Shown piece by piece: positions 1-64,000 of a stretch of DNA of 64,000 nt. Positions within the stretch are counted from its first letter, which is position 1, and each line of letters begins with the position of its first letter. The stretch comes from Janthinobacterium agaricidamnosum NBRC 102515 = DSM 9628 (GTDB lineage: Bacteria > Pseudomonadota > Gammaproteobacteria > Burkholderiales > Burkholderiaceae_D): assembly GCF_000723165.1 (NCBI RefSeq), contig NZ_HG322949.1, positions 2,208,234-2,272,233 of the forward strand, in the 5' to 3' direction. The notes below the pieces were generated by a model. The model was not told the DNA's origin and did not search any database. It worked only from the letters and a program-made list of their open reading frames with translations. The translations under genes and the position numbers were made by a program.

Positions 1-2
1 AA

Positions 3-287
3 TTCAGTAGCTACGACTGGCGCGACTTCCTGGACGAGCACAATCTTCAACAGAGCATGAGCCGGCGTGGTAATTGTCATGACAATGCTGTTGCCGAGAG
101 CTTCTTCCAATTGTTGAAACGGGAACGAATTCGGCGCAAGACCTTTGACACCCGGGAGGAAGCGAAGCAGGAGATCTTTGATTACATCGAGATGTTTTAC
201 AATCCAAAGCGCCGGCACAGTTTCAGCAATGGCTTGTCGCCGGTCGAATACGAAAAGCGGTATTTCCAACGGCTCTCGAGTGTCTAG
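3..287 (+). CDS. IS3-family transposase, C-terminal fragment
   Basis: The open frame runs in from the left window edge, so the gene is partial at its 5' end and the ATG at 57 is internal. The visible residues contain the IS3 OrfB catalytic-core tail: MSRRGNCHDNAVAESFF, in which the Glu of the DDE triad lies in AESFF, then a Lys/Arg-rich stretch, then IEMFYNPKRRHSFSNGLSPVEYE. These elements are diagnostic of the integrase-like catalytic domain that cuts and joins IS ends. Only about 95 residues are visible, so the subgroup cannot be fixed. The IS right end must lie shortly after 287, close to the stop codon of the neighbouring minus-strand gene at 303. I could not identify the terminal inverted repeat. 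Confidence 0.9.
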   Translation, partial: FSSYDWRDFLDEHNLQQSMSRRGNCHDNAVAESFFQLLKRERIRRKTFDTREEAKQEIFDYIEMFYNPKRRHSFSNGLSPVEYEKRYFQRLSSV

Positions 288-302
288 CAGACTCGTGGCG
301 AT

Positions 303-866
303 TCAAACGGTCTCGGATGAGCTGCCGTCTATGCTGCTGTAATAATAGGTACGCTGGATGTTCTTGGTGGGTTTCAGTAGCAGGTAGGTAATGTAGGAAA
401 TCTGTTTGTCGGTGTTGTTGAAGATGTAGCGGGCGGGGTTCGTTCCGATCATTCCCGAGAGTGGAAAGGCGTAAACTGAACCTGCCGCAGTGCCGTCTGG
501 CCGTTTCATGTAAGCAAACGCGGAATCCGATGAGCTGTATGTGATCTTGCTCAGTGGCTCGGTTGTCTTGATATCGTCGAAAACGGCTTTACTGGCGTAC
601 ACACAAACCATGCCGACCGCGCAACCTCGCGCGACCGCGATTTCCGATGGCGTCGGCGGGGCGGCTTGCGCAGGCAAGGCCGCAGCCAGCGATGCGAGCG
701 CGAGGCCGATGGCCATGGCTGCCATGGCCTTTGTCTTGGCCAGACGGCCGTGCAGGCGCGACCATAGTGCAGGGCCGGGCGCCGGGCGGCTCGCCCCGGG
801 GTTGAAAACATCGCTTGCCCCGGCTGGGGCTGTAGCTCGGATTGCGTGCTGAACGTGGATGGGCAT
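303..866 (-). CDS. Hypothetical protein with MPIxVQH N-terminal motif and one hydrophobic segment
   Basis: This 187-residue protein is not recognised. I chose the ATG at 866 because AGGAG lies just upstream and because the N-terminus (MPIHVQH, then SDVFN, then PGPALWSR) matches the start of the protein at 2804-4393 (MPIYVQH, ADVFN, PGLALFSR). A hydrophobic Ala-rich stretch at about residues 41-65 ending in AQA looks like a signal peptide or membrane anchor, but it is internal rather than N-terminal. The C-terminal 110 residues contain a Cys pair (GCAVGMVCVY) and are rich in Tyr, Ser and Thr. Its stop codon sits beside the IS3 fragment, so the native 3' end may have been altered. It lies downstream of the kinase/phosphatase cluster on the same strand. 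Confidence 0.6.
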   Translation of the reverse strand: MPIHVQHAIRATAPAGASDVFNPGASRPAPGPALWSRLHGRLAKTKAMAAMAIGLALASLAAALPAQAAPPTPSEIAVARGCAVGMVCVYASKAVFDDIKTTEPLSKITYSSSDSAFAYMKRPDGTAAGSVYAFPLSGMIGTNPARYIFNNTDKQISYITYLLLKPTKNIQRTYYYSSIDGSSSETV

Positions 867-1175
867 GATGGCTGCTCCTGTAAACAAAACTGCTGTTTGG
901 CTGCAAGGATGGCGCCGGACCTGCGGCGCGGGCTTTTTTCCCAGGTACAACCCCATACGTCCGGTGCGGGTGATCCGGGTGACGACATTTTTCGATGGCC
1001 AGGCCAACGTGGCGCCAAAAAGAAGGGCGCGGGACTGAGGACGATATGGCCAGATTACGCACTTTTAGTAGCCCTGTGGCATCTTTTTTTGCAAGCTGGA
1101 ATGATATCAAAAAATAATGTTCTTTTCCTGTGGGAACTTATCTCGGCCGGAAATCCATCACCCGCCGAACACCCC
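867..1175. other. Intergenic region without a supported gene
   Basis: These 309 bases separate the PP2C gene from the MPIHVQH protein, both on the minus strand. The frame of the latter stays open upstream to 1007 but has no ribosome binding site there. A poly-T/A-rich stretch at about 1083-1125 could hold a minus-strand promoter, but I see no clear -35/-10 pair. Confidence 0.4.
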
Positions 1176-2177
1176 TCAATAGCGCGGTTCCATAGGAAAA
1201 CCCTGGCGTGGCGGCGTTTCCGGCAATGCGGTTTCGTCAAGGTTTTGCGGCCTCAACCGTAACGCGATGGCGCTCAGGTTATCGACATGCAAGCCAGGAG
1301 GCGGGGTGTGCATGAAGGTGTCGAACAGGGTATCGACGGCGTCGGCCGCGTCGCGGCCATGCAGCAGTCCCGGCCACGACGCGACCCAGTCGGCCGGCTG
1401 GGCGCAGGCCCAGAAGCCGTCGGTGGCCAGCAGGTATAGCGCGTCGCGGCGCAAGTGCAGCACGCGGCGGTCGGCCAGCTGGCGCAAGAACGGCGGCAGG
1501 TTGCCGTCGTCCAGCGGACACAGCGGCGCGGCCAGCTGCTGCGGGTCGGTCATCGCGTTGCCGAGGATAAAAGCTTGCGAAATCTGGGCGCGGTGCTCGC
1601 CATGCACTTGCCGCCACCATTCCTGTTCGCCCAGCAAGCCATGCATGGCGTAGGTCGTGGCCGGCACATGGTCGATGGTCAGCGGCGCCGCTTGTCCGGC
1701 CGTGATTTCATACAGCCGCGAATCGCCGACGTGGTACAGCAGCGGCGCTTGCAGCGGCGGCAATTCCAGCAGGGTCAGCGTGGTGCCGGGCTGTTTGCCG
1801 GCGCTGCCGCCGTCCGCTGCGGCAAACTCGGCTTGCAAGCGGTCGTGCAGCCGGTCGAGATGGGCGCCCAAGGTCGCGACATCGTTGCAGGCGGGGATGG
1901 CCAGCAGGCCGGCCGCCGCCGCTTCCGCCGCTTCGCGGCCATGGCCATGGCCGCCCATGCCGTCCAGCACCGCCAGCCGCACATGGCCGGCCGGCCAGCC
2001 GGGCACTTGCCAACTGTGGCTGGCTTGGCCGCGCAGCGATACGGCGCGGCCGTCGGCGCCGATCACCAGCAGATTGTCCTGGTTTTCCAGGCTCACCAGC
2101 GCCACCGCACTGTCGCAGGTGCAGGCGGCGACATCCAGCATGGCGCCGCAATCGGGCAAATTGAATAATGAAGGCAT
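1176..2177 (-). CDS. PP2C-family Ser/Thr protein phosphatase
   Basis: This 333-residue protein is a metal-dependent phosphatase that removes phosphate from Ser/Thr residues. It carries the PP2C signature blocks in order: VLDGMGG at about 71-76 (metal-binding Asp), GTTLTLL at 131-137, VGDSRLYEI at 150-158, LLATDGFW at 249-256 and DNLSAIAL at 299-306. The two Asp positions in DGMGG and TDG and the Asp of DNLS are the expected Mn/Mg ligands. It is the last gene of a minus-strand run that starts with a Ser/Thr kinase at 7791, so it most likely reverses that kinase's phosphorylations. No strong Shine-Dalgarno precedes the ATG at 2177, so the start is less certain than the product. Confidence 0.9.
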   Translation of the reverse strand: MPSLFNLPDCGAMLDVAACTCDSAVALVSLENQDNLLVIGADGRAVSLRGQASHSWQVPGWPAGHVRLAVLDGMGGHGHGREAAEAAAAGLLAIPACNDVATLGAHLDRLHDRLQAEFAAADGGSAGKQPGTTLTLLELPPLQAPLLYHVGDSRLYEITAGQAAPLTIDHVPATTYAMHGLLGEQEWWRQVHGEHRAQISQAFILGNAMTDPQQLAAPLCPLDDGNLPPFLRQLADRRVLHLRRDALYLLATDGFWACAQPADWVASWPGLLHGRDAADAVDTLFDTFMHTPPPGLHVDNLSAIALRLRPQNLDETALPETPPRQGFPMEPRY

Positions 2178-2268
2178 GGTGGTGTAGGTGTCCGGTCGCC
2201 GGGATGGTAGCGACAGCTTAGCCGAAAACCGGCTCGCGGCAGAAGGGGGGCTTGTTTTTTACTTATCT

Positions 2269-2790
2269 TTACTTGCTTTTTAGCGCTTCTTCGTCGCCGC
2301 GGCGCAGCCACAGGCTGCTGGCCCAGCCCAGCGTGCCGCCGCCGGCGCTGCCGGTCCCGGCCCTGACTTGCCACCAGTCGCCGTTGCGCCGGCCGGTCGG
2401 TATCACTTCAGTACCGCGCGGCACGATGGCCAGCCGCGGCGAGTTGGTGCCGGCGCCGGCCCGCAGGTTGATGTCGCGATGCGCGTGGTAGGCCACGCCA
2501 CGCTCCGGCAGCGGCAAGACCGGCAATGGCGGCGCGGTGTTGACGGCGGCCGGCGCTAGTGCCGGCGCTGGAATCGCTGGCGGCGCGGCCGGCAGCAGTG
2601 CGGCGACCAGGCTGCCGATGCCCCAGGTGCCGCCGGCCAGTATCAGCAGCGCGCGCACGTTGGGCCGCTTCCACCAGGCGCGCGGCGTCAGCCACGCCGC
2701 CAGCACCAGCGTCAGGAACAGGCCCAGCGTGAACGCGGCCAGGCGGTAGCCGTGTTCGGGCCACAGGTTGGGCCACAGGTTGGTCCACAT
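2269..2790 (-). CDS. Membrane-anchored SH3-domain protein
   Basis: This is a 173-residue protein. Two hydrophobic helices occupy roughly residues 15-35 and 45-65 (AAFTLGLFLTLVLAAWL and ALLILAGGTWGIGSLVAALL). A Pro/Ala-rich linker follows, then a bacterial SH3-type domain at about 105-165 with INLRAGAGTNSP, IVPRGTEVI and GDWWQVRAG. Such domains bind peptidoglycan or protein partners. I placed the start at ATG 2790, after GGAG. The frame is open further upstream, but that part overlaps the neighbouring gene in a non-coding frame. It lies 13 bases downstream of the FHA-like gene, so it is very likely co-transcribed with it, and 91 bases upstream of the PP2C gene. Confidence 0.75.
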   Translation of the reverse strand: MWTNLWPNLWPEHGYRLAAFTLGLFLTLVLAAWLTPRAWWKRPNVRALLILAGGTWGIGSLVAALLPAAPPAIPAPALAPAAVNTAPPLPVLPLPERGVAYHAHRDINLRAGAGTNSPRLAIVPRGTEVIPTGRRNGDWWQVRAGTGSAGGGTLGWASSLWLRRGDEEALKSK

Positions 2791-2803
2791 AAGGACTCCG
2801 TCA

Positions 2804-4393
2804 TCAAGCGTCAAAGCGCAGCACGTAATGGCCGGCCACCAGGTGATGGCCGGGCGGCAGCAGGTAATACGTTTCGTCATCCGTGTCGGTGATGCTGGCG
2901 ACGAATCGCAATTGCTGGTCGAGGTGGTACAGCGCCTGCGCGGCGGCCAGCCGGCCGATCTTGAATCCTTGCGGCGACGCTTCGAAACTGAAGGCGTTGC
3001 GCGACAGGCCGATGCGGTCGGCGCTGGCGCCGTCGGCCGGACCGCTGCGTTGCAGGAAACGCGGCGAATCGAGCAGGCGCAATGCCGCCAGCACCGGCGC
3101 GTTGCGGCCGAACACGAAGCGCGCGCCGCCCGCCACCGGCAACACGACCGGCTCGGCCAGGCACAGCATGGCGCAATAACGGTCGGCCATTTCCGGCGCG
3201 GCGGCCAGCAGGCGGATGGTGCGCGCATCGAGCGGCGTGAAGCTGGCCGGCGCGGCGATGCGCTGGCGGCCGGCGGCGCTGCTGGCGTACAGTTCATCGG
3301 CGGTATTGACCGTGAAGCTGATGGCCGGCTCGCCATTCGGCGAGATGGCCAGGTCGCGGTCGAACGGGATCTCCAGCGCGCTCGCGCCGGTGTCGCGGTA
3401 GCGGCTCAGGCGCGGCAAGGCCAGCGCCACCAGGCTGACGCGCTGCTGCGCGATTGGCGCATAGGTGGCGTCGCTTTCGCCGGCCCGGTTCAATGGCTTG
3501 GCGGGCCGGTGGCTGACGGGCAGCGCGGTCGGCTCAAGGTCGTCCAGCGTGGTGCGCGGTGCAGGCACAGGCACAGGCACAGGCACGGTCGATGGAGCGG
3601 GGCGGCTTTGCCAGACTGCGGCGCGGCTGGCCGGCGCCGGCGCTACCATGATGGGGGCGCTGGCCCGGCTGATTTTCAGCAGCAGGCGCTGTGCCTGGCC
3701 GCCGGGCGTTGCAGCGCCGCGTTTCGAGGTGATCGTGTAATAACCGTGTTTTGCGTCGAAAGTGCAGTCGAACGCGTCCCTGGGGCGCATCTGCACGTCG
3801 ACCGGCGCGTCCGGGCCGTCGTTGATCAGCAAGACCGCGCCGTCCGGGCCGAACGGCCAGCCGCCGGCGGCGAAGCTGGCCTGGCCCTGGTCGCCGCCGA
3901 TCAGCGCCAGGCGCTGGTTCGGATAGATCGGGCAGACCGCCTGCCATACCGCGCTGTCGCGCGACACGCTGACGTTGTACAGCACTTTTTCATCGGCGGC
4001 CGGCAGGTACACGGCGTGGCCGAACTTGACTTCGACCTGGCCCGCGTCCAGCGTCTCGGTGCCGACCACGTCGTAGCGCACCTGGTCGGCGCCCAGCAAG
4101 TCGCCGAAATCCTTCTGGTGCAGCGCGGTCAGCGTCTGCGCCAGGTCGCGCGCCCGTGAGCCGCGCGTCAGGTGATAGTCGTCGTCGACTTCCTCTTGCG
4201 GCAGCATCAGCGTGACATGCGAAAAACAGCGCGTGGCGGCGCGGCCCTTGTGCTCGCGCGGGCTGCGCTCCAATAGGTCGCGCAGCAGCGGACGGCGCGA
4301 AAACAGCGCCAGGCCGGGCGCCTGCCAGATCGCCTCGGCGTTGAATACGTCGGCTACTTTACCCAGGACTTCGTGCTGGACATAGATCGGCAT
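2804..4393 (-). CDS. FHA-like protein of the kinase/SEDS cluster
   Basis: This 529-residue protein starts at ATG 4393, preceded by AGAGGAG. The N-terminal module (MPIYVQH, ADVFN, PGLALFSR) is shared with the gene at 303-866. The middle is a low-complexity Pro/Val/Ala linker at about residues 265-300. The last 110 residues (ARFVFGRNAP, then IGLSRNAFSFE, then YYLLPPGHHLVAGHYVLRF) follow the FHA pattern of a GR turn, an SRN/H loop and terminal beta strands. I infer a phosphothreonine-reading or degenerate FHA fold. It overlaps the end of the SEDS gene by 40 bases and sits inside the kinase/phosphatase operon, which fits a phosphorylation-dependent scaffold. The function is not established. Confidence 0.6.
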   Translation of the reverse strand: MPIYVQHEVLGKVADVFNAEAIWQAPGLALFSRRPLLRDLLERSPREHKGRAATRCFSHVTLMLPQEEVDDDYHLTRGSRARDLAQTLTALHQKDFGDLLGADQVRYDVVGTETLDAGQVEVKFGHAVYLPAADEKVLYNVSVSRDSAVWQAVCPIYPNQRLALIGGDQGQASFAAGGWPFGPDGAVLLINDGPDAPVDVQMRPRDAFDCTFDAKHGYYTITSKRGAATPGGQAQRLLLKISRASAPIMVAPAPASRAAVWQSRPAPSTVPVPVPVPAPRTTLDDLEPTALPVSHRPAKPLNRAGESDATYAPIAQQRVSLVALALPRLSRYRDTGASALEIPFDRDLAISPNGEPAISFTVNTADELYASSAAGRQRIAAPASFTPLDARTIRLLAAAPEMADRYCAMLCLAEPVVLPVAGGARFVFGRNAPVLAALRLLDSPRFLQRSGPADGASADRIGLSRNAFSFEASPQGFKIGRLAAAQALYHLDQQLRFVASITDTDDETYYLLPPGHHLVAGHYVLRFDA

Positions 4394-6727
4394 GATGGGT
4401 TCTCCTCTAAAGATGACGCGCTGGCCGCAGCAAACGTTAGCAGGGGGCACAGGAAAAACAGCAAATGGCTGCCGCCGGCCGACAGGAAACTCATCGGCTG
4501 GCCCATGATCGGGAAGATCGCCAGGTTGGTGCCCCACGACAGCAGGAAATGGCCGAGCACGAAGGCGGCGCCGCCGCACAGCGCAAAGTAGCGGAAGCGG
4601 GCCTGCCACGTGTGGCGGTAGTCGCCCGCGCCGGCGCCGGCGACATGGCAACGCAGCGCCAGCATCAGCAGGCCGGCGACGAAGGCCGCCTGCACGCCCC
4701 ACAGCAGCAGCGCGCCGGCCAGGCCGTGGCGGTTGATGAAAAAGGCCGGCGCAAAATCGTCTTGCACCGCCGGGATGTTCAGCACGCCGCCGGCCGCCTG
4801 GCCAAGGCTGGGCACGCCGAGGAATTGGCCGGCGCCCCACCAGCCGCCGTCGCCGATGGCGCGCGCGCCAAGCAGCAGTTGCTGGCCGGTGTGCGGATGG
4901 TCGGCCGGCGCCAGCCAGACCTGGAAACGGTCGGCGTAAAAGCTGCCGCCTTGCAGCAGCGTGCCATCGAGCCCGTGCAGCCAGGCGATCGCGCCCGCGG
5001 TGCACAGCACCAGCAGCACGATGGCGCCGGCCAGCGGCCGGTTGCGCGCCGCCAGCGCATACGCCAGTACCATTGAGGTGCTCCAGACCAGCAGCAGTAT
5101 CAACGGCGAATAATCGTCGACCTGCACCAGCGCCAGCCCGAGCAGCGCCAGGAACAGCAGCGCCGGCGCGCCCAGCAGCAGCCAGCGCTTGGTACGCCCC
5201 GGGGCGTCAGCGTTGCCGGCATGCCAGCCGAGGCGCAGCGCCAGGCTGTGCGCGGTCAGCGCGGTCAGCGCCAGCTTGGCCAGCTCGACCGGCTGCAAGT
5301 CGAACACGCCGGTTTCATCGCCCCACAGCACTTGCATCGCCAGCGCGGCCAGCGCCAGCGCCGCCAGCAGCAACAGCGCCCATTCGATGCCGCGCTGCTG
5401 CGGCACAGTGACGTCGTACCGGCGCCACAAGCGCCACAAGCCGCCGGCGCCGCAGCCGATCGCCAGCAGTGCCGCGCTTTTCTGGTAATAGCGCAGCCAC
5501 GACGATTCCATGCCGCCCAGGCCCATTTCCAGCTGCACCAGCAAGCCGGCCGACAGCAACAGCAGGGCGGCGGCGCCGGCCAATCGCAAGCGGCCCGGCA
5601 GCAGCAGCCACAACACCAGCGCGGCGCCGCCCAGGCACATCGAATAGGCGGCGCTGGGCGCCTGGCCGGCGCGCTGCATCACCAGCGCGATGATGCCGTT
5701 GGCCAGCACCACGGCGGCGCACAGCGCCGCGCCGCGCGCCTGCCAGGCGCCGGCGCGCAGTACGCTGGCGCCCAGCAGCAGCGCCAGCAGTCCGATGGAC
5801 AGGCCGGCCCACAGCGGTTTTTTGGCCGGGACCGTGCCACACCTCGCGCGCGCGCCATTGCCAGCTGACCTGCGCCGGCAGCGGGCTGTCGGGCGCGCTG
5901 AACAGGCTGACCCGGCGCCCCGGCAGCATGGTCAACTGGCCCGGTTGCGGCACCAGCAGGAAGCGGGTATGGCCGACCACCATCGCCGACACATTGGTCA
6001 GCGACTGTTCCTGGCGCCGCACGTCGATGGCGACGCCGTCGCGCATCAGCAGCAGCGACGCGCGTTCGCCGTCCGGATTGCCGGCGCTGAGCCGCAATTG
6101 CCCGTCGGCCCGGGCCAGCAGCGCCGCGCCGGGCGTGATGTCGGCCAGCCCGAGGCGGTTGCCGCAATGGATGTTGCCGCCGAAGACCAGCGGCCTGGCG
6201 ACCGTCAGCCAGTCCGGCATGACGCGGTTCCACAGCATGAGTGCGCGGCTGGCCGGCCTGGCGTCGGCGCATGCCGCCTGGGCCTGGCCGTCGCGGTACA
6301 GCACCGCGCCATCGTAGCGCCAGCGTTGTGCACCGCGCCGGAAGCTGATGCCGCCGGCGTCGCTGGCGGTCACCTCGAAGCGCGCGGCGCCGACCTGGAA
6401 TTGCTGTCCGGCTTGCGGCGCCACGCTGCCCATTTGCCGTTCGCCATCGGCCGTTTGCAGCAGCACCTGCTTGGCGGGACTCAGGTTGCGCAGCCACCAG
6501 TTGCCTCCGCTATCGCGGTGCAGCGCGATATGGTTGCGGTCGGCCTGCGGCGCGGCCAGTTCGCGCTGGCCCAGCAGCACTGTTTCGCCGAGCGCCAGCC
6601 GGGCCGTCACCGCCGCCGGATACCAGGCGGCGGGCGCATGCCACAAGCTCCAGGCTTGCATCAGGAAAAACAGCAATAGCAGTGCGGCGCAGGTCTTGAA
6701 CAGCGATGGTTGCGACAATTTTTTCAT
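4354..6727 (-). pseudogene. SEDS (FtsW/RodA/SpoVE) family protein with FHA-like N-terminus, frameshifted
   Basis: The gene starts at ATG 6727, overlapping the kinase stop (ATGA), and encodes a membrane anchor followed by about 290 residues with two FHA-like repeats (LLGQRELAAPQADRNHIAL and LVFGGNIHCGNRLGLADI). At the run of six T at 5818-5823 (six A on the coding strand) the frame breaks. Coding continues in the +1 frame through KPLWAGLSIGLLALLLG into a polytopic SEDS domain ending at 4354. SEDS hallmarks are LQPVELAKL, the DDYSPLI turn, GGWWGAGQFLG, IPAVQDDFAPAFF and PMSFLSAGGSHLLFFL. SEDS proteins polymerise glycan strands or handle lipid II. Removing one A restores one reading frame of about 790 codons, so this is a recent mutation, a sequencing error or transcript slippage. 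No class B penicillin-binding partner is adjacent. Confidence 0.8.
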
Positions 6728-7791
6728 AGCGTCTGGGCGATGGCCTGGGCCAGCAGCGGCCAGCCGTTTTGCGCGGCTGGCCGTCCGACCCCGTGCAGCA
6801 GTTGATTCATCGGCACCGCGCGCGGCGCCGTCAGTCCGCCGCGGATCGCGGCCAGCATGCGGCTGATCTGGATCGCGTGGCCGGGGCGGTTTTCGGGCAG
6901 CGGCGCCAGCAGCGCGCGCAGCAGTTTCAGCGCGGCCTGGGCGCAGGCTTCACCGTCCTGGCCAAAACCGCGCGCGAACAGCGCTTCCTCGGCCGGGTGC
7001 AGCGTGGCGGGGATGGCGCCGCCGGCGCGGCGGCGCAGCATGGCCGCGCCGCCGACATGGTGTTCGCGGTAAGCCTGGCCGCAATCGCTGCAAAAGCGCA
7101 GCGGCACGCCGCCGGTGACGAGGAAGTAGAACAGCGCGCCCAGCGAAAAATAATCGCTGCGCCGGCCGCCGCCGTAGCTGCCGTCGGCGGCCGGGAAAAA
7201 CTGTTCCGGCGCCTGCCAGCTGGCGGTGCCGGCGTAGGTCTGGGCCTGCGCTTCGCCGGCCAGCCGGTTGGTGCCGAAATCGGTCAGCTTGACGCTGCCC
7301 AGCAACGGGTCGAACAGCACATTGGCCGGCTTCAGGTCGAGGTAGGACCAGCCGTACTGGTGCACCTTGGCCAGCGCCTGGTTGATCTGGCCGGTCCAGT
7401 CGAGGATATCGACCAGCGGCGGCGCATGTCCCGCTCCGGCCGCGGCGCCTGCCGCGATGTGCCGCGCCAGGTCGCTGGACATCAATTCCAGCGCCAGTAC
7501 CGGCAAGCCCTGGTGCTGGCCGCTGTCGAGCAGGCGCACGATGTGGCGTTCGTCCCACGGTTCCAGCGATTGCAGGAAGGCGATTTCATTGTTCGCGCTG
7601 GTCACCCAGCGTTCGCGCTGGCGCGGCAGGGCCAGCGCCATCTGTTGCTGGTTGATCAGCTTCAGCGCCACGTCGCGCGAGCCGCGCGGCCCGCTGGCGC
7701 GCCAGATCACGCCATAGGCCGAGCCGGCGATTTGTTCGCGCAGGCGGTAATGGCCCAGTTGCAAAGTGATGATGGCGCCCGCTGTGAGCAT
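6724..7791 (-). CDS. Ser/Thr protein kinase
   Basis: This is a 355-residue Hanks-type kinase. It contains VALKLI with the ATP-positioning Lys at about 44, a candidate helix-C Glu at 69, the catalytic loop LDLKPANVLF at 151-160 (Asp 152), DFG at 171-173 and GTASWQAPEQF in the activation segment. The usual HRD is YLD, so it is a non-RD kinase. The Gly-rich loop is reduced to AGSAYG. I chose ATG 7791, after GGGGGA, over an upstream TTG. Unlike PknB-type receptors it shows no membrane helix, so it should be cytosolic. Its stop overlaps the SEDS gene start (ATGA), which indicates translational coupling. The PP2C phosphatase lies at the far end of the same run. Confidence 0.92.
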   Translation of the reverse strand: MLTAGAIITLQLGHYRLREQIAGSAYGVIWRASGPRGSRDVALKLINQQQMALALPRQRERWVTSANNEIAFLQSLEPWDERHIVRLLDSGQHQGLPVLALELMSSDLARHIAAGAAAGAGHAPPLVDILDWTGQINQALAKVHQYGWSYLDLKPANVLFDPLLGSVKLTDFGTNRLAGEAQAQTYAGTASWQAPEQFFPAADGSYGGGRRSDYFSLGALFYFLVTGGVPLRFCSDCGQAYREHHVGGAAMLRRRAGGAIPATLHPAEEALFARGFGQDGEACAQAALKLLRALLAPLPENRPGHAIQISRMLAAIRGGLTAPRAVPMNQLLHGVGRPAAQNGWPLLAQAIAQTL

Positions 7792-7853
7792 GTTTCCCCC
7801 GTGTGTACAGGACGGCAAGCGCCGTCGTGCAGCTGATGCCGGGGGAGCCGAAA

Positions 7854-7892
7854 AACGGACAAGCCAGCCGCAATTGCTTGCGGCTGGCTTGT
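7854..7892 (-). terminator. Intrinsic terminator after the glycine-zipper gene
   Basis: A perfect 15-bp stem (7859-7873 pairing with 7878-7892, loop TTGC) is followed on the minus strand by a T-rich run. It lies between the gene ending at 7927 and the kinase start at 7791, so the kinase cluster is a separate transcription unit. Confidence 0.8.
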
Positions 7893-7926
7893 GTAATGCG
7901 ATACGGCCTGGTGCGGCTAGTACGGC

Positions 7927-8373
7927 TTAACGGTAATAACCGCGGCCTTCATAATAACCGCCGCGATAACCCCGTTCGCGGTAATAGTGGCGCGACGGTT
8001 CGACGTAGATCACGGCCGGCGGGCGGTAGTAGCGCGGCGGCGGCGCGTAGTACACCGGTGGCGGAGGCGCGTAATACACCGGCGCCGGGGCGGGCGCGTA
8101 ATATGTCGGCGCCGGCTGGTAGCCGCGGTTTTCATAATAGCCGCCGCGATAACCGTTGCCGCGGTAGCCGCGATCGTCGCTCAAGCTGCTGCCGACCGCC
8201 GCGCCGAGCACGCCGCCGACGATCGCGCCGTCACGGCCGCCGCTGTTGTGGCCGATGGCCGCCCCGATCACGGCGCCGGCGACGGTATTGAAGTCGCGGT
8301 CACCAGCGGTCGCTGCCGACGAGACAGCTACCGTGGCCAACATCACCGCACCCAGGATTTTTTTGTTCAACAT
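7927..8373 (-). CDS. Exported glycine-zipper protein with Tyr/Pro-rich tail
   Basis: This 148-residue protein starts at ATG 8373, after GGAG. Residues 1-23 form a signal peptide (MLNKKILGAVMLATVAVSSAATAG). A glycine-zipper segment at about 30-62 follows (AGAVIGAAIGHNSG, then GAIVGGVLGAAVGSSL), as in the outer-membrane-associated Rick_17kDa/YMGG families. The remaining 80 residues are a low-complexity Tyr/Pro/Ala/Arg/Gly region with repeated YYAPPP and RGYRGGYYE units. The protein should reach the periplasm or outer membrane. No catalytic residues are apparent and no function can be assigned. A strong terminator follows it. Confidence 0.8.
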   Translation of the reverse strand: MLNKKILGAVMLATVAVSSAATAGDRDFNTVAGAVIGAAIGHNSGGRDGAIVGGVLGAAVGSSLSDDRGYRGNGYRGGYYENRGYQPAPTYYAPAPAPVYYAPPPPVYYAPPPRYYRPPAVIYVEPSRHYYRERGYRGGYYEGRGYYR

Positions 8374-8502
8374 GGCGATTCTCCATTCCGACGAGACCAA
8401 TATGATCCGTTCCTGGAGTTCACTATATAGCGCAGGGCGGGAAATGCCACGCGATATACAACTTCTTACAAGTAAAACTGGTTCCGTAACAACTTGCACC
8501 AG

Positions 8503-9036
8503 CTACGGCGATGCCAGTTGCCGCCACTCCGGCCTTAATAAACTGTATATTTTGACATCGCGGATCATGCCGTTATGGAAAAATGCCTGCCGCATCAGCC
8601 CCTCGTAATGAAAGCCGCATTTCAGCGCGATTCGCTCCGAAGCCAGGTTGTCCGTATCCATCAGTAATTCCAGCCGGTGGTACTGGTAGGCGCGGAACAG
8701 GTGGTCGGCCAGCAGCCGGGTCGCTGCGGTGACGTAGCCGCGTCCGGCCAGGGCGGTGTCGAACAGACGGTAGCCGATTTCGCGGCAAATCGGGGTGCGG
8801 CTCTTGAAGTGGCTGATGATGCCGACGATATGGTGGTGACGGTCTTCGATGACGAACATTTCATGGTCGTCGGTGACCAGGCCGGTCTGCATGAAGTCGC
8901 GCCGTATCACTTCCGGCGACTTGAAGTTCATCGGGAAAAACTCGCCGCGCGACGGCAAGTCGTTGAGCAGCGCAATGAAGGTATTCAAATCGCTGCTTAA
9001 CAAATGCCGCACGGTGCACAGGTGTCCTTTTAACAT
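8503..9036 (-). CDS. GNAT-family N-acetyltransferase (RimJ/RimL-like)
   Basis: This 177-residue single-domain acetyltransferase transfers acetyl from acetyl-CoA to an amine substrate. The RimJ/RimL pattern is visible: a beta strand with IVGIISHFK, then EIGYRLFDTALAGRGYVTAATRLLADHLF, which holds the acetyl-CoA-binding loop (about 100-118), then RLELLMDTDNLASERIALKCGFHYEG at about 128-152. This arrangement is typical of enzymes acting on protein N-termini, antibiotics or small amines. The true substrate cannot be read from the sequence. It is transcribed divergently from the M28 peptidase gene. Confidence 0.88.
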   Translation of the reverse strand: MLKGHLCTVRHLLSSDLNTFIALLNDLPSRGEFFPMNFKSPEVIRRDFMQTGLVTDDHEMFVIEDRHHHIVGIISHFKSRTPICREIGYRLFDTALAGRGYVTAATRLLADHLFRAYQYHRLELLMDTDNLASERIALKCGFHYEGLMRQAFFHNGMIRDVKIYSLLRPEWRQLASP

Positions 9037-9223
9037 ACAGGCTTTCGCGGTCTGGAGTCAATCCGATCTTAGTCGAATGAAAACACTAATGCAATCGGCG
9101 AACGTCTCCGCGATGACCTGCTTTGACGGCCCGTCAATAATTCATGTAGGCTATGTTTCCTCCGCTGCATGCATTTGCCTGAAGCCGGGGACGTCATTCA
9201 ACTTTTCATTACAGGAATCCCGC

Positions 9224-10660
9224 ATGAAGTCCATGTTTTCCCCTCCGCTGCGCAAGACCTTGTTATCGCTGGTCGCCGTGGCCATGTTCAGCGGTGCCGC
9301 CCAGGCTGCCGACGATACGGCCGCGCTGGCCCGGATCCGCAACAGCGCCATGCAAAGCGACTGGGCCTATGAACGGCTGGCCGACATGACCGACTTGATC
9401 GGGCCGCGCCTGTCCGGTTCGGCCGGCGCCGCCGCCGCGGTGGAGCAGGTGGCCGACGTCATGCGCAAGCTGGGCGCCAAGGTGACGTTGCAGCCGGTCA
9501 AGGTGCCGCACTGGGTACGCGGCGTGGAAACGGCGGAACTGGTCGATTATGCCGGGCGTCCGGCCGGCATCAGCCAGCGGGTGGTGCTGACGGCGCTGGG
9601 CGGTTCGGGCGCCACGCCGGCGGACGGCCTGACCGCGCCGGTGCTGGTGGTGCGCAGCTTCGATGAATTGAAGGCGCGCGCGGCGGAAGTGAAAGGCAAG
9701 ATCGTCTTGATCGACGTCGCCTTCGACCAGCAGATGGCGGACCGGGGTTTTGCCGGCCCGGCCTATGGGCAAGGCTCCAAATTCCGCGTGCAGGGACCGA
9801 AACTGGCGGCCGAACTGGGCGCGGCGGCGGCGCTGGTGCGCTCGGTCGGCGGCGCCAATTTCCGCATTCCGCACGCCGGTCACAGCGCGCTGGCCGACGG
9901 CAAGCGCATCCCGGCGGCCGCCGTGACGGTGGAAGACGCGCTGCTGATCAACCGCCTGGCGGCGCGCGGTCCGCTCAAGATGCACCTGACGCTGACGCCG
10001 CAAAACCTGCCCGACGCCGACAGCTTTAACGTCATCGCCGATTTCGCCGGCAGCGACAAGGCCGATGAAGTGGTGGTGGTGTCCGGCCACCTCGATTCGT
10101 GGGACCTGGCCACCGGCGCCCATGACGACGGCGCCGGCCTGGTCAGCGCGATGGGCGTCATCGACACCCTCAAGAAACTCAATCTGCAGCCGCGCCGAAC
10201 GATACGCGTGATCGCCTGGATGAACGAGGAAAACGGCGGCCGTGGCGGCAAGGCATATTTCGAGGCGAATAAAGATGCGCTGGACAAGCAGTTCGCGGCG
10301 ATTGAAAGCGACATGGGCGCCGGCCGTCCGTTCGGCATCCGCGCCAGCGTCACCCAGCAGGGCGAAAAACTGCTGCTGCCGTTGCGCGCGGCGCTGGAAC
10401 TGATCGGCGCGCAAACCTTCACGCGCCGCGATGCGCTCGATACCGGCGACCTGGGCTACCTGGAAAAAGGCGGCGTGCCGATTTTCGAGCCGGTGGTCGA
10501 CAGCCACGATTATTTCCACTACCACCATTCGCCAGCCGACACGCTGGACAAGGTCGATCCGGATAACCTGCGCCGCAACGTGGTGGTGATGACGTCGATG
10601 GCCTGGTACCTGGCGAATCTGGAGCAGCCGATCGGCCGCGCCCCGGCCCGGGCCGAGTGA
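9224..10660 (+). CDS. Exported M28-family zinc aminopeptidase
   Basis: This 478-residue protein is read from ATG 9224, the first start followed by a clean signal peptide (RKTLLSLVAVAMFSGAAQAA). A PA-like insert lies at about 130-230. The M28 core follows: SGHLDSWDLATGAHDDGAG (His and Asp metal ligands), WMNEENGGRGG (catalytic Glu plus metal Glu), ESDMGAGRPFG (metal Asp) and HDYFHYHHSPADTLDKV (final His ligand). All five expected ligands of the co-catalytic di-zinc site are present. It should cleave N-terminal residues from peptides in the periplasm or outside the cell. It converges on the hydrolase at 10662 with a one-base gap. Confidence 0.9.
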   Translation: MKSMFSPPLRKTLLSLVAVAMFSGAAQAADDTAALARIRNSAMQSDWAYERLADMTDLIGPRLSGSAGAAAAVEQVADVMRKLGAKVTLQPVKVPHWVRGVETAELVDYAGRPAGISQRVVLTALGGSGATPADGLTAPVLVVRSFDELKARAAEVKGKIVLIDVAFDQQMADRGFAGPAYGQGSKFRVQGPKLAAELGAAAALVRSVGGANFRIPHAGHSALADGKRIPAAAVTVEDALLINRLAARGPLKMHLTLTPQNLPDADSFNVIADFAGSDKADEVVVVSGHLDSWDLATGAHDDGAGLVSAMGVIDTLKKLNLQPRRTIRVIAWMNEENGGRGGKAYFEANKDALDKQFAAIESDMGAGRPFGIRASVTQQGEKLLLPLRAALELIGAQTFTRRDALDTGDLGYLEKGGVPIFEPVVDSHDYFHYHHSPADTLDKVDPDNLRRNVVVMTSMAWYLANLEQPIGRAPARAE

Positions 10661-10661
10661 C

Positions 10662-11519
10662 TTAAATGGCGTTCAGCGGTATCTTGAGATAGCGTACGCC
10701 GTTGTCTTCGGCTTCCGGCAACTGGCCGGCGTTCAGGTTGACCTGGATCGCCGGCAGTATCAGCGTCGGCATGTCCAGCGTGGCGTCGCGCCGGGTGCGC
10801 AGCGCCACGAATTGTTCCTCGGTGACGCCATCGTGCAGGTGGATATTGCCGGCGCGCTGTTCGGCCACCGTCACTTCCCAGCGCGCCTCGCGCCCGGCCG
10901 GCGGATAATCGTGGCACATGAACAAACGCGTTTCCGGCGCCAGGCGCAGCAGCCGTTGCGCCGAATGGTACAGCATGCTGGCCGAACCGCCCGGGAAATC
11001 GCAGCGCGCAGTGCCCAGGTCGGGCATGAACAGCGTATCGCCGACAAATACCGCATCGCCGATCTGGTACGCCATGTCGGCCGGCGTGTGGCCCGGCACA
11101 TGCAGCGCGCGCGCTTCCATCGGCCCGATCTGGAACACTTCATCGGGGCTGAACAAATGATCGAATTGCGAGCCGTCCTGCGCCGCCCCCGGCTGGTTGT
11201 ACACCGCCGAGAACGCATGCTGCACGGTGCGGATCGCCGAGCCGATGCCGATCCGGCCGCCGATATGCCGGGCCAGATAGGGCGCGGCCGACAAATGGTC
11301 GGCGTGCGCATGGGTTTCCAGCAGCCAGCGGCATTCCAGGCGGTGCGCCCGCACAAAATCGATCACCTGGTCGGCCGACACATGCGCCGTGCGGCCCGAT
11401 TTCGGATCGTAGTCCAGTACCGAATCGATGACTGCGCAAGCGCCGCCGTCTTCTTGATAGACAACGTAGGTGACGGTGGACGTGCCCGTATCGAAAAACG
11501 CCTGGATCTGTGGCTTCAT
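10662..11519 (-). CDS. MBL-fold metallo-hydrolase, persulfide dioxygenase-like
   Basis: This 285-residue protein has the metallo-beta-lactamase signature THAHADHLSAAP (His 70, His 72, Asp 74, His 75), then HVPGHTPADMAY with the next metal His, VGDTLFMPDLGTARCDFPGG and FMCHDYPP. The GTARCDFPGG and HDYPP blocks are characteristic of ETHE1/Blh-type sulfur dioxygenases, which bind a single iron and oxidise glutathione persulfide to sulfite. I infer a role in sulfide detoxification. No rhodanese or BigR-type regulator is adjacent. A glyoxalase II role is the main alternative, and the CDFPGG motif argues against it. Confidence 0.82.
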   Translation of the reverse strand: MKPQIQAFFDTGTSTVTYVVYQEDGGACAVIDSVLDYDPKSGRTAHVSADQVIDFVRAHRLECRWLLETHAHADHLSAAPYLARHIGGRIGIGSAIRTVQHAFSAVYNQPGAAQDGSQFDHLFSPDEVFQIGPMEARALHVPGHTPADMAYQIGDAVFVGDTLFMPDLGTARCDFPGGSASMLYHSAQRLLRLAPETRLFMCHDYPPAGREARWEVTVAEQRAGNIHLHDGVTEEQFVALRTRRDATLDMPTLILPAIQVNLNAGQLPEAEDNGVRYLKIPLNAI

Positions 11520-11693
11520 GTTATTTGCTGACTCGCTAAGGTAAAAAAGTTTCCCAGTATTATAGTTATAAATTGCTCAGTTTTTCCATGATTCATGCGA
11601 AAAACAAATAACAATTTTCCAGGAGACCATGCGCAGCTGTGCGCGGGGCCTGCCTTGCTTCATGCTAGGCTCATCATAACAAAAGGAGCTGGC

Positions 11694-11921
11694 ATGAATG
11701 TTTTGACGCAGGAATATCGCGGCTACACCATCAGGGTCACGCCGTTCCAGGACCATGACGACTTATGGGATTTCACGTATCAGCTGAGCAAGGATGGCGG
11801 GCCGGCCATCGATGGCAGCCAGACGCTGGGTGGCCATCTGACGGCTGAGATCGCTGGTTTCGCGGGTGTCGAAGTGGCCAGGATCGAGGTCGATAATTTA
11901 CTTGCACTTGATCGAGCGTAG
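11694..11921 (+). CDS. Small conserved-looking protein, tandem member 1
   Basis: This 75-residue protein starts at ATG 11694, preceded by AAAAGGAG. It is acidic and soluble with no membrane segment or signal. It reads like a compact alpha/beta domain: EYRGYTIRVTPFQDHDDLWDFTYQLSKDG, then an acidic C-terminal helix (VEVARIEVDNLLA). The same pattern (Y-[RK]-G-[YW], a WxFxY/WSASC strand, a final [AI]-x(2)-VDN[LI] helix) recurs in the next gene at 12037, so the two are probably diverged tandem duplicates. I do not recognise a function. Confidence 0.7.
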   Translation: MNVLTQEYRGYTIRVTPFQDHDDLWDFTYQLSKDGGPAIDGSQTLGGHLTAEIAGFAGVEVARIEVDNLLALDRA

Positions 11922-12036
11922 GTCAAGCGCAGGCGGTGTGCAAACGGTTTGGCCTGTTTGGCGCTTTCCGGCATAATCGAATCGTCGCGCGATATCGTTC
12001 GTGCTACGATTTTCCCTTATCAACCAGGAGGCGCAG

Positions 12037-12285
12037 ATGGATAGTAGCTCGAAAATTCACTACAAGGGATGGGAACTCATCCCGCTCGCGGTTCCTACCA
12101 ATGACGGTCAGTGGTCGGCTAGTTGCGATATAGAACGGGCCGGTGCGGATGGGGTGGAAGTGTTTGAAGGATCCACCATGCAATTTGTGCGCGACGATGA
12201 AGATGACGCCATCGCCGCCGCTTGCGAAGAGGCCATCCGCCAAGTCGATAACATCATCGCCAATCCGCTGGTGCGGCAGGCTTGA
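12037..12285 (+). CDS. Small conserved-looking protein, tandem member 2
   Basis: This 82-residue acidic protein starts at ATG 12037, after CAGGAGGCG, an excellent ribosome binding site. The frame is open for 12 more codons upstream without a better start. The sequence IHYKGWELIPLAV, WSASCDIERAG and IRQVDNIIA parallels the protein encoded at 11694. No signal peptide, membrane segment or catalytic motif is visible. The two genes are 115 bases apart on the same strand. Function unknown. Confidence 0.75.
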   Translation: MDSSSKIHYKGWELIPLAVPTNDGQWSASCDIERAGADGVEVFEGSTMQFVRDDEDDAIAAACEEAIRQVDNIIANPLVRQA

Positions 12286-12539
12286 CTGCTATTGACGGTG
12301 TAACTTGAGCGTAGTCCGCGTGAAGCCATGCGGCTTTGCGCGGCTTGTCGAGCGCTTACTCCGTATGTAGTTAATAGTATTCCTCCTTGTAGCATTCTTT
12401 GGTTTGATTCAATCATAGGCATGGTCTTTCTTATTGCCATGTCCTTTTTTCCTTCTATTTTTTCATCATGTTCCGCTTGCCGCCGGCAGCAGCATCGTGG
12501 CGTTGAGTCCGGCTGGCCGATTTAAATTGATTGCACCAT
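12286..12539. other. Intergenic region upstream of the prp control region
   Basis: These 254 bases lie between the small protein gene and the prp enhancer sites. They are T-rich around 12360-12470 and contain no supported gene on either strand. No divergent prpR regulator gene is present here, although such a gene is often found at this position. Confidence 0.4.
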
Positions 12540-12588
12540 GTTTCAGGTGAAATTGAATGTTTCAAAATGAAACGTAGATGAAACGTTT
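12540..12588 (+). promoter_or_regulatory. Candidate PrpR enhancer sites (TTTCA/TGAAA palindromes)
   Basis: Two inverted repeats stand in a row. GTTTCA-GG-TGAAAT spans 12540-12553 and GTTTCA-AAA-TGAAAC spans 12559-12573. A further AAACGTTT palindrome lies at 12581-12588. They sit about 110-160 bases upstream of a sigma-54 promoter, the usual position for an enhancer-binding activator. PrpR is the established sigma-54 activator of propionate genes in enterobacteria. Assigning these sites to PrpR is inference from context. Confidence 0.6.
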
Positions 12589-12684
12589 ATACTTGTTCTT
12601 GTGGGCCATCATGAAACATGCAAGCTTGCCATCTTGATTGCAAGTGCTTGATTATCCTGATGAATTTCTATTCTGCTCCAGGCA

Positions 12685-12700
12685 TGGCACGCCGCTTGCA
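12685..12700 (+). promoter_or_regulatory. Sigma-54 promoter of the prp cluster
   Basis: TGGCACG-CCGC-TTGCA matches the -24/-12 consensus (TGGCACG-N4-TTGCW) at every defined position. It lies 53 bases before the prpB start, which leaves a normal leader. With the upstream palindromes it implies control by RpoN and a propionate-sensing activator that is not encoded in the window. Confidence 0.82.
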
Positions 12701-12752
12701 ATAGTGGCGGCATATCCTCGTAATATTGTGCAACTCTTAACAAGGTGAATAC

Positions 12753-13652
12753 ATGAGTCATCATTCCGCCGGCGCCGCGTTCCGCCAGGCCGTCTCCGAA
12801 GAATCCCCGCTGCAAGTGGTCGGCGCGATCAACGCCAACCACGCCTTGCTGGCCAGGCGCGCCGGTTTCAAGGCGATTTATTTGTCCGGCGGCGGCGTCG
12901 CGGCCGGCTCGCTGGGCTTGCCCGACCTGGGCATTTCCAGCCTCGACGATGTGCTGACCGATATCCGCCGCATCACCGATGTGTGCGACTTGCCGCTGCT
13001 GGTCGACGCCGACACCGGTTTCGGTTCGTCCGCGTTCAACGTGGCGCGCACCGTCAAGTCGATGATCAAGTTCGGCGCCGCCGCGCTGCACATCGAAGAC
13101 CAGGTCGGCGCCAAGCGCTGCGGCCACCGTCCGGGCAAGGAAATCGTCGGCAAGGATGAAATGGTGGACCGCATCAAGGCCGCCGTCGATGCCCGCACCG
13201 ATGACAATTTCGTCATCATGGCGCGCACCGATGCGCTGGCCGTCGAAGGCCTGGACGCCGCGCTGGAGCGGGCCATCGCCTGCGTCGAAGCGGGCGCCGA
13301 CATGATCTTCCCGGAAGCGATCACCAGCCTCGACATGTATAAACAATTCGCCAAGGCCGTCAAGGTGCCGATCCTGGCCAATATCACCGAATTCGGCGCC
13401 ACGCCGCTGTTTACGCTCGATCAATTGCGCAGCGCCGACGTGGCGCTGGCGCTGTATCCGCTGTCGGCCTTCCGCGCGATGAACAAGGCGGCCGAGAATG
13501 TCTACACCGCGCTGCGCCGCGACGGCACGCAACAGAACGTGGTCGACACCATGCAAACCCGCATGGAACTGTATGAAAGCATCAATTACCACGAGTTCGA
13601 ACAAAAGCTCGACGCGCTGTTTTCGGCGCAACACGCCGCGAAAAAACAATAA
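12753..13652 (+). CDS. prpB: 2-methylisocitrate lyase
   Basis: This 299-residue enzyme splits 2-methylisocitrate into pyruvate and succinate, the last step of the methylcitrate cycle for propionyl-CoA disposal. The isocitrate lyase/PEP mutase fold shows [26 protein letters not shown] (metal Asp), IEDQV and the catalytic loop [10 protein letters not shown] with Cys 123. The RCGHRPGKE form and short length distinguish PrpB from isocitrate lyase (about 430 residues). It is the first gene behind the sigma-54 promoter and is followed after 30 bases by prpC. Confidence 0.96.
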
Positions 13653-13682
13653 GCGACCTGGCTAAATTACTTGGAGACTACG

Positions 13683-14837
13683 ATGAGCGACACCCAAACC
13701 GGCACCTTCAAACCTAAAAAATCCGTCGCCCTGTCCGGCGTCACGGCCGGCAATACCGCGCTGTGCTCGGTAGGCAAGACCGGCAACGATTTGCACTATC
13801 GCGGCTACGACATCCTCGACGTCGCCAACACCTGCGAATTCGAAGAGATCGCCTACCTGCTGGTGCACGGCAAGCTGCCGAACCAGGCCGAACTGCGCGG
13901 CTACAAGGCCAAACTGACATCGCTGCGCGGCTTGCCGGCGTCGTTGAAGACGGCGCTGGAATCCTTGCCGGCGTCGGCCCATCCGATGGACGTGATGCGC
14001 ACCGGCGTTTCGGTGCTCGGTTGTCTGCTGCCGGAAAAAGATGATCACAATGCGCCGGGCGCGCGCGACATCGCCGACCGCCTGATGGCGTCGTTCGGCT
14101 CGATGCTGCTGTACTGGTACCACTTCAGCCACAACGGCAAGCGGATCGACGTGGAAACCGACGACGATACCATCGGCGGCCATTTCCTGCATTTGCTGCA
14201 TGGTCAAAAACCGTCCGACAACTGGGTGCGGGCGATGCACACCTCGCTGATCCTGTACGCGGAACACGAGTTCAACGCATCGACGTTCACCAGCCGCGTC
14301 ATCGCCGGCACCGGTTCCGACATCCATTCGGCGATCGCCGGCGGCATCGGCGCGCTGCGCGGCCCGAAACACGGCGGCGCCAACGAGTTCGCCTTTGAAA
14401 TCCAGAAGCGCTACGACAACGCCGACGAGGCCGAAGCGGACATCCGCAACCGCGTCGCCAACAAGGAAGTGGTGATCGGCTTCGGCCATCCGGTGTACAC
14501 GATTTCCGACCCGCGCAACGTCGTCATCAAGGAAGTGGCGCGCTCGCTGTCGCAGGAAGCCGGTTCGATGAAGATGTTCGACATCGCCGAACGGCTCGAA
14601 ACGGTGATGTGGGACATCAAGAAAATGTTCCCCAACCTGGACTGGTTTTCGGCGGTTTCGTACCACATGATGGGCGTGCCGACCGCCATGTTCACGCCGC
14701 TGTTCGTCATTTCGCGCACTTCCGGCTGGGCCGCGCACGTCATCGAGCAGCGCATCGACAACAAGATCATCCGCCCGAGCGCCAATTACGTCGGCCCGGA
14801 AGACCTGCCATTCGTCGCCATCAAGGAACGCAAGTAA
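13683..14837 (+). CDS. prpC: 2-methylcitrate synthase
   Basis: This 384-residue citrate-synthase-fold enzyme condenses propionyl-CoA with oxaloacetate. I chose ATG 13683, after GGAG, rather than an in-frame TTG four codons upstream. Active-site blocks are present: GPKHGGANE (His), GFGHPVY (His) and [14 protein letters not shown] (Asp). The early LHYRGYDI and [15 protein letters not shown] segments are typical of methylcitrate synthases. The type I size and the operon position between prpB and acnD support PrpC over housekeeping GltA. Confidence 0.95.
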
Positions 14838-14852
14838 AAGGAACGCAAGTCA

Positions 14853-17450
14853 ATGAATACAGCATACCGTCAAGCCCTGCCCGGCAGCACACTGGATTAT
14901 TTCGACGCGCGCGGCGCGGTCGAGGCGATCCAGGCCGGCGCCTACGACAAGCTGCCGTACACCTCGCGGGTACTGGCGGAAAACCTCGTGCGCCGTTGCG
15001 ACCCAGCCACGCTGAGCGCGTCGTTGACCCAGTTGATCGAGCGCCGCCGCGACCTCGATTTCCCGTGGTTTCCGGCGCGCGTGGTGTGCCATGACATCCT
15101 CGGCCAGACCGCGCTGGTCGACCTGGCCGGCTTGCGCGACGCGATCGCCGCGCAGGGCGGCGACCCGGCGCTGGTCAATCCGGTGGTGCCGACCCAGCTG
15201 GTGGTCGACCATTCGCTGGCCGTCGAATGCGGCGGTTTCGACCCGGACGCTTTCGACAAGAACCGCGCCATCGAAGACCGCCGCAACGAAGACCGCTTCG
15301 ATTTCATCAACTGGACCAGGAAGGCGTTCAAGAACGTCGACGTGATCCCGCCCGGTAACGGCATCCTGCACCAGATCAACCTGGAACGCATGTCGCCGGT
15401 GGTGCAGGTGCAACACGGCGTGGCCTTCCCGGATACGCTGGTCGGCACCGATTCGCACACGCCGATGGTCGATGCGCTGGGCGTGATCGCCATCGGCGTC
15501 GGCGGCCTGGAAGCGGAAAGCGTGATGCTGGGCCGCGCTTCGTGGATGCGGCTGCCGGACATCATCGGCGTCGAATTGACCGGCAAGCCTCAGCCGGGCA
15601 TCACCGCCACCGACACGGTGCTGGCGCTGACCGAATTCCTGCGCAAGCAAAAAGTAGTGTCGTCCTACCTCGAATTCTATGGCGAGGGCGCGGCGCACCT
15701 GACGCTGGGCGACCGCGCGACGATTTCCAACATGGCGCCGGAATACGGCTCGACCGCCGCGATGTTTTACATCGACCAGCAAACCATCACATACCTGAAA
15801 TTGACGGGCCGCGACGATGAGCTGGTCAAGCTGGTGGAACTGTACGCGAAACACACCGGCCTGTGGGCCGACAGCCTGAAACACGCCGAATACGAGCGCG
15901 TGATCCGTTTCGATTTATCGTCGGTGGTGCGCAATATCGCCGGCCCGTCGAACCCGCACAGCCGGGTGCCGACTTCGGAACTGGCGGCGCGCGGCATCAG
16001 CGGCGTCGTGGAAAACGAGCCGGGCCGGATGCCGGACGGCGCGGTGATCATCGCCGCCATCACCAGCTGCACCAACACGAATAACCCGCGCAACATGATT
16101 GCCGCCGGCCTGCTGGCGCGCAACGCCAATACGCGCGGACTGACCCGCAAGCCGTGGGTCAAAAGCTCGCTGGCGCCCGGTTCCAAGACCGTCACCCTGT
16201 ACCTGCAAGAAGCGGGGCTGATGCCGGAACTGGAGCAACTGGGCTTCGGCGTGGTGGCCTATGCCTGCACCTCGTGCAACGGCATGTCGGGCGCGCTCGA
16301 TCCGGCGATCCAGAAAGAAGTCGTCGGGCGCGACCTGTACGCCACCGCCGTGCTGTCCGGCAACCGCAACTTCGACGGCCGCATCCACCCGTACGCCAAG
16401 CAGGCGTTCCTGGCGTCGCCGCCGCTGGTGGTGGCCTATGCGATCGCCGGCACCATCCGTTTCGACATCGAGAAAGACATCCTCGGCATCGATGCCGGCG
16501 GCCAGCCGGTGACGCTGAAGGATATCTGGCCGTCCGATGAGGAAATCGACGCCATCGTCGCGGCCAGCGTCAGGCCGGTCCATTTCCATCAAGTGTATAT
16601 CCCGATGTTCGCGCGGCAGCCGGACGATGGCGAGCAGGTCAGCCCGCTGTACGACTGGCGTCCGCACACCACCTACATCCGCCGTCCGCCGTACTGGGAA
16701 GGCGCGCTGGCCGGCGCGCGGCCATTGAAGGGCATGCGGCCGCTGGCGGTCTTGGGCGACAACATCACCACCGACCATCTGTCGCCGTCGAACGCGATCA
16801 TGCTCGACAGCGCGGCCGGCGCCTACCTGGCGAAAATGGGCTTGCCGGAAGAAGACTTCAATTCCTACGCAACCCATCGCGGCGACCATTTGACCGCGCA
16901 GCGCGCCACCTTCGCCAATCCGACGCTGAAAAATGAAATGGTGCGCGATGCGGACGGTAAAGTAAAAGCCGGTTCGCTGACGCGCATCGAGCCGGACGGG
17001 CTGGTGTCGCGCATGTGGGAAGCGATCGAAGTTTATATGGAGCGCAAGCAGCCGCTGATCGTCATCGCCGGCGCCGATTACGGCCAGGGTTCGTCGCGCG
17101 ACTGGGCCGCCAAGGGCGTGCGCCTGGCCGGCGTGGAAGCCATCGCCGCCGAAGGTTTTGAGCGCATCCACCGCACCAACCTGGTCGGCATGGGCGTGCT
17201 GCCGCTGGAATTCCAGCCCGGCGTGAACCGTTTGACGCTGGGCATCGACGGCAGCGAAACCTTCGACGTGATCGGCGAGCGCACGCCGCGCGCCAGCGTG
17301 ACGCTGGTGATCAACCGCAAGAATGGCGAACGGGTCGAGGTGCCGATGACCTGCCGCCTCGACACCGCCGAAGAAGTGTCGATCTACGAAGCGGGCGGCG
17401 TATTGCAGCGCTTCGCCCAGGACTTCCTGGAATCGACCAAGGCCGCCTGA
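14853..17450 (+). CDS. acnD: Fe/S-dependent 2-methylisocitrate dehydratase AcnD
   Basis: This 865-residue aconitase-superfamily enzyme dehydrates 2-methylcitrate. The three [4Fe-4S] ligands are visible: Cys 406 in TSCTNTNNPRN, and Cys 472 and Cys 475 in YACTSCNGMSG. Substrate-binding blocks include GTDSHTPMVDALGV, the swivel-domain GADYGQGSSRDWAAKG and GDNITTDHLSPSNAI. AcnD replaces the Fe/S-independent PrpD and requires the isomerase PrpF, encoded next. It starts 15 bases after prpC and is followed by a strong intrinsic terminator. Confidence 0.95.
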   Translation: MNTAYRQALPGSTLDYFDARGAVEAIQAGAYDKLPYTSRVLAENLVRRCDPATLSASLTQLIERRRDLDFPWFPARVVCHDILGQTALVDLAGLRDAIAAQGGDPALVNPVVPTQLVVDHSLAVECGGFDPDAFDKNRAIEDRRNEDRFDFINWTRKAFKNVDVIPPGNGILHQINLERMSPVVQVQHGVAFPDTLVGTDSHTPMVDALGVIAIGVGGLEAESVMLGRASWMRLPDIIGVELTGKPQPGITATDTVLALTEFLRKQKVVSSYLEFYGEGAAHLTLGDRATISNMAPEYGSTAAMFYIDQQTITYLKLTGRDDELVKLVELYAKHTGLWADSLKHAEYERVIRFDLSSVVRNIAGPSNPHSRVPTSELAARGISGVVENEPGRMPDGAVIIAAITSCTNTNNPRNMIAAGLLARNANTRGLTRKPWVKSSLAPGSKTVTLYLQEAGLMPELEQLGFGVVAYACTSCNGMSGALDPAIQKEVVGRDLYATAVLSGNRNFDGRIHPYAKQAFLASPPLVVAYAIAGTIRFDIEKDILGIDAGGQPVTLKDIWPSDEEIDAIVAASVRPVHFHQVYIPMFARQPDDGEQVSPLYDWRPHTTYIRRPPYWEGALAGARPLKGMRPLAVLGDNITTDHLSPSNAIMLDSAAGAYLAKMGLPEEDFNSYATHRGDHLTAQRATFANPTLKNEMVRDADGKVKAGSLTRIEPDGLVSRMWEAIEVYMERKQPLIVIAGADYGQGSSRDWAAKGVRLAGVEAIAAEGFERIHRTNLVGMGVLPLEFQPGVNRLTLGIDGSETFDVIGERTPRASVTLVINRKNGERVEVPMTCRLDTAEEVSIYEAGGVLQRFAQDFLESTKAA

Positions 17451-17463
17451 CAGCCTTTATCAC

Positions 17464-17499
17464 GCCGGGCGGCGCAGGCACGCGCCGCCCGGCTTTTTT
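17464..17499 (+). terminator. Intrinsic terminator between acnD and prpF
   Basis: An 11-bp GC stem (GCCGGGCGGCG at 17464-17474 pairing with CGCCGCCCGGC at 17483-17493) is followed by six T. It sits inside the functional gene set, only 18 bases before prpF, so prpF should be expressed at a lower level through read-through or from its own promoter. Confidence 0.88.
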
Positions 17500-17511
17500 A
17501 CGAAAGCATTC

Positions 17512-18702
17512 ATGGCCCACGCACCACAAATCAAGATCGCCGCCACCTATATGCGCGGCGGCACCAGCAAGGGCGTGTTCTTCCGCCTGCAGGATCTGCC
17601 CGAGGCCGCCCAGGTGGCGGGACCGGTGCGCGACGCGCTGCTGCTGCGCGTGATCGGCAGTCCCGACCCGTACGGCAAACAGATCGACGGCATGGGCGGC
17701 GCCACGTCGAGCACCAGCAAGACCGTGATCCTGTCCAGGAGCGACAGGCCGGAGCACGACGTCGATTACCTGTTCGGCCAGGTGGCCATCGACACTGCCT
17801 TTGTCGACTGGAGCGGCAATTGCGGCAACCTGTCCGCGGCGGTCGGCTCGTTCGCCATCAGCGGCGGGCTGCTCGATCCGGCTCGGATTCCGCATGACGG
17901 CATGGCCGTGGTGCGCATCTGGCAAGCCAATATCGGCAAGACCATCATCGCCCATGTGCCGATGGTGGACGGCGCGGTGCAGGAAAGCGGCGACTTCGAA
18001 CTCGACGGCGTGACCTTTGCGGCCGCCGAAGTCAAACTGGAATTTATCGACCCGGCCGCCGAGGAAGAGGGCGCCGGCGGCGCCATGTTCCCGACCGGGA
18101 ACGTGGTCGACCAGCTGGACGTGCCGGGCATCGGCACGCTGAGCGTGACGATGATCAACGCCGGCATCCCGACCATTTTTGTCGACGCCGCGGCGATCGG
18201 CTATACCGGCACCGAATTGCAGGGCGCGGTCAATGGCGACGACAAGGCGCTGGCCATGTTCGAAACCATACGCGCGCATGGCGCGCTGCGCATGGGCTTG
18301 ATCAAGCATCTCGATGAAGCGGCCAAACGCCAGCATACGCCGAAGGTCGCCTATGTTGCCAGGCCGGCCAGCTACATGGCATCCAGCGGCAAGCCGGTCG
18401 AAGCCGGCCAGATCGACTTGCTGGTGCGCGCCATGTCGATGGGCAAGCTGCATCACGCGATGATGGGCACGGCGGCGGTCGCCATCGGCACCGCCGCCGC
18501 GATACCGGGCACGCTGGTCAACCTGGCCGCCGGCGGCGGCGCGCGCAACGCGGTGCGCTTCGGCCATCCATCCGGCACCTTGCTGGTCGGCGCCGAAGCG
18601 GTGCAGGCGGCTGGTCAATGGCGCGTCGCCAAGGCCATCATGAGCCGCAGCGCGCGGGTCTTGATGGAAGGGTGGGTCAGGGTGCCGGGCGATGTTGTGT
18701 GA
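17512..18702 (+). CDS. prpF: 2-methylaconitate cis-trans isomerase PrpF
   Basis: This 396-residue protein of the diaminopimelate-epimerase fold isomerises the AcnD product so that the cycle can proceed. Family blocks are KIAATYMRGGTSKGVFF at the N-terminus (active-site Lys region), GMGGATSSTSKTVIL, DWSGNCGNLSAAVGSFAI with the conserved Cys, PTIFVDAAAIGYTGTEL and HHAMMGTAAVAIGTAA. Length and position after acnD agree with the acnD-prpF pair known in other proteobacteria. It is separated from acnD by a terminator. No prpD or prpE is present in the window. Confidence 0.94.
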   Translation: MAHAPQIKIAATYMRGGTSKGVFFRLQDLPEAAQVAGPVRDALLLRVIGSPDPYGKQIDGMGGATSSTSKTVILSRSDRPEHDVDYLFGQVAIDTAFVDWSGNCGNLSAAVGSFAISGGLLDPARIPHDGMAVVRIWQANIGKTIIAHVPMVDGAVQESGDFELDGVTFAAAEVKLEFIDPAAEEEGAGGAMFPTGNVVDQLDVPGIGTLSVTMINAGIPTIFVDAAAIGYTGTELQGAVNGDDKALAMFETIRAHGALRMGLIKHLDEAAKRQHTPKVAYVARPASYMASSGKPVEAGQIDLLVRAMSMGKLHHAMMGTAAVAIGTAAAIPGTLVNLAAGGGARNAVRFGHPSGTLLVGAEAVQAAGQWRVAKAIMSRSARVLMEGWVRVPGDVV

Positions 18703-18867
18703 TTCCTGATTGATGCCGGCAGCTACGTGACGGTGCGTTTTTGCACCAGACCAGTTCATTTTTCATGTCATGGGCTGAAACGGCGCGGCGGAAGGGGGGA
18801 ATTCAGGTATCCGGCGGCTGGCATGAAGCATGCATCTGCAAGCGGCATCGTACCTGGAGAGACCGAC

Positions 18868-19411
18868 ATGGCAAAACCGCAGCTGACCGCAATCCGCACC
18901 ATCCAACCTCAGGCGTCCGCATCGGCGGTCGATGAAATACCGCCGCCGGCCCGGCTGGCGACGCTGGGCTTGCAGCATGTGCTGGTGATGTACGCCGGCG
19001 CCGCACTGGCCTTCATGCTCGGCAAGACCGACTTCGCCAAGGTGGCGGCCGCCAAATCATTCGCCGTGGTGACGCCGTTCCAGTTCGGCTGGCCAACTTT
19101 CGACGCTGTCGCCATCCTGACCATGAGCCTGGTGATGGTGGTCGTCATGAATCCGGATCTTGTCCGGCGTCGATTACGCAAGCAGCCGCAACAACCTGTT
19201 CATCGTTGCCTTGTCGATCGGTTTCGGCATGCTGCCGCTGGTGGCCGAGAATTATGCGCAGCAGATGCCGCCAGTCTTGTCGCCGTTATTACACAGCGGC
19301 ATCCTGCTGGCGGCGCTCGCGGCGGTGTTGCTGAACTTGTTCTTTAACGGCGTTGGCACGGCGGACGCGGCGCGGGCGGACGCCAGGGCGAACAGCCATG
19401 GCAGCGAGTAG
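18868..19411 (+). pseudogene. Collapsed NCS2 nucleobase:cation symporter (xanthine/uracil permease)
   Basis: The reading frame starts at ATG 18868 behind GGAGA and gives the NCS2 N-terminus (ARLATLGLQHVLVMYAGAAL). It then jumps directly to a middle segment (FAVVTPFQFGWPTFDAVAILTMSLVMVVVMN). At about 19155-19170 the frame changes, and the C-terminal segment continues in another frame as SGVDYASSRNNLFIVALSIGFGMLPLVAENY and a final membrane helix, ending at 19411. A normal NCS2 transporter has about 450 residues and 14 helices, whereas under 180 codons remain. There are therefore at least two internal deletions plus a frameshift, and no functional transporter can be made. Confidence 0.85.
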
Positions 19412-19430
19412 CGAAGCTTCAGGCGGATAA

Positions 19431-19460
19431 ATGAAAACGGCCTCCATGAATGGAGGCCGC
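19431..19460 (-). terminator. Terminator of the tRNA-Leu gene
   Basis: A 10-bp stem (19438-19447 pairing with 19450-19459) lies just downstream of tRNA-Leu on the minus strand and is followed there by TTTTCATTT. Confidence 0.75.
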
Positions 19461-19468
19461 ATATTCGT

Positions 19469-19555
19469 TGGTGCCCGGGACCGGAATCGAACCGGTACGC
19501 CCTTACGGACACGAGATTTTAAGTCTCGGGTGTCTACCAGTTTCACCACCCGGGC
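19469..19555 (-). tRNA. tRNA-Leu (anticodon UAA)
   Basis: The 87-base minus-strand sequence folds as a class II tRNA. The 7-bp acceptor stem GCCCGGG/CCCGGGC, an anticodon loop with TAA flanked by CT and AA, a long variable arm typical of Leu, a T-loop with GGTTCGATTCC and an encoded CCA end are all visible. It decodes UUA/UUG. It stands alone, with its terminator immediately downstream. Confidence 0.95.
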
Positions 19556-19747
19556 AACGAGGCAAGATTCTAGCACATGTCGGAAACATAAACACCATAC
19601 GGCACAGCCTACTTGACAGCTTTTTTTCGCATCGTAGATGCATACTAAAAGACAAACACCGATAGCGTTCCCGGCGCTACACTTGGCACACCCGGCAAGT
19701 AGTCGATTGTAAAAGACTGGGCATCCACAAGAATAGCCTGAGGAACA

Positions 19748-20692
19748 ATGTCAAATTTCACTTTGGAAGTATCAAAACCGAAAAGCGCGGAAGATTTCGA
19801 GTCTTACTGCCTGCATGTGTATTGCGTCGTATTTTCCGATGCGCTGCCGTCCAACAATGGCCGCAGCGGCCAGGCCCAGGGCGGCGTCGACCTGTTTGTG
19901 CACGACAAGAATGCAGGGCGCATCGGCATCCAGTGCAAGCGTTACTGGGAATCGGCATTGACGAAGGCCATGATCGATAACGAGATTAAAGAAGCGGACC
20001 AACGCGGCTGGCAGATGGTGCAATTGATCATCGCCACCACGCTGCTGGCGGACAGTCCGCTGGAACAATACATTCAGAAAATCTCGGACATGCGTGAGGC
20101 GCAGGGTAAATTCAAGGTCAAGATTGAATTCTGGCCGAATATTTGCAGCCATATCAACAGCCATCCCTCCTTGCAAAAAATCTATAGTCCGAATAGTCCG
20201 AATGGCATGTTCACGGAAATCCGCGACCGCTTCGATGAAACACAGGCGATGCAGCATAAAATCCTGCAAGGAGTGGAAACATTGAAGCGCGGCCCGCTGC
20301 ATGCTGCCGGCCGGCTGGAGCCAAGCTCAGCCAATGGGATTGAGATGCTTCCTTTGCTAAAAGAAAAGTATGCCAGGTATCTGAAATCGAATATCTTATC
20401 GATAAAGTTCCTGCAAAAAGCAGACCGCTGCATGCTGGAAATGACGGTCGAAGAGCATATCGCCGGCTATCTGACAAACGAAATAACAACCCGTACCGAC
20501 CTCGGTTTTGTCGCCGGTGGTTCTGACGATGGGTATTATTTTAGTCCGCAGCGCTCGGTACTGGAAAACTCGATCCGCTTCCTCGATGATTCTGATGAGA
20601 TTTCGATCATCAACTGTACCGATATTTTCACGCACGAAGCGGCGACGTTCATCGATGCGTACTGGCGCGAGCACGGTGCGCCGCCGCCCTGA
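19748..20692 (+). CDS. Stand-alone PD-(D/E)XK (Mrr-like) nuclease, putative defence effector
   Basis: This 314-residue protein has an N-terminal nuclease domain at about 10-135. It contains DFESYCLHVY, NNGRSGQAQGGVDLFV (catalytic Asp 48) and GRIGIQCKRY (Gln 62-x-Lys 64), followed by a helix with DNEIKEADQRG and an LIIATTLLADSP strand. The NGRSGQ-QGGVD...IQCK layout is the one seen in restriction-type DNases that serve as N-terminal effectors of STAND/Avs-like antiphage proteins. No ATPase domain is present here. Residues about 195-314 form an unrecognised domain ending in DSDEISIINCTDIFTHEAATFIDAYW, possibly a sensor. It lies next to tRNA-Leu and a dead transporter gene, and 33 bases before a flavin reductase gene. 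Confidence 0.75.
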   Translation: MSNFTLEVSKPKSAEDFESYCLHVYCVVFSDALPSNNGRSGQAQGGVDLFVHDKNAGRIGIQCKRYWESALTKAMIDNEIKEADQRGWQMVQLIIATTLLADSPLEQYIQKISDMREAQGKFKVKIEFWPNICSHINSHPSLQKIYSPNSPNGMFTEIRDRFDETQAMQHKILQGVETLKRGPLHAAGRLEPSSANGIEMLPLLKEKYARYLKSNILSIKFLQKADRCMLEMTVEEHIAGYLTNEITTRTDLGFVAGGSDDGYYFSPQRSVLENSIRFLDDSDEISIINCTDIFTHEAATFIDAYWREHGAPPP

Positions 20693-20725
20693 CTCATCAG
20701 ATCATTTTCAAAAAAAGGAATAAAA

Positions 20726-21313
20726 ATGGATCAACACATCGCGCCGGTGGCGCTGGAAAAAGCGAGCCGGCTCCTCAATCACGGTCCGACGGTGCTGGTA
20801 TCGGCGCGGCATGGCTGCGTGCAGAACGTCATGGCCGCGGCGTGGGCCTGCACGCTGGACTTTCTGCCGCCGAAACTCACCGTGGTGCTGGACAAGAGCA
20901 CCAGCACGCGCGCGCTGATCGAGCGGAGCGGCACCTTCGTGATCCAGGTGCCGACTGTGGCGCAACTGACGCTGACCCACCAGGTGGGCACCCGCGGCCT
21001 GGCCGACCACCCGGACAAGCTGGCGCATGCCGGGGTCGAACTGTTCGACATGGAAGATTACGACCAGCCCTTCGTTGCAGGCTGTTCAGCCTGGCTCGCC
21101 TGCAAACTGTTGCCGGAGCCGCGCAACCAGCAAGTCTACGACCTGTTCATCGGCGAGGTGGTCGGCGCGTGGTCGGACACGCGCGTGTTCACGGACGGCC
21201 GCTGGCACTTCGAGACCGCCGATCCTGCCTTGCGCAGTTTGCACTATGTGGCCGGTGGCCACTTCTACGCCACTGGCGACGCCATGGATAGCGGCATCGA
21301 CGACGTAACGTAG
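20726..21313 (+). CDS. Flavin reductase family protein (FMN-binding split barrel)
   Basis: This 195-residue protein starts at ATG 20726, after AAGGAA. It shows the flavin-reductase-like split-barrel pattern: GPTVLVSARHGCVQNVMAAAW at the N-terminus (substrate and flavin loop), KLTVVLDKSTSTRALIERSGTFVIQVPT, DLFIGEVVGAW and a C-terminal HYVAGGHFYATGD. Members reduce FMN or FAD with NAD(P)H, or bind FMN for an oxidoreductase partner. The partner is not apparent here. It may share a transcript with the nuclease gene upstream, although functional coupling is doubtful. Confidence 0.85.
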   Translation: MDQHIAPVALEKASRLLNHGPTVLVSARHGCVQNVMAAAWACTLDFLPPKLTVVLDKSTSTRALIERSGTFVIQVPTVAQLTLTHQVGTRGLADHPDKLAHAGVELFDMEDYDQPFVAGCSAWLACKLLPEPRNQQVYDLFIGEVVGAWSDTRVFTDGRWHFETADPALRSLHYVAGGHFYATGDAMDSGIDDVT

Positions 21314-21354
21314 TGGTAGCGATTTTGCCGGCAGGGCAGGGATCGGCGCGCCGC

Positions 21355-22542
21355 TTAAACCGGCGAAGTTCCCACGCCGCTGCGCAACTGGTTCGCCTTC
21401 TGCTGGCGGCTTTCGACCATGCCGCCGACGACCGCCCCGGCGATGCCGAACGCCGTGCCCGCCATCCATAACGAGGATGACAGGCGGTTCAATTCCGCAT
21501 CGTTGCCATTCGACGTGGCGGTACTGCGCAGGCTGACGCCCGCCGCCGCCGCGTTGGCCACGCCGCCGGCGACTTGCAAGGCGCTGGCGGTATAGGCCAA
21601 TGCCGATGTACGGTACTGGCAAGCCAATTGATAGCCATTCTTGATGCCCGATAGCGCCGCCAGTCCGCCGGCGATGCCCCACAAGGTATTCGAACTGGTG
21701 GCGGCGGTGTTGACCGCCGTTTGGTTCAGATTGGCGGCATGGCTGAAGCTGGTCGCTACCATGCTGAGGGCGCCGGCGCCGAAATTGGCGGTATCCGACA
21801 GCAAGTCCAGCGTGCTGCGTTCCTTGGCCAGCAAGCCATGATCGATGCCATTGAACGTGGCGGAGGCGGCCCAGGTCGCGCCCGACATCATCGACCTGAT
21901 ATATAAACTCTTGCTGCTCAGTACCGCGGCGGAATAGCTCAACGTTGACGCCGCGGCATCGCTGAGCTGGGCCGCCACTTTGACCGGAGTGGCCAGGCGC
22001 GTAGCTTGTTCGGCAACCGGAGCCGCGGTCGGAGCGGTAAGCGCAGCGCGAGTGTCGGCCTTGGCAGGACGGGTGTCAGCCGGCGGCAGCATATTCTGCA
22101 AATTGCGCCGGCCCCTGGCGGCGGCGTTCTTGCTTTGCGCCTGTTTATGGGCCGCCGCCGTCGCGCCTTGTTGCAGATGGCGTTGGAGCGCCACATCGTC
22201 ATGCAGCGCCGAGTATTCCAGATTGGTCAGTGTATTTTTTCTGGTTCCGCGCAGTACTTGCGCCTCAGCCACGATTGTTGTGCATTGCGCAGCGTGCTCC
22301 TTGTTGTCGATGATGCCTTTTTCGAGCTGTTCCTGGGCATTTTGCAGACGTTCTCCGAGTGCGGACGCTGCTGGATTTGTAGACAAAAGCAATACATTAC
22401 GGATGGCGGGCAAGTCGGCGGCGGTTTTTGGTGCCGGGTTCGTGCCATATTGGGTTGCTTCTGATGGCTGCCTGGTGGGCAGCAAAATGGCCTCGGGACG
22501 GTTTGGTAAAGTGTACTGAGGATGAGTATGGATGGATGGCAT
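21355..22542 (-). CDS. Ala-rich effector-like protein with hydrophobic C-terminal half
   Basis: This 395-residue protein is not recognised. Residues 1-60 are polar and disordered-looking (Pro, Thr, Ser, Gln). Residues 60-150 are charged and helical (GERLQNAQEQLEKGIIDNKEH) and could form a coiled coil. Residues 190-380 hold several hydrophobic helices (SNTLWGIAGGLAALSGI, ALQVAGGVANAAAAGV, MAGTAFGIAGAVVGGMV). No N-terminal signal peptide is visible. A polar N-terminus, central coiled coil and membrane-active C-terminal half resemble type III effectors or translocators, but no secretion genes are adjacent, so this is only a comparison. The ribosome binding site at ATG 22542 is weak. Confidence 0.6.
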   Translation of the reverse strand: MPSIHTHPQYTLPNRPEAILLPTRQPSEATQYGTNPAPKTAADLPAIRNVLLLSTNPAASALGERLQNAQEQLEKGIIDNKEHAAQCTTIVAEAQVLRGTRKNTLTNLEYSALHDDVALQRHLQQGATAAAHKQAQSKNAAARGRRNLQNMLPPADTRPAKADTRAALTAPTAAPVAEQATRLATPVKVAAQLSDAAASTLSYSAAVLSSKSLYIRSMMSGATWAASATFNGIDHGLLAKERSTLDLLSDTANFGAGALSMVATSFSHAANLNQTAVNTAATSSNTLWGIAGGLAALSGIKNGYQLACQYRTSALAYTASALQVAGGVANAAAAGVSLRSTATSNGNDAELNRLSSSLWMAGTAFGIAGAVVGGMVESRQQKANQLRSGVGTSPV

Positions 22543-22762
22543 CTTGCACTTTCATTGCAATGATAGTGCTGTATGAGTAGGGTGCAACAGGGAAAATGTT
22601 CCAACTTACCAGTACAAGAAATTATCCGGGGTGGCTGTCATGCGCGTAGTCGGATTCCGCATGGATGCCGGATAGTCAGGCCAATGGCAGAGCCCGCAGC
22701 TTGTCGATCTTGAGCGCAGTATAATGAGCGGCAACTATTTTAATCCCCTTTTGGTGAGTACA

Positions 22763-23149
22763 ATGAGCATCACGAAGCAATTTCCAGGTTCGCCCATCGA
22801 ACGCGCGCTGGGGGTGATCTCCGGTCGTGGCAAGATGCTGCTGATTTACGTCTTGCTGGAGGGCCCCAAGCGTATTGCCGAATTTGAACAGCAGATTCCC
22901 GGCCTGTCGCAAAAAGTGTTGATTCAACAGCTCAGGCAGCTTGAAGAACATGGCTTGATCAATCGGCAACGCTGCGACGATGCGCCGCGGCGTGTCGAAT
23001 ATGTATTAACGCCGTTGGGCCTGAGCCTGAAGCCGATGATCGCATCGCTGTATGAATGGGGACAACAGCATGCCCACGAACTCGGCGAAGGCGAGATGCT
23101 ATTGCCTTTCGGCATGATAGTGTATCGTCCCGGGACGGCCATTCATTGA
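22763..23149 (+). CDS. HxlR-family winged-helix transcriptional regulator
   Basis: This 128-residue DNA-binding protein is read from ATG 22763, after GGTGAG. The HxlR winged helix is clear: GRGKMLLIYVLLEGPKRIAEFEQQIPGLSQKVLIQQLRQLEEHGLINRQ, then the wing PRRVEYVLTPLGLSLKPMI and a dimerisation helix LYEWGQQHAHEL. The conserved N-terminal Cys used by redox-sensing members is absent, so a different signal is likely. Its targets are unknown. Its 3' end overlaps by seven bases the minus-strand zinc-ribbon gene ending at 23143. Confidence 0.88.
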   Translation: MSITKQFPGSPIERALGVISGRGKMLLIYVLLEGPKRIAEFEQQIPGLSQKVLIQQLRQLEEHGLINRQRCDDAPRRVEYVLTPLGLSLKPMIASLYEWGQQHAHELGEGEMLLPFGMIVYRPGTAIH

Positions 23150-23310
23150 TCACTTTCCTTGACCGTGGCCGTTGACGGTTGCGGCGGCAGGTCCGAGTTG
23201 ATCTCCTTGCCGGAAAAATCGAACGGACAGTAGTCGCATGTCACGGCGTCTTGCGGGAGTTCCGCGTCGCACAGTGGACAAGTTTTTGTCGGGCTCGGCA
23301 ATTGGTTCAT
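23143..23310 (-). CDS. 55-residue zinc-ribbon protein
   Basis: This short reading frame begins at ATG 23310 behind GAGAGGA. It encodes a 55-residue protein with two CxxC knuckles, CPLC at about 11-14 and CDYC at about 25-28, followed by PFDFSGKEIN and a disordered acidic tail. Four Cys at this spacing form a rubredoxin/zinc-ribbon-type site that binds zinc structurally. The good ribosome binding site, the intact four-Cys motif and the fit into the gap after the HxlR gene argue that it is real. Function unknown. Confidence 0.68.
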   Translation of the reverse strand: MNQLPSPTKTCPLCDAELPQDAVTCDYCPFDFSGKEINSDLPPQPSTATVKESDQ

Positions 23311-23491
23311 CGTGATCCTCTCAGCAGCGGCTTATTGGATCAATTATATGAAAACTTAAAATTGTGAAACTATCGAATTATTGCTTCACAATTAAGCTTT
23401 TGCGACCTTGCCATCGTTTCCCTCTGCAGGCGTGATGAAACCGGCTCGGCATCTTGAAGCTGAGCCTGATTTTTTGCGATGCAGCTGTTGT

Positions 23492-23701
23492 TTATCCGGC
23501 ACGAATGGCGCGGATCTGGTGCGCGGTTTCCTCGATCTCGCGATACGCTTCCTGGATATAGCCGGAAATCGGATGCGCATCGATCCACTCGTAATACGCG
23601 TCGTCTTCCCCGTGTGCGATGGCAAAGGGCATGTGATGATCCCGGATGGATTCGGCGCAATCGCGCACTTGCGAAGCAAACAGCAGTTCCATGATGTCCA
23701 T
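23492..23701 (-). CDS. Small conserved-looking hypothetical protein
   Basis: This 69-residue acidic protein starts at ATG 23701, after AGGTGA. The longer open frame upstream to 23920 has no good start and odd composition. The sequence MDIMELLFASQVRDCAESIRDHHMPFAIAHGEDDAYYEWIDAHP then GYIQEAYREIEETAHQIRAI reads as two helices joined by a Tyr/Trp-bearing acidic loop. No membrane segment or catalytic motif is visible. Unknown function. Confidence 0.6.
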   Translation of the reverse strand: MDIMELLFASQVRDCAESIRDHHMPFAIAHGEDDAYYEWIDAHPISGYIQEAYREIEETAHQIRAIRAG

Positions 23702-23947
23702 GACGATCACCTGACGATGAGTGAAAAGGAGTTGCTGGTAAATGTAGCACGGCTCCGGGGCGCACGCTTGAACTGGTCGGCAGCGGTGTTTGAGTGATGA
23801 AGAAAACAATTTTTCTAAAATGAATGTATAATTTCCTTGAATAAATAAAATGATGCGCCTAGCCCCGCGACCATTTTTCACTTCGGCCTGGAGCCTGCCG
23901 AAACCGCTGTCTGGAATCATCCAGGCAGATTACGTTTCGGAGAAATC

Positions 23948-24352
23948 ATGGCTCAGAGACTCGATCCCCAGCGCATCCTGATCGTCGACGATAATCGCGA
24001 TGCGGCCGATATCATTGTCGAATTCCTCGTCATGTACGGCCATGACGCCAAGTCCGCCTATGATGGCGAAGACGCGTTGCGGGTGGCCGCCAGTTTTGTC
24101 CCCGATGTCGTATTCCTCGATATCGGCATGCCGGGCATCAATGGCTATCAAGTCGCGGCCAGCATGCGCGCCACGCCGCGTTTTGACAAGACCCGGGTGG
24201 TCGCGTTGACGGCCTGGAGCGATGACGAGGCGCGCCGCCGCGTCGCCGCTGCGGGCTTTCATTTACACCTGATCAAGCCGGCCAGCTTCGACACCATCCT
24301 CGGCGCGCTCAACATGTTCAATGTGCTGGAGCAGGCGGACGCCCTGTTTTGA
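23948..24352 (+). CDS. Single-domain response regulator
   Basis: This 134-residue protein consists of a receiver domain only. It has the acidic pair Asp 14/Asp 15 (LIVDDNRD), the phosphoacceptor Asp 58 in VVFLDIGMPGINGY, the Thr switch in VVALTAW and Lys 110 in LIKPAS. With no output domain it must act by protein contact, as CheY or Spo0F do. The IGMPGINGYQVA and LTAWSDDEARRRV segments resemble receivers found as C-terminal domains of hybrid kinases. No cognate kinase is adjacent. Its 3' end overlaps the convergent esterase gene by 35 bases. Confidence 0.92.
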   Translation: MAQRLDPQRILIVDDNRDAADIIVEFLVMYGHDAKSAYDGEDALRVAASFVPDVVFLDIGMPGINGYQVAASMRATPRFDKTRVVALTAWSDDEARRRVAAAGFHLHLIKPASFDTILGALNMFNVLEQADALF

Positions 24353-25250
24353 GAGGTGCCGGCGCCGGCTTGAGCGCCCACATCAAGCCGCGCGTGAGGA
24401 TCGCCGGGGCGACCGTCAAATGGTCTTCGTCGGCGATCACCTTGCTTTGCACTTGCAAGCCGGGATAGCGGCGCGACTCCAGCGTGCGCGTGAATTTTCG
24501 CAGGTCGCGCAGCATGTCGTGTTCATTGGCATGGCGCGGATCTGTCGATGCCGGCTTGATGGTCTCGTCACTGCCGATCGCCAAATACACTTTGGCCGGC
24601 AAGTCCTTGTGGCTGGCCGCATAGTCCCGTTCGCGCGCGAACATGACGTGATTGTTGAACCACAGCGAAGGGCTGCCGAGTATGTAATGCTGGAACATCG
24701 ACGGTTCGGTCAGCAGCATGTGCAGGCCGAGCAGACTGCCGTAGGAATGACCGGCGTAGATCTTGCGGCGCATGTCGGCGCGGTAAGTCTTGGCGATGAA
24801 GGGAAATACTTCAGCGGCAATGAAGCGGCGGTAGCCTTCGGCTTCGCCAAACCTGGCTTCCCGGCCCGGCATGTCTGACGTCATGGCCTGGCCAAAGCCG
24901 CTCGGCGTGTAGTCGCGGCGCCGGCTGTATTCGGGCGTGTCGCCCTTGGCATAGGACAGACCGACCAGGATGAAGTCGTCGATATCCTTGCCGCCATTGC
25001 CGGCCCGTCGCGCGATGCTGCGGATTAATGGAAAGGCATAGTTGGCGTCGGTCACGAACAGCACCGGATAACTGCGTGCCGACGTCGCGTAGCCGGCTGG
25101 CAAGCTGACAAACAATTCATAGTCGCGCTGCAGCGCCTGGGCGTGGATGGCGCGCACTTCGGTCTGGTCGAGCGTATAGGGTTGCGGTGTTGCGGCGCTG
25201 GCGGCGCCGCTTGTCGCCAGCAACAGCATGGTCAGGAATTTGTTCAGCAA
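24318..25250 (-). CDS. Exported alpha/beta-hydrolase (Esterase D/IroE-like)
   Basis: This 310-residue protein begins with a signal peptide (MLNKFLTMLLLATSGAASAA). The esterase-family fold shows YPVLFVTDANYAF, the nucleophile elbow KIYAGHSYGSLLG (Ser in GHSYG) and ADEDHLTVAP carrying the catalytic His. An acidic residue of the triad probably lies in AIGSDE. Relatives hydrolyse ester bonds in siderophores such as salmochelin, or S-formylglutathione-like substrates. With no siderophore genes nearby the substrate is open. Its end overlaps the response regulator gene by 35 bases in convergent orientation. Confidence 0.85.
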   Translation of the reverse strand: MLNKFLTMLLLATSGAASAATPQPYTLDQTEVRAIHAQALQRDYELFVSLPAGYATSARSYPVLFVTDANYAFPLIRSIARRAGNGGKDIDDFILVGLSYAKGDTPEYSRRRDYTPSGFGQAMTSDMPGREARFGEAEGYRRFIAAEVFPFIAKTYRADMRRKIYAGHSYGSLLGLHMLLTEPSMFQHYILGSPSLWFNNHVMFARERDYAASHKDLPAKVYLAIGSDETIKPASTDPRHANEHDMLRDLRKFTRTLESRRYPGLQVQSKVIADEDHLTVAPAILTRGLMWALKPAPAPLKTGRPPAPAH

Positions 25251-25334
25251 ATCGCCCTCTTGAATATTTGATTTTTATCAACCATCGGATATTACCCGAT
25301 GATACTGTTTTCAAGTTGATCAACGAGGGACGCC

Positions 25335-25616
25335 ATGAAAGCGAGCAGTGCGGCAATCGCAGCAACTGGACACCGGCGACCGCAATGGCGCCAGGATTTC
25401 GCCAGCGCCTGCATCATCGACCGCTGCCTGGAGGTGCAGGCGGCTCACGGCACGTATCTGGCGGCTTTGTTGCTATACACAAATAAAGTCGATCTCCAGG
25501 TGGCCTTGCGCGTGCTGTCGAGCAAACGTCGCCGCCCGCTATTGGCCGACTCGCTGGCCGTGCCGCGTACTTATATCAATCCGCCGCCGCTGGTTTACTG
25601 CTGTGAACACTATTAA
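25335..25616 (+). CDS. Hypothetical 93-residue basic protein
   Basis: The frame starts at ATG 25335, preceded by GAGGGA. The protein is basic at the N-terminus (GHRRPQWRQDF) and contains a helical segment AACLEV-like region with AAHGTYLAALLLYTNKVDLQVALRVLSSKRRR and a C-terminal Cys pair. It has no signal peptide, membrane span or recognised motif. It is supported only by frame length, ribosome binding site and its fit between two genes. A longer alternative frame at 25348 has poor composition and overlaps the next gene, so I did not choose it. Confidence 0.5.
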   Translation: MKASSAAIAATGHRRPQWRQDFASACIIDRCLEVQAAHGTYLAALLLYTNKVDLQVALRVLSSKRRRPLLADSLAVPRTYINPPPLVYCCEHY

Positions 25617-25620
25617 ACAC

Positions 25621-26193
25621 TCATGGATACGACAGCAGGTCGGGCGGCAGCGCGATCGAGGTCAACTTCCAGCTCCACAGGCCGCTACGTTGCAAGGTGA
25701 ATTCGCCGGCGTGCTCTTGCGAACCGACGCGGCGCACCACGACTTCGTTCAATGAACGGTAAGACAGCGAAAACTGGCTTTTTTGAGTGTGACGCGGCGC
25801 CGGCGCTGCAGTCTTGACGTCCTGGCCCACACGGTGTTCGGCGCTGTTGACCGGCTCGTTATGCGGGATGTTCTTGATCAGCGCGGCGATGCCGGCCGGC
25901 GACACCATCGCATCGATCATCGGGTTCAGCAATTTGGCGGCCAGTTCCTGGCTCAGGTGGGCGAAGGGATTGTTGTCCAGTCCGGATGCCCGCATTTCCG
26001 TGCCCATCACTTCGATCAATTGCGCCTTCAAATTCTTGCGCAGCACGGGAAAATCGACGTGCTGCGACAGCGCGGCGGCGTCGTGCGCCTTGGCCGCGCT
26101 GCTGATGCGGTACATCGTGACATACGGGCTGACGTAGGTAAAACCGGCCAGTGCGACTGCAATAATGCCGGCGGCGGCGTAGCTTCTTTTCAT
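25621..26193 (-). CDS. DUF2939-family protein
   Basis: This 190-residue protein starts at ATG 26193, after AAAGGAAC. A signal anchor spans residues 5-25 (AAAGIIAVALAGFTYVSPY), followed by the DUF2939 pattern MYRISSAAKAHDAAALSQHVDFPVLRKNLKAQL. A helical middle (ELAAKLLNPMIDAMVSP) and a C-terminal beta-rich part (SQFSLSYRSLNEVVVR, EFTLQRSGLWSWKLTSIALP) come next. DUF2939 proteins are membrane-tethered periplasmic proteins of unknown function. It is convergent with the hypothetical gene ending at 25616. Confidence 0.82.
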   Translation of the reverse strand: MKRSYAAAGIIAVALAGFTYVSPYVTMYRISSAAKAHDAAALSQHVDFPVLRKNLKAQLIEVMGTEMRASGLDNNPFAHLSQELAAKLLNPMIDAMVSPAGIAALIKNIPHNEPVNSAEHRVGQDVKTAAPAPRHTQKSQFSLSYRSLNEVVVRRVGSQEHAGEFTLQRSGLWSWKLTSIALPPDLLSYP

Positions 26194-26307
26194 GTGGCTG
26201 GTGTTCCTTTTTTGTTTTCTTGATAGTAATTTTACCCGGCTTGGCGCGGCAGATGGTGTAGCATGCGTGCCGGCGCCTGTCACCGCGCCGTATCACTAAG
26301 GACATCC

Positions 26308-27132
26308 ATGAATATCACTATCAATCAGGTACTGCAGTCGTACATCGACCCGCTGACCGTCAGCGAATACTCGGCGCTGGAACGCAGCCTGCTGGCCGAA
26401 GGTTGCCGCGACGCGCTGGTACTGTGGAACGACGTGCTGATCGACGGCCATAACCGCTACGCGATTTGCCGCAAGCACGACATCCCGTTCAAGACCATAC
26501 AAAATACCAGTTTCACGTCGATCGACGACGTCATGCTGTGGATGATCGACAATCACCTGGCGCGGCGCAGCGTATCAGACTTCCAGCGCGGCGTGCTGGC
26601 CTTGCGCAAAAAGGAAATCGTCGCCGCGCGCAGTGCGGCGACTGCCGGCGTCGCGGATCAGGCGGCCGCCGCGGAGCCGGAAGTGCAGCCATTCGCCACC
26701 CGTGAAGACGTCGCCAAGGTGGCGCGCCTGAGCAGCAACCAGATCAGCCAGATCGAGAAAATCCAGAAAGCGGCGACGCCGGAACTGGTTGACGCGGTGC
26801 GCTCCGGCACCATTTCGATCAATGCGGCGGCCACCGTCGCCTCGCTGCCGCAAGCCGAGCAAGTCGCGGCGGTAGCCGGCGGCAAGAAGCTGTTGCAGCA
26901 GGCAGCCAAGGAAATTCGCGAATTGCGCGCCGCCAGCCGTCCGCCGAAAGCGCCGAAGGAAGTGCCAGAGGGCGCGCAACAAACGGTCACCGCCACCGCC
27001 ACGGCTGCCGCGCCGACCGAAGTGGAGCGCCTGCGGGCTGAAATTGCAGAATTGAAGCAGCGCAATAGCGCGTTGAAGGCGGAAAATGAGGAATTGAACC
27101 AGCGCATCGCCGCGCTGATCGATGCATCGTGA
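26308..27132 (+). CDS. ParB-like nuclease-domain/coiled-coil protein
   Basis: This 274-residue protein starts at ATG 26308, after AAGGA. The N-terminus resembles the ParB/Srx fold: VLQSYIDPLTVSEYSALERSLLAEGCRDALVLWNDVLIDGHNRYAICR, where DGHNRY corresponds to the ParB nucleotide-contact GxxRxx region. A helix-turn-helix-like segment follows (TREDVAKVARLSSNQISQIEKIQ), and the C-terminal 60 residues are a heptad-rich coiled coil (VERLRAEIAELKQRNSALKAENEELNQRIAALI). It may be a chromosomal or plasmid-derived DNA-binding protein. No parA, replication gene or parS-like repeat is next to it, so a partition role is not supported. Confidence 0.75.
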   Translation: MNITINQVLQSYIDPLTVSEYSALERSLLAEGCRDALVLWNDVLIDGHNRYAICRKHDIPFKTIQNTSFTSIDDVMLWMIDNHLARRSVSDFQRGVLALRKKEIVAARSAATAGVADQAAAAEPEVQPFATREDVAKVARLSSNQISQIEKIQKAATPELVDAVRSGTISINAAATVASLPQAEQVAAVAGGKKLLQQAAKEIRELRAASRPPKAPKEVPEGAQQTVTATATAAAPTEVERLRAEIAELKQRNSALKAENEELNQRIAALIDAS

Positions 27133-27210
27133 GCGGCCTGGTCCGTTAGCCAGACCAGGCCGTAGGTTGGCTTAGCGCTTGGCGCATAAGCCAACGTAAG
27201 CGATATAATC

Positions 27211-28392
27211 TTAAATCGCGTCCAGCGCCTGGCGCAAGTCGTGGCGCAAGTCTTCCAGGTCTTCGATGCCGACCGACAGCCGCACCAGGCCGTCGCCGAT
27301 GCCCAGCCTGGCCCGCTGTTCCGGCGGGATGGTGGCGTGGGTCATCAGCGCCGGATGTTCGATCAGGCTTTCGACGCCGCCCAGGCTTTCCGCCAGCGCG
27401 AACACTTCGCAACGCTCCAGGAAGCGCCGCGCCCCGGCCAGGTCGGTATGCAAGTCGATCGAAATGATGCCGCCGAAACCGTCCATCTGCCGTTTCGCCA
27501 AGTCATGCTGCGGATGCGACGCCAGGCCCGGGTAATACACTTTCTTGACTTCCGGCTGGGTTTCCAGCCACAAGGCCAGCGCCAGCGCGCTCTTGCAATG
27601 GCGTTCCATGCGGATCGCCAGCGTTTTCACGCCGCGCAGCGCAAGGAAGCTGTCGAACGGACCGGCGATGGCGCCGACCGAATTTTGCAGGAAGCCCAGT
27701 TGTTCGCGCCATTTTTCCTGGCGCTCCTCGGCGCCGACGATGGCGATGCCGCCGATGATGTCGGAGTGGCCGTTCAGGTACTTGGTGGTCGAGTGCACCA
27801 CGATGTCGAAACCGTGTTCCAGCGGACGCTGCACCAGCGGGCTGGCGAAGGTGTTGTCGGCCACCGCGATGATGCCGCGCTCGCGGCAAATCCTGGCGAT
27901 CGCCTGCAAGTCGGCCAGTTTCAGCATCGGGTTGGTCGGCGTTTCGACCCAGATCATCCGTGTTTCAGGGCGGATCGCGGCCAGCAGGTTTTCCGGATTG
28001 GTCAGGTCGACATAGGTAAAATCGAGGCCGGCGCTGCGGCGGCGCACGCGCTCGAACAGGCGGTAGGTGCCGCCGTACATATCGTCGCCGGCCAGGATGT
28101 GCGCGCCCGGTTCCAGCAATTCCAGCACCGTCGAGATCGCGGCCAGTCCGGAGGCGAAGGCGAACGCCTGGCTGCCGCCTTCCAGGTCGGCCACGCAGCG
28201 TTCCAGCGCCCAGCGGGTCGGATTATGCGAACGGCCGTAATCGAGACCCTTGTGCACGCCAGGGCTTTCCTGGACAAAGGTGGACGTCGCGTAGATCGGC
28301 GGCATGATCGCGCCGGTCGACGGATCGGGACTTTGGCCGGCGTGGATCACGCGGGTGGCGAGGTGGCTCTTGCGGTTGGTTTGTTCGCTCAA
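27211..28392 (-). CDS. Cystathionine gamma-lyase/synthase-type PLP enzyme
   Basis: This 393-residue Cys/Met-metabolism PLP enzyme carries the Schiff-base Lys 204 in [12 protein letters not shown]. Other blocks are [26 protein letters not shown] (substrate Tyr/Arg), [20 protein letters not shown] and the C-terminal [18 protein letters not shown]. Its start overlaps the stop of the cystathionine beta-synthase gene by 4 bases (ATGA), so the pair is translationally coupled. That pairing points to reverse transsulfuration, converting cystathionine to cysteine. A cystathionine gamma-synthase activity cannot be excluded, because the two are hard to separate by sequence. Confidence 0.9.
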
Positions 28393-29768
28393 GATAATGT
28401 CCTGCGTAAATGGTTAAGAAGGTCGAAACGCGTAATCAAACCGTAGAATTTTTCTTCATCGGCGACCACGGCGGTCAGGCCGCGGTCCAGTGTACTGCGT
28501 AATTGGGCCAGACCGGCGGATGGATGCAATGTTTCCAGTTGCGTAGTCATGGTGGTGCCGACCTGGCTGGAAAACAAGGCCGCGTCGCCTGCCACGTGCA
28601 GTAATAAATCCGACTCGTCGATGATGCCGGCCAGCCGCGCGCCGTCGAGCACCGGCAATTGCGCCAGGTCGGTGCTGCGCATGCGGTTGAACGCGGTCAG
28701 CAGCGTGTCGGACGGCGCTACGCTGACCACGTCGCCTTCATCGAAGCGGCGGCCGATCAAGTCGCGCAAGTCGCCCAGCGGCGGGCGCTTGATCAAGCCC
28801 TGGTCGAGCATCCAGCCATCGTTGTAGACCTTCGACAGATAGCGCGTGCCGGTATCGCAGACAAAGGTCACTACCCGTTTCGGCGTGGTTTGTTCGCGGC
28901 AGTACTTCAACGCCGCCGCCAGCAGCGTGCCGGTCGACGAGCCGCCCAGGATGCCTTCGGCACGCAGCAGTTCGCGCGCGCTGTCGAAGCTTTCCTGGTC
29001 GCTGATGGTATAAGCCCTGCGCACGCCGTCGAGGTCGGCGACCGACGGAATGAAATCCTCGCCGATGCCTTCGACCGCCCACGAACCGGTGGTGGCCGAC
29101 AGCTTGCCGGTATCGATGTACCTGGCCAGGATCGAGCCTTGCGGGTCGGCCAGCACGAATTCCAGCTTCGGCTGGGCGCGCCGGAAGAAATTGGTCAGGC
29201 CGGTCAGCGTGCCGCCCGAACCGACGCCGACCACGATGGCGTCGACTTCGTGGCCGCTTTGCTCCCAGATTTCCGGGCCGGTGGTGGTTTCGTGCGCCAG
29301 CGGATTGGCCGGATTGTTGAACTGGTCGGCGTAAAAAGCGCCGGGCAATTCGCGCGCCAGCCGCGCCGCGTAATCCTGGTAATACTCGGGATGGCCCTTG
29401 GCGACGTCGGAACGGGTGGTGCGCACTTCGGCGCCGAGTGCTTTCAGGTGCAAGACTTTTTCGGTCGACATCTTGTCGGGCACTACCAGCACCACGCGGT
29501 AGCCCTTGATGCGGCCGACCAGGGCCAGGCCGAGGCCGGTATTGCCCGCGGTGGCTTCGATGATGGTGCCGCCCGGCTTCAGGCGGCCATCCGCTTCGGC
29601 CGCTTCGATGATAGCCAGGCCGATGCGGTCCTTGATGGAGCCGCCGGGGTTTTGCGATTCCAGTTTCAGGAATAATTGGCAAAGGCCGGTGTCCAGCCGG
29701 GTGACTTCGACCAGCGGCGTGTTACCGATCAGGCCGAATAGCGCGGCTTGTTTGTGAGGGTTATGCAT
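28389..29768 (-). CDS. Cystathionine beta-synthase with C-terminal CBS domains
   Basis: This is a 459-residue fold-type II PLP enzyme. The catalytic Lys 46 lies in NPGGSIKDRIG, with phosphate-binding GVGSGGTLTG and substrate loop EATAGNTGLGLA. After about residue 330 two CBS (Bateman) domains follow (SVAPSDTLLTAFNRM to GIIDESDLLLHV, and ETLHPSAGLAQLRSTLDRGLTAVVADEEKFYGLITRFDLLNHL). It condenses serine with homocysteine to cystathionine. The CBS pair may bind an adenosyl ligand. The haem-binding N-terminus of the animal enzyme is absent. It is upstream of and coupled to the cystathionine lyase gene. Confidence 0.93.
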   Translation of the reverse strand: MHNPHKQAALFGLIGNTPLVEVTRLDTGLCQLFLKLESQNPGGSIKDRIGLAIIEAAEADGRLKPGGTIIEATAGNTGLGLALVGRIKGYRVVLVVPDKMSTEKVLHLKALGAEVRTTRSDVAKGHPEYYQDYAARLARELPGAFYADQFNNPANPLAHETTTGPEIWEQSGHEVDAIVVGVGSGGTLTGLTNFFRRAQPKLEFVLADPQGSILARYIDTGKLSATTGSWAVEGIGEDFIPSVADLDGVRRAYTISDQESFDSARELLRAEGILGGSSTGTLLAAALKYCREQTTPKRVVTFVCDTGTRYLSKVYNDGWMLDQGLIKRPPLGDLRDLIGRRFDEGDVVSVAPSDTLLTAFNRMRSTDLAQLPVLDGARLAGIIDESDLLLHVAGDAALFSSQVGTTMTTQLETLHPSAGLAQLRSTLDRGLTAVVADEEKFYGLITRFDLLNHLRRTLS

Positions 29769-29901
29769 AAAAACTCCTGTCAGCGGAACAGCGCTTCCGG
29801 ATTGTGTCCAGGGTTGCTTTCCGTGAAAAAGGGCGGATGTTAGGCGCGCCGGTACACATTGGGAAGGAATGTTTCCGTACTTATATATGCGAATTCCATC
29901 T

Positions 29902-29931
29902 TAACGGCGGCCGATAAACTTGCCGCCGTTA
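29902..29931. repeat. Inverted repeat upstream of tdk and the CBS gene
   Basis: TAACGGCGGC at 29902-29911 is exactly repeated in inverted orientation at 29922-29931, with a 10-base spacer. It lies in the divergent region between the CBS gene and tdk and lacks a T-run, so an operator or transcript hairpin is possible. Confidence 0.5.
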
Positions 29932-30059
29932 CAAGTAGTATGCACCGCTTTTCGATCGCGTGTCGCACTTGCCGTTCTATCAAATTTGATGCAACAAGGG
30001 GAGCCGGCGATTTATAATCGCGTTCTGCCAAACGGGCAGGTCAATCGGGCAGGGTAGCA

Positions 30060-30611
30060 GTGGCAAAACTTTATTTCAGATATTCCGCAATGAACGCCGG
30101 CAAATCGACCGCGTTATTGCAGGTCGCACATAATTATGAAGAGCAAGGCCAAGCGGTACGCCTGTACACCGCCGCGATCGACAGCCGCTACGGCGTCGGC
30201 CGCGTCACTTCGCGCCTCGGCCCGCAGCGGGTGGTCGAGATCTTCGACGCCGACACCGACTTTCTGCATGCCATCCCGAAAGTGGCGTGCCTGCTGATCG
30301 ACGAGGCGCAATTCCTCACTACCCAGCAGGTCCAGCAATTGCACCAGCTGGCGCAAGTCAAGGGCGTGCCGGTGATCTGCTACGGCTTGCGCACCGACTT
30401 CAAGGGCGAGCCATTCCCCGGCTCGGCCTATCTGCTGGCGCTGGCCGACGATATCGAAGAGTTGAAAAACATCTGCACCTGCGGCAAGAAGGCGACCATG
30501 AATATCCGCGTCGACGACAACGGCAAGCGCATCAAGGAAGGCGAGCAGATCAGCATTGGCGGCAACGAGCGCTACCGGCAGGCTTGCGGGCGGTGTTTTT
30601 ACACGGGTTGA
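30060..30611 (+). CDS. tdk: Thymidine kinase
   Basis: This 183-residue type II thymidine kinase phosphorylates thymidine (and deoxyuridine) with ATP for nucleotide salvage. The P-loop is MNAGKST at 11-17, the catalytic/Mg block LLIDEAQF lies at 79-85, and the lasso-domain zinc site uses Cys 140 and 142 (CTC) plus Cys 177 and 180 (CGRC). The start is GTG at 30060. The next ATG would remove the beginning of the first strand. Length is normal for the family (about 190). Confidence 0.95.
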   Translation: MAKLYFRYSAMNAGKSTALLQVAHNYEEQGQAVRLYTAAIDSRYGVGRVTSRLGPQRVVEIFDADTDFLHAIPKVACLLIDEAQFLTTQQVQQLHQLAQVKGVPVICYGLRTDFKGEPFPGSAYLLALADDIEELKNICTCGKKATMNIRVDDNGKRIKEGEQISIGGNERYRQACGRCFYTG

Positions 30612-30843
30612 GCAAGTGCCGTGTGCTGCTGTTACGCCAGTTTTCCGGGGCAACTCGTCGTCGAATTCCTTGACCAGCTTGGCGAGAAGGGAGTTGACCG
30701 CGACCTGGATATTGGTGACGAGGTAATCTCACTCTTGAAGATTTGATGGAATGACTGGTGCATGACCGTAGACAGCAGGTTGCCGTTTCCAAGAATCTGT
30801 TTCCATAAAAATGCTCTTTCGATAATTTTTCGATTGTGCGCAT

Positions 30844-31320
30844 TTAGCATTCGCATAGCCTTGCTGATAAATCCGGCTTTAGGCGCAGGAGCTTGATCAA
30901 CGCCTCCAATTCCTCCCAAGTTTGTCCGGTGCGCTGCTCATAGATGGTGCGTACCATGCCGCAATACCACTGGTTGTCCGCGCCGTCACGAAAGATAGCG
31001 TCTAATACCCACAGTAACTCGCGTTCTGTGATGTCATTAGAGAGTTCATCAATTCTTTCGTGGGTGGTATTGGCCAGCTTGAAGCGTGCCTGCCTCAAGC
31101 TGGGCCGGTCCAGACCGCATGTTTGAATTGTCGCCTTGCCATATGGACTTTGATTGAACGGCACGATTTCGCCAAGTCGACCGTAATCGAAAGGCGGCTT
31201 GCTTTGAGAAGAGCGCTGATGAGAGCTTGTGAAGTGGATGCGTAGTTTGTCCAGCAGCTTGGGTGCTTCATGCCGAAGAATGTCCGGTTCGGGGACATCC
31301 GAGCGGTTAATTGGAGTCAT
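30844..31320 (-). CDS. Hypothetical protein
   Basis: This 158-residue frame is not recognised. It is less GC-rich than its neighbours and carries no signal peptide or membrane helix. The C-terminal half (NTTHERIDELSNDITERELLWVLDAIFRDGADNQWYCGMVRTIYEQRTGQTWEELEALIKLL in short blocks) looks like a helical domain. The ATG at 31320 has only a weak ribosome binding site. The flanks (30612-30843 and 31321-31564) contain no supported gene and are also AT-richer than average, so the stretch may be acquired DNA. Confidence 0.5.
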   Translation of the reverse strand: MTPINRSDVPEPDILRHEAPKLLDKLRIHFTSSHQRSSQSKPPFDYGRLGEIVPFNQSPYGKATIQTCGLDRPSLRQARFKLANTTHERIDELSNDITERELLWVLDAIFRDGADNQWYCGMVRTIYEQRTGQTWEELEALIKLLRLKPDLSARLCEC

Positions 31321-31564
31321 GGATGAGCGACTTGATGATATGTTAGGCCCTAGAATAAGTTAATTGGAATGAAATTCCTAGCAACAATTACGAGTCGTAG
31401 GTTGCTGCGTCCATGCAACTACTGCCGCTTCGGGCCGGTATTGCAATGGGAGGGGGGAATGGCAATATCAACGATAATAAGAAATGGATAGAAATCAGCA
31501 GATTCCATCGGCGCCGCAGATTTTTATTGATATGGCCCGTAGTGAAGGCCGTGCCATGCTTAGA

Positions 31565-31846
31565 TCATCGCTTGCCATCATCCTCTTCCACGCCCACATC
31601 CGCATCCTCCGAAATCGCCAGCTCGCCCCGTTCGAAGGCGGCCAGGATTTCACGCGCCAGTGCCATGTTTTTTTCCTGCACCAATACCCTGGCGCCGCCG
31701 ATGGCGGGCGCCAGCAGCAGGTTCGCCTGCATGTGCTGGTCGTCGGTCAGGATCACCGGAATGCCGGCTGCTTCGAGGCAGCCGCGGATCACGTGGGCGT
31801 CGGTCGGCACCATCATTCTTGCAACCAGGCAGTAGTCATCGTGCAT
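31565..31846 (-). CDS. DUF2007-family putative signal-transducing protein
   Basis: This 93-residue protein shows the DUF2007 pattern: CLVARMMVPTDAHVIRGCLEAAGIPVILTDDQHMQANLLLAPAIGG followed by ARVLVQEKNMALAREILAAFERGE, a small ferredoxin-like alpha/beta domain. Family members occur fused to or near signalling proteins, but their role is unproven. The last 15 residues are strongly acidic. The gene stands alone between a hypothetical gene and a divergent membrane protein gene. Confidence 0.82.
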   Translation of the reverse strand: MHDDYCLVARMMVPTDAHVIRGCLEAAGIPVILTDDQHMQANLLLAPAIGGARVLVQEKNMALAREILAAFERGELAISEDADVGVEEDDGKR

Positions 31847-32005
31847 GCGTTCTCCAGTATCGGGCAGGGTTTTGCGGCAGGGATGTTGCGGCTCGGGCCT
31901 ATCTTAGCACTGTGGGTGCGCATTGTTGCCGCCGCGCTTATGCCAAGTCGGCCCGGCCCTTGTATAGTGTCGATATCGCAGACTGCATAGGGCGCCACGC
32001 CGAGC

Positions 32006-32593
32006 ATGATCACCAGCCACTGTTACGCGCTATCGCCGCTTTTGCTATGCCGCTACGGCGACATCTTGCTGTACCTGGCGCCGTCGTTGTTGCTGGCGCT
32101 GCTGATCCGTTTCCTGTCGGCGCGCCATCCGTTCTTTTTCCTGTTTTCGCTGGCCGGCACGATTTGCCATGAGCTGGCGCATTTTTGCGTCGGCTTTTTG
32201 ACGGCCGCGCAGCCGCGTTCATTCACCATCGTGCCGCGCCGGGTCGGCGATGGCTGGGAGCTGGGGTCGGTGATGTTGCGCCGGGTGCGCTGGTATAACG
32301 CGGCGCCGGCCGCGCTGGCGCCATTCCTGATCCTGGCGCTGCCGTTCGCGGTGGCGGCGTGGCGCACGTATCCGGGCTGGACTTTCCAGTTGACCGATAT
32401 CGTGCTGGCGTTCCTGGTGGCGCCGCAATTTCTCGCGTGCTGGCCATCGGCGATCGACTGGAAGATCGCGCTGCGCTCGTGGCCGTATTTGCTGATCGTC
32501 GCGGCCATCTGCATGCTGCTGCGCCAGTTCCGGCCCGAGTGGCTGGAGTTGGCGCATCTGCTGCCGGCCGTGCGCAGCCTGTTATTGGCTTGA
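32006..32593 (+). CDS. Integral membrane protein with HELAH metalloprotease-like motif
   Basis: This 195-residue protein is predicted to have four to five membrane helices (ILLYLAPSLLLALLIRFL, FFFLFSLAGTICHELAHFCVGF, AALAPFLILALPFAVAAW, DIVLAFLVAPQFLACW, YLLIVAAICMLL). HELAH at about 55-59, inside the second helix, matches the HExxH zinc-binding motif of intramembrane M50-type proteases. A clear second ligand motif (NxxPxxxLDG) is missing, so proteolytic activity is uncertain. The start context is weak. Confidence 0.7.
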   Translation: MITSHCYALSPLLLCRYGDILLYLAPSLLLALLIRFLSARHPFFFLFSLAGTICHELAHFCVGFLTAAQPRSFTIVPRRVGDGWELGSVMLRRVRWYNAAPAALAPFLILALPFAVAAWRTYPGWTFQLTDIVLAFLVAPQFLACWPSAIDWKIALRSWPYLLIVAAICMLLRQFRPEWLELAHLLPAVRSLLLA

Positions 32594-32658
32594 TATTGGC
32601 TGGACTTTACAAGACGGCCAGCATGTCTTGCGGTTCCGGCCGGCGGGTATAGTCGGGA

Positions 32659-32899
32659 TTGACTTCCGCGTACACAATCGTGCCATGCGGCGGCGGCACC
32701 GCCCGGGCTTTTACCCGAGATGGCGTGGAAGTGTCGGTGCGGGTGGCCGGCAAGGTCAGCGTCAATGCGGCCGAAGGCGTGCGCGCGGCCGTGCTGGCCG
32801 ACATGGGCTTGACCATTGCCTCGGAATGGATGTTCGGCCAGCGCCAAGGCGCGCGCCTTCATCGATTTTGTCGAATACCGGCTGGCCATTGCAAGCTGA
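32659..32899 (+). pseudogene. LysR-family regulator remnant (effector-domain end)
   Basis: The sequence TRDGVEVSVRVAGKVSVNAAEGVRAAVLADMGLTIASEWMFG matches the second half of a LysR substrate-binding domain. At about 32840-32850 the frame shifts, and the expected C-terminus (AKARAFIDFVEYRLAIAS) continues in another frame to a stop at 32897-32899. The HTH and the first 180 or so residues are missing. This is a decayed gene fragment. Confidence 0.72.
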
Positions 32900-32911
32900 T
32901 TCAAGCTGCGT

Positions 32912-32947
32912 TACAGCTTGAACTACAGCTTGAACTACAGCTTGAAT
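32912..32947. repeat. 12-bp tandem repeat, three copies, at the chemoreceptor stop codon
   Basis: The unit TACAGCTTGAAC occurs at 32912-32923 and 32924-32935, and a third copy with a final T lies at 32936-32947. The third copy contains the end of the chemoreceptor gene, whose stop (TAG) lies at 32935-32937, so the stop region was duplicated. Confidence 0.8.
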
Positions 32948-34905
32948 ATCTGCACCACTTGCCGCAGATCGTCGGCCTGGTCTTGCAACGCTTCGGCGGC
33001 GGCCGCCGCTTGCTCGACCAGCGCGGCGTTTTGCTGCGTCACCTGGTCCATTTGCGCGATGGCCTGGTTGACTTGTTCGATGCCGCTGCGCTGCTCTTCG
33101 CTCGCTTGCGTGATATCGACCATGATGTCGGTAACGCGCCGTACGCTGGCCACCACTTGCTCCATCGTCGCGCCGGCATGGGCCACCTGTTTGTCGCCGG
33201 CCTCGACCTTGCCGGCCGAATCCAGTATCAAGTCCTTGATTTCCCTGGCCGCCGCGCCGGAACGCTGGGCCAGGTTGCGCACTTCGGTCGCCACCACCGC
33301 GAAGCCGCGCCCCTGTTCGCCGGCGCGCGCCGCTTCCACCGCCGCGTTCAGCGCCAAGATATTGGTCTGGAAAGCGATGCCGTCGATGACGCCGATGATG
33401 TCGGCGATCTTGCCCGACGATTGTTTGATGGCGTCCATCGTCGCCGTCACCTGCGCCACCGCCGAGCCGCCCAGCGCGGCGACATCCGACGCTTGCCGCG
33501 CCAGCTGGCTCGCTTGGCGCGCATGCTCGACGTTGTTGCCGACGGTGGCGCTCAGTTGCTCCATCGATGCGGCGGTTTCTTCCAGCGAACTGGCTTGCTG
33601 TTCGGTGCGACTCGACAAATCCTGGTTGCCGCTGGCAATCTCTCCCGATGCGGTGGCGATTTGCTCGGCGCCGCCACGCACCTGGCCGACCACGCCGGAC
33701 AGGTTGCCGCTGATGCGGTTCATCGCGTGCAGCAGGCGGGCGATTTCATCGTGGCCGCTGGCTTGCAATTGCACCGTCAAGTCGCCGCCGGAAATTTGTG
33801 CGGCAGCCGCTTCGGCGCGCAGCAGCGGGCGCGTGATGCTGGCCCGCACCAGCAGCCACAGCAGCCCGCCGAATATCAGCAGGGCGACCGCGCTGAACAA
33901 CGCGGTACGGTTGCGCAACTGGCGCGCTTCGGCGGTGATTTCATCGGTGAAGGCGCCGCCGGCGACGATCCAGTTCCAGGGCTTGAATTCGCGGTAGCTC
34001 AGGTGTTTTTCGCGCGCCTGCGATGCGCTCTCGCCCGGCGCGGCCCAGGTGTAGCGCAGCGTGCCGTTTTTCTGGTCCAGCATGTGCTGGATGAACGGCT
34101 GGCCATCGGCATCCTTGAAATCGAGCGCGCTCTTGCCTTCGCTGTTCGGGTGCAGGACCAGCTTGCCGTAATCCTTGCCTTGCGCCGTGCTGATGATGAA
34201 CAGGTAGCCGGTCTGGCCCAGCTTGACCTGGCGCAGCTTGTCTTTCAGCATGGACAGGTTGGTGCTGACGTCGAGGCCGATGAACAGCACGCCGATCACC
34301 TTGCCGCCGGCGTCGCGCAGCGGGTCGTACTGGGTGATGTATTGCTTGCCGAACAACGTGGCGAGGCCGACATAAGACTTGCCGGCGCGCAGTTGCGCAT
34401 AACTCGGATGGCCATGGTCGAGCTTGGTGCCCACCGCGCGTTCGCCGTTTTCCTTTTTCAATGAGGTGCTGATGCGGATGAATTCGTCGCCGCTGGCCGC
34501 GAAGATGGTGGCGACCGCGCTGGTCTGCGCAGTGTAGCGGTCGGCCACGCTGAAATCCATATTGAGCAGCTTGCCATCGCTTTTCAGCGCCGGCGCCGGC
34601 GTGCCGGCCACGTCCACCGGATTGCCGTCGTCGAGCGTGAACGGGCCGGGTAGTTCCGACGCGAACAGGCGCGCCATACTGGCCGCTTCGTTGACCATGG
34701 CGTTGTTGAAGACTTCGGTAGCCGTCATCACGGAGTTCAGTTCGGCCGTCACGGCGTCGGCGGCGCGCTGTTCCAGGATGCTGGACGTGCGGGCATTGAT
34801 CAGCAGGATCAGGGCGCTTAGCGTGATGCCGGCCAGTATCAAAGTACATGCCGTGATTTTGGCGCCGACGCCCCAATGGCGCGGATGGAAGGAAGAAGTT
34901 TGCAT
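32935..34905 (-). CDS. Methyl-accepting chemotaxis protein with Cache sensor
   Basis: This is a 656-residue chemoreceptor. A first membrane helix lies at about 15-38 and a periplasmic double-Cache-like sensor at about 40-325 (VADRYTAQTSAVATIFAASGDEFIRISTSLKK, then GLATLFGKQYITQYDPLRDAGGKVIGVLFIGLD). A second helix at about 335-357 (LFSAVALLIFGGLLWLLV), a HAMP segment and the signalling coiled coil follow, with the invariant hairpin tip IDGIAFQTNILALNAAVEAARAGEQGRGFAVVA. It should report an extracellular ligand to CheA/CheW. No C-terminal CheR-binding pentapeptide is visible. The end carries a 12-bp tandem repeat. Confidence 0.95.
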   Translation of the reverse strand: MQTSSFHPRHWGVGAKITACTLILAGITLSALILLINARTSSILEQRAADAVTAELNSVMTATEVFNNAMVNEAASMARLFASELPGPFTLDDGNPVDVAGTPAPALKSDGKLLNMDFSVADRYTAQTSAVATIFAASGDEFIRISTSLKKENGERAVGTKLDHGHPSYAQLRAGKSYVGLATLFGKQYITQYDPLRDAGGKVIGVLFIGLDVSTNLSMLKDKLRQVKLGQTGYLFIISTAQGKDYGKLVLHPNSEGKSALDFKDADGQPFIQHMLDQKNGTLRYTWAAPGESASQAREKHLSYREFKPWNWIVAGGAFTDEITAEARQLRNRTALFSAVALLIFGGLLWLLVRASITRPLLRAEAAAAQISGGDLTVQLQASGHDEIARLLHAMNRISGNLSGVVGQVRGGAEQIATASGEIASGNQDLSSRTEQQASSLEETAASMEQLSATVGNNVEHARQASQLARQASDVAALGGSAVAQVTATMDAIKQSSGKIADIIGVIDGIAFQTNILALNAAVEAARAGEQGRGFAVVATEVRNLAQRSGAAAREIKDLILDSAGKVEAGDKQVAHAGATMEQVVASVRRVTDIMVDITQASEEQRSGIEQVNQAIAQMDQVTQQNAALVEQAAAAAEALQDQADDLRQVVQIFKL

Positions 34906-35362
34906 ATGATTGTACGAAAAAAGGTCAATACGGCGCCGCCAGCCTTCGAGCGCAGTAGCTCGAGCAGCTTGTTTTCAGGTGACTATCTTGACAGGTGCGG
35001 GCTGTGCCGAGTGAATCAGGCGCACGCCAGAGCGACAGCAAATGCGTGCGATAAGAGCAGGATGATAACATGTTTCCGTAGGGTAAATCTTGCTTGTGCA
35101 AAGAAACATCAATTAATACAATGACTTGCCCGAAATGTTATCTGTATTGTCAAAAATATAGCACTCTTTATCGCCTTCAAGGATGTTTTATTTTGTAAGT
35201 ATTAAAACATCGCCTTTAATCAGCGCTTAAGCTTCTGCGCAGAAACTAGGGTTCCATAGGGGAGATACTGCATGTATCCTGTAGAATAATTCTGTACAGT
35301 CCTTTGCTGGCGGGCAATGCAAGACGGCCCGCGATTGAATATATATTTTTTCGGAGAAGCCG
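34906..35362. other. AT-rich intergenic region upstream of prc
   Basis: These 457 bases separate the divergent chemoreceptor and protease genes. The part from about 35060 to 35350 is AT-rich and contains several possible -10 elements but no supported coding frame. I see no hairpin or RNA gene that I can support. Confidence 0.4.
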
Positions 35363-37639
35363 ATGAAGAAGAAAATGATGCTGGTAGCCCTGGCGCTCGC
35401 TTTGTCAGTGCAAGCCGGCGCGGCCCAGACGGAAAAAAGCGCTGCTCCCGTGTTGAAACCGCTGGCGCAGCAAACCCAGGCCGCCCTGTGGGCGTCGCGG
35501 GTGCTGTCGCGTTACCATTACAAGGCCGTGCCGCTTGACGATGCGATGTCGGAAAAGATTTTCGATCGTTATTTCAAGTCGCTGGATGCCGAGAAACTGT
35601 TTTTTGTGCAAGCCGATCTGGATCAGTTCGCTCCTTTGCGCACCAAGCTGGACGACGCCATCAATAATGAAAACATGGGCGCGCCATTCGCGATCTACAA
35701 TGTGTACCAGCAGCGTTTTGAAGAGCGTATTAATTATGCGCGTGAATTGCTGAAGACCAAATTCGATTTCACCACCGATGAAAGTTACCAATACGACCGC
35801 GAAAAAGCGAACTGGGCCAAATCGGACGATGAAATCCGCGAATTGTGGCGCAAACGCATCAAGAATGACTGGCTGCGCCTGAAACTGGCCGGCAAGGATG
35901 ACAAGGGCATCCGCGAAACGCTGGACAAGCGCTACGAAAACTACATCAGCCGTTCGCGCAAGCTCAACAGCGAGGACGTGTTCCAGATCTTCATGAACGC
36001 GTATGCGATGTCGATCGAACCGCATACCAATTACCTGGGCCCGCGCGCGTCGGAAAACTTCGATATCGCCATGCGTTTGTCGGTCGAGGGCATCGGCGCG
36101 ACCTTGCAGACGCGCGATGAAGACACGGTGATACGCGACTTGACGCCCGGCAGCCCGGCCATGTTGTCGGGCAAGCTGAAGGTTGGCGACCGCATCATGG
36201 GCGTCAGCCAGGGCGCGAGCGGCCCGTTCACTGAAATCCTCGGCTGGCGCATCGACGACGTCGTGCAATTGATACGCGGACCCAAGGATTCGACGGTGCG
36301 GCTCGACATCCTGCCGCTCGACGCGGGACCGGATGGCAAGCACATCACCGTGACGCTGGTGCGCAAGAAAATCACGATGGAAGAGCAGGCCGCCAAGAAA
36401 TCGGTGATCGAAGTCAAGGATGGCGCCGTCAAGCGCCGCATCGGCGTGATCGCCTTGCCGACCTTTTACCAGGACTTCGAGGCCCGCCGCCGTGGCGACA
36501 AGGATTACAAGAGCGCCACCCGCGACGTGGCGCGCCTGCTGGGCGAGTTGAAGAAGGATAAGGTCGATAACGTGCTGATCGACTTGCGCAACAATGGCGG
36601 CGGTTCGCTGAACGAGGCGGTCGAATTGACCGGCCTGTTCATCGACAAAGGTCCGGTGGTGCAGCAGCGCAATGCCGAAGGTAAAGTCGATATCGAGAGC
36701 GACACCAATGCCGGCCTGGCGTGGGATGGACCGGTCGGCGTGCTGATCAATCGCGGTTCGGCGTCGGCGTCGGAGATTTTCGCCGCCGCGATCCAGGATT
36801 ACGGCCGTGGCCTGATCATCGGCGAAGGCAGCTTCGGCAAGGGCACCGTGCAAACCATCATCAACCTGGACCGTTTTGGCGGTGGCGACAAGGCCCGTTT
36901 CGGCGAGTTGAAAATGACGGTCGCGCAATTCTTCCGCATCAACGGCGGCACCACCCAGTTGCGTGGCGTCACGCCGGACATCAAGTTGCCTGGCAGCTCG
37001 GATACCGACAATTTCGGCGAATCGAGCTACGACAACGCCTTGCCTTGGGTGGCGATCAAACCGGCGAACTATGTGCCGGCCGGCGACTTGAAGGAGATCG
37101 TGCCATTGCTGGACCGCAAGCACGATACGCGCGTGGCGAAAGACAAGGATTTCCAGTACTTGCAGGAAGACATAGCGCTGGTCGTCAAGCAGCGCAAGGA
37201 AAACCTGATTTCGCTCAATGAAACCGTGCGCCGCAAGGAGCGCGACAGCCAGGAAGCGCGCGCCAAGCTGCGTGAAAAACGCTTGCTGGCGGCGATCGCC
37301 AATCCGGGCGACGACCTGGTGATCTTGCCTGATCCTAAGGATGCGCTGAACAAGGCGCTCGGTGCGAAAACCAGCAGCAGTGCTGCCAAGCAAATCGCCG
37401 CCGTCAAGGGCGCCTTGCGCACCGACGATGGCTTGCAGGGCGACGAGCGCTCGCTGACGGCCGAACTGGATGCCGAAAAAGCGGCCAAGAGCGCCAAGGA
37501 CGTGCTGCTCAATGAAGCGGTGCGCATCTTGTCGGACGAGGTCGGCCTGTTGAAGGGCGACACCCGCTTGGCCGCGCGCGTCTTGCCTTACGCGAGCGAT
37601 GTCGGCACGCCGGCGGCAGCGGCAACCGCCGCCAAGTAA
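35363..37639 (+). CDS. prc: Tail-specific protease (carboxy-terminal processing peptidase S41)
   Basis: This 758-residue periplasmic protease begins with a signal peptide (MKKKMMLVALALALSVQAGAAQ). The N-terminal helical region (RYHYKAVPLDDAMSEKIFDRYFKSLD) is followed by a PDZ domain at about 235-320. The S41 core has LIDLRNNGGGSLNEAVELTGLF and the catalytic dyad: Ser in GSASASEIFAAAIQDYGRGL (about residue 465) and Lys in GSFGKGTVQT. The C-terminal part (from about 560) corresponds to the DUF3340 extension of Prc/Tsp. It trims C-termini of exported proteins and affects cell-wall enzymes. A strong terminator follows. Confidence 0.94.
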   Translation: MKKKMMLVALALALSVQAGAAQTEKSAAPVLKPLAQQTQAALWASRVLSRYHYKAVPLDDAMSEKIFDRYFKSLDAEKLFFVQADLDQFAPLRTKLDDAINNENMGAPFAIYNVYQQRFEERINYARELLKTKFDFTTDESYQYDREKANWAKSDDEIRELWRKRIKNDWLRLKLAGKDDKGIRETLDKRYENYISRSRKLNSEDVFQIFMNAYAMSIEPHTNYLGPRASENFDIAMRLSVEGIGATLQTRDEDTVIRDLTPGSPAMLSGKLKVGDRIMGVSQGASGPFTEILGWRIDDVVQLIRGPKDSTVRLDILPLDAGPDGKHITVTLVRKKITMEEQAAKKSVIEVKDGAVKRRIGVIALPTFYQDFEARRRGDKDYKSATRDVARLLGELKKDKVDNVLIDLRNNGGGSLNEAVELTGLFIDKGPVVQQRNAEGKVDIESDTNAGLAWDGPVGVLINRGSASASEIFAAAIQDYGRGLIIGEGSFGKGTVQTIINLDRFGGGDKARFGELKMTVAQFFRINGGTTQLRGVTPDIKLPGSSDTDNFGESSYDNALPWVAIKPANYVPAGDLKEIVPLLDRKHDTRVAKDKDFQYLQEDIALVVKQRKENLISLNETVRRKERDSQEARAKLREKRLLAAIANPGDDLVILPDPKDALNKALGAKTSSSAAKQIAAVKGALRTDDGLQGDERSLTAELDAEKAAKSAKDVLLNEAVRILSDEVGLLKGDTRLAARVLPYASDVGTPAAAATAAK

Positions 37640-37696
37640 ATTACGGCAATGCACCTTGCCCTGAACGTTTTGTCAGGCGCTCCAAGCCGTGCATAG

Positions 37697-37730
37697 AATG
37701 GCCGCCGATTATTCGGCGGCCATTTTTTTT
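37697..37730 (+). terminator. Intrinsic terminator of prc
   Basis: A 12-bp stem (37697-37708 pairing with 37713-37724, loop TTAT) is followed by a run of T to 37730. Confidence 0.9.
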
Positions 37731-37851
37731 GTCGCATTAAATTCCCCAAAAGGGCTTGTCGGGTCCGTTTCCATCCTTTATGATCTTTGCAGATGCACTC
37801 ATTGCATCAACGTCGCTCGGACGGATCCGGGCGCTTACGTAAAGACACATC

Positions 37852-39066
37852 ATGACCGAAGCCCAAGCTCCGCGCAGCTTTTCGCGCATCAACCGTTTGC
37901 CTCCCTACGTTTTTAACATCACCGCCGAATTGAAGATGGCGGCGCGCCGCCGTGGCGAAGACATCATCGATATGTCGATGGGTAATCCCGATGGCGCCAC
38001 TCCCGCTCACATCGTCGACAAACTGGTCGACACCGTGCACCGTCCCGACACCCACGGTTATTCGGCGTCCAAGGGCATACCGCGTTTGCGGCGCGCCATT
38101 TCGCACTGGTACAAAAAGCGCTACGAGGTCGACATCGACCCGGATGCGGAAGCCATCGTCACCATCGGTTCCAAGGAAGGGCTGGCGCATTTGATGCTGG
38201 CCACGCTGGACCGCGGCGACACGGTGCTGGTGCCGAATCCGAGCTACCCGATCCACATCTGGGGCGCGGTGATCGCCGGCGCCGATATCCGCTCGGTGCG
38301 CATGAGCCCCGGCGTCGACTTTTTTGCCGAGCTGGAACGGGCCATCCGCGAAAGTTATCCAAAGCCGAAAATGATGGTGCTCGGTTTTCCGTCGAACCCG
38401 ACCGCGCAATGCGTCGAACTGGAATTTTTCGAGCGGGTGGTGGCGCTGGCGAAACAGCATGATATTTTGGTGGTGCACGACCTGGCCTATGCCGACATCA
38501 CCTTCGACGGCTGGAAAGCGCCGTCGATCATGCAAGTGCCGGGCGCGCGCGACGTGGCGGTGGAATTTTTCACGCTGTCGAAAAGCTACAACATGGCGGG
38601 CTGGCGCATCGGCTTCATGGTCGGCAACCGCGAACTGGTGGCGGCGCTGGCGCGCATCAAGAGTTACCACGATTACGGCAGCTTCACGCCGGTGCAAGTG
38701 GCGGCCATCGCCGCGCTGGAAGGCGATCAAGGCTGCGTGACGGAAATCTGCGCGCAATACCAGAACCGCCGCGACGTGCTGGTCAAAGGCTTGCTGGAAG
38801 CCGGCTGGCCGGTCGACAAACCGAAGGCGTCGATGTATATCTGGGCCCATATCCCGCAAGCGTACCGCCACCTCGGCTCGCTGGAGTTTTCCAAGCGGCT
38901 ATTGGCCGAAGCGAAGGTGTGCGTGTCGCCCGGTATCGGCTTCGGCGAGTATGGCGATGAATACGTACGCTTCGCGCTGATCGAAAATGAGGCGCGGATA
39001 CGCCAGGGATTACGCGGCATCAAGGCAATGTTGCGTGCCGGCCCCAACGCAAAAAGTGCCGAATAA
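37852..39066 (+). CDS. alaC: Alanine transaminase AlaC-type aminotransferase
   Basis: This is a 404-residue class I PLP aminotransferase. N-terminal [33 protein letters not shown] is typical of AlaC. The PLP Lys is about residue 244 in [15 protein letters not shown], with GSKEGLAHL for phosphate contact and [11 protein letters not shown] carrying the Asn. The C-terminal Arg that binds the carboxylate is in [10 protein letters not shown]. It converts pyruvate and glutamate to alanine and 2-oxoglutarate. The tandem small-RNA region lies directly downstream. Confidence 0.9.
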
Positions 39067-39094
39067 TGGCCTGACGCCCTAGATATATCGCCGC

Positions 39095-39216
39095 CTTATT
39101 TCTATCATCACCACTCTAAAGTGGTTTTATATGCGGCGTCGCAGCATAATTGACTTGTCTCCTCTATCTCCTCCAAGGAAATAGATTCAGCCCGCTACTG
39201 TAGCGGGCTTTTTTTT
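39095..39216 (+). ncRNA. Candidate small RNA, tandem copy 1, with anti-SD motif and terminator
   Basis: A unit of about 120 bases begins after a GATATA -10-like element (39082-39087). It contains TTTCTATCATCAC, a short hairpin ACCACT/AGTGGT (39110-39125), a second hairpin ATGCGGCG/CGCAGCAT and an unpaired C-rich stretch TGTCTCCTCTATCTCCTCC (39156-39174). It ends in a terminator (stem 39189-39197 with 39201-39209, then eight T). CTCCTC and CTCCTCC are complementary to Shine-Dalgarno sequences, a common sRNA seed. No coding frame explains the conservation with copy 2, which lies exactly 182 bases downstream. The 5' end is inferred. Confidence 0.65.
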
Positions 39217-39276
39217 GCCCGCGAAACAAGCTTGCCGGGTGCGGCGCGCGCCTGATCGCTGAAGATATTCGTCATC

Positions 39277-39398
39277 CTGATTTCTATCATCACAACAAAC
39301 AATTTGATTAATATGCTGCGATGCGTCAAGATGCATCTGTCTCCTCTATCTCCTCCAAGGAAATAGATTCAGCCCGCTCCCGTAGCGGGCTTTTTTTT
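39277..39398 (+). ncRNA. Candidate small RNA, tandem copy 2, with anti-SD motif and terminator
   Basis: This is the second copy, offset by 182 bases in every shared block: GATATT -10-like element (39264-39269), TTTCTATCATCAC (39281-39293), the C-rich segment (39338-39356) and terminator (39371-39398). Between the blocks the sequence differs strongly, yet hairpins recur at the matching places (CAAA/TTTG at 39296-39306, then GATGC/GCATC). This suggests selection on RNA structure and on the C-rich seed. The terminator stem is identical while its loop differs (CTG against CCCGT). Confidence 0.65.
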
Positions 39399-39523
39399 CG
39401 CCTGCTTTTTTGATGTCCGCTTTGCTGATCAAATGACGCGGCGGGCGCGCACTTCTGATGTACAATTCTTGAGAACGGTCGTGCTTTTTTTGAGGGCGCC
39501 GCTACCGACAACCAGGAGACAGC

Positions 39524-40714
39524 ATGGACTTGAACTACAACAAGGAGGAACTGGCTTTCCGCGTGACGGTGCGCGCCTTCCTCGATAGCAATTTGCCGGC
39601 CGAGTTGCAGCACAAGGTGCGTGGTCATTTGCGTTTGGCGAAGGACGACTATGTGCGCTGGCATAAGATTGTCGCCAAACAGGGTTGGGCCGCACCGGCC
39701 TGGCCGGTCGAATATGGCGGCGCCGGCTGGAATGCGGTGCAGCGCCATATCTGGGAAGATGAATGCGCGCGCGCCGGCACGCCGCAGATATTGCCATTCG
39801 GTATCAACATGGTGGCGCCGGTGATCATGGCGTTCGGCAACGAGGCCCAGAAAGCCTATTATTTGCCGCGCATCCTGCACTGCGACGACTGGTGGTGCCA
39901 GGGCTATTCGGAGCCGGGCGCCGGTTCCGACCTGGCCGCGCTGACAACCAGCGCCGAACGTCGCGGCGACCATTACCTTGTCAACGGCCAGAAAACCTGG
40001 ACCACGCTGGGCCAGCACGCCGACATGATCTTTTGCCTGGTGCGCACCGATCCATCGGTGCGCAAGCAAGAGGGCATTTCCTTCTTGCTGATCGATATGA
40101 AAACGCCGGGCGTCACGGTGCGGCCCATCATCATGCTCGATGAAGACCATGAAGTGAACGAAGTGTTTTTCGATAAGGTCAAGGTGCCGGTGAGCAACCT
40201 GGTGGGCCAGGAAAACAAGGGCTGGACTTACGCCAAGTATTTGCTGGGCCACGAGCGCACCGGCATCGCGGCGGTCGGCCGTTCCAAGCGCGAACTGGGC
40301 TTCCTGAAGAAGCTGGCGATGACGCGGCAAAAACGCGGCCGCCCGCTGCTCGACGATGCTCTGTTCGCGGCCAGGGTGGCGACGCTGGAAATCGAATTGA
40401 TGGCGCTCGAAATGACGGTCTTGCGGGTGATTGGCGAAGAGGACAAGGGACCGGGGCCGCAGGCGTCGATGCTGAAGGTGCGCGGGTCGGAAATCCAGCA
40501 AACGCTGACCGAGCTGATGATCGAAGCGCTGGGACCGCAAGCGTTGCCGTTCGACCCGGCTTACCTGGGCGGCACAAGCGAGCACAGCAGCGCAGGCGAC
40601 GACCTGGCCGCGCCGCTGGCCGCGCATTACTTCAATTACCGCAAGACATCGATTTACGGCGGCTCGAACGAAATTCAGAAAAACATCATTACCCAGATGA
40701 TCCTGGGTCTGTGA
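39524..40714 (+). CDS. Acyl-CoA dehydrogenase, first of a pair
   Basis: This 396-residue FAD enzyme introduces a trans-2 double bond in an acyl-CoA. It shows WCQGYSEPGAGSDLAAL (FAD/substrate loop), VNGQKTWTTLGQHADMIFCLVRTD, and the C-terminal SIYGGSNEIQKNIITQMILGL. The usual catalytic Glu of medium-chain enzymes (YEGT) is Gly in this YGGS version, as in dehydrogenases that put the base elsewhere or work as heteromers. The gene is followed after 9 bases by a second, diverged dehydrogenase and then two MaoC genes, so a heteromeric complex is likely. The ribosome binding site is CAGGAGAC. Confidence 0.93.
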   Translation: MDLNYNKEELAFRVTVRAFLDSNLPAELQHKVRGHLRLAKDDYVRWHKIVAKQGWAAPAWPVEYGGAGWNAVQRHIWEDECARAGTPQILPFGINMVAPVIMAFGNEAQKAYYLPRILHCDDWWCQGYSEPGAGSDLAALTTSAERRGDHYLVNGQKTWTTLGQHADMIFCLVRTDPSVRKQEGISFLLIDMKTPGVTVRPIIMLDEDHEVNEVFFDKVKVPVSNLVGQENKGWTYAKYLLGHERTGIAAVGRSKRELGFLKKLAMTRQKRGRPLLDDALFAARVATLEIELMALEMTVLRVIGEEDKGPGPQASMLKVRGSEIQQTLTELMIEALGPQALPFDPAYLGGTSEHSSAGDDLAAPLAAHYFNYRKTSIYGGSNEIQKNIITQMILGL

Positions 40715-40723
40715 GGAGGCGAC

Positions 40724-41863
40724 ATGGATTTTAATGTAAAAGAAGAGCAGCAACAATTCGCCGATGCGCTGCGCCGCTGGGTTGCCAGGGATTATGCTTT
40801 CGGCACCCGCCAGCAGATCATCCATTCGGCCGCCGGCGTGTCGGACAGCGCCTGGGCTACCTTGACCGAGCTGGGCATGACGGCGCTGCCGGTGCCGGAA
40901 CAGCAGGGCGGTTTCAGCGGCAGCGCGGCCGATATGCTGGTCGTGATGCAAGAGCTGGGACGCGGCCTGGTGGTCGAGCCGTATCTGGCCACGATGATGG
41001 CCGCGCAATGCCTGACCCTGGCCGGCGGCCATGAACGCTTGCTGGAACAGGTCGCCGCCGGCCAACTGAAACTGGCCAGCGCGCTCGGCGAGCGGCAGGC
41101 GCGCCACGATTTGTCCGATATCCAGACCAGCGCCATCGCCAGCGGCGACGGTTTTATCCTCGACGGCGCCAAGACGGTGGTGATCCACGGCGCCCAGGCG
41201 GGAGCGCTGATCGTGTCGGCCCGCAGCAGCGGCGGCCAATACGATACGGAAGGCATTTCGCTGTTCGTGTTGCCGGTCGATACGCCGGGCATCGGCATTC
41301 GCGACTACCGCACCATCGATGGCCAGCGCGCCGCCAGCGTGACCTTCAGCCAGGTGCGGGCAAGCAAGGAAAGCTTGCTGGGCCAGGCCGGCGCCGCTTG
41401 GGACATTCTTGAAGCGGCCGCCGATTACGGCGTCGCCTTGCTGTGCGCGGAAGCGATCGGCGTGATGGATGCACTGTTCGCGGCCACCCTCGATTACGTG
41501 AAAACCCGCAGCCAGTTCGGCGCGCCGATCGGCAAGTTCCAGGCCTTGCAGCACCGCATGGCCGATATGTTCATTCACCTGGAGCAAGCCCGTTCGATGG
41601 CGATGCTGGCGGCCGGCAAGGTCGATAGCGCCGATGCCGAGGAACGGCGCCGCATTGTGTCGGCCGCCAAGATGCGGGTCGGCCAGGCGGCGAAATTTGT
41701 CGGCCAACAAGCCGTACAATTGCATGGCGGCATGGGCGTGACCGATGAACTGCCCGCCGCCCATTATTTCAAGCGCTTGACGATGATAGAACTGACGCTG
41801 GGCGATAGCGACCATCACCTGCAGCGATTTATGGCCCAGCCGGGTTTCAGGCACACTGCATAA
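40724..41863 (+). CDS. Acyl-CoA dehydrogenase, second of a pair
   Basis: This is a 379-residue diverged acyl-CoA dehydrogenase. The fold markers are LGMTALPVPEQQGGFSGSAADMLVVMQELGRGLVVEPY, a shortened middle beta domain without the usual SEP-GSD loop, and the C-terminal helices YVKTRSQFGAPIGKFQALQHRMADM and QLHGGMGVTDELPAAHYFKRL. It also lacks the YEGT/EIQR end. Adjacent unequal pairs like this form alpha-beta heterotetramers in steroid and branched-chain catabolism, in which one subunit contributes FAD contacts. I infer the same here. It is immediately downstream of the first subunit. Confidence 0.9.
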   Translation: MDFNVKEEQQQFADALRRWVARDYAFGTRQQIIHSAAGVSDSAWATLTELGMTALPVPEQQGGFSGSAADMLVVMQELGRGLVVEPYLATMMAAQCLTLAGGHERLLEQVAAGQLKLASALGERQARHDLSDIQTSAIASGDGFILDGAKTVVIHGAQAGALIVSARSSGGQYDTEGISLFVLPVDTPGIGIRDYRTIDGQRAASVTFSQVRASKESLLGQAGAAWDILEAAADYGVALLCAEAIGVMDALFAATLDYVKTRSQFGAPIGKFQALQHRMADMFIHLEQARSMAMLAAGKVDSADAEERRRIVSAAKMRVGQAAKFVGQQAVQLHGGMGVTDELPAAHYFKRLTMIELTLGDSDHHLQRFMAQPGFRHTA

Positions 41864-41896
41864 TCAAGCACACTGCATACAACAGGAGACAAGCAT

Positions 41897-42376
41897 ATGA
41901 CAAGCAAGCGAGACTGGTATTTCGAGGATTTTTTTGTTGGACAAGAAATTGAACTGGGCCAGCGCCATGTGACGGAAGACGAGATCATCGCGTTCGCGAC
42001 GCAATTCGATCCGCAACCGTTCCATGTCGATCACGAGGCCGCCGAGCAGTCGATCTTCAAGGGCGTGATCGCCAGCGGCTGGCATACCTGCAGCATGATG
42101 ATGCGGCTGGTGGTCGATAATCTGCTGAGCCAGTCGTCCAGCATGGGCTCGCCCGGCCTGGACAGCGTGCGCTGGATCAAGCCGGTGCGCGCCGGCGATA
42201 CCTTGAAGGTGGTCTACGTCACCAAGGATGTGCGGCCGTCGGCATCGAAGCCGGACCGCGGCGTGGTGGTGTCGATCTGGCGCGCCAGCAACCAGCATGG
42301 CGAAGTGGTCGCCACCGTCGAAGGGATGGGCATGTTCGGCCGCCGCCATGTCGATGGGGCAGCGCCGCATGCGTGA
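41897..42376 (+). CDS. MaoC-family (R)-specific enoyl-CoA hydratase-like protein, first of a pair
   Basis: This is a 159-residue hot-dog-fold protein. The hydratase motif region reads FATQFDPQPFHVDHEAAEQSIFKGVIASGWHT, with the Asp/His pair spaced as in MaoC hydratases. It starts 33 bases after the dehydrogenase pair and overlaps the next MaoC gene by 8 bases. It probably hydrates the enoyl-CoA produced by the upstream enzymes, alone or as one half of a heterodimer. The signature Gly-Asp is replaced by Phe-Asp, so this subunit may be the less active half. Confidence 0.88.
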   Translation: MTSKRDWYFEDFFVGQEIELGQRHVTEDEIIAFATQFDPQPFHVDHEAAEQSIFKGVIASGWHTCSMMMRLVVDNLLSQSSSMGSPGLDSVRWIKPVRAGDTLKVVYVTKDVRPSASKPDRGVVVSIWRASNQHGEVVATVEGMGMFGRRHVDGAAPHA

Positions 42377-42824
42377 TTTGTCCAGCCTGGAAGATTTGCA
42401 CAGCCTGGTGGGCCAGCATGTGGCGTATTCCGACTGGGTCACGATTACGCAAAAACACATCGATGATTTTGCCGAGACCTCCGGCGACCGCCAGTGGATC
42501 CATGTCGATGCCGAACGTTGTCAGCGCGAATCGCCGTTCGGCAGCACCATCGCGCATGGTTTTTTGACGCTGTCGCTGGTGTCGGCGATGCTGGAAAACG
42601 CGGTGCGCCTGCCGGCCGCCAGGGTGACCTTGAACTATGGCTTGAACAAAGTGCGCTTTCCGGCGCCGGTGCCGGTCGACAGCCGCTTGCGCGCCAGCCT
42701 GGCCATCCTGTCTTACGAGGTGATCGACAAGGGCGTGCAACTGGGGTGGAAAGTGGTCATCGAGCGCGATGGCGGCGACAAGCCGGTCTGCGTCGCGCAA
42801 TTCCTGATGCATTTCTATCCCTGA
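42369..42824 (+). CDS. MaoC-family (R)-specific enoyl-CoA hydratase, second of a pair
   Basis: This is a 151-residue MaoC hydratase with a complete hydratase-2 motif: FAETSGDRQWIHVDAERCQRESPFGSTIAHGFLTLSL (catalytic Asp and His in GD..WIH), then a YGLNKVRFPAPVPV strand. I chose ATG 42369, which overlaps the preceding stop by 8 bases. Two earlier in-frame ATG codons lie at 42348 and 42354. It closes a four-gene operon of dehydrogenases and hydratases (39524-42824) that would carry out the first two beta-oxidation steps on an unidentified acyl-CoA. The next gene is convergent. Confidence 0.88.
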   Translation: MRDLSSLEDLHSLVGQHVAYSDWVTITQKHIDDFAETSGDRQWIHVDAERCQRESPFGSTIAHGFLTLSLVSAMLENAVRLPAARVTLNYGLNKVRFPAPVPVDSRLRASLAILSYEVIDKGVQLGWKVVIERDGGDKPVCVAQFLMHFYP

Positions 42825-42826
42825 GC

Positions 42827-43747
42827 TCAGTCATCCGAGGCGCAGCAGCGATTGCGTCCAGTGTGCTTGGCGCGGTACAACAGCGCATCGGCGATCCGTA
42901 TCAGCACGCTGGAATCGGCGGCTTCGGCCGGCATGATGCTGGCCATGCCGAGGCTGACCGTCACATGCGGGCCGACCGGCGATCTGGCGTGGACGATTTG
43001 CAATTGCCGCACCTCGTCGAGGATGCGCTGCGCCACCACTGCCGCGCCTTCGCGTGTTTCTTGCGGCAATAAAATGATGAATTCCTCGCCGCCGTAACGG
43101 GCCAGCAGGTCGGGCGGCCGCACCGCGCAGCGTTTCATCGCCGCGCTCACCTGTTGCAAACACAGGTCGCCGGCCTGGTGGCCGTAGGTGTCGTTGTAAT
43201 CCTTGAAGTGGTCGATATCGGCCATGATCAGCGCCATCGGCGCGCCGTCGCGGGCGCAGCGGCGCCATTCGCTGTCGATGGTGTCGTTGAAGCTGCGCCG
43301 GTTGGCGACGCCGGTCAGCGGGTCGGTCAGCGACAATTCGCGCATCGCATCGGCTTGCCGCTTGATGGTCAGCTGGCTGCGCACCCGCGCGCGCACCACG
43401 GCGGCGTTGAACGGCTTGCTGATGAAGTCGACCGCGCCCGCTTCCAGCGCCCGGGTTTCATCTTCCGGCTGGCTCAGCGCGGTGACGAAAATCACCGGGA
43501 TGCCGCACAGCGTACTCGATGCGCGCAGCGCGGTGCAGACCGCGTAGCCATCCATGCCGGGCATCATGGCGTCCAGCAAGATCAGGTCGGGCGACTGCTG
43601 GTCGGCGATTTCCAGCGCCTTTTCTCCGCTCAGCGCAAACAGCACGTCATGCTCTTCGTGCAGCAACTGGTGCAGGATTTGAACATTCTCCATCGCGTCG
43701 TCGACGACCAGGATACGCCCATTCATGGCCAGCGAAGTCCAGCTCAT
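42827..43747 (-). CDS. Response regulator diguanylate cyclase (REC-GGDEF)
   Basis: This 306-residue protein has a receiver domain at about 10-125 with phosphoacceptor Asp 59 (LILLDAMMPGMDGY) and Lys 111 (ISKPF). A GGDEF domain at about 138-300 follows, with DPLTGVANRR, ADIDHFKDYND and the active-site motif YGGEEF at 218-223. An RxxD inhibitory site (RPPD, 210-213) sits five residues before GGEEF, so product inhibition by c-di-GMP is expected. It synthesises c-di-GMP in response to phosphorylation. Its start overlaps the end of the degenerate hybrid-kinase gene (43744) by 4 bases, so the lost kinase was probably its partner. Confidence 0.95.
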   Translation of the reverse strand: MSWTSLAMNGRILVVDDAMENVQILHQLLHEEHDVLFALSGEKALEIADQQSPDLILLDAMMPGMDGYAVCTALRASSTLCGIPVIFVTALSQPEDETRALEAGAVDFISKPFNAAVVRARVRSQLTIKRQADAMRELSLTDPLTGVANRRSFNDTIDSEWRRCARDGAPMALIMADIDHFKDYNDTYGHQAGDLCLQQVSAAMKRCAVRPPDLLARYGGEEFIILLPQETREGAAVVAQRILDEVRQLQIVHARSPVGPHVTVSLGMASIMPAEAADSSVLIRIADALLYRAKHTGRNRCCASDD

Positions 43748-45176
43748 ACGCTGTCCTTTCTTTTTAGCAAGCCGAGTAACAGTTTTTCAGCGTCGCTGAA
43801 ATTCAGCGTTTCAATCGCATCGGCCATCGCCAGCGCGGTTGCGCGGTCGCGCCGTTCCAGCGCCGGACGCAGCGACTGGAACGACGCCAGCGCTGTCAGG
43901 TTGTTGTCGCGGATCTGGAGCAGCAATTGTGCCAGCGCTTGCGGCAAGTCGCCGCTGGTACTGGTACTGGTGCTTGCCGGCGGCGCCAGCGGCAAGGTCC
44001 GCACCGTGGCGATCACCAGGCTCATCGCTTCATCCAGCCGCTGCAGCAACGGCGCCAGGTCGCGATCGCGGCCTTGCTTGACGGCGCGTTCCGCTTGCGC
44101 GCCGAGGCTGGCGATCTGGCTGGCGCCCAGGTTGGCCGCGACGCCGCACATGCGGTGCAGCAATTGTGCCGCAGAGTGGCGCTTGCCGCCGGCCAGCAAG
44201 CCGCGCGTCTGCGCCACCGTGTCGCCCTGCGAATTTTCAAACCGCTTTAACAGGCCGATGAAGACGCCGTAATCGCCGTCGAAGCGGTGCAGCGCCGCTT
44301 TCAGGTCGATGCCGGGCATGTTGCGCGGAATGCCAGAAGGATTCTGCAGCGGCTGCTTCGTTGCCGGCCAGGCCAGCCGGCGCAGCGTGCCGATCAGGTC
44401 GTCGACCTCGATCGGCTTGGCGACGCAGGCGTTCATGCCGCTGCTGATGGCGCGGCTGCGGTCTTCATCCATCACGTTGGCGGTCATCGCGATGATCGGC
44501 AAGTCGCTCAAGCCCATCGCGCGGATGGCGCGGGTCGCTTCATAACCGTTCATCACCGGCATGTGCACATCCATCAGCACCGCGTCGAACTGCTCCGGCG
44601 CAGCGCGCAGCAAGTCGAGCGCGATGCGCCCATCGGCCGCCACCGTCACCCGCGCACCCGCATGCAGCAAGATGCAGGATGCCACGTCCTGGTTGATTTG
44701 ATTGTCTTCCACCAGTAATAGGCGCATGCCGGTGAGCAATCCCGAGAGCGGCGTCGAGACGGGCAGGGCAGGCGGCGCGCTGCCGGTGTGCACCGCCGTG
44801 ACGGCGGCCGGCAGGCGCTGCGGAGTGGTCGGTTTGCTCAAAATGGCAGCGATATCGAGACTGTCGGCGATGTGCTCCAGGTTTTCACTGGCATGGTCGG
44901 CCACCGGCATGGTCACCGGCGGCAGCACCAGGGCGTAGTCGCGTGCCTGCTTCACATGGAAATGCCGTCCATGCCGGGCATCGCGCTGTCCAGCAGCCAT
45001 ACATCGGGATGCTGCTGGTCTATCTTTAATTGTCGCAGTAAATCGGCTCCGGTGTCGCCGCTGTCGGCGCCCCGGCTGCAAGCGATGTGCCAGCCGAATA
45101 TCTGGCCAATCGCTTGCAGCCGGGAGCGCACGGTGTATTGGGTCGCTGGGTCGTTGGCGCCTTGCGTAGCTCGCAT
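43744..45176 (-). pseudogene. Hybrid histidine kinase remnant: REC-REC-Hpt end, frameshifted
   Basis: The first piece (45176 down to about 44952) ends in PDVWLLDSAMPGMDGISM, the middle of a receiver domain. The remainder of that receiver continues in another frame (QARDYALVLPPVTMPV, then ILSKPTTPQRL). A second intact receiver follows (MRLLLVEDNQINQDVAS, VLMDVHMPVMNGYEATR, CVAKPIEVDDL) and then an Hpt domain with LLHRMCGVAANLGA in place of the usual HxLKG helix. The sensor, dimerisation and ATPase domains that should lie upstream are missing, and an acyl-CoA dehydrogenase gene ends at 45219 instead. The remnant from about 45081 could still make a receiver-Hpt protein. Confidence 0.75.
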
Positions 45177-45218
45177 CAGCGCGCAGCGCCTAATCCGGCA
45201 AGTCCGGCGTTCAAGCCG

Positions 45219-46478
45219 TCAGCCACGCGTTACCGGCAAGCTCAAATCTTCTTGCAACTTGGTATGTTTCGCCAGTTCCAGCTTGGCGATCGCGTTGCGG
45301 TGCACTTCGTCCGGGCCATCGGCCAGGCGCAGCGTGCGGTTGCCGGCCCATTGCGCCGCCAGCGGGAAATCGTCCGACACGCCGGCCGCGCCATGCGCCT
45401 GGATGGCCCAGTCCAGCACTTGCTGGGCCACGTTCGGCGCCAGCACCTTGATCATCGCGATTTCCGCCTGTGCGTGTTTGTTGCCGACGGTATCCATCAG
45501 CGCGGCGGTTTTCAGCGTCAGCAGGCGCGCCGTGTCGATCTGGATGCGGGCCTCGGCGATGCGTTCGCGCCACACGCCCTGTTCGGAAATCTTCTTGCCG
45601 AACGCCACGCGCTGGTTCAGGCGCAGGCACATCAATTCCAGCGCCCGCTCGGCGACGCCGATGGCGCGCATGCAATGGTGGATGCGGCCCGGTCCCAGCC
45701 GGCCCTGGGCGATTTCAAAACCGCGTCCTTCGCCGAGCAGCAAGTTGCTGGCCGGCACGCGCACATTCTCGAACAGGATTTCGCAATGGCCGTGCGGCGC
45801 GTCGTCGTAGCCGAATACCGGCAGCGGCCGCACGATGGTGATGCCGGGGGTGTCGGCCGGCACCAGTATCATCGATTGCTGGGCATGCCGTGGCGCGTCG
45901 ATATCGGTCTTGCCCATCGTGATGAAAATCTTGCAGCGCGGATCGCCGGCGCCGGAGATCCACCATTTATGGCCATTGATGACGTAATCGTCGCCATCGC
46001 GGTCGATGCGGGTGGCGATATTGGTCGCGTCCGACGACGCCACACCCGGTTCGGTCATCGCGAACGCCGAGCGGATCTCGCCGCGCAGCAGCGCTTCCAG
46101 CCACTGCTGTTTATGCTGCTCGGAACCGTAGCGCTCGAGGGTTTCCATATTGCCGGTATCCGGCGCGGCGCAATTGAACACTTCCGGCGCCCAGACGACG
46201 CGGCCCATGATTTCGCACAGCGGCGCGTAATCGAGGTTCGACAAGCCTTGCGGCGCGCGGGCGGAGCGGGGCAGGAACAGATTCCACAAACCCTGTTCGC
46301 GCGCCAGCGGCTTCAGTTGTTCGATGATGCGGGTCGGCAGCCAGCGGTTGCCGCGTTCGGCGCCGTTGGCATCGACTTGCTGCTTGAATACTTTTTCATT
46401 CGGGTAGATATGCTGGTCCATAAAGGCCAGCAACTTGCCTTGCAACTCTTTGCAACGGTCGGAATAGTCGAAATTCAT
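45219..46478 (-). CDS. Acyl-CoA dehydrogenase of the ACAD10/ACAD11 type
   Basis: This is a 419-residue FAD dehydrogenase. [20 protein letters not shown] is the SEP-like FAD loop, followed by [32 protein letters not shown]-like segments with [15 protein letters not shown], and the C-terminus [34 protein letters not shown] is characteristic of ACAD10/11-like enzymes. It lies 13 bases downstream of a phosphotransferase gene. In human ACAD10/11 these two activities are fused, and in the Pseudomonas levulinate operon they are separate (LvaC/LvaA), removing a 4-hydroxy group through a phosphorylated intermediate. A 4-hydroxyacyl-CoA role is inferred from that pairing. Confidence 0.92.
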
Positions 46479-46491
46479 GCGTGTCCCCTGA

Positions 46492-47571
46492 TCAGATTGG
46501 TTTGCCGCTGGCGTATGCCCAGCCCAGTTCGGCCATCGGCCGCGCCATTTTTCCCGATTCCAGCGCCTGCGCGCTGGCGGCGGTGCCGTCGACGTAGCGT
46601 TTCATGATGCCTTGCATGATGCTGGCCAGCCGGAACATATTGAAGGCCAGGTAAAAATTGAAATCCTCCAGGCGTATCGTCTTGCCGGTGCGGGCCGCGT
46701 ATTGGGCGATGTATTCTTGCTGCGAAGGAATCCCCAGCGATTCCAGGTCGAGGCCGGCGATGCCGCGGAACTGGCCCGGCGCGATATGCCAGCTCATGCA
46801 GTGATACGAAAAATCGGCGAACGGATGGCCCAGCGTCGACAATTCCCAGTCCAGCACCGCCAGGATGCGCGGCTCGGTCGGGTGGAAAATGATGTTGTCG
46901 AGGCGGAAGTCGCCATGCACGATGCTGGTGTCGTCGCCCGGCGGAATATGATGTGGCAGCCATGCCATCAACTGGTTCATCGGAGCGATGTCTTCGGTCA
47001 CCGAGGCCAGGTATTGCTTGCTCCAGCGCTCGATCTGGCGCTGGAAATAATTGCCGGGCTTGCCGTAATCGGCCAGGTCGATGGCCGTGTAATCGGTGCT
47101 GTGCAGCAATGCGATGACGCGGTTCAATTCGGCGTAGATGGCGCCCCGTTCGTCTGGCGTCATGCCGGGCAGCGACTGGTCCCACAAGACCCGGCCGTCG
47201 ATGAATTCCATGATGTAAAAGGCGCGTCCGATCACCGCTTCATCCAGGCACAGGGCGTATTGGCGCGCGGCCGGGAAACCCGCCTGGTGCAAGGCGTCCA
47301 TGACGCGGAATTCGCGCTCGATCGCATGCGCCGACGGCAATAATTTGGCGGCCGGACCGGGCTTGGTGCGCAACACATAATGCTGCGGGCCATGCTGGCC
47401 CGGCACCGTCAACTTGAAGGTCGGGTTCGATTGCCCGCCCTTGAATTGCTCGACGGCGGGAATGCCGCCGGGATAACCATCGACATTGGCTTCCAGATAG
47501 GCCGCCAGCGCCGCGACATCGAATTTCTGCCGCTCCGACACCGGCTTGGTGCCCATGAACTCTTGGTACAT
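46492..47571 (-). CDS. Phosphotransferase (APH/ACAD10-like) partner of the dehydrogenase
   Basis: This 359-residue protein-kinase-like fold enzyme of the aminoglycoside phosphotransferase family contains [18 protein letters not shown] (nucleotide loop), HYVLRTKP with the ATP Lys, the Brenner motif [16 protein letters not shown] (catalytic Asp) and [22 protein letters not shown] (metal Asp). [11 protein letters not shown] is the ACAD10-type signature rather than that of an antibiotic kinase. It probably phosphorylates a hydroxyacyl-CoA for the adjacent dehydrogenase. It is transcribed divergently from the TetR gene across a palindromic operator region. Confidence 0.92.
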
Positions 47572-47629
47572 CCTGTCTCCCCCGGGCCTGTGCCCATGTT
47601 CGTGATATGGCTGATTCTAACTGATGAAA

Positions 47630-47643
47630 AGTACGATCGTACT
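47630..47643. promoter_or_regulatory. Perfect 14-bp palindrome, candidate TetR operator 1
   Basis: AGTACGATCGTACT is fully self-complementary and sits 59 bases upstream of the phosphotransferase start and 87 bases before the TetR start. This is where a repressor would control the divergent dehydrogenase operon. Confidence 0.65.
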
Positions 47644-47697
47644 ATTTATTTGTCAATAATGCCACACTGCATGCCGACAGTGCATTGCCGTGCTTGA

Positions 47698-47727
47698 CTA
47701 GAATTATATTCTAGAAGATTATTCTAG
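47698..47727. promoter_or_regulatory. Two overlapping palindromes, candidate TetR autoregulatory operator
   Basis: CTAGAAT-TAT-ATTCTAG (47698-47714) shares its right arm with CTAGAA-GATTA-TTCTAG (47711-47727). The second ends two bases before the TetR start codon, so a bound protein would block the start region of that gene. Confidence 0.65.
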
Positions 47728-47729
47728 TC

Positions 47730-48392
47730 ATGCACACATCTGACACTTTCAAGGAACCGGGCGCGGTCATTGCCGCCGTGGACCGCAAGTCGGTCATCCT
47801 GGCCGCCGCGCTGGCCGTCTTTACGGAGAAGGGCGTGGTCGCGGCCACCGTCGACGATATCCGCCAGCGCAGCCAGGCTTCGGTCGGCAGCATTTATCAC
47901 CACTTCGGCACCAAGGAAGGCATCGCGGCGGCGCTGTTCATGCATGGCCTCGACGATTATTGGGGCCGCTTGCAGGTCAGTCTGCAAGCGGCGCCGAATG
48001 CCGAGCGGGCCATCCACGCCTTGCTGGAAACCCATCTGGTGTGGATCGTCGGCCAGCCGGACCTGGCGCGTTTCCTGTTTGCACGGCGCCAGGCGATCAG
48101 CGCGGACCATGAACAAGCGATCCGGCAACGCACGGCCGCTCATTTCAAGGCCTTGTTCGAATTGTTCAAACCCTGGTTCCGGCAGGGAATATTGCGCCGC
48201 CTGCCAGCCGAGCTGTATTCGCCGTTGCTGCTGGGGCCGGCGCAAGATCTGGCGCGCCACTGGCTCGGCGGCCGCATCGAGTTCGATCCACTCAGCGTGA
48301 TCGACGAACTGAGCGGCGCCGCCTGGCGCAGCCTGGCCGTCGATCCATCCCGGCCGGGTTCGGCCAGCGCCCCACAGGAATCCATGCCATGA
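47730..48392 (+). CDS. TetR/AcrR-family transcriptional regulator
   Basis: This is a 220-residue repressor-type protein. The N-terminal HTH is clear: VILAAALAVFTEKGVVAATVDDIRQRSQASVGSIYHHFGTKEGIAAALF. The C-terminal ligand domain is helical (ALLETHLVWIVGQPDLARFLFARRQ). It is divergent from the dehydrogenase/phosphotransferase operon, with palindromes in between, so it most likely represses that operon and itself. Its stop overlaps the next gene's start by 4 bases (ATGA). The ATG at 47730 has little leader behind the palindromes, so a short or leaderless transcript is possible. Confidence 0.92.
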   Translation: MHTSDTFKEPGAVIAAVDRKSVILAAALAVFTEKGVVAATVDDIRQRSQASVGSIYHHFGTKEGIAAALFMHGLDDYWGRLQVSLQAAPNAERAIHALLETHLVWIVGQPDLARFLFARRQAISADHEQAIRQRTAAHFKALFELFKPWFRQGILRRLPAELYSPLLLGPAQDLARHWLGGRIEFDPLSVIDELSGAAWRSLAVDPSRPGSASAPQESMP

Positions 48393-49264
48393 CACGCACA
48401 TCTTTTACCCTCGATACCGCCGATGGCCAGGTCTTGCGCGCGTATCGCTACCAGCCGCAACAGCAGGTGCGGGCGGAAGTGGTGATCGGACCGGCGATCG
48501 CGGTGCCGCAGGTGTTCTATACCTTGTTTGCCGGCCACCTGGCCAGCCTCGGCTACCGGGTCTGGACCTTCGATTACCGTGGCATCGGCGCATCGCGCTC
48601 GGGTTCGCTGCGTCATTGCCAGGCCGATCTTTTGACCTGGGTCGAACAAGACTTGAATGCGATGGTCCTGCATGCCAGCCGGCAAGTGGAAGAGGTGCCG
48701 CTGTTTTTGCTGGGACACAGCCTGGGCGGGCAAACCGCGCCGTTCCTGCCGGCGATACGGCAGGTCGCCGGCCTGATCAACATTTCCGTCGGCAGCGGCG
48801 CCGTGCGCCACAACCAGCCCGCTATGCGGCGTTCCGCGCAACTGCTGTGGCATGTGCTGGCGCCGGTGTTGTGTCCGTTGTTCGGGTATTTCCCGGGCAA
48901 GCGCATCGGCGTGGTCGGCGATTTGCCGCGCGGCGTCATGTTGCAGTGGCGCCGCTGGTGCCTGGCCCATGATTACATGCTGGACGGCGAGCCGGGTGCG
49001 CGGGCCGCGTATGCGCGCGCCAGCTATCCGGTGCTGAGCCTGTTTTTCAGCGACGACGAGTTACTGGCGGAAGCCGGATCGCGCATGCTGCACGACGCCT
49101 ACACCGGGACCGAGGTCGATTACCGGCCGCTCAGCCCGGCGCAATTCGATCTGCCGCGCATCGGCCATTTCGGGTTTTTCAAGCAGGAACAGGAAAAAAT
49201 CCTGTGGCCGCTGGTGGCCGACTGGCTGGCCCAGCGTTGTCCGCAGGCCGATCTGGCGGCCTGA
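48389..49264 (+). CDS. Alpha/beta-fold hydrolase
   Basis: This 291-residue hydrolase has the nucleophile elbow LLGHSLGGQTAPF (Ser in GHSLG), an oxyanion-hole region near IGPAIAVPQVFY, the strand VWTFDYRGIGAS, and the late LSLFFSDDELLAEAG and RIGHFGFFKQEQEKILWP, which carry the catalytic Asp and His. The GIGAS block and the C-terminal HFGFF are typical of a conserved proteobacterial group annotated as serine hydrolases, with no confirmed substrate. It is translationally coupled to the TetR gene, so it may act on an ester or thioester from the same lipid pathway. Confidence 0.85.
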   Translation: MTRTSFTLDTADGQVLRAYRYQPQQQVRAEVVIGPAIAVPQVFYTLFAGHLASLGYRVWTFDYRGIGASRSGSLRHCQADLLTWVEQDLNAMVLHASRQVEEVPLFLLGHSLGGQTAPFLPAIRQVAGLINISVGSGAVRHNQPAMRRSAQLLWHVLAPVLCPLFGYFPGKRIGVVGDLPRGVMLQWRRWCLAHDYMLDGEPGARAAYARASYPVLSLFFSDDELLAEAGSRMLHDAYTGTEVDYRPLSPAQFDLPRIGHFGFFKQEQEKILWPLVADWLAQRCPQADLAA

Positions 49265-49517
49265 GCCAGTGGCTTGCTACGGGCTTGATAGCGCCGCGCC
49301 GCGGGACGGCAGCAGAGCCGCGGCAGACGCGGCCGTTGCAATATTTGGCATTACTTTATTGCAATTTATCTTAATTTTTGATACTAAATTTTTCTCTTGC
49401 CGCTTTGAGGCGTAAAATGTCGGGACATGGAATAAATTGCGTGTGTATATCTTGCAAGGTATAAAACATGGCAAAAGTAGCCATTATTTTTCTTTCCCTA
49501 CATAATAGAGGCGACAT

Positions 49518-52500
49518 ATGGTTCAGATGTCCCGGCGCCAGTTCCTTCGGGTAACTGGCGCGACAATTGCCGGCTCCAGCCTGGCCTTGCTCGGCTTTGC
49601 GCCGAGTACGGCCCTGGCTGAAGTACGCCAATACAAACTGGCGCGTACCACCGAGACGCGCAATACCTGCCCTTACTGCTCAGTCGGTTGCGGCATCCTG
49701 TTGTATGGTCTGGGCGACGGCGCGAAAAATGCCGTGTCCAGCATCATCCACATCGAAGGCGACGCCGACCATCCGGTCAATCGCGGCACCTTGTGTCCGA
49801 AGGGCGCCAGCCTGATCGACTTCATCCATAGCCCGAACCGTTTGAAGGCGCCGGAATACCGCGCGCCGGGCGGCACGGAATGGCAGCCGATCTCGTGGGA
49901 CAAGGCGCTCGACCGCATCGCGCGCCTGATGAAAGAGGACCGCGACGCCAACCTGGTCGAGAAAACCGCCGAAGGCAAGACCGTCAACCGATGGCTGACC
50001 ACCGGCATGCTGGCCGCGTCGGCCGCCAGCAATGAAGTCGGTTATTTGACGCACAAGGCCGTGCGCAGCATGGGCATGTTGACCTTCGATAATCAGGCGC
50101 GTGTATGACACGGACCGACGGTGGCAGGTCTTGCCCCGACGTTTGGCCGTGGCGCGATGACGAATCATTGGGTCGATATCAAGAATGCCGATGTGATCCT
50201 GGTCATGGGCGGCAATGCAGCGGAAGCACATCCTTGCGGATTCAAATGGGTCACGGAAGCAAAGGCGCATAACAAGGCCAAGCTGATCGTGGTCGATCCG
50301 CGCTTTACCCGTACCGCATCGGTGGCCGATTATTATTGCGCCACGCGAACCGGCACGGACATCGTTTTCCTCGGCGCGATCATCAATTACCTGCTGACGA
50401 ACGACAAGATCCAGCATGAGTACGTCCGCAATTACACGGACATGCCGTTCATCGTGCGCGAAGACTTCGGCTTCGAGGATGGCCTGTATTCCGGCTACGA
50501 CAAGGAAGCGGGCAAATACACCAGCAAGAGCAGCTGGGATTACGAAATGGGCGACGATGGTTATGCCAAGGTCGATCCGACCTTGCAACATCCGCGCTGC
50601 GTGTTCCAGTTGATGAAGAAGCACTATTCGCGCTACACGCCCGAGATGGTGCAGCGTACTTGCGGCGTCGCGCCGGACAAGTTCCACAAGGTTGCCGAGG
50701 CGCTCGCCTCGACCGCCGTGCCGGGACGCGCCGGCACCATCCTGTACGCACTGGGCTGGACCCATCACTCGACCGGCGCGCAAACCCTGCGCACCGGCGC
50801 GATGGTGCAACTGTTGCTGGGCAATATAGGCATCGCCGGCGGCGGCATGAACGCCTTGCGCGGCCACTCCAATATCCAGGGCTTGACCGACCTGGGCCTG
50901 CTGACCAACGCCTTGCCGGGTTATATGACGCTGCCGCTGGAAGCCGAGCAAGAGTACGAAACCTTTATCGGCGCGCGCGCCACCAAGCCATTGCGGCCGA
51001 ACCAGCTCAGCTACTGGAGCAATTACCGCAAGTTCCACGTCAGCTTCATGAAGACGTGGTGGGGCGACGCGGCCACCGCCGAAAATAACTACGCCTACGA
51101 TTATTTGCCGAAGCTCGACAAGCTGTACGATTTGATGCAAGCCATCGAGTTGATGCATCAAGGCAAGATGACCGGCTATATCTGCCAGGGCTTCAACGTG
51201 CTGGCGTCGGCGCCGAACAAGAAAAAGGTCACCGAAGGGCTGTCCAAGCTGAAATACCTGGTGGTGATGGACCCGTTGGCGGTGGAAACCAGCGAATTCT
51301 GGAAACCGCATGGCGAATTCCATGAAGTCGATCCGAGCAAGATCATGACCGAGGTGTTCCGCTTGCCGACCAGCTGTTTCGCCGAGGAACGCGGTTCGCT
51401 GGTCAGTTCGTCGCGCGTGCTGCAATGGCACTGGCAGGCGGCCGAACCGCCGGCCCAGGCGCGCAGCGACCTGGACATCATGTCCGGCTTGTTCTTGCGC
51501 ATCCGCAAGATGTACCAGACCGAAGGCGGCAAGTTCCCCGATCCTATCGTCAACCTGACGTGGAATTATGCGCATCCGGAAAGTCCGACGCCGGAAGAGC
51601 TGGCCAAGGAGTTCAATGGCCGCGCGCTGGCCGACCTGTACGATCCGAAAGACGCGACCAAGCTGCTGGTCAAGAAAGGCGAGCAATTGTCGTCGTTCGC
51701 CCAGTTGCGCGACGACGGCAGCACCGCCAGCGGCTGCTGGATTTTCGCCGGTTCGTGGACCCAGGCCGGCAATCAGATGGGACGCCGCGACAATAGCGAT
51801 CCGACCGGCATCGGCCAGACGCTGGGCTGGGCCTGGGCCTGGCCGGCCAACCGCCGGGTGCTGTACAACCGCGCTTCGTGCGATGTCAAGGGCAAGCCGT
51901 TCGACCCGACCCGCAAGCTGATCAGCTGGAATGGCAGCAGCTGGGGCGGCGCCGACATCCCCGACTTCAAGGCCGACGAACCGCCTGAAAACGGCATGGG
52001 CCCGTTCATCATGCTGGGCGAGGGCGTGGCGCGCTTCTTTGCGCGCGGCGCAATGGCGGAGGGACCGTTCCCCGAGCATTACGAGCCGTTCGAAAATCCG
52101 CTCGGCTACAACCCGATGCATCCGAAGAATCCGCGCGCGACCAGTAATCCGGCCGCCCGCGTGTTCGCCGACGACCGGGCCTTGTTTGGCACCCATGAGG
52201 AATATCCGCATGTGGCGACCAGCTACCGGCTGACCGAGCATTTCCATTTCTGGACCAAGCATGCCCGTTTGAATTCCATCATCCAGCCGCAGCAATTCGT
52301 CGAAATCGGCGAAGAGCTGGCCAAGAGTATCGGCGTGGTGGCCGGCGGCGATGTCCGCGTCAGTTCCAGGCGCGGCCACATCATCGCCAAGGCCGTGGTC
52401 ACCAAGCGCATCAAGACGCTGATCATCGACGGCAAGCCGGTGCACACGGTCGGTTTGCCGTTGCACTGGGGCTTCACCGGCGTGGCCAAGCCCGGTTATC

Positions 52501-52589
52501 TGATCAACACGCTGACGCCTGGCGTCGGCGATGCGAACTCGCAGACGCCGGAATTCAAGTCCTTCCTGGTGAAGGTGGAAAAAGCATGA
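49518..52589 (+). CDS. fdnG: Selenocysteine formate dehydrogenase, catalytic alpha subunit
   Basis: This 1023-residue molybdenum/tungsten bis-MGD enzyme oxidises formate to CO2. Residues 5-33 form a Tat signal (SRRQFL). A [4Fe-4S] cluster is bound by Cys 51, 54, 58 and 93 (CPYCSVGCG and GTLCPKG). Codon 197 (50106-50108) is an in-frame TGA between NQARV and HGPTVAGL, exactly where Sec stands in FdnG/FdoG. Reading resumes in frame to 52589, giving the same length as the Cys paralogue at 60495-63566. A SECIS hairpin follows the TGA. A tool without recoding would split the gene at 50108. It heads the operon fdnG-fdnH-fdnI, with fdhE-selA-selB-selC downstream. Confidence 0.96.
50106..50137 (+). 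promoter_or_regulatory. Sec UGA codon and bacterial SECIS hairpin
   Basis: TGA (50106-50108) is followed after 11 bases by a stem with a bulged T: GG (50120-50121), bulged T (50122), GGCA (50123-50126), loop GGTCT (50127-50131), TGCC (50132-50135), CC (50136-50137). The distance, the bulged U and the GGU loop match the E. coli fdhF/fdnG element recognised by SelB. Confidence 0.93.
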
Positions 52590-52602
52590 TGGGAGCACAA
52601 TA

Positions 52603-53526
52603 ATGTCTATGCAATCATTGGATATCCGGCGTTTGTCGGCCACCACGGTGCAGCCGCCGCAAGCGCGCACCCCGGTGACCGGCACGGTCGCCAAGCTGAT
52701 CGATGTGTCGAAATGCATCGGCTGCAAGGCGTGCCAGACCGCCTGTATGGAATGGAACGACTTGCGCGATGAAGTGGGCGAGAACCACGGCACCTACGAC
52801 AACCCGACCGACCTGACGCCGCAATCGTGGACCGTGATGCGGTTTTCTGAAGTGGAAAGCAACGACGGCAACCTGGAGTGGCTGATCCGCAAGGACGGCT
52901 GCATGCACTGCGAAGACCCGGGCTGCCTGAAAGCCTGTCCGGCGCCGGGCGCCATCGTGCAATACACCAACGGCATCGTGGATTTCCATCAGGAAAACTG
53001 CATCGGCTGCGGCTACTGCGTGGCCGGGTGTCCGTTCGACGTGCCGCGCATCTCGAAAAAGGACGACCGCGCCTACAAGTGCACCTTGTGCTCGGACCGC
53101 GTGGCGGTCGGCCAGGAACCGGCGTGCGTCAAGACTTGCCCGACCGGCGCGATTGTGTTCGGCACCAAGGAAGACATGCAGGAGCACGCGGCCGAGCGCA
53201 TCGAAGACTTGAAGTCGCGCGGGTTCGAGAATGCCGGCCTGTACGATCCGGCCGGCGTCGGCGGCACGCATGTGATGTATGTGCTGCACCACGCCGACAA
53301 GCCGACGCTGTACCACGGCCTGCGCAAGAACCCCAAGATCAGTCCGCTGGTCGGCTTGTGGAAGGGCGCCGCCAAACCGCTGGCGGTGGCCGGCATGGCG
53401 GTGGCGGCGCTGGCCGGGCTGTTCCACTATACCCGCATCGGGCCGAACGAAGTGAGCAGGGATGAGGAGCGCGAAGCGTTGGAAGAGGCGCGGCGCATCA
53501 AGGAGGATCAACATGAAGCACGGTAA
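52603..53526 (+). CDS. fdnH: Formate dehydrogenase iron-sulfur beta subunit (Sec operon)
   Basis: This 307-residue electron-transfer subunit has four Cys clusters for [4Fe-4S] centres: [40 protein letters not shown] and [21 protein letters not shown]. One C-terminal membrane helix lies at about 262-280 ([20 protein letters not shown]) and anchors it beside the cytochrome subunit. It passes electrons from the alpha subunit to haem b. It starts 14 bases after fdnG and overlaps fdnI by 14 bases. It is very similar to the protein encoded at 59560-60474. Confidence 0.96.
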
Positions 53527-54166
53527 CGACAAGCTGCGCGACAAGGATGGCAATCCCCTCATCGAGCGCTACAACCCGAACGAGCGCAGCAACCACTGGG
53601 TGACCGCGATCGCCTTCGTGCTGCTGGCCTTGTCCGGGCTGGCCATGTTCCATCCATCGATGGCGTGGCTGGCGCTGCTGTTCGGCGGCGGCCAGTGGAC
53701 CCGCATCCTGCACCCGTTCGCCGGGCTGGTGATGTTCGTCTCGTTCGCCTTGCTGGTCGTGCGCTTCTGGCACCACAACAAGTTCGAAGAGGGCGACACC
53801 CAGTGGCTGAAACAGATCGGCGACGTGCTCAACAACCGTGAAGAAAAGCTGCCGAAGATCGGCCGTTACAACGCCGGCCAGAAGCTGCTGTTCTTTACGT
53901 TGCTGTTTTGCATGGCCGGACTGTTTTTGTCGGGCATCGTCATCTGGCGCGCGTATTTCGCTTTCTATTTCCCGATCGACGTGGTGCGCGCGGCGGCCTT
54001 GCTGCACGCCTTCTGCGCCTTCGTGCTGATTGTCTCCATCATCGTGCATATCTATGCCGCGCTGTGGATCAAGGGCTCGATCGGTGCGATGGTGCGCGGC
54101 ACCGTCACTTACGGCTGGGCCCGCAAGCATCACCCGCGCTGGTTCGAGGAAGAGGCGCGCAAATAA
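53513..54166 (+). CDS. fdnI: Formate dehydrogenase cytochrome b556 gamma subunit (Sec operon)
   Basis: This 217-residue membrane subunit is read from ATG 53513, behind AAGGAGGATC. The longer frame to 53462 is not used. Four membrane helices are visible ([86 protein letters not shown]). The His in the first, second and fourth helices are candidate haem b ligands, as in the FdnI/FdoI family. It transfers electrons to quinone. It ends the structural operon, and a hairpin at 54212-54246 follows. Confidence 0.95.
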
Positions 54167-54211
54167 GCTTGCCTTAAAGTTGTCTTAAGGCCGTCTAATA
54201 GTTGCTTTCAG

Positions 54212-54246
54212 ATGCGGGCCGGATGCGATACTGCTCCGGCCCGCAT
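54212..54246 (+). terminator. Hairpin after fdnI, weak terminator
   Basis: A 12-bp stem (ATGCGGGCCGGA at 54212-54223 pairing with TCCGGCCCGCAT at 54235-54246) is followed only by CTCTTTAT. Read-through into fdhE is therefore likely, with reduced expression. Confidence 0.55.
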
Positions 54247-54307
54247 GCTCTTTATCGATTAAAATGCGTTGAAATACAGTCCAATCCAGCGGGTTGGCTG
54301 ACGACGC

Positions 54308-55360
54308 TTGACTTTTTGTGATGGGAAAACTCCATTGGTACAACGAATTCTTCAGCCAGGCGAAATTGAAGGACTGGACCACAACGCGATTCCGCGCCTG
54401 CTGCTGCCGCAGCCCGGCAGCCTGTTCAGCGCGCGCGCCCAACGGCTGCGCCAGCTGGCGCAAGGCGAAGTGGCCGGCATCCCGGTCGAAGCCAGCCTGC
54501 AAGGTTATCTGCTGCTGATGGCGCAATTGGCCGAGGCGCAAGCCGGGGTGGTGGCGTCCCTGACTCCTGATGCGATACCCCCGGCCGACGCCGAAGCGCT
54601 GTCGCGCGCGGCCAGGCACCGCATGCCGGTGCTGCCGGTCAGCGACGAACGCGCGCCGGTATGGCGCGACATCCTGCGCCAGATCCTCGACCGGCTCGAA
54701 AGCGCCGCCGCCGCTCAGCCGCCGCTGGCGGCCGTGCTGGCCGATTTGCGCGCGCAGGACGACAGGGCGCTGGAAGCGGCGGCCGACGCGGTCGTCGCGC
54801 AGGACGCCGGACAAGTCAATCCGCTGCAAGCGCCATTCATCGCCGCCGCGCTGCAAATCCTGTGGTCGGTGCGCGCCAGCGGCTTGCGCGCCAATCGCGT
54901 GCCGGAACTCGACACCGGCACGCTGTGCCCGGTATGCGGTTCGCACCCGGTGGCCAGCGTGATCCGCATCGGCGGCCAGTCGCAAGGCTACCGCTACCTG
55001 CATTGCGGCATCTGCGAAAGCGAATGGCATATGGTGCGGGTCAAATGCTCGACCTGCGAACAAAATGCCCATATCGCCTACCAGGGCCTGGATGCGGCCG
55101 ACGCGGCGCCGTTCGACCCGTCCGAGGAAGTCAGGAGCAAGTCCGGCAACAAGGCCAACGACCCGAAAAAGGTGGCCCGCGCCGAAACCTGCGAAGACTG
55201 TCATACCTACCGCAAGGTATTCAACCAGGAGCACGACTTGCATGTCGAAGCGGTGGCCGACGACCTGGCCAGCCTGATGCTCGACTTGCTGGTCGGCGAA
55301 GCCGGTTACCAGCGCGCCAGCGGCAATCCCTTGCTGTGGCTGGGAACGGACGGCGCATGA
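54308..55360 (+). CDS. fdhE: Formate dehydrogenase accessory protein FdhE
   Basis: This 350-residue rubredoxin-like maturation factor is needed for active formate dehydrogenase. Four CxxC motifs are visible: CPVC, CGIC, CSTC and CEDC, in the order of the FdhE family ([35 protein letters not shown] and [12 protein letters not shown]). The N-terminal [12 protein letters not shown] matches FdhE beginnings. The only in-frame starts are TTG codons (54308, 54335) because a stop lies at 54299. An ATG at 54321 is in another frame, so the exact start is uncertain. Its end overlaps selA (ATGA). Confidence 0.92.
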
Positions 55361-56763
55361 GCGCTACGCAAACCGTGCGCCTGCCGTCGATCGACCGCAT
55401 CCTCGGCGATGCGGCCTGCCAGCCGCTGATTGCCCAGTACGGCCGCAGCCAGACGCTGGCCGCGGCGCGCGCGTTATTGGCGGAACTGCGCGGTGCCATG
55501 CTGGGCGGCGCCACCGTGGCTGGCGCCGCGATCGATGAGTTAAGCGCGGAACTGGGGCGGCGCCTGGCGCGGCAAGTCCGCTCGCAACTGCGCCCGGTAT
55601 TCAACCTGAGCGGCACCGTGCTGCACACGAATCTGGGACGCGCGCTGCTGCCCGACAGCGCGGTGCAGGCGGTGGTCGAAGCGCTGCAGTGGCCGATGAA
55701 CCTGGAATTCGACCTCGACACCGGCAAGCGCGGCGACCGCGACGACCTGGTCGAGCAATTGCTGCGCGACCTGACCGGCGCCGAAGCGGCCACCGTGGTC
55801 AACAATAACGCCGCCGCCGTGCTGCTGCTGTTGTCGACGCTGGCGCCGGGCCGCGAAGTGATCGTCTCGCGCGGCGAGCTGGTCGAAATCGGCGGCGCCT
55901 TCCGCATCCCCGACATCATGACCCGCGCCGGCGCGCTGCTGCGCGAAGTGGGCAGCACCAACCGCACCCACCTGGCCGATTACGCCAACGCGGCCGGTCC
56001 CGACACCGCGCTGATGATGAAGGTCCATTGCAGTAATTATGCGATCACCGGTTTCACCAAGAGCGTCGAGCTGGACCAGTTGGTGCCGCTGGCGCGCCAG
56101 CACGGCATCCCGACCGCCGTCGACCTGGGCAGCGGCACGCTGGTCGACCTGGCCCAGTACGGCTTGCCGCACGAAACCACGGTGCGCGAAACCATCGAGG
56201 CCGGCGCCGACCTGGTCACCTTCAGCGGCGACAAGCTGCTGGGCGGCCCGCAATGCGGCGTCATCGTCGGCCGGACCGACCTGATCGCCAGGATCAAGCG
56301 CAATCCGTTAAAACGCGCATTAAGGGTCGGCAAGCTGACGCTGGCGGCGCTGGAACCGGTGCTGCAACTGTACCGCGCGCCCGACTTGCTGGCCGACCGC
56401 CTGACCACCTTGCGGCTGCTGACCCGGCCCGCCGGCGTCATGCAGCGCCAGGCGCTGGAAATCCTGCCGCTGTTGCAGCGAGTCGTTGGCGAGAACTATC
56501 GGGTGACGGCCGAGCCGATGACAAGCCAGATCGGCAGCGGCGCCTTGCCGGTCGATCAATTGCCGAGCTACGGGCTGGCGCTGCGTTGCGCGCCGGGCGT
56601 CCGTATCAGCAATGCGCTGGGCTTGCTGGAACAGCGGCTGCGCGGCTTGCCGCATCCGGTGATCGGCCGCATCCACCAGGATGCGCTGTGGCTGGACTTG
56701 CGCTGCCTGGAAGCGGGACACCAGCCTGTGTTCATGGAGCAACTGGAGCAACTGATTACATGA
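55357..56763 (+). CDS. selA: L-seryl-tRNA(Sec) selenium transferase
   Basis: This is a 468-residue PLP enzyme that converts Ser-tRNA(Sec) to Sec-tRNA(Sec) with selenophosphate. The catalytic Lys 293 lies in [13 protein letters not shown]. Other blocks are the N-terminal [58 protein letters not shown] and [13 protein letters not shown] chose ATG 55357, which overlaps the fdhE stop. The open frame continues far upstream in antisense-like composition and is not real. Its stop overlaps selB (ATGA), so the two are translationally coupled. Confidence 0.96.
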
Positions 56764-58700
56764 TCGTTGGCACCGCAGGCCATATCGACCATGGCAAGAC
56801 CACGCTGACGCGCGCCTTGACCGGCGTCCACACCGACCGCCTGAAGGAAGAACAGGCGCGCGGCATTTCCATCGAACTGGGCTATGCCTATCTGCCGCTG
56901 GCCGATGGCACGGTGCTGGGCGTGATCGACGTGCCGGGCCATGAAAAATTCATCCGCACCATGGCCGCCGGCGTCACCGGCATCGACTTCGCCTTGCTGG
57001 TGGTGGCGGCCGACGACGGCGTGATGCCGCAAACCCGCGAACACCTGGCCATCCTGCGCCTGCTGGGCGTGGTTCGCGGCGCGGTGGCGCTGACCAAGAT
57101 CGACCGCGTCGACGGCGAGCGGGCGGCCCAGGTCGAACTCGACATCCGGGCCCTGCTGGCCGATACCGCGCTGGCCGGCGCGCCGGTATTTGGCGTCGCC
57201 GCCACGCGCGACGGCGATCCCGGCGTGGCCGCCTTGCTGGCCCATTTGTCGCGGCAGGCGCGCGACTTGCCGCGGCGCGACGAGCGGCGTTTGTTCCGGC
57301 TCGGCGTCGACCGCGTGTTTACGCTGCCGGGGCAGGGCACCATCGTCACCGGCACCGCGCTGGCCGGGCGGGTCAAGGTCGGCGATACGCTGCAACTGGC
57401 GCCGGGCGGACAAACGTCGCGGGTGCGCAGCATCCACGCGCAAAACCGCGCCGCCGACAGCGGTCTGGCCGGCCAGCGCCTGGCGCTGAACCTGGGCGGC
57501 ATCGCCCGCGAAGATATCGAACGCGGCAACTGGATGGTCGCGCCGGCGCTGGCCGCGTGTTCCGAACGGATCGACGCCGAACTGACGCTGCTGCCCGATT
57601 GCGGCCTGACGTTGAAACCCTGGTCGCCGCTGCATGTGCACCTGGGCGCGGCGCACCAGGTGGCGCGGGTGGTGATGCTGGACGGTGAACAACTGGCGCC
57701 GGGCCAGCGCGGCCGCGTGCAACTGGTATTCGACACGCCGCTGCACGCGGTGCCGGGCGACCGTTTCGTGGTGCGCAATCCGCAAGCGACGCTGACGGTC
57801 GGCGGCGGGCTGGTGCTGGACCCGTTCGGCCCGGCCCGCAAGCGGCGCAGTCCGGCGCGCCATGCGTGGCTGGATGCATTGGCCGCGTTTATCGCGCACG
57901 ATGACTATGCGGCGCTGCTGGCGCTCAGCCCGTCGGGCCTGCGCCTGTCGCTGCTCCTGCGCCTGTCGCAACTGCCGGCCGAGCACATCGCGCTGCCGCC
58001 GGACACCCGCAAGATCGGCTTGCGCGGCGACGATACGCTGCTGCTGTCGCCAGCATCGTTCGAGGTTCTTGGCCAGCGCATCGTGCAGGCGCTGGACGGC
58101 TTTCACCAGCGCGCGCCGGATGAAGCGGGGCCGGAATTGTGGCGCTTGAAACGCATTGTCGACAGCGATATGGAAGACGCGCTGTGGAGCGCCTTGGTGG
58201 CCGACCTGCTGGAGCGCGGCGACTTGCGCCAGCGCGGCGCCAGCCTGCATTTGCCGAGTCACAGCGTCGAGCTGCGGCCGGAAGAGCAAGCCGTCGCCGG
58301 CCGCTTGCTGGCCGCGCTGGAGCAGGGCGCTTTCGATCCGCCGTGGGTGCGCGACCTGGGCCGCCAGTTTGCGCTGGAAGAGGGCGAAACCCGGCGCTTG
58401 CTGCGCAAATTGGCCAAGGCCGGCCAGGTCAGTCAAATCGTGCCCGACCTGTTTTACCATCCGGCCGCGCTGGCCAGGCTGGCGCAACTGGTCGCCAGCC
58501 TGGCCGCCGGCGCCGAGCAAGCCGGAGCGCAGCCCGGCGCCGGTGCGGTGGGCGCGGCCGCGTTCCGCGACGCCTGCGGATTGGGGCGCAAGCGGGCGAT
58601 ACAGGTTTTGGAATTTTTCGACCGGGTCGGTTATACTCGCCGTGTCGGCAACGGGCATTTATTGCGCCCGCATGCCGCGTGGTCTTATCGCGCCGCCTGA
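56760..58700 (+). CDS. selB: Selenocysteine-specific elongation factor
   Basis: This 646-residue GTPase brings Sec-tRNA to UGA codons marked by SECIS. The G domain shows [20 protein letters not shown] (G1), GISIELG (G2), DVPGHE (G3) and TKID (G4). Three beta-barrel domains follow, including [13 protein letters not shown], and then a C-terminal array of winged helices from about 400 ([28 protein letters not shown] is the last), which binds the SECIS hairpin. Length is normal for SelB. The gene ends 31 bases before the selC tRNA. The upstream frame continuation to 56253 is not used. Confidence 0.96.
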
Positions 58701-58731
58701 AGCCGGCGGCGCGTTCACTGTTGTCCGCATT

Positions 58732-58827
58732 GGAAAGCATACTCATCCGGTGATGTGGCCGGGCTTCAAACCCGGTGGAGGGCGTCAGCCGTTCTCCCGT
58801 AGGTTCGACTCCTACTGTTTTCCGCCA
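58732..58827 (+). tRNA. selC: Selenocysteine tRNA (anticodon UCA)
   Basis: This is a 96-base tRNA with the features of bacterial tRNA(Sec): an 8-bp acceptor stem (GGAAAGCA pairing with TGTTTTCC, one G-T pair), anticodon TCA at 58766-58768 in a CTTCAAA loop, a long variable arm (about 58776-58797), the T arm GTAGGTTCGACTCCTAC and an encoded GCCA end. It reads UGA as Sec together with SelA and SelB, encoded just upstream, and would serve the fdnG codon. Confidence 0.97.
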
Positions 58828-58844
58828 AATTCTCCTGTTATGAA

Positions 58845-58888
58845 AAACAAAGCCCCCTGGCGCCATCATCGCGCAGGGGGCTTTGTTT
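58845..58888. terminator. Bidirectional terminator between selC and the Cys formate dehydrogenase
   Basis: A 15-bp stem (AAACAAAGCCCCCTG at 58845-58859 pairing with CAGGGGGCTTTGTTT at 58874-58888) has T-rich flanks in both directions. It separates the convergent selenium block from the second formate dehydrogenase operon. Confidence 0.9.
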
Positions 58889-58900
58889 ACACCGGCCTAT

Positions 58901-59563
58901 TTACTTGTCGTGCTGGCGCGACTTCCTGACCACTTGTTCAAACCAGCGCGGATGGTGCTTGCGCGCCCATCCGTAGGTGACCGTGCCGCGCACCATCGCG
59001 CCGATCGAACCCTTGACCCAGAACGCGGCGTAGATGTGCACCACGATGGCACAAATCAGCACGAACGCGCAGAAGGCATGCAGCAGCAGGGCGAAGCGCA
59101 CCACGTCGATCGGGAAATAGAACGCGAAGTAGGCGCGCCAGATCACGATGCCCGACAACAGCAGGCCGCTCATGCAGCCGATCAGCGCAAAGAACAGCAG
59201 CTTCTGGCCGGCGTTGTACATGCCGATCTTCGGCAGCTTGTCTTCGCGGTTGTTGAGCACGTCGCCGATCTGCTTCAGCCACTGCACGTCGGCCTTGTCG
59301 ATGTGGTTGTGATGCCAGAAGCGCAGCGCCAGCAGGGCGAACGAGACGAACATCACCAGTCCGATGAAGGGATGCAGGATGCGCGTCCACTGGCCGCCGC
59401 CGAGGAACATCGCCAGCCAGGCGGTCGCCGGGTGGAACATGGCCAGGCCGGAGACCGCCAGCAGGATGAAGCAGATGGCGGTGACCCAGTGATTGCTGCG
59501 CTCATTCGGCGTGTAGCGCTGGATCAGCGGGTTGCCGTCCTTGTCGTGGCTGGATGTGCTCAT
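58901..59563 (-). CDS. Formate dehydrogenase cytochrome b556 gamma subunit (Cys operon)
   Basis: This 220-residue paralogue of the gamma subunit at 53513 has the same four helices ([86 protein letters not shown]) and conserved His positions. It begins [17 protein letters not shown], so only the extreme ends and scattered positions differ from copy 1. Its ATG overlaps the beta-subunit stop by 4 bases. It carries electrons to quinone for the Cys-type enzyme. A shared bidirectional terminator ends the transcript. Confidence 0.94.
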
Positions 59564-60474
59564 GATTGTTCCTCCCTGATCTGTTCGGCCTCGGCCAGCG
59601 CTTCGGCTTCCTCCGCCTTGCTGACTTCATTCGGTCCCACGCGCGAGTAATGGAACCAGCCCGCCAGCGCCGTGGCGGCGATGCCGGCCAGCGCCAGCGG
59701 CTTGCTCAAGCCTTTCCAGACGCCGACCATCGGGCTGATCTTCGGGTTCTTGCGCAAGCCGTGGTACAGCGTCGGCTTGTCGGCGTGGTGCAGCACGTAC
59801 ATCACATGGGTGCCGCCGACACCGGCCGGATCGTACAGGCCGGCATTCTCGAAACCGCGCGACTTCAAGTCTTCGATGCGCTCGGCCGCGTGCTCCTGCA
59901 TGTCTTCCTTGGTGCCGAAGGTGATGGCGCCGGTCGGGCAAGTCTTGACGCACGCCGGTTCCTGGCCGACCGCCACGCGGTCCGAGCACAGCGTGCACTT
60001 GTAGGCGCGGTTGTCCTTTTTCGAGATGCGCGGCACGTCGAACGGACAGCCGGCCACGCAGTAGCCGCAGCCGATGCAGTTTTCCTGGTGAAAATCGACG
60101 ATGCCGTTGGTGTACTGCACGATGGCGCCCGGCGAAGGACAGGCTTTCAGGCAGCCCGGATCTTCGCAGTGCATGCAGCCGTCCTTGCGGATCAGCCATT
60201 CCAGGTTGCCGTCGTTGCTTTCCACTTCGGAAAACCGCATCACCGTCCACGATTGCGGCGTCAGGTCGGTCGGGTTGTCGTACACGCCGACGTTTTCGCC
60301 GACCTCGTCGCGCAAGTCGTTCCATTCCATGCAGGCGGTCTGGCACGCCTTGCAGCCGATGCATTTCGATACATCGATCAGTTTGGCGACCGTGCCGGTC
60401 ACCGGCGTGCGCGCCATCGGCGGCTGCACCGTCGTCGCCGACAGGCGCTTGATATCAAGTGATTGTAATGACAT
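59560..60474 (-). CDS. Formate dehydrogenase iron-sulfur beta subunit (Cys operon)
   Basis: This is a 304-residue paralogue of the beta subunit at 52603. All four Cys clusters are intact ([36 protein letters not shown] and [21 protein letters not shown]), as is the C-terminal helix ([20 protein letters not shown]). It differs from copy 1 at few positions before residue 235 and more in the C-terminal tail ([20 protein letters not shown]). It is 20 bases downstream of the Cys-type alpha subunit gene and overlaps the gamma gene. I infer that it works only with its own operon partners, though exchange is possible. Confidence 0.95.
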
Positions 60475-60494
60475 TTTTTATTCTCCTCGGGCCG

Positions 60495-63400
60495 TCAGGC
60501 CTTTTCCACTTTGACCAGGAACGACTTGTACTCCGGCGTCTGGGTGTTGGCGTCGGCCGTTACCGGCGACAGGGTGTTGACCAGATATCCCGGCTTGGTC
60601 AGGCCGGTGAAGCCCCAGTGGGTCGGCAGGCCGACCGTGTGCACGCGTTTGCCGTCGACCTGCAGCGCCTTGATGCGCTTGGTGACCACCGCCTTGGCGA
60701 CGATCTGGCCGCGCTTCGAGCTGACCTTGACCCGCTCGCCGTGCGCCACGCCGATTTCCTTGCCCAGTTCTTCGCCGATCTCGACAAACTGTTCCGGCTG
60801 GACGATGGCGTTGAGCCGCGCATGCTTGGTCCAGAAGCCGAAGTGCTCGGTGAGCCGGTAAGTGGTAGCCACATGCGGGTACTCGGCCGCGGTGCCGAGG
60901 CGGGCGCGGTCGCCGGGGAACACGCGCGCCGCCGGGTTGCTGGTGGCGAGCGGATTCTTCGGATGCATCGGGTTGTAGCCCAGCGGCGTTTCAAACGGTT
61001 CGTAGTGCTCCGGGAACGGTCCCTCGTTATAGGCGCCGCGCGCGAAGAAGCGCGCCACGCCCTCGGCCAGCATGATGAAGGCGCCCATGCCGTTTTCCGG
61101 CGGTTCGTCGGCCTTGAAGTCGGGCGTATCCATGCCGCCCCAGCTGCTGCCGTTCCAGCTGATCACGGGACGGCTCGGGTCGAGCGGCTTGCCGTGCGCG
61201 TCGCAGGAGGCGCGGTTGTACAGGATGCGGCGGTTGGCCGGCCAGGCCCAGGCCCAGTTCAGCGTATTGCCGCTGCCGCTAGGGTCGCTGTTGTCGCGCC
61301 GCGCCATCTGGTTGCCGGCCTGGGTCCAGCAGCCGGAGAAAATCCAGCAGCCGCTGGCGGTGCTGCCGTCGTCGCGCAGCTGGGCGAAGCCCGACAATTG
61401 TTCCCCTTTCTTCAGCAGCAGCTTGGTAGGGTCCTTGGGATCGGGCACGCTGGCCAGCACGCGGCCGTTGAACTCCATCGCCAGCTCTTCCGGCGTGGGC
61501 GACGCCGGGCGCGCATAGTTCCAGGCCAGGTTGACGATCGGATCCGGATAGACCCCGCCCTCGGTCCGGTACAAGGTCTTCATGCGCAGGTGCAGCGCGC
61601 TCATGATGTCGATGTCGCTGCGCGCCTGGCCCGGCGGTTCCACGCCCTGCCAGTGCCATTGCAGCACGCGCGACGAGCTGACCAGCGAGCCGCTCTCTTC
61701 GGCGAAGCAGGTGGTCGGCAGGCGGAATACCTCGGTCATGATCTTGCCCGGATCGACCACGTTGAATTCGCCGTGCGGCTTCCAGAATTCGGCCGTTTCC
61801 ACCGCCAGCGGGTCCATCACCACCAGGAATTTGAGCTTGGCCAGCGCCTCGCTGGTCTTGTGCTTGTCCGGCGCCGAGCCCAGGATGTTAAAGCCCTGCA
61901 CGATGTAGCCGTTCATCTCGCCGTTGTGCATCAGTTCGATGGTTTGCACCATGTCGTACAGCTTGTCCAGCTTGGGCAGGTAGTCGTAGGCCCAGTGGTT
62001 GTCGGCCGTGGCGGCGTCGCCCCACCAGCTTTTCATGAAGCTGACGTGGAATTTGCGGTAATTGCTCCAGTAGCTGAGCTGGTTCGGACGCAGCGGTTTC
62101 AGCGCCCGCGTCTCGACGTACTTTTCATAGTCCTGCTCGGCCTCGCTGGGCAGCGTCAGGTAGCCCGGCAGGGCGCTCGACAGCAGGCCCAGGTCGGTCA
62201 GGCCCTGGATGTTCGAGTGGCCGCGCAGTGCGTTCATGCCGCCGCCGGAAATGCCGATGTTACCCAGCAGCAGCTGCACCATGCAGGCGGTGCGGATGGT
62301 CTGGGCGCCGTTGGAATGGTGGGTCCAGCCGAGCGCGAACAGGATGGTGCCGGCGCGGCCCGGCTTGGCCGTGGTGGCCAGCGTGTCGGCCACTTTCAGG
62401 AATTTTTCGCGCGGCACGCCGCAAGTGCGTTCCACCATCTCCAGTGTATAGCGCGCATAGTGTTTTTTCATCAGCTGGTACACGCAGCGCGGGTGCTGCA
62501 GCGTGGGGTCGACCTTGGCGTAGCCGTCGGCGCCGATTTCGTAGTCCCAGCTGATCTTGTCGGTATAGCGGCCTTTCTCCTTGTCGTAGCCCGAATACAG
62601 GCCGTCCTCGAAGCCGAAGTCCTCGCGCACGATGAACGACATGTCGGTATTGGCGTGCACGTAGTCGTGGTTGATCTGGTCGGTGGTCAGCAAGTGGTTG
62701 ATGACCGCGCCGAGGAACACGATGTCGGTGCCGGTGCGGGTGGCGACATAGTAGTCGGCCACCGAGGCGGTGCGGGTAAAGCGCGGGTCGACCACGATCA
62801 GCCTGGCCTTGTTGTGCGCCTTGGCCTCGACCACCCACTTGAAGCCGCAGGGATGGGCCTCGGCCGCGTTGCCGCCCATCGACAGGATCACGTCGGCGTT
62901 CTTGATGTCGACCCAGTGGTTGGTCATCGCGCCGCGGCCGAACGACGGCATCAGCGCGGCCACCGTCGGCGCGTGGCAGACCCGGGCCTGGTTGTCGAAG
63001 GCCAGCATGCCCATGCTGCGCGCCACCTTGTGGGTCAGGTAACCGGCTTCATTGCTGGCGGCCGAAGCGGCCAGCATGCCGGTGGAAAGCCATCGGTTGA
63101 CGGTCTTGCCGTCCGCCGTTTTCTGGACGAAGTGCGCATCGCGATCGGCTTTCATCAGCCGGGCGATGCGGTCCAGCGCGTCCGGCCAGGACATTTTCTG
63201 CCAGTCGCTGGCGCCGGGCGCGCGGTATTCCGGCACCAGCAGGCGGTTCGGACTGTGGATGAAATCGATCAGGCTGGCGCCTTTCGGGCACAGCGTGCCG
63301 CGGTTGACCGGATGATCCGGGTCGCCCTCGATGTGGATGATGCTGGGGATGGCGTTTTTTGCATGGTCGCCGAGGCCGTACATCAGCAAGCCGCAGCCGA

Positions 63401-63566
63401 CTGAACAGTAAGGACAGGTATTGCGTGTTTCCGTGGCGCGGCTCAGCTTGTATTGCCGGACTTCGGCCAAGGCTGTCGCCGGCATGAAGCCGAGCATCGC
63501 GAGGCTGGAGCCGGCGATGGTCGCGCCAGTAACCCCCAGGAATTGGCGGCGTGACATCTGCATCAT
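60495..63566 (-). CDS. Cysteine-type formate dehydrogenase, catalytic alpha subunit
   Basis: This 1023-residue paralogue of the Sec enzyme has identical length and register: Tat signal SRRQFL, [4Fe-4S] ligands Cys 51, 54, 58 and 93, and the same C-terminal [12 protein letters not shown]. At codon 197 (62976-62978) it has TGC, reading NQARVCHAPTVAAL, so Cys replaces Sec as the Mo/W ligand. The bases after the codon no longer form the SECIS hairpin (the GGU loop is lost). It can therefore be made without selenium, SelA, SelB or SelC, probably with lower turnover. It heads the minus-strand operon with its beta and gamma subunits. Confidence 0.95.
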   Translation of the reverse strand: MMQMSRRQFLGVTGATIAGSSLAMLGFMPATALAEVRQYKLSRATETRNTCPYCSVGCGLLMYGLGDHAKNAIPSIIHIEGDPDHPVNRGTLCPKGASLIDFIHSPNRLLVPEYRAPGASDWQKMSWPDALDRIARLMKADRDAHFVQKTADGKTVNRWLSTGMLAASAASNEAGYLTHKVARSMGMLAFDNQARVCHAPTVAALMPSFGRGAMTNHWVDIKNADVILSMGGNAAEAHPCGFKWVVEAKAHNKARLIVVDPRFTRTASVADYYVATRTGTDIVFLGAVINHLLTTDQINHDYVHANTDMSFIVREDFGFEDGLYSGYDKEKGRYTDKISWDYEIGADGYAKVDPTLQHPRCVYQLMKKHYARYTLEMVERTCGVPREKFLKVADTLATTAKPGRAGTILFALGWTHHSNGAQTIRTACMVQLLLGNIGISGGGMNALRGHSNIQGLTDLGLLSSALPGYLTLPSEAEQDYEKYVETRALKPLRPNQLSYWSNYRKFHVSFMKSWWGDAATADNHWAYDYLPKLDKLYDMVQTIELMHNGEMNGYIVQGFNILGSAPDKHKTSEALAKLKFLVVMDPLAVETAEFWKPHGEFNVVDPGKIMTEVFRLPTTCFAEESGSLVSSSRVLQWHWQGVEPPGQARSDIDIMSALHLRMKTLYRTEGGVYPDPIVNLAWNYARPASPTPEELAMEFNGRVLASVPDPKDPTKLLLKKGEQLSGFAQLRDDGSTASGCWIFSGCWTQAGNQMARRDNSDPSGSGNTLNWAWAWPANRRILYNRASCDAHGKPLDPSRPVISWNGSSWGGMDTPDFKADEPPENGMGAFIMLAEGVARFFARGAYNEGPFPEHYEPFETPLGYNPMHPKNPLATSNPAARVFPGDRARLGTAAEYPHVATTYRLTEHFGFWTKHARLNAIVQPEQFVEIGEELGKEIGVAHGERVKVSSKRGQIVAKAVVTKRIKALQVDGKRVHTVGLPTHWGFTGLTKPGYLVNTLSPVTADANTQTPEYKSFLVKVEKA

Positions 63567-64000
63567 AGTGACCTCTATCGCAGTGGGGATAAATTGCTTG
63601 ATGGTACTATTTTTCAGGGCAATAGATGGTTACAGTTCGGAAAGGTTGCTTTTTTGCGATAAAGGCCTTGCAACTATAGAGGGAGGGCCACAGAAAATAG
63701 GCGGACAATCCCTTGTGAACGGCGGTGGTTTACACCAAAGAATGATTTACTTGGTAGTAGCAGAAGTAATCAGGTGCTGGTTTCTGCGTGAACAGACCTG
63801 ATGGCGTGATTGCTTAATAATATATGCATCGACACTTATAGATACCATTGATGTTGATTAATTGATATTGAATTGGTCGGGTAGCCGTTGCCGAGTGACG
63901 GTTTGGCCAGATCGTGCAATAGTTTTAATGTCCTTCTTCCCTGGCAAAAAAACCGGCAATATTTGAATGCCTAAGTCATTGTTACTAAAGGAAAAGTATT
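63567..64000. other. Intergenic region upstream of the Cys formate dehydrogenase operon
   Basis: These 434 bases run to the window edge. They are AT-richer than the coding DNA and should contain the minus-strand promoter of the operon and GAGG just before its ATG. I see no convincing gene, terminator or named regulator site. Comparison with the bases upstream of 49518 shows no obvious shared promoter sequence. Confidence 0.45.

Follow-up and report, generated by a model that had tools for sequence, protein, structure and literature searches.

The window, a 64,000-nucleotide stretch of the Janthinobacterium agaricidamnosum genome, contains two fdnGHI operons, which differ at codon 197 of fdnG: TGA, read as selenocysteine (Sec), in one copy and TGC, encoding cysteine (Cys), in the other (Table 1). 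The Sec operon is followed on the same strand by fdhE, selA, selB and selC, and the Cys triplet is convergent with this cluster, beyond a strong hairpin. This gene content and arrangement agree with the original prediction, including the presence in one block of a selenoenzyme, selA, selB, selC and a Cys isoenzyme.

Table 1. Features of the two formate dehydrogenase operons and of the genes between them (window positions)
Feature	Coordinates	Strand	Evidence
fdnG, Sec copy (formate dehydrogenase-N alpha)	49518..52589	+	TIGR01553, 1482 bits; translated with TGA = U
SECIS_3, at and 3' of the UGA of Sec fdnG	50103..50161	+	81.2 bits, E 1.2e-17
fdnH, Sec operon (beta)	52603..53526	+	TIGR01582, 462 bits
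fdnI, Sec operon (gamma)	53462..54166	+	ORF; TIGR01583, 208 bits
fdhE (maturation factor)	54308..55360	+	TIGR01562, 263 bits; TTG start uncertain
selA	55357..56763	+	TIGR00474, 581 bits
selB	56760..58700	+	TIGR00475, 449 bits
selC (tRNA-Sec, anticodon TCA)	58732..58827	+	ARAGORN
Strong hairpin between the convergent units	58845..58888		-31.5 kcal/mol, z -7.5
fdnI, Cys operon (gamma)	58901..59563	-	TIGR01583, 208 bits
fdnH, Cys operon (beta)	59560..60474	-	TIGR01582, 463 bits
fdnG, Cys copy	60495..63566	-	TIGR01553, 1444 bits; TGC at codon 197
Decayed SECIS in Cys fdnG	62923..62981	-	SECIS_3, 37.9 bits

Both alpha subunits were confirmed to be 1023 codons long, and they are identical at 830 positions (81%); the Cys copy has no internal stop. 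In both operons, the alpha, beta and gamma subunits exceeded the curated cut-offs of their formate dehydrogenase-N (FDH-N) models, as did FdhE, SelA and SelB those of NCBIfam. Chain A of the solved E. coli structure 1kqf was a full-length relative of the alpha subunit (1446 bits, query residues 2-1023), and a twin-arginine motif, SRRQFL, was found at residue 5 of the Sec copy. The fdnI gene of the Sec operon perhaps starts at an internal Met near 53513, judging from its translation. Another molybdoenzyme match, L003, looked by eye like a nitrate reductase in the ORF list.

The selC gene was also matched by Rfam RF01852 (71.2 bits, 58732-58823). All four genes of the selenoprotein set (selA, selB, selC and selD) are present in the genome; however, selD lies 0.5 Mb from the block (G000:C1:1753714-1754640, 435.6 bits), so the earlier description of the decoding set in the block as complete was slightly too strong. 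None of 200 shuffled sequences was as stable as the hairpin between the convergent units, which resembles a terminator in shape; it was missing from the output of the terminator scan.

The SECIS of the Sec copy scored above the SECIS_3 gathering score of 63 bits and was predicted to fold as a hairpin, with a z of only -1.0. A genome search (150 of 3184 candidates scored) returned two matches, the Sec copy above the cut-off and the Cys copy below it, which argues that the former did not arise by chance. In the window's Cys copy, the predicted fold of the remnant was unlike a SECIS hairpin. A SECIS-like structure was also sought at the start of selA (55300-55360), where folding was no better than in shuffled sequences. 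Residue 204 of the alpha subunit was Ala in all four known Cys copies and Gly or Ser in the Sec enzyme. At 22 positions overall, 21 of them outside the SECIS, the four Cys rows shared a residue that was not the one present in 90% or more of the 112 near Sec rows. For residue counts, a narrow motif lost 75 of 118 database rows, and a wider one, applied to 120 rows, lost 2.

Among Burkholderiales, the Sec cluster is commonplace, since its six protein genes (fdnGHI-fdhE-selA-selB) occurred together in 72 of the 80 loci fetched from this order; the window holds the same six genes plus an added Cys triplet, which is rare. Within the window's genus, 1 of 40 genomes had the triplet, and in Duganella 3 of 74 did, with a Sec copy beside it in all four cases. 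The convergent arrangement was seen in the window; in Duganella, the triplet lies in tandem, on the same strand, between the Sec fdnI (gap of about 167-170 bp) and fdhE (about 86-109 bp). The TetR and hydrolase genes next to the Sec operon (47692-49239) had 72-73% DNA identity to sequences in G002 and G010. The search for an empty insertion site detected none, which counts against transfer: beyond the block, only short protein-level stretches matched (26-35% identity). The flanks of the Sec cluster had no match in the examined stretches of G026 and G033. When plasmids were searched for the Cys clade, 1052 records gave a match, and identity stayed below 80% in all of them.

In the alpha protein tree (41 of 118 distinct rows), the four Cys alphas formed a single clade (100/100) among Sec forms, as they did in the DNA tree. 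They were nested in a larger clade of 29 rows (100/100), the remaining 25 of which are Sec forms; the place of the Cys clade within the family is weakly supported (87/85 in the protein tree, 44/17 in the DNA tree). The single clade, together with the decayed SECIS of the window's copy, indicates that cysteine replaced selenocysteine once here. The Cys alpha is under purifying selection, with dN of 0.08-0.10 between the window and Duganella. The corresponding dS was 0.45-0.57 for the Cys alphas versus 0.72-0.82 for the Sec alphas. The GC3 of the Cys alpha was clearly higher than that of the Sec alpha in three of the four genomes, and the reverse, even slight, was observed in none; a higher GC3 can lower dS, which weakens the argument for transfer. 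Horizontal spread seems to fit these sequences best, and the Cys copy has the look of a long-established, mobile relative, not of a duplicate made locally. The original prediction had named, as a contrary outcome, an independently acquired Cys copy unrelated to the first; acquisition appears likely, but the copy is a homologue of the first.

The other subunits appeared to have distinct histories. The window's Cys gamma fell in a 7-row clade (100/99) with both operons of the three Duganella genomes; on the other hand, a tree with a single Cys clade was not rejected for gamma (p = 0.272). For the beta subunit of the Sec operon, quartet site counts were suggestive of exchange with its Cys counterpart. 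The core of the putative beta conversion tract (codons 60-240) was picked after viewing the profile; a scan without preset borders detected an unusually similar 100-codon stretch in the window pair (p = 0.03), and also in 3 of 5 control pairs (p = 0.001-0.003). Part of the dip therefore reflects general conservation of the region, and the scan did not establish borders for the tract; the quartet counts are the better evidence for exchange. These patterns suggest local exchange for beta, with a gamma that resembles Duganella and an alpha that was kept apart.

Our overall reading, which we consider reasonably probable, is as follows. The block would encode two FDH-N-type formate dehydrogenases, respiratory and linked to quinone, both presumably exported by the Tat route, as suggested by family and motif. 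The Sec enzyme would depend on selenium, SelA, SelB, selC and SelD; the Cys enzyme would do without these and offer a selenium-independent path for formate electrons, with FdhE common to both and with an expression that would not run counter to that of the Sec enzyme. Such a bypass is the simplest model, and a role for the Cys enzyme as a backup, as originally proposed, is plausible. The Cys alpha would have arisen once, within Oxalobacteraceae, from a Sec fdnG by a change of UGA to a Cys codon followed by SECIS decay. The fdnGHI unit would then have moved between Duganella-like and Janthinobacterium-like hosts, to adjoin the Sec cluster in the four known genomes, after which beta, but not alpha, would have exchanged sequence with the resident operon. 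A point against this proposal is that, in E. coli FDH-H, replacement of the one Sec by Cys is described as causing a more than 100-fold loss of turnover (PMC6288185). As a further, speculative step, which we think unlikely to hold as a whole, selection may separate only the catalytic subunits while the electron-transfer subunits are exchanged, with a selenium-dependent choice of interchangeable alphas on common beta and gamma subunits, and with the Cys alpha freed from a codon 204 imposed by the SECIS.

Four alternatives, whose likelihoods are not mutually exclusive, were weighed. The two enzymes may serve different conditions (oxygen, formate level or metal) rather than selenium supply, which we regard as possible though doubtful. 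The 22 Cys-specific positions, nearly all outside the SECIS, would fit this, as would the lower Km that accompanies the lower turnover of the Cys form of E. coli FDH-H (PMC6288185) and the association of the Sec form with anaerobic conditions reported for most of six selenoprotein families (PMC1794560). However, no condition-specific site was recognised: an FNR-like site near the Cys operon (63848-63861), with one mismatch, is no better than expected by chance, and nothing convincing was found for FNR-like or sigma-54-like patterns.

Somewhat less likely is a reciprocal switch, in which selenium represses the Cys operon until it is exhausted. The T. primitia fdhF genes shift up to 40-fold with selenium, and similar behaviour is assumed for the A. 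woodii pair (PMC6288185); in M. maripaludis, the LysR-type repressor HrsM acts on Cys isogenes (PMC11097638). The analogy with Methanococcus, originally invoked for this switch, is loose, as M. maripaludis FdhA is presented as the selenoprotein of methanogenesis that lacks a Cys isoform (PMC11097638); the T. primitia and A. woodii pairs are closer (PMC6288185). Such control would be permitted by the layout of the window, where a strong hairpin divides two separate, convergent units. However, no motif common to the upstream regions of both operons exceeded shuffle level (four genomes, hence few sequences; 30 shuffles), and an alignment of the four Cys upstream regions, again few, had no conserved block except the ribosome-binding site. 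Closest to the Sec operon were hydrolase and TetR genes, and closest to the Cys operon were AbiEii and chloride-channel genes; none of the 15 neighbouring ORFs scanned matched a LysR-type regulator, and no candidate regulator was seen among them. The switch is thus so far without sequence support. In Duganella, moreover, fdhE-selA-selB follow the triplet in the same orientation, so that its repression could cut selAB expression unless internal promoters exist; this tandem fits joint rather than opposite expression.

Sigma-70-like sites numbered 5 in the window stretch versus 2.8 (sd 1.7) on average after shuffling, and 4 in the Duganella stretch L121 versus 1.5 (sd 1.2); terminator-like sites numbered 15 versus 13.1 and 14 versus 10.3, respectively. 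Promoter-like sites were found upstream of the Sec fdnG in both scans, and none upstream of the Cys fdnG in the scanned stretch (434 bp in the window) in either. Given its convergent placement, the window's Cys operon must have its own promoter, and this placement, like the Duganella gap, leaves room for separate promoters and regulation.

It is improbable that the Cys operon was gained horizontally only in passing and has no lasting function. Its rare, patchy distribution and the neighbouring chloride-channel gene, for which the remaining 39 genomes of the genus gave no hit at E <= 1e-60, would fit such a gain, but the intact frame, the retention of the checked motifs and the low dN relative to dS speak against it. 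A recent duplication of the Sec operon in this strain, followed by mutation to Cys, is hardly credible: the betas are 91% identical, the best beta tree places them together (75/69) and a sister relationship was not rejected for them, but it was rejected for the alphas (AU p = 2.5e-6) and gammas (p = 0.0039), and three Duganella genomes carry Cys alphas of the same clade.

Sec/Cys formate dehydrogenase pairs are already known from Acetobacterium woodii and from Treponema primitia, where the pair is regulated by selenium (PMC6288185). The A. woodii genes fdhF1 (Cys) and fdhF2 (Sec) are likewise alpha paralogues in one cluster, 80% identical; they are part of a hydrogen-dependent CO2 reductase (HDCR), whereas here a three-gene FDH-N operon is doubled as a whole, beside selA, selB and selC (PMC6288185). 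The T. primitia fdhF-Cys and fdhF-Sec genes also share one region, but are 14 genes apart, with regulation by selenium demonstrated (PMC6288185). M. maripaludis, too, has Sec and Cys isoenzyme sets within one genome, but is an archaeon with a known repressor, of which none was found beside the window's operons (PMC11097638). Bacterial FdhA conversions, such as that of Mannheimia, involve the same change in the same broad family and a SECIS remnant, although here the Sec form is retained beside the Cys form (PMC1794560).

What formate dehydrogenase gains from selenium in place of sulfur is still described as elusive (PMC10779653). Two FDH-N in one cell, 81% identical in alpha and with a different catalytic residue, constitute a natural Sec/Cys comparison, and the four genomes show a Sec-to-Cys event with the Sec form and its Cys derivative adjacent.

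The formate dehydrogenase block of the window agreed in nearly every detail with the original prediction, namely in its coordinates, the UGA at codon 197 of fdnG1 (the Sec copy), the SECIS element, the sel genes, and the convergent Cys triplet that includes fdnG2. The Sec decoding set had been described as complete; selA, selB, and selC are indeed located in the block, but selD lies outside it, elsewhere on the chromosome. The hairpin past selC appeared terminator-like by shape, although it was absent from the list of the terminator scan. The alpha subunits (FdnG) of the window were identical at 830 of 1023 positions, and the five motifs that were checked, among them Tat and Fe-S cysteines, coincided in position. 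Elsewhere in the window, two adjacent copies of RF02278 (Betaproteobacteria toxic small RNA) were found on the + strand, at 39156-39216 and 39338-39398 (59.3 and 60.2 bits, respectively).

Features of the formate dehydrogenase block in the window
Feature	Position	Strand	Remark
fdnG1	49518-52589	+	UGA = codon 197
SECIS_3 element	50103-50161	+	81.2 bits
fdnH, fdnI, fdhE	between fdnG1 and selA	+	family matches
selA	55357-56763	+	family match
selB	56760-58700	+	family match
selC (tRNA-Sec)	58732-58827	+	
Hairpin	after selC, before convergent unit		-31.5 kcal/mol, z -7.5
fdnI2, fdnH2, fdnG2	convergent to Sec cluster		fdnG2 codon 197 = TGC

Among the best 80 loci of the matches listed in the similarity search, 72 contained fdnG, fdnH, fdnI, fdhE, selA, and selB; the other 8 were without one to four of these six genes, which is explained in some cases by a contig end. 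Codon 197 was TGA in 82 of the 85 alpha places compared (window and own-genome duplicates counted), the exceptions being the window copy, the same copy in locus L001, and a copy in Duganella guangzhouensis (L005). Matches at E <= 1e-300 were obtained in 33 out of 40 Janthinobacterium genomes, with the Cys copy in the window genome only. In Duganella, 49 of 74 genomes matched and three (G226, G307, and G396, the last corresponding to L005) carried the Sec/Cys pair, in the order Sec fdnGHI, Cys fdnGHI, fdhE, selA, selB, then tRNA-Sec. In the wider samples, two candidates were scored per genome, so that extra copies may be missed; on this basis, 124 of 392 genomes matched in the family, 80 of 399 in the order, and 10 of 369 in the class, where the pair was seen in the window genome only. 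Besides the window genome, G226, and G307, the family sample yielded two genomes (G161 and G182) with a Cys copy only, 63% identical. In these two (L124 and L123, respectively), the stop-free fdnG is adjoined by beta and gamma genes; the 20 kb around each yielded neither a tRNA-Sec nor, at a threshold of 38% identity over 80%, any match to fdhE, selA, or selB. Two genomes of the order sample (G565 and G640) combined a UGA copy with a stop-free one located on a separate contig; the identity of these stop-free copies to the query was 59% and 64%. Two adjacent UGA-type fdnG genes were observed in G786 (contig 4, 41035-48973), which belongs to a different family of this order.

The alpha protein tree comprised 41 of the 118 distinct alphas, with the SECIS stretch masked and the two distant Cys alphas of G161 and G182 as outgroup. 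The four Cys alphas of the pairs formed a single clade (100/100, stem 0.21), nested in a 29-row clade (100/100) of Janthinobacterium, Duganella, Massilia, Rugamonas, Glaciimonas and kin, with Collimonas outside, whose remaining 25 rows were all Sec forms. The simplest reading is that Sec would have changed to Cys one time inside the family. A subunit tree had been proposed along with the original prediction; the two alphas of the window are homologous yet not sisters (AU p 2.5e-6). The branching point of the Cys clade within the family was unsettled, with support values of 87/85 for protein and 44/17 for DNA. Two database proteins, P0003 and P0004 (86% and 88% identical, genomic context unseen), enlarge this clade. 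Between the window and Duganella, alpha dS was 0.45-0.57 for Cys copies versus 0.72-0.82 for Sec copies; this lower value points to a transfer of the Cys alpha after host divergence, with the caveat that GC3 was higher in Cys (0.85-0.93) than in Sec alphas (0.79-0.86).

When the genome was searched with the SECIS_3 profile, 150 of 3184 candidates being scored, two matches emerged, one in fdnG1, above the cut-off, and a decayed one in fdnG2, at 37.9 bits and below it; in the predicted fold of the latter stretch, the SECIS hairpin was gone. The apical loop of the element includes codon 204, which among 141 pattern matches to UGA copies, from overlapping and hence not independent loci, was GGT (138) or AGT (3), encoding Gly or Ser. 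Residue 204 was Ala in all four Cys alphas, and Gly (12) or Ser (6) in 18 distant Sec rows. Among the best 120 of at least 6606 database relatives passing the cut, 112 had Cys at the catalytic place, and residue 204 in these related rows was Ala (95), Gly (13), or Ser (4); Ala is thus not required, since 13 Cys rows have Gly. This pattern fits a release from the SECIS constraint after Sec loss. No discussion of residue 204 was found in the literature examined on Sec/Cys, and we do not claim that it is unpublished. Two of the 120 relatives were without the motif, and six FdnG records (P0019-P0022, P0024, and P0032) carried W (5) or R (1) in place of the catalytic residue, which may reflect a misread UGA.

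The histories of alpha, beta (FdnH), and gamma (FdnI) disagree. In all three Duganella genomes, the alphas of the two operons were 24-25% different and the betas 95-96% identical, the six betas forming one clade (100/100). DNA identity between the window operons was 73-87% per 150 columns in alpha and reached 95-96% in mid-beta. In a quartet of window-Sec, window-Cys, Janthinobacterium G026, and D. guangzhouensis Cys, the sites uniting the window copies versus those uniting Cys with Cys numbered 45 versus 232 in alpha, 30 versus 32 in beta, and 8 versus 35 in gamma. By these counts, beta is the one subunit with strong signs of local exchange, which would cover part of its length. The beta core of the window pair showed 19 synonymous differences in 169 codons, fewer than its ends (29 in 97) and fewer than window Sec versus G026 within that core (42 in 161); its borders were picked post hoc, and control pairs likewise dip in that region.

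The window betas paired in the best tree with a support of only 75/69, and the window Cys gamma formed a seven-row clade (100/99) with the Sec- and Cys-operon gammas of the three Duganella genomes. In topology tests framed, for all three subunits, after the trees had been seen, a single clade of the four Cys betas was rejected (p 0.0105), as was a pairing of the window Cys and Sec gammas (p 0.0039); a single clade of the four Cys gammas was compatible with the data (p 0.272). Selection holding the Sec and Cys alphas apart would give such a mosaic; random placement of exchange tracts could also produce it.

The upstream regions of the Sec and Cys operons had nothing in common beyond shuffle level in the four genomes. 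Among the four Cys upstream regions, likeness was confined to around the ribosome-binding site, those of Duganella having slightly more in common with one another. The Sec operon is neighboured by genes for a hydrolase and a TetR protein, the Cys operon by genes for AbiEii and a chloride channel. The AbiEii nucleotidyltransferase toxin domain gene (L125, 6679-7728, + strand, 101.5 bits) sits upstream of the Cys operon, just past the end of the window; none of the other 39 Janthinobacterium genomes gave a match at E <= 1e-60 to the chloride-channel gene of this stretch. In Duganella, the Cys triplet shares the strand of its neighbours, with gaps of approximately 167-170 bp to the preceding Sec fdnI and 86-109 bp to the following fdhE. 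If co-transcribed, both enzymes would be produced with selenium and the Cys enzyme alone without it, making a regulator unnecessary. Because of its convergent placement, the Cys operon of the window requires its own promoter; a scan of 434 bp upstream revealed none. We rank first a passive bypass, in which the Cys enzyme would offer a selenium-independent route, and below it the selenium-responsive reciprocal expression proposed in the original prediction.

In the parts of the literature consulted, a Sec/Cys fdhF pair, 80% identical and in a single cluster, is described in Acetobacterium woodii, and a selenium-regulated fdhF pair in Treponema primitia (PMC6288185); FdhA Sec-to-Cys changes leaving SECIS remnants (PMC1794560) and horizontal transfer of the Sec trait (PMC1273633) have also been described. 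Literature searches on selenocysteine in Janthinobacterium and on formate dehydrogenase in Duganella, covering part of the literature by titles and abstract starts, returned nothing on the window locus. Sec/Cys formate dehydrogenase pairs are thus already known, and the window pair adds an instructive evolutionary record.
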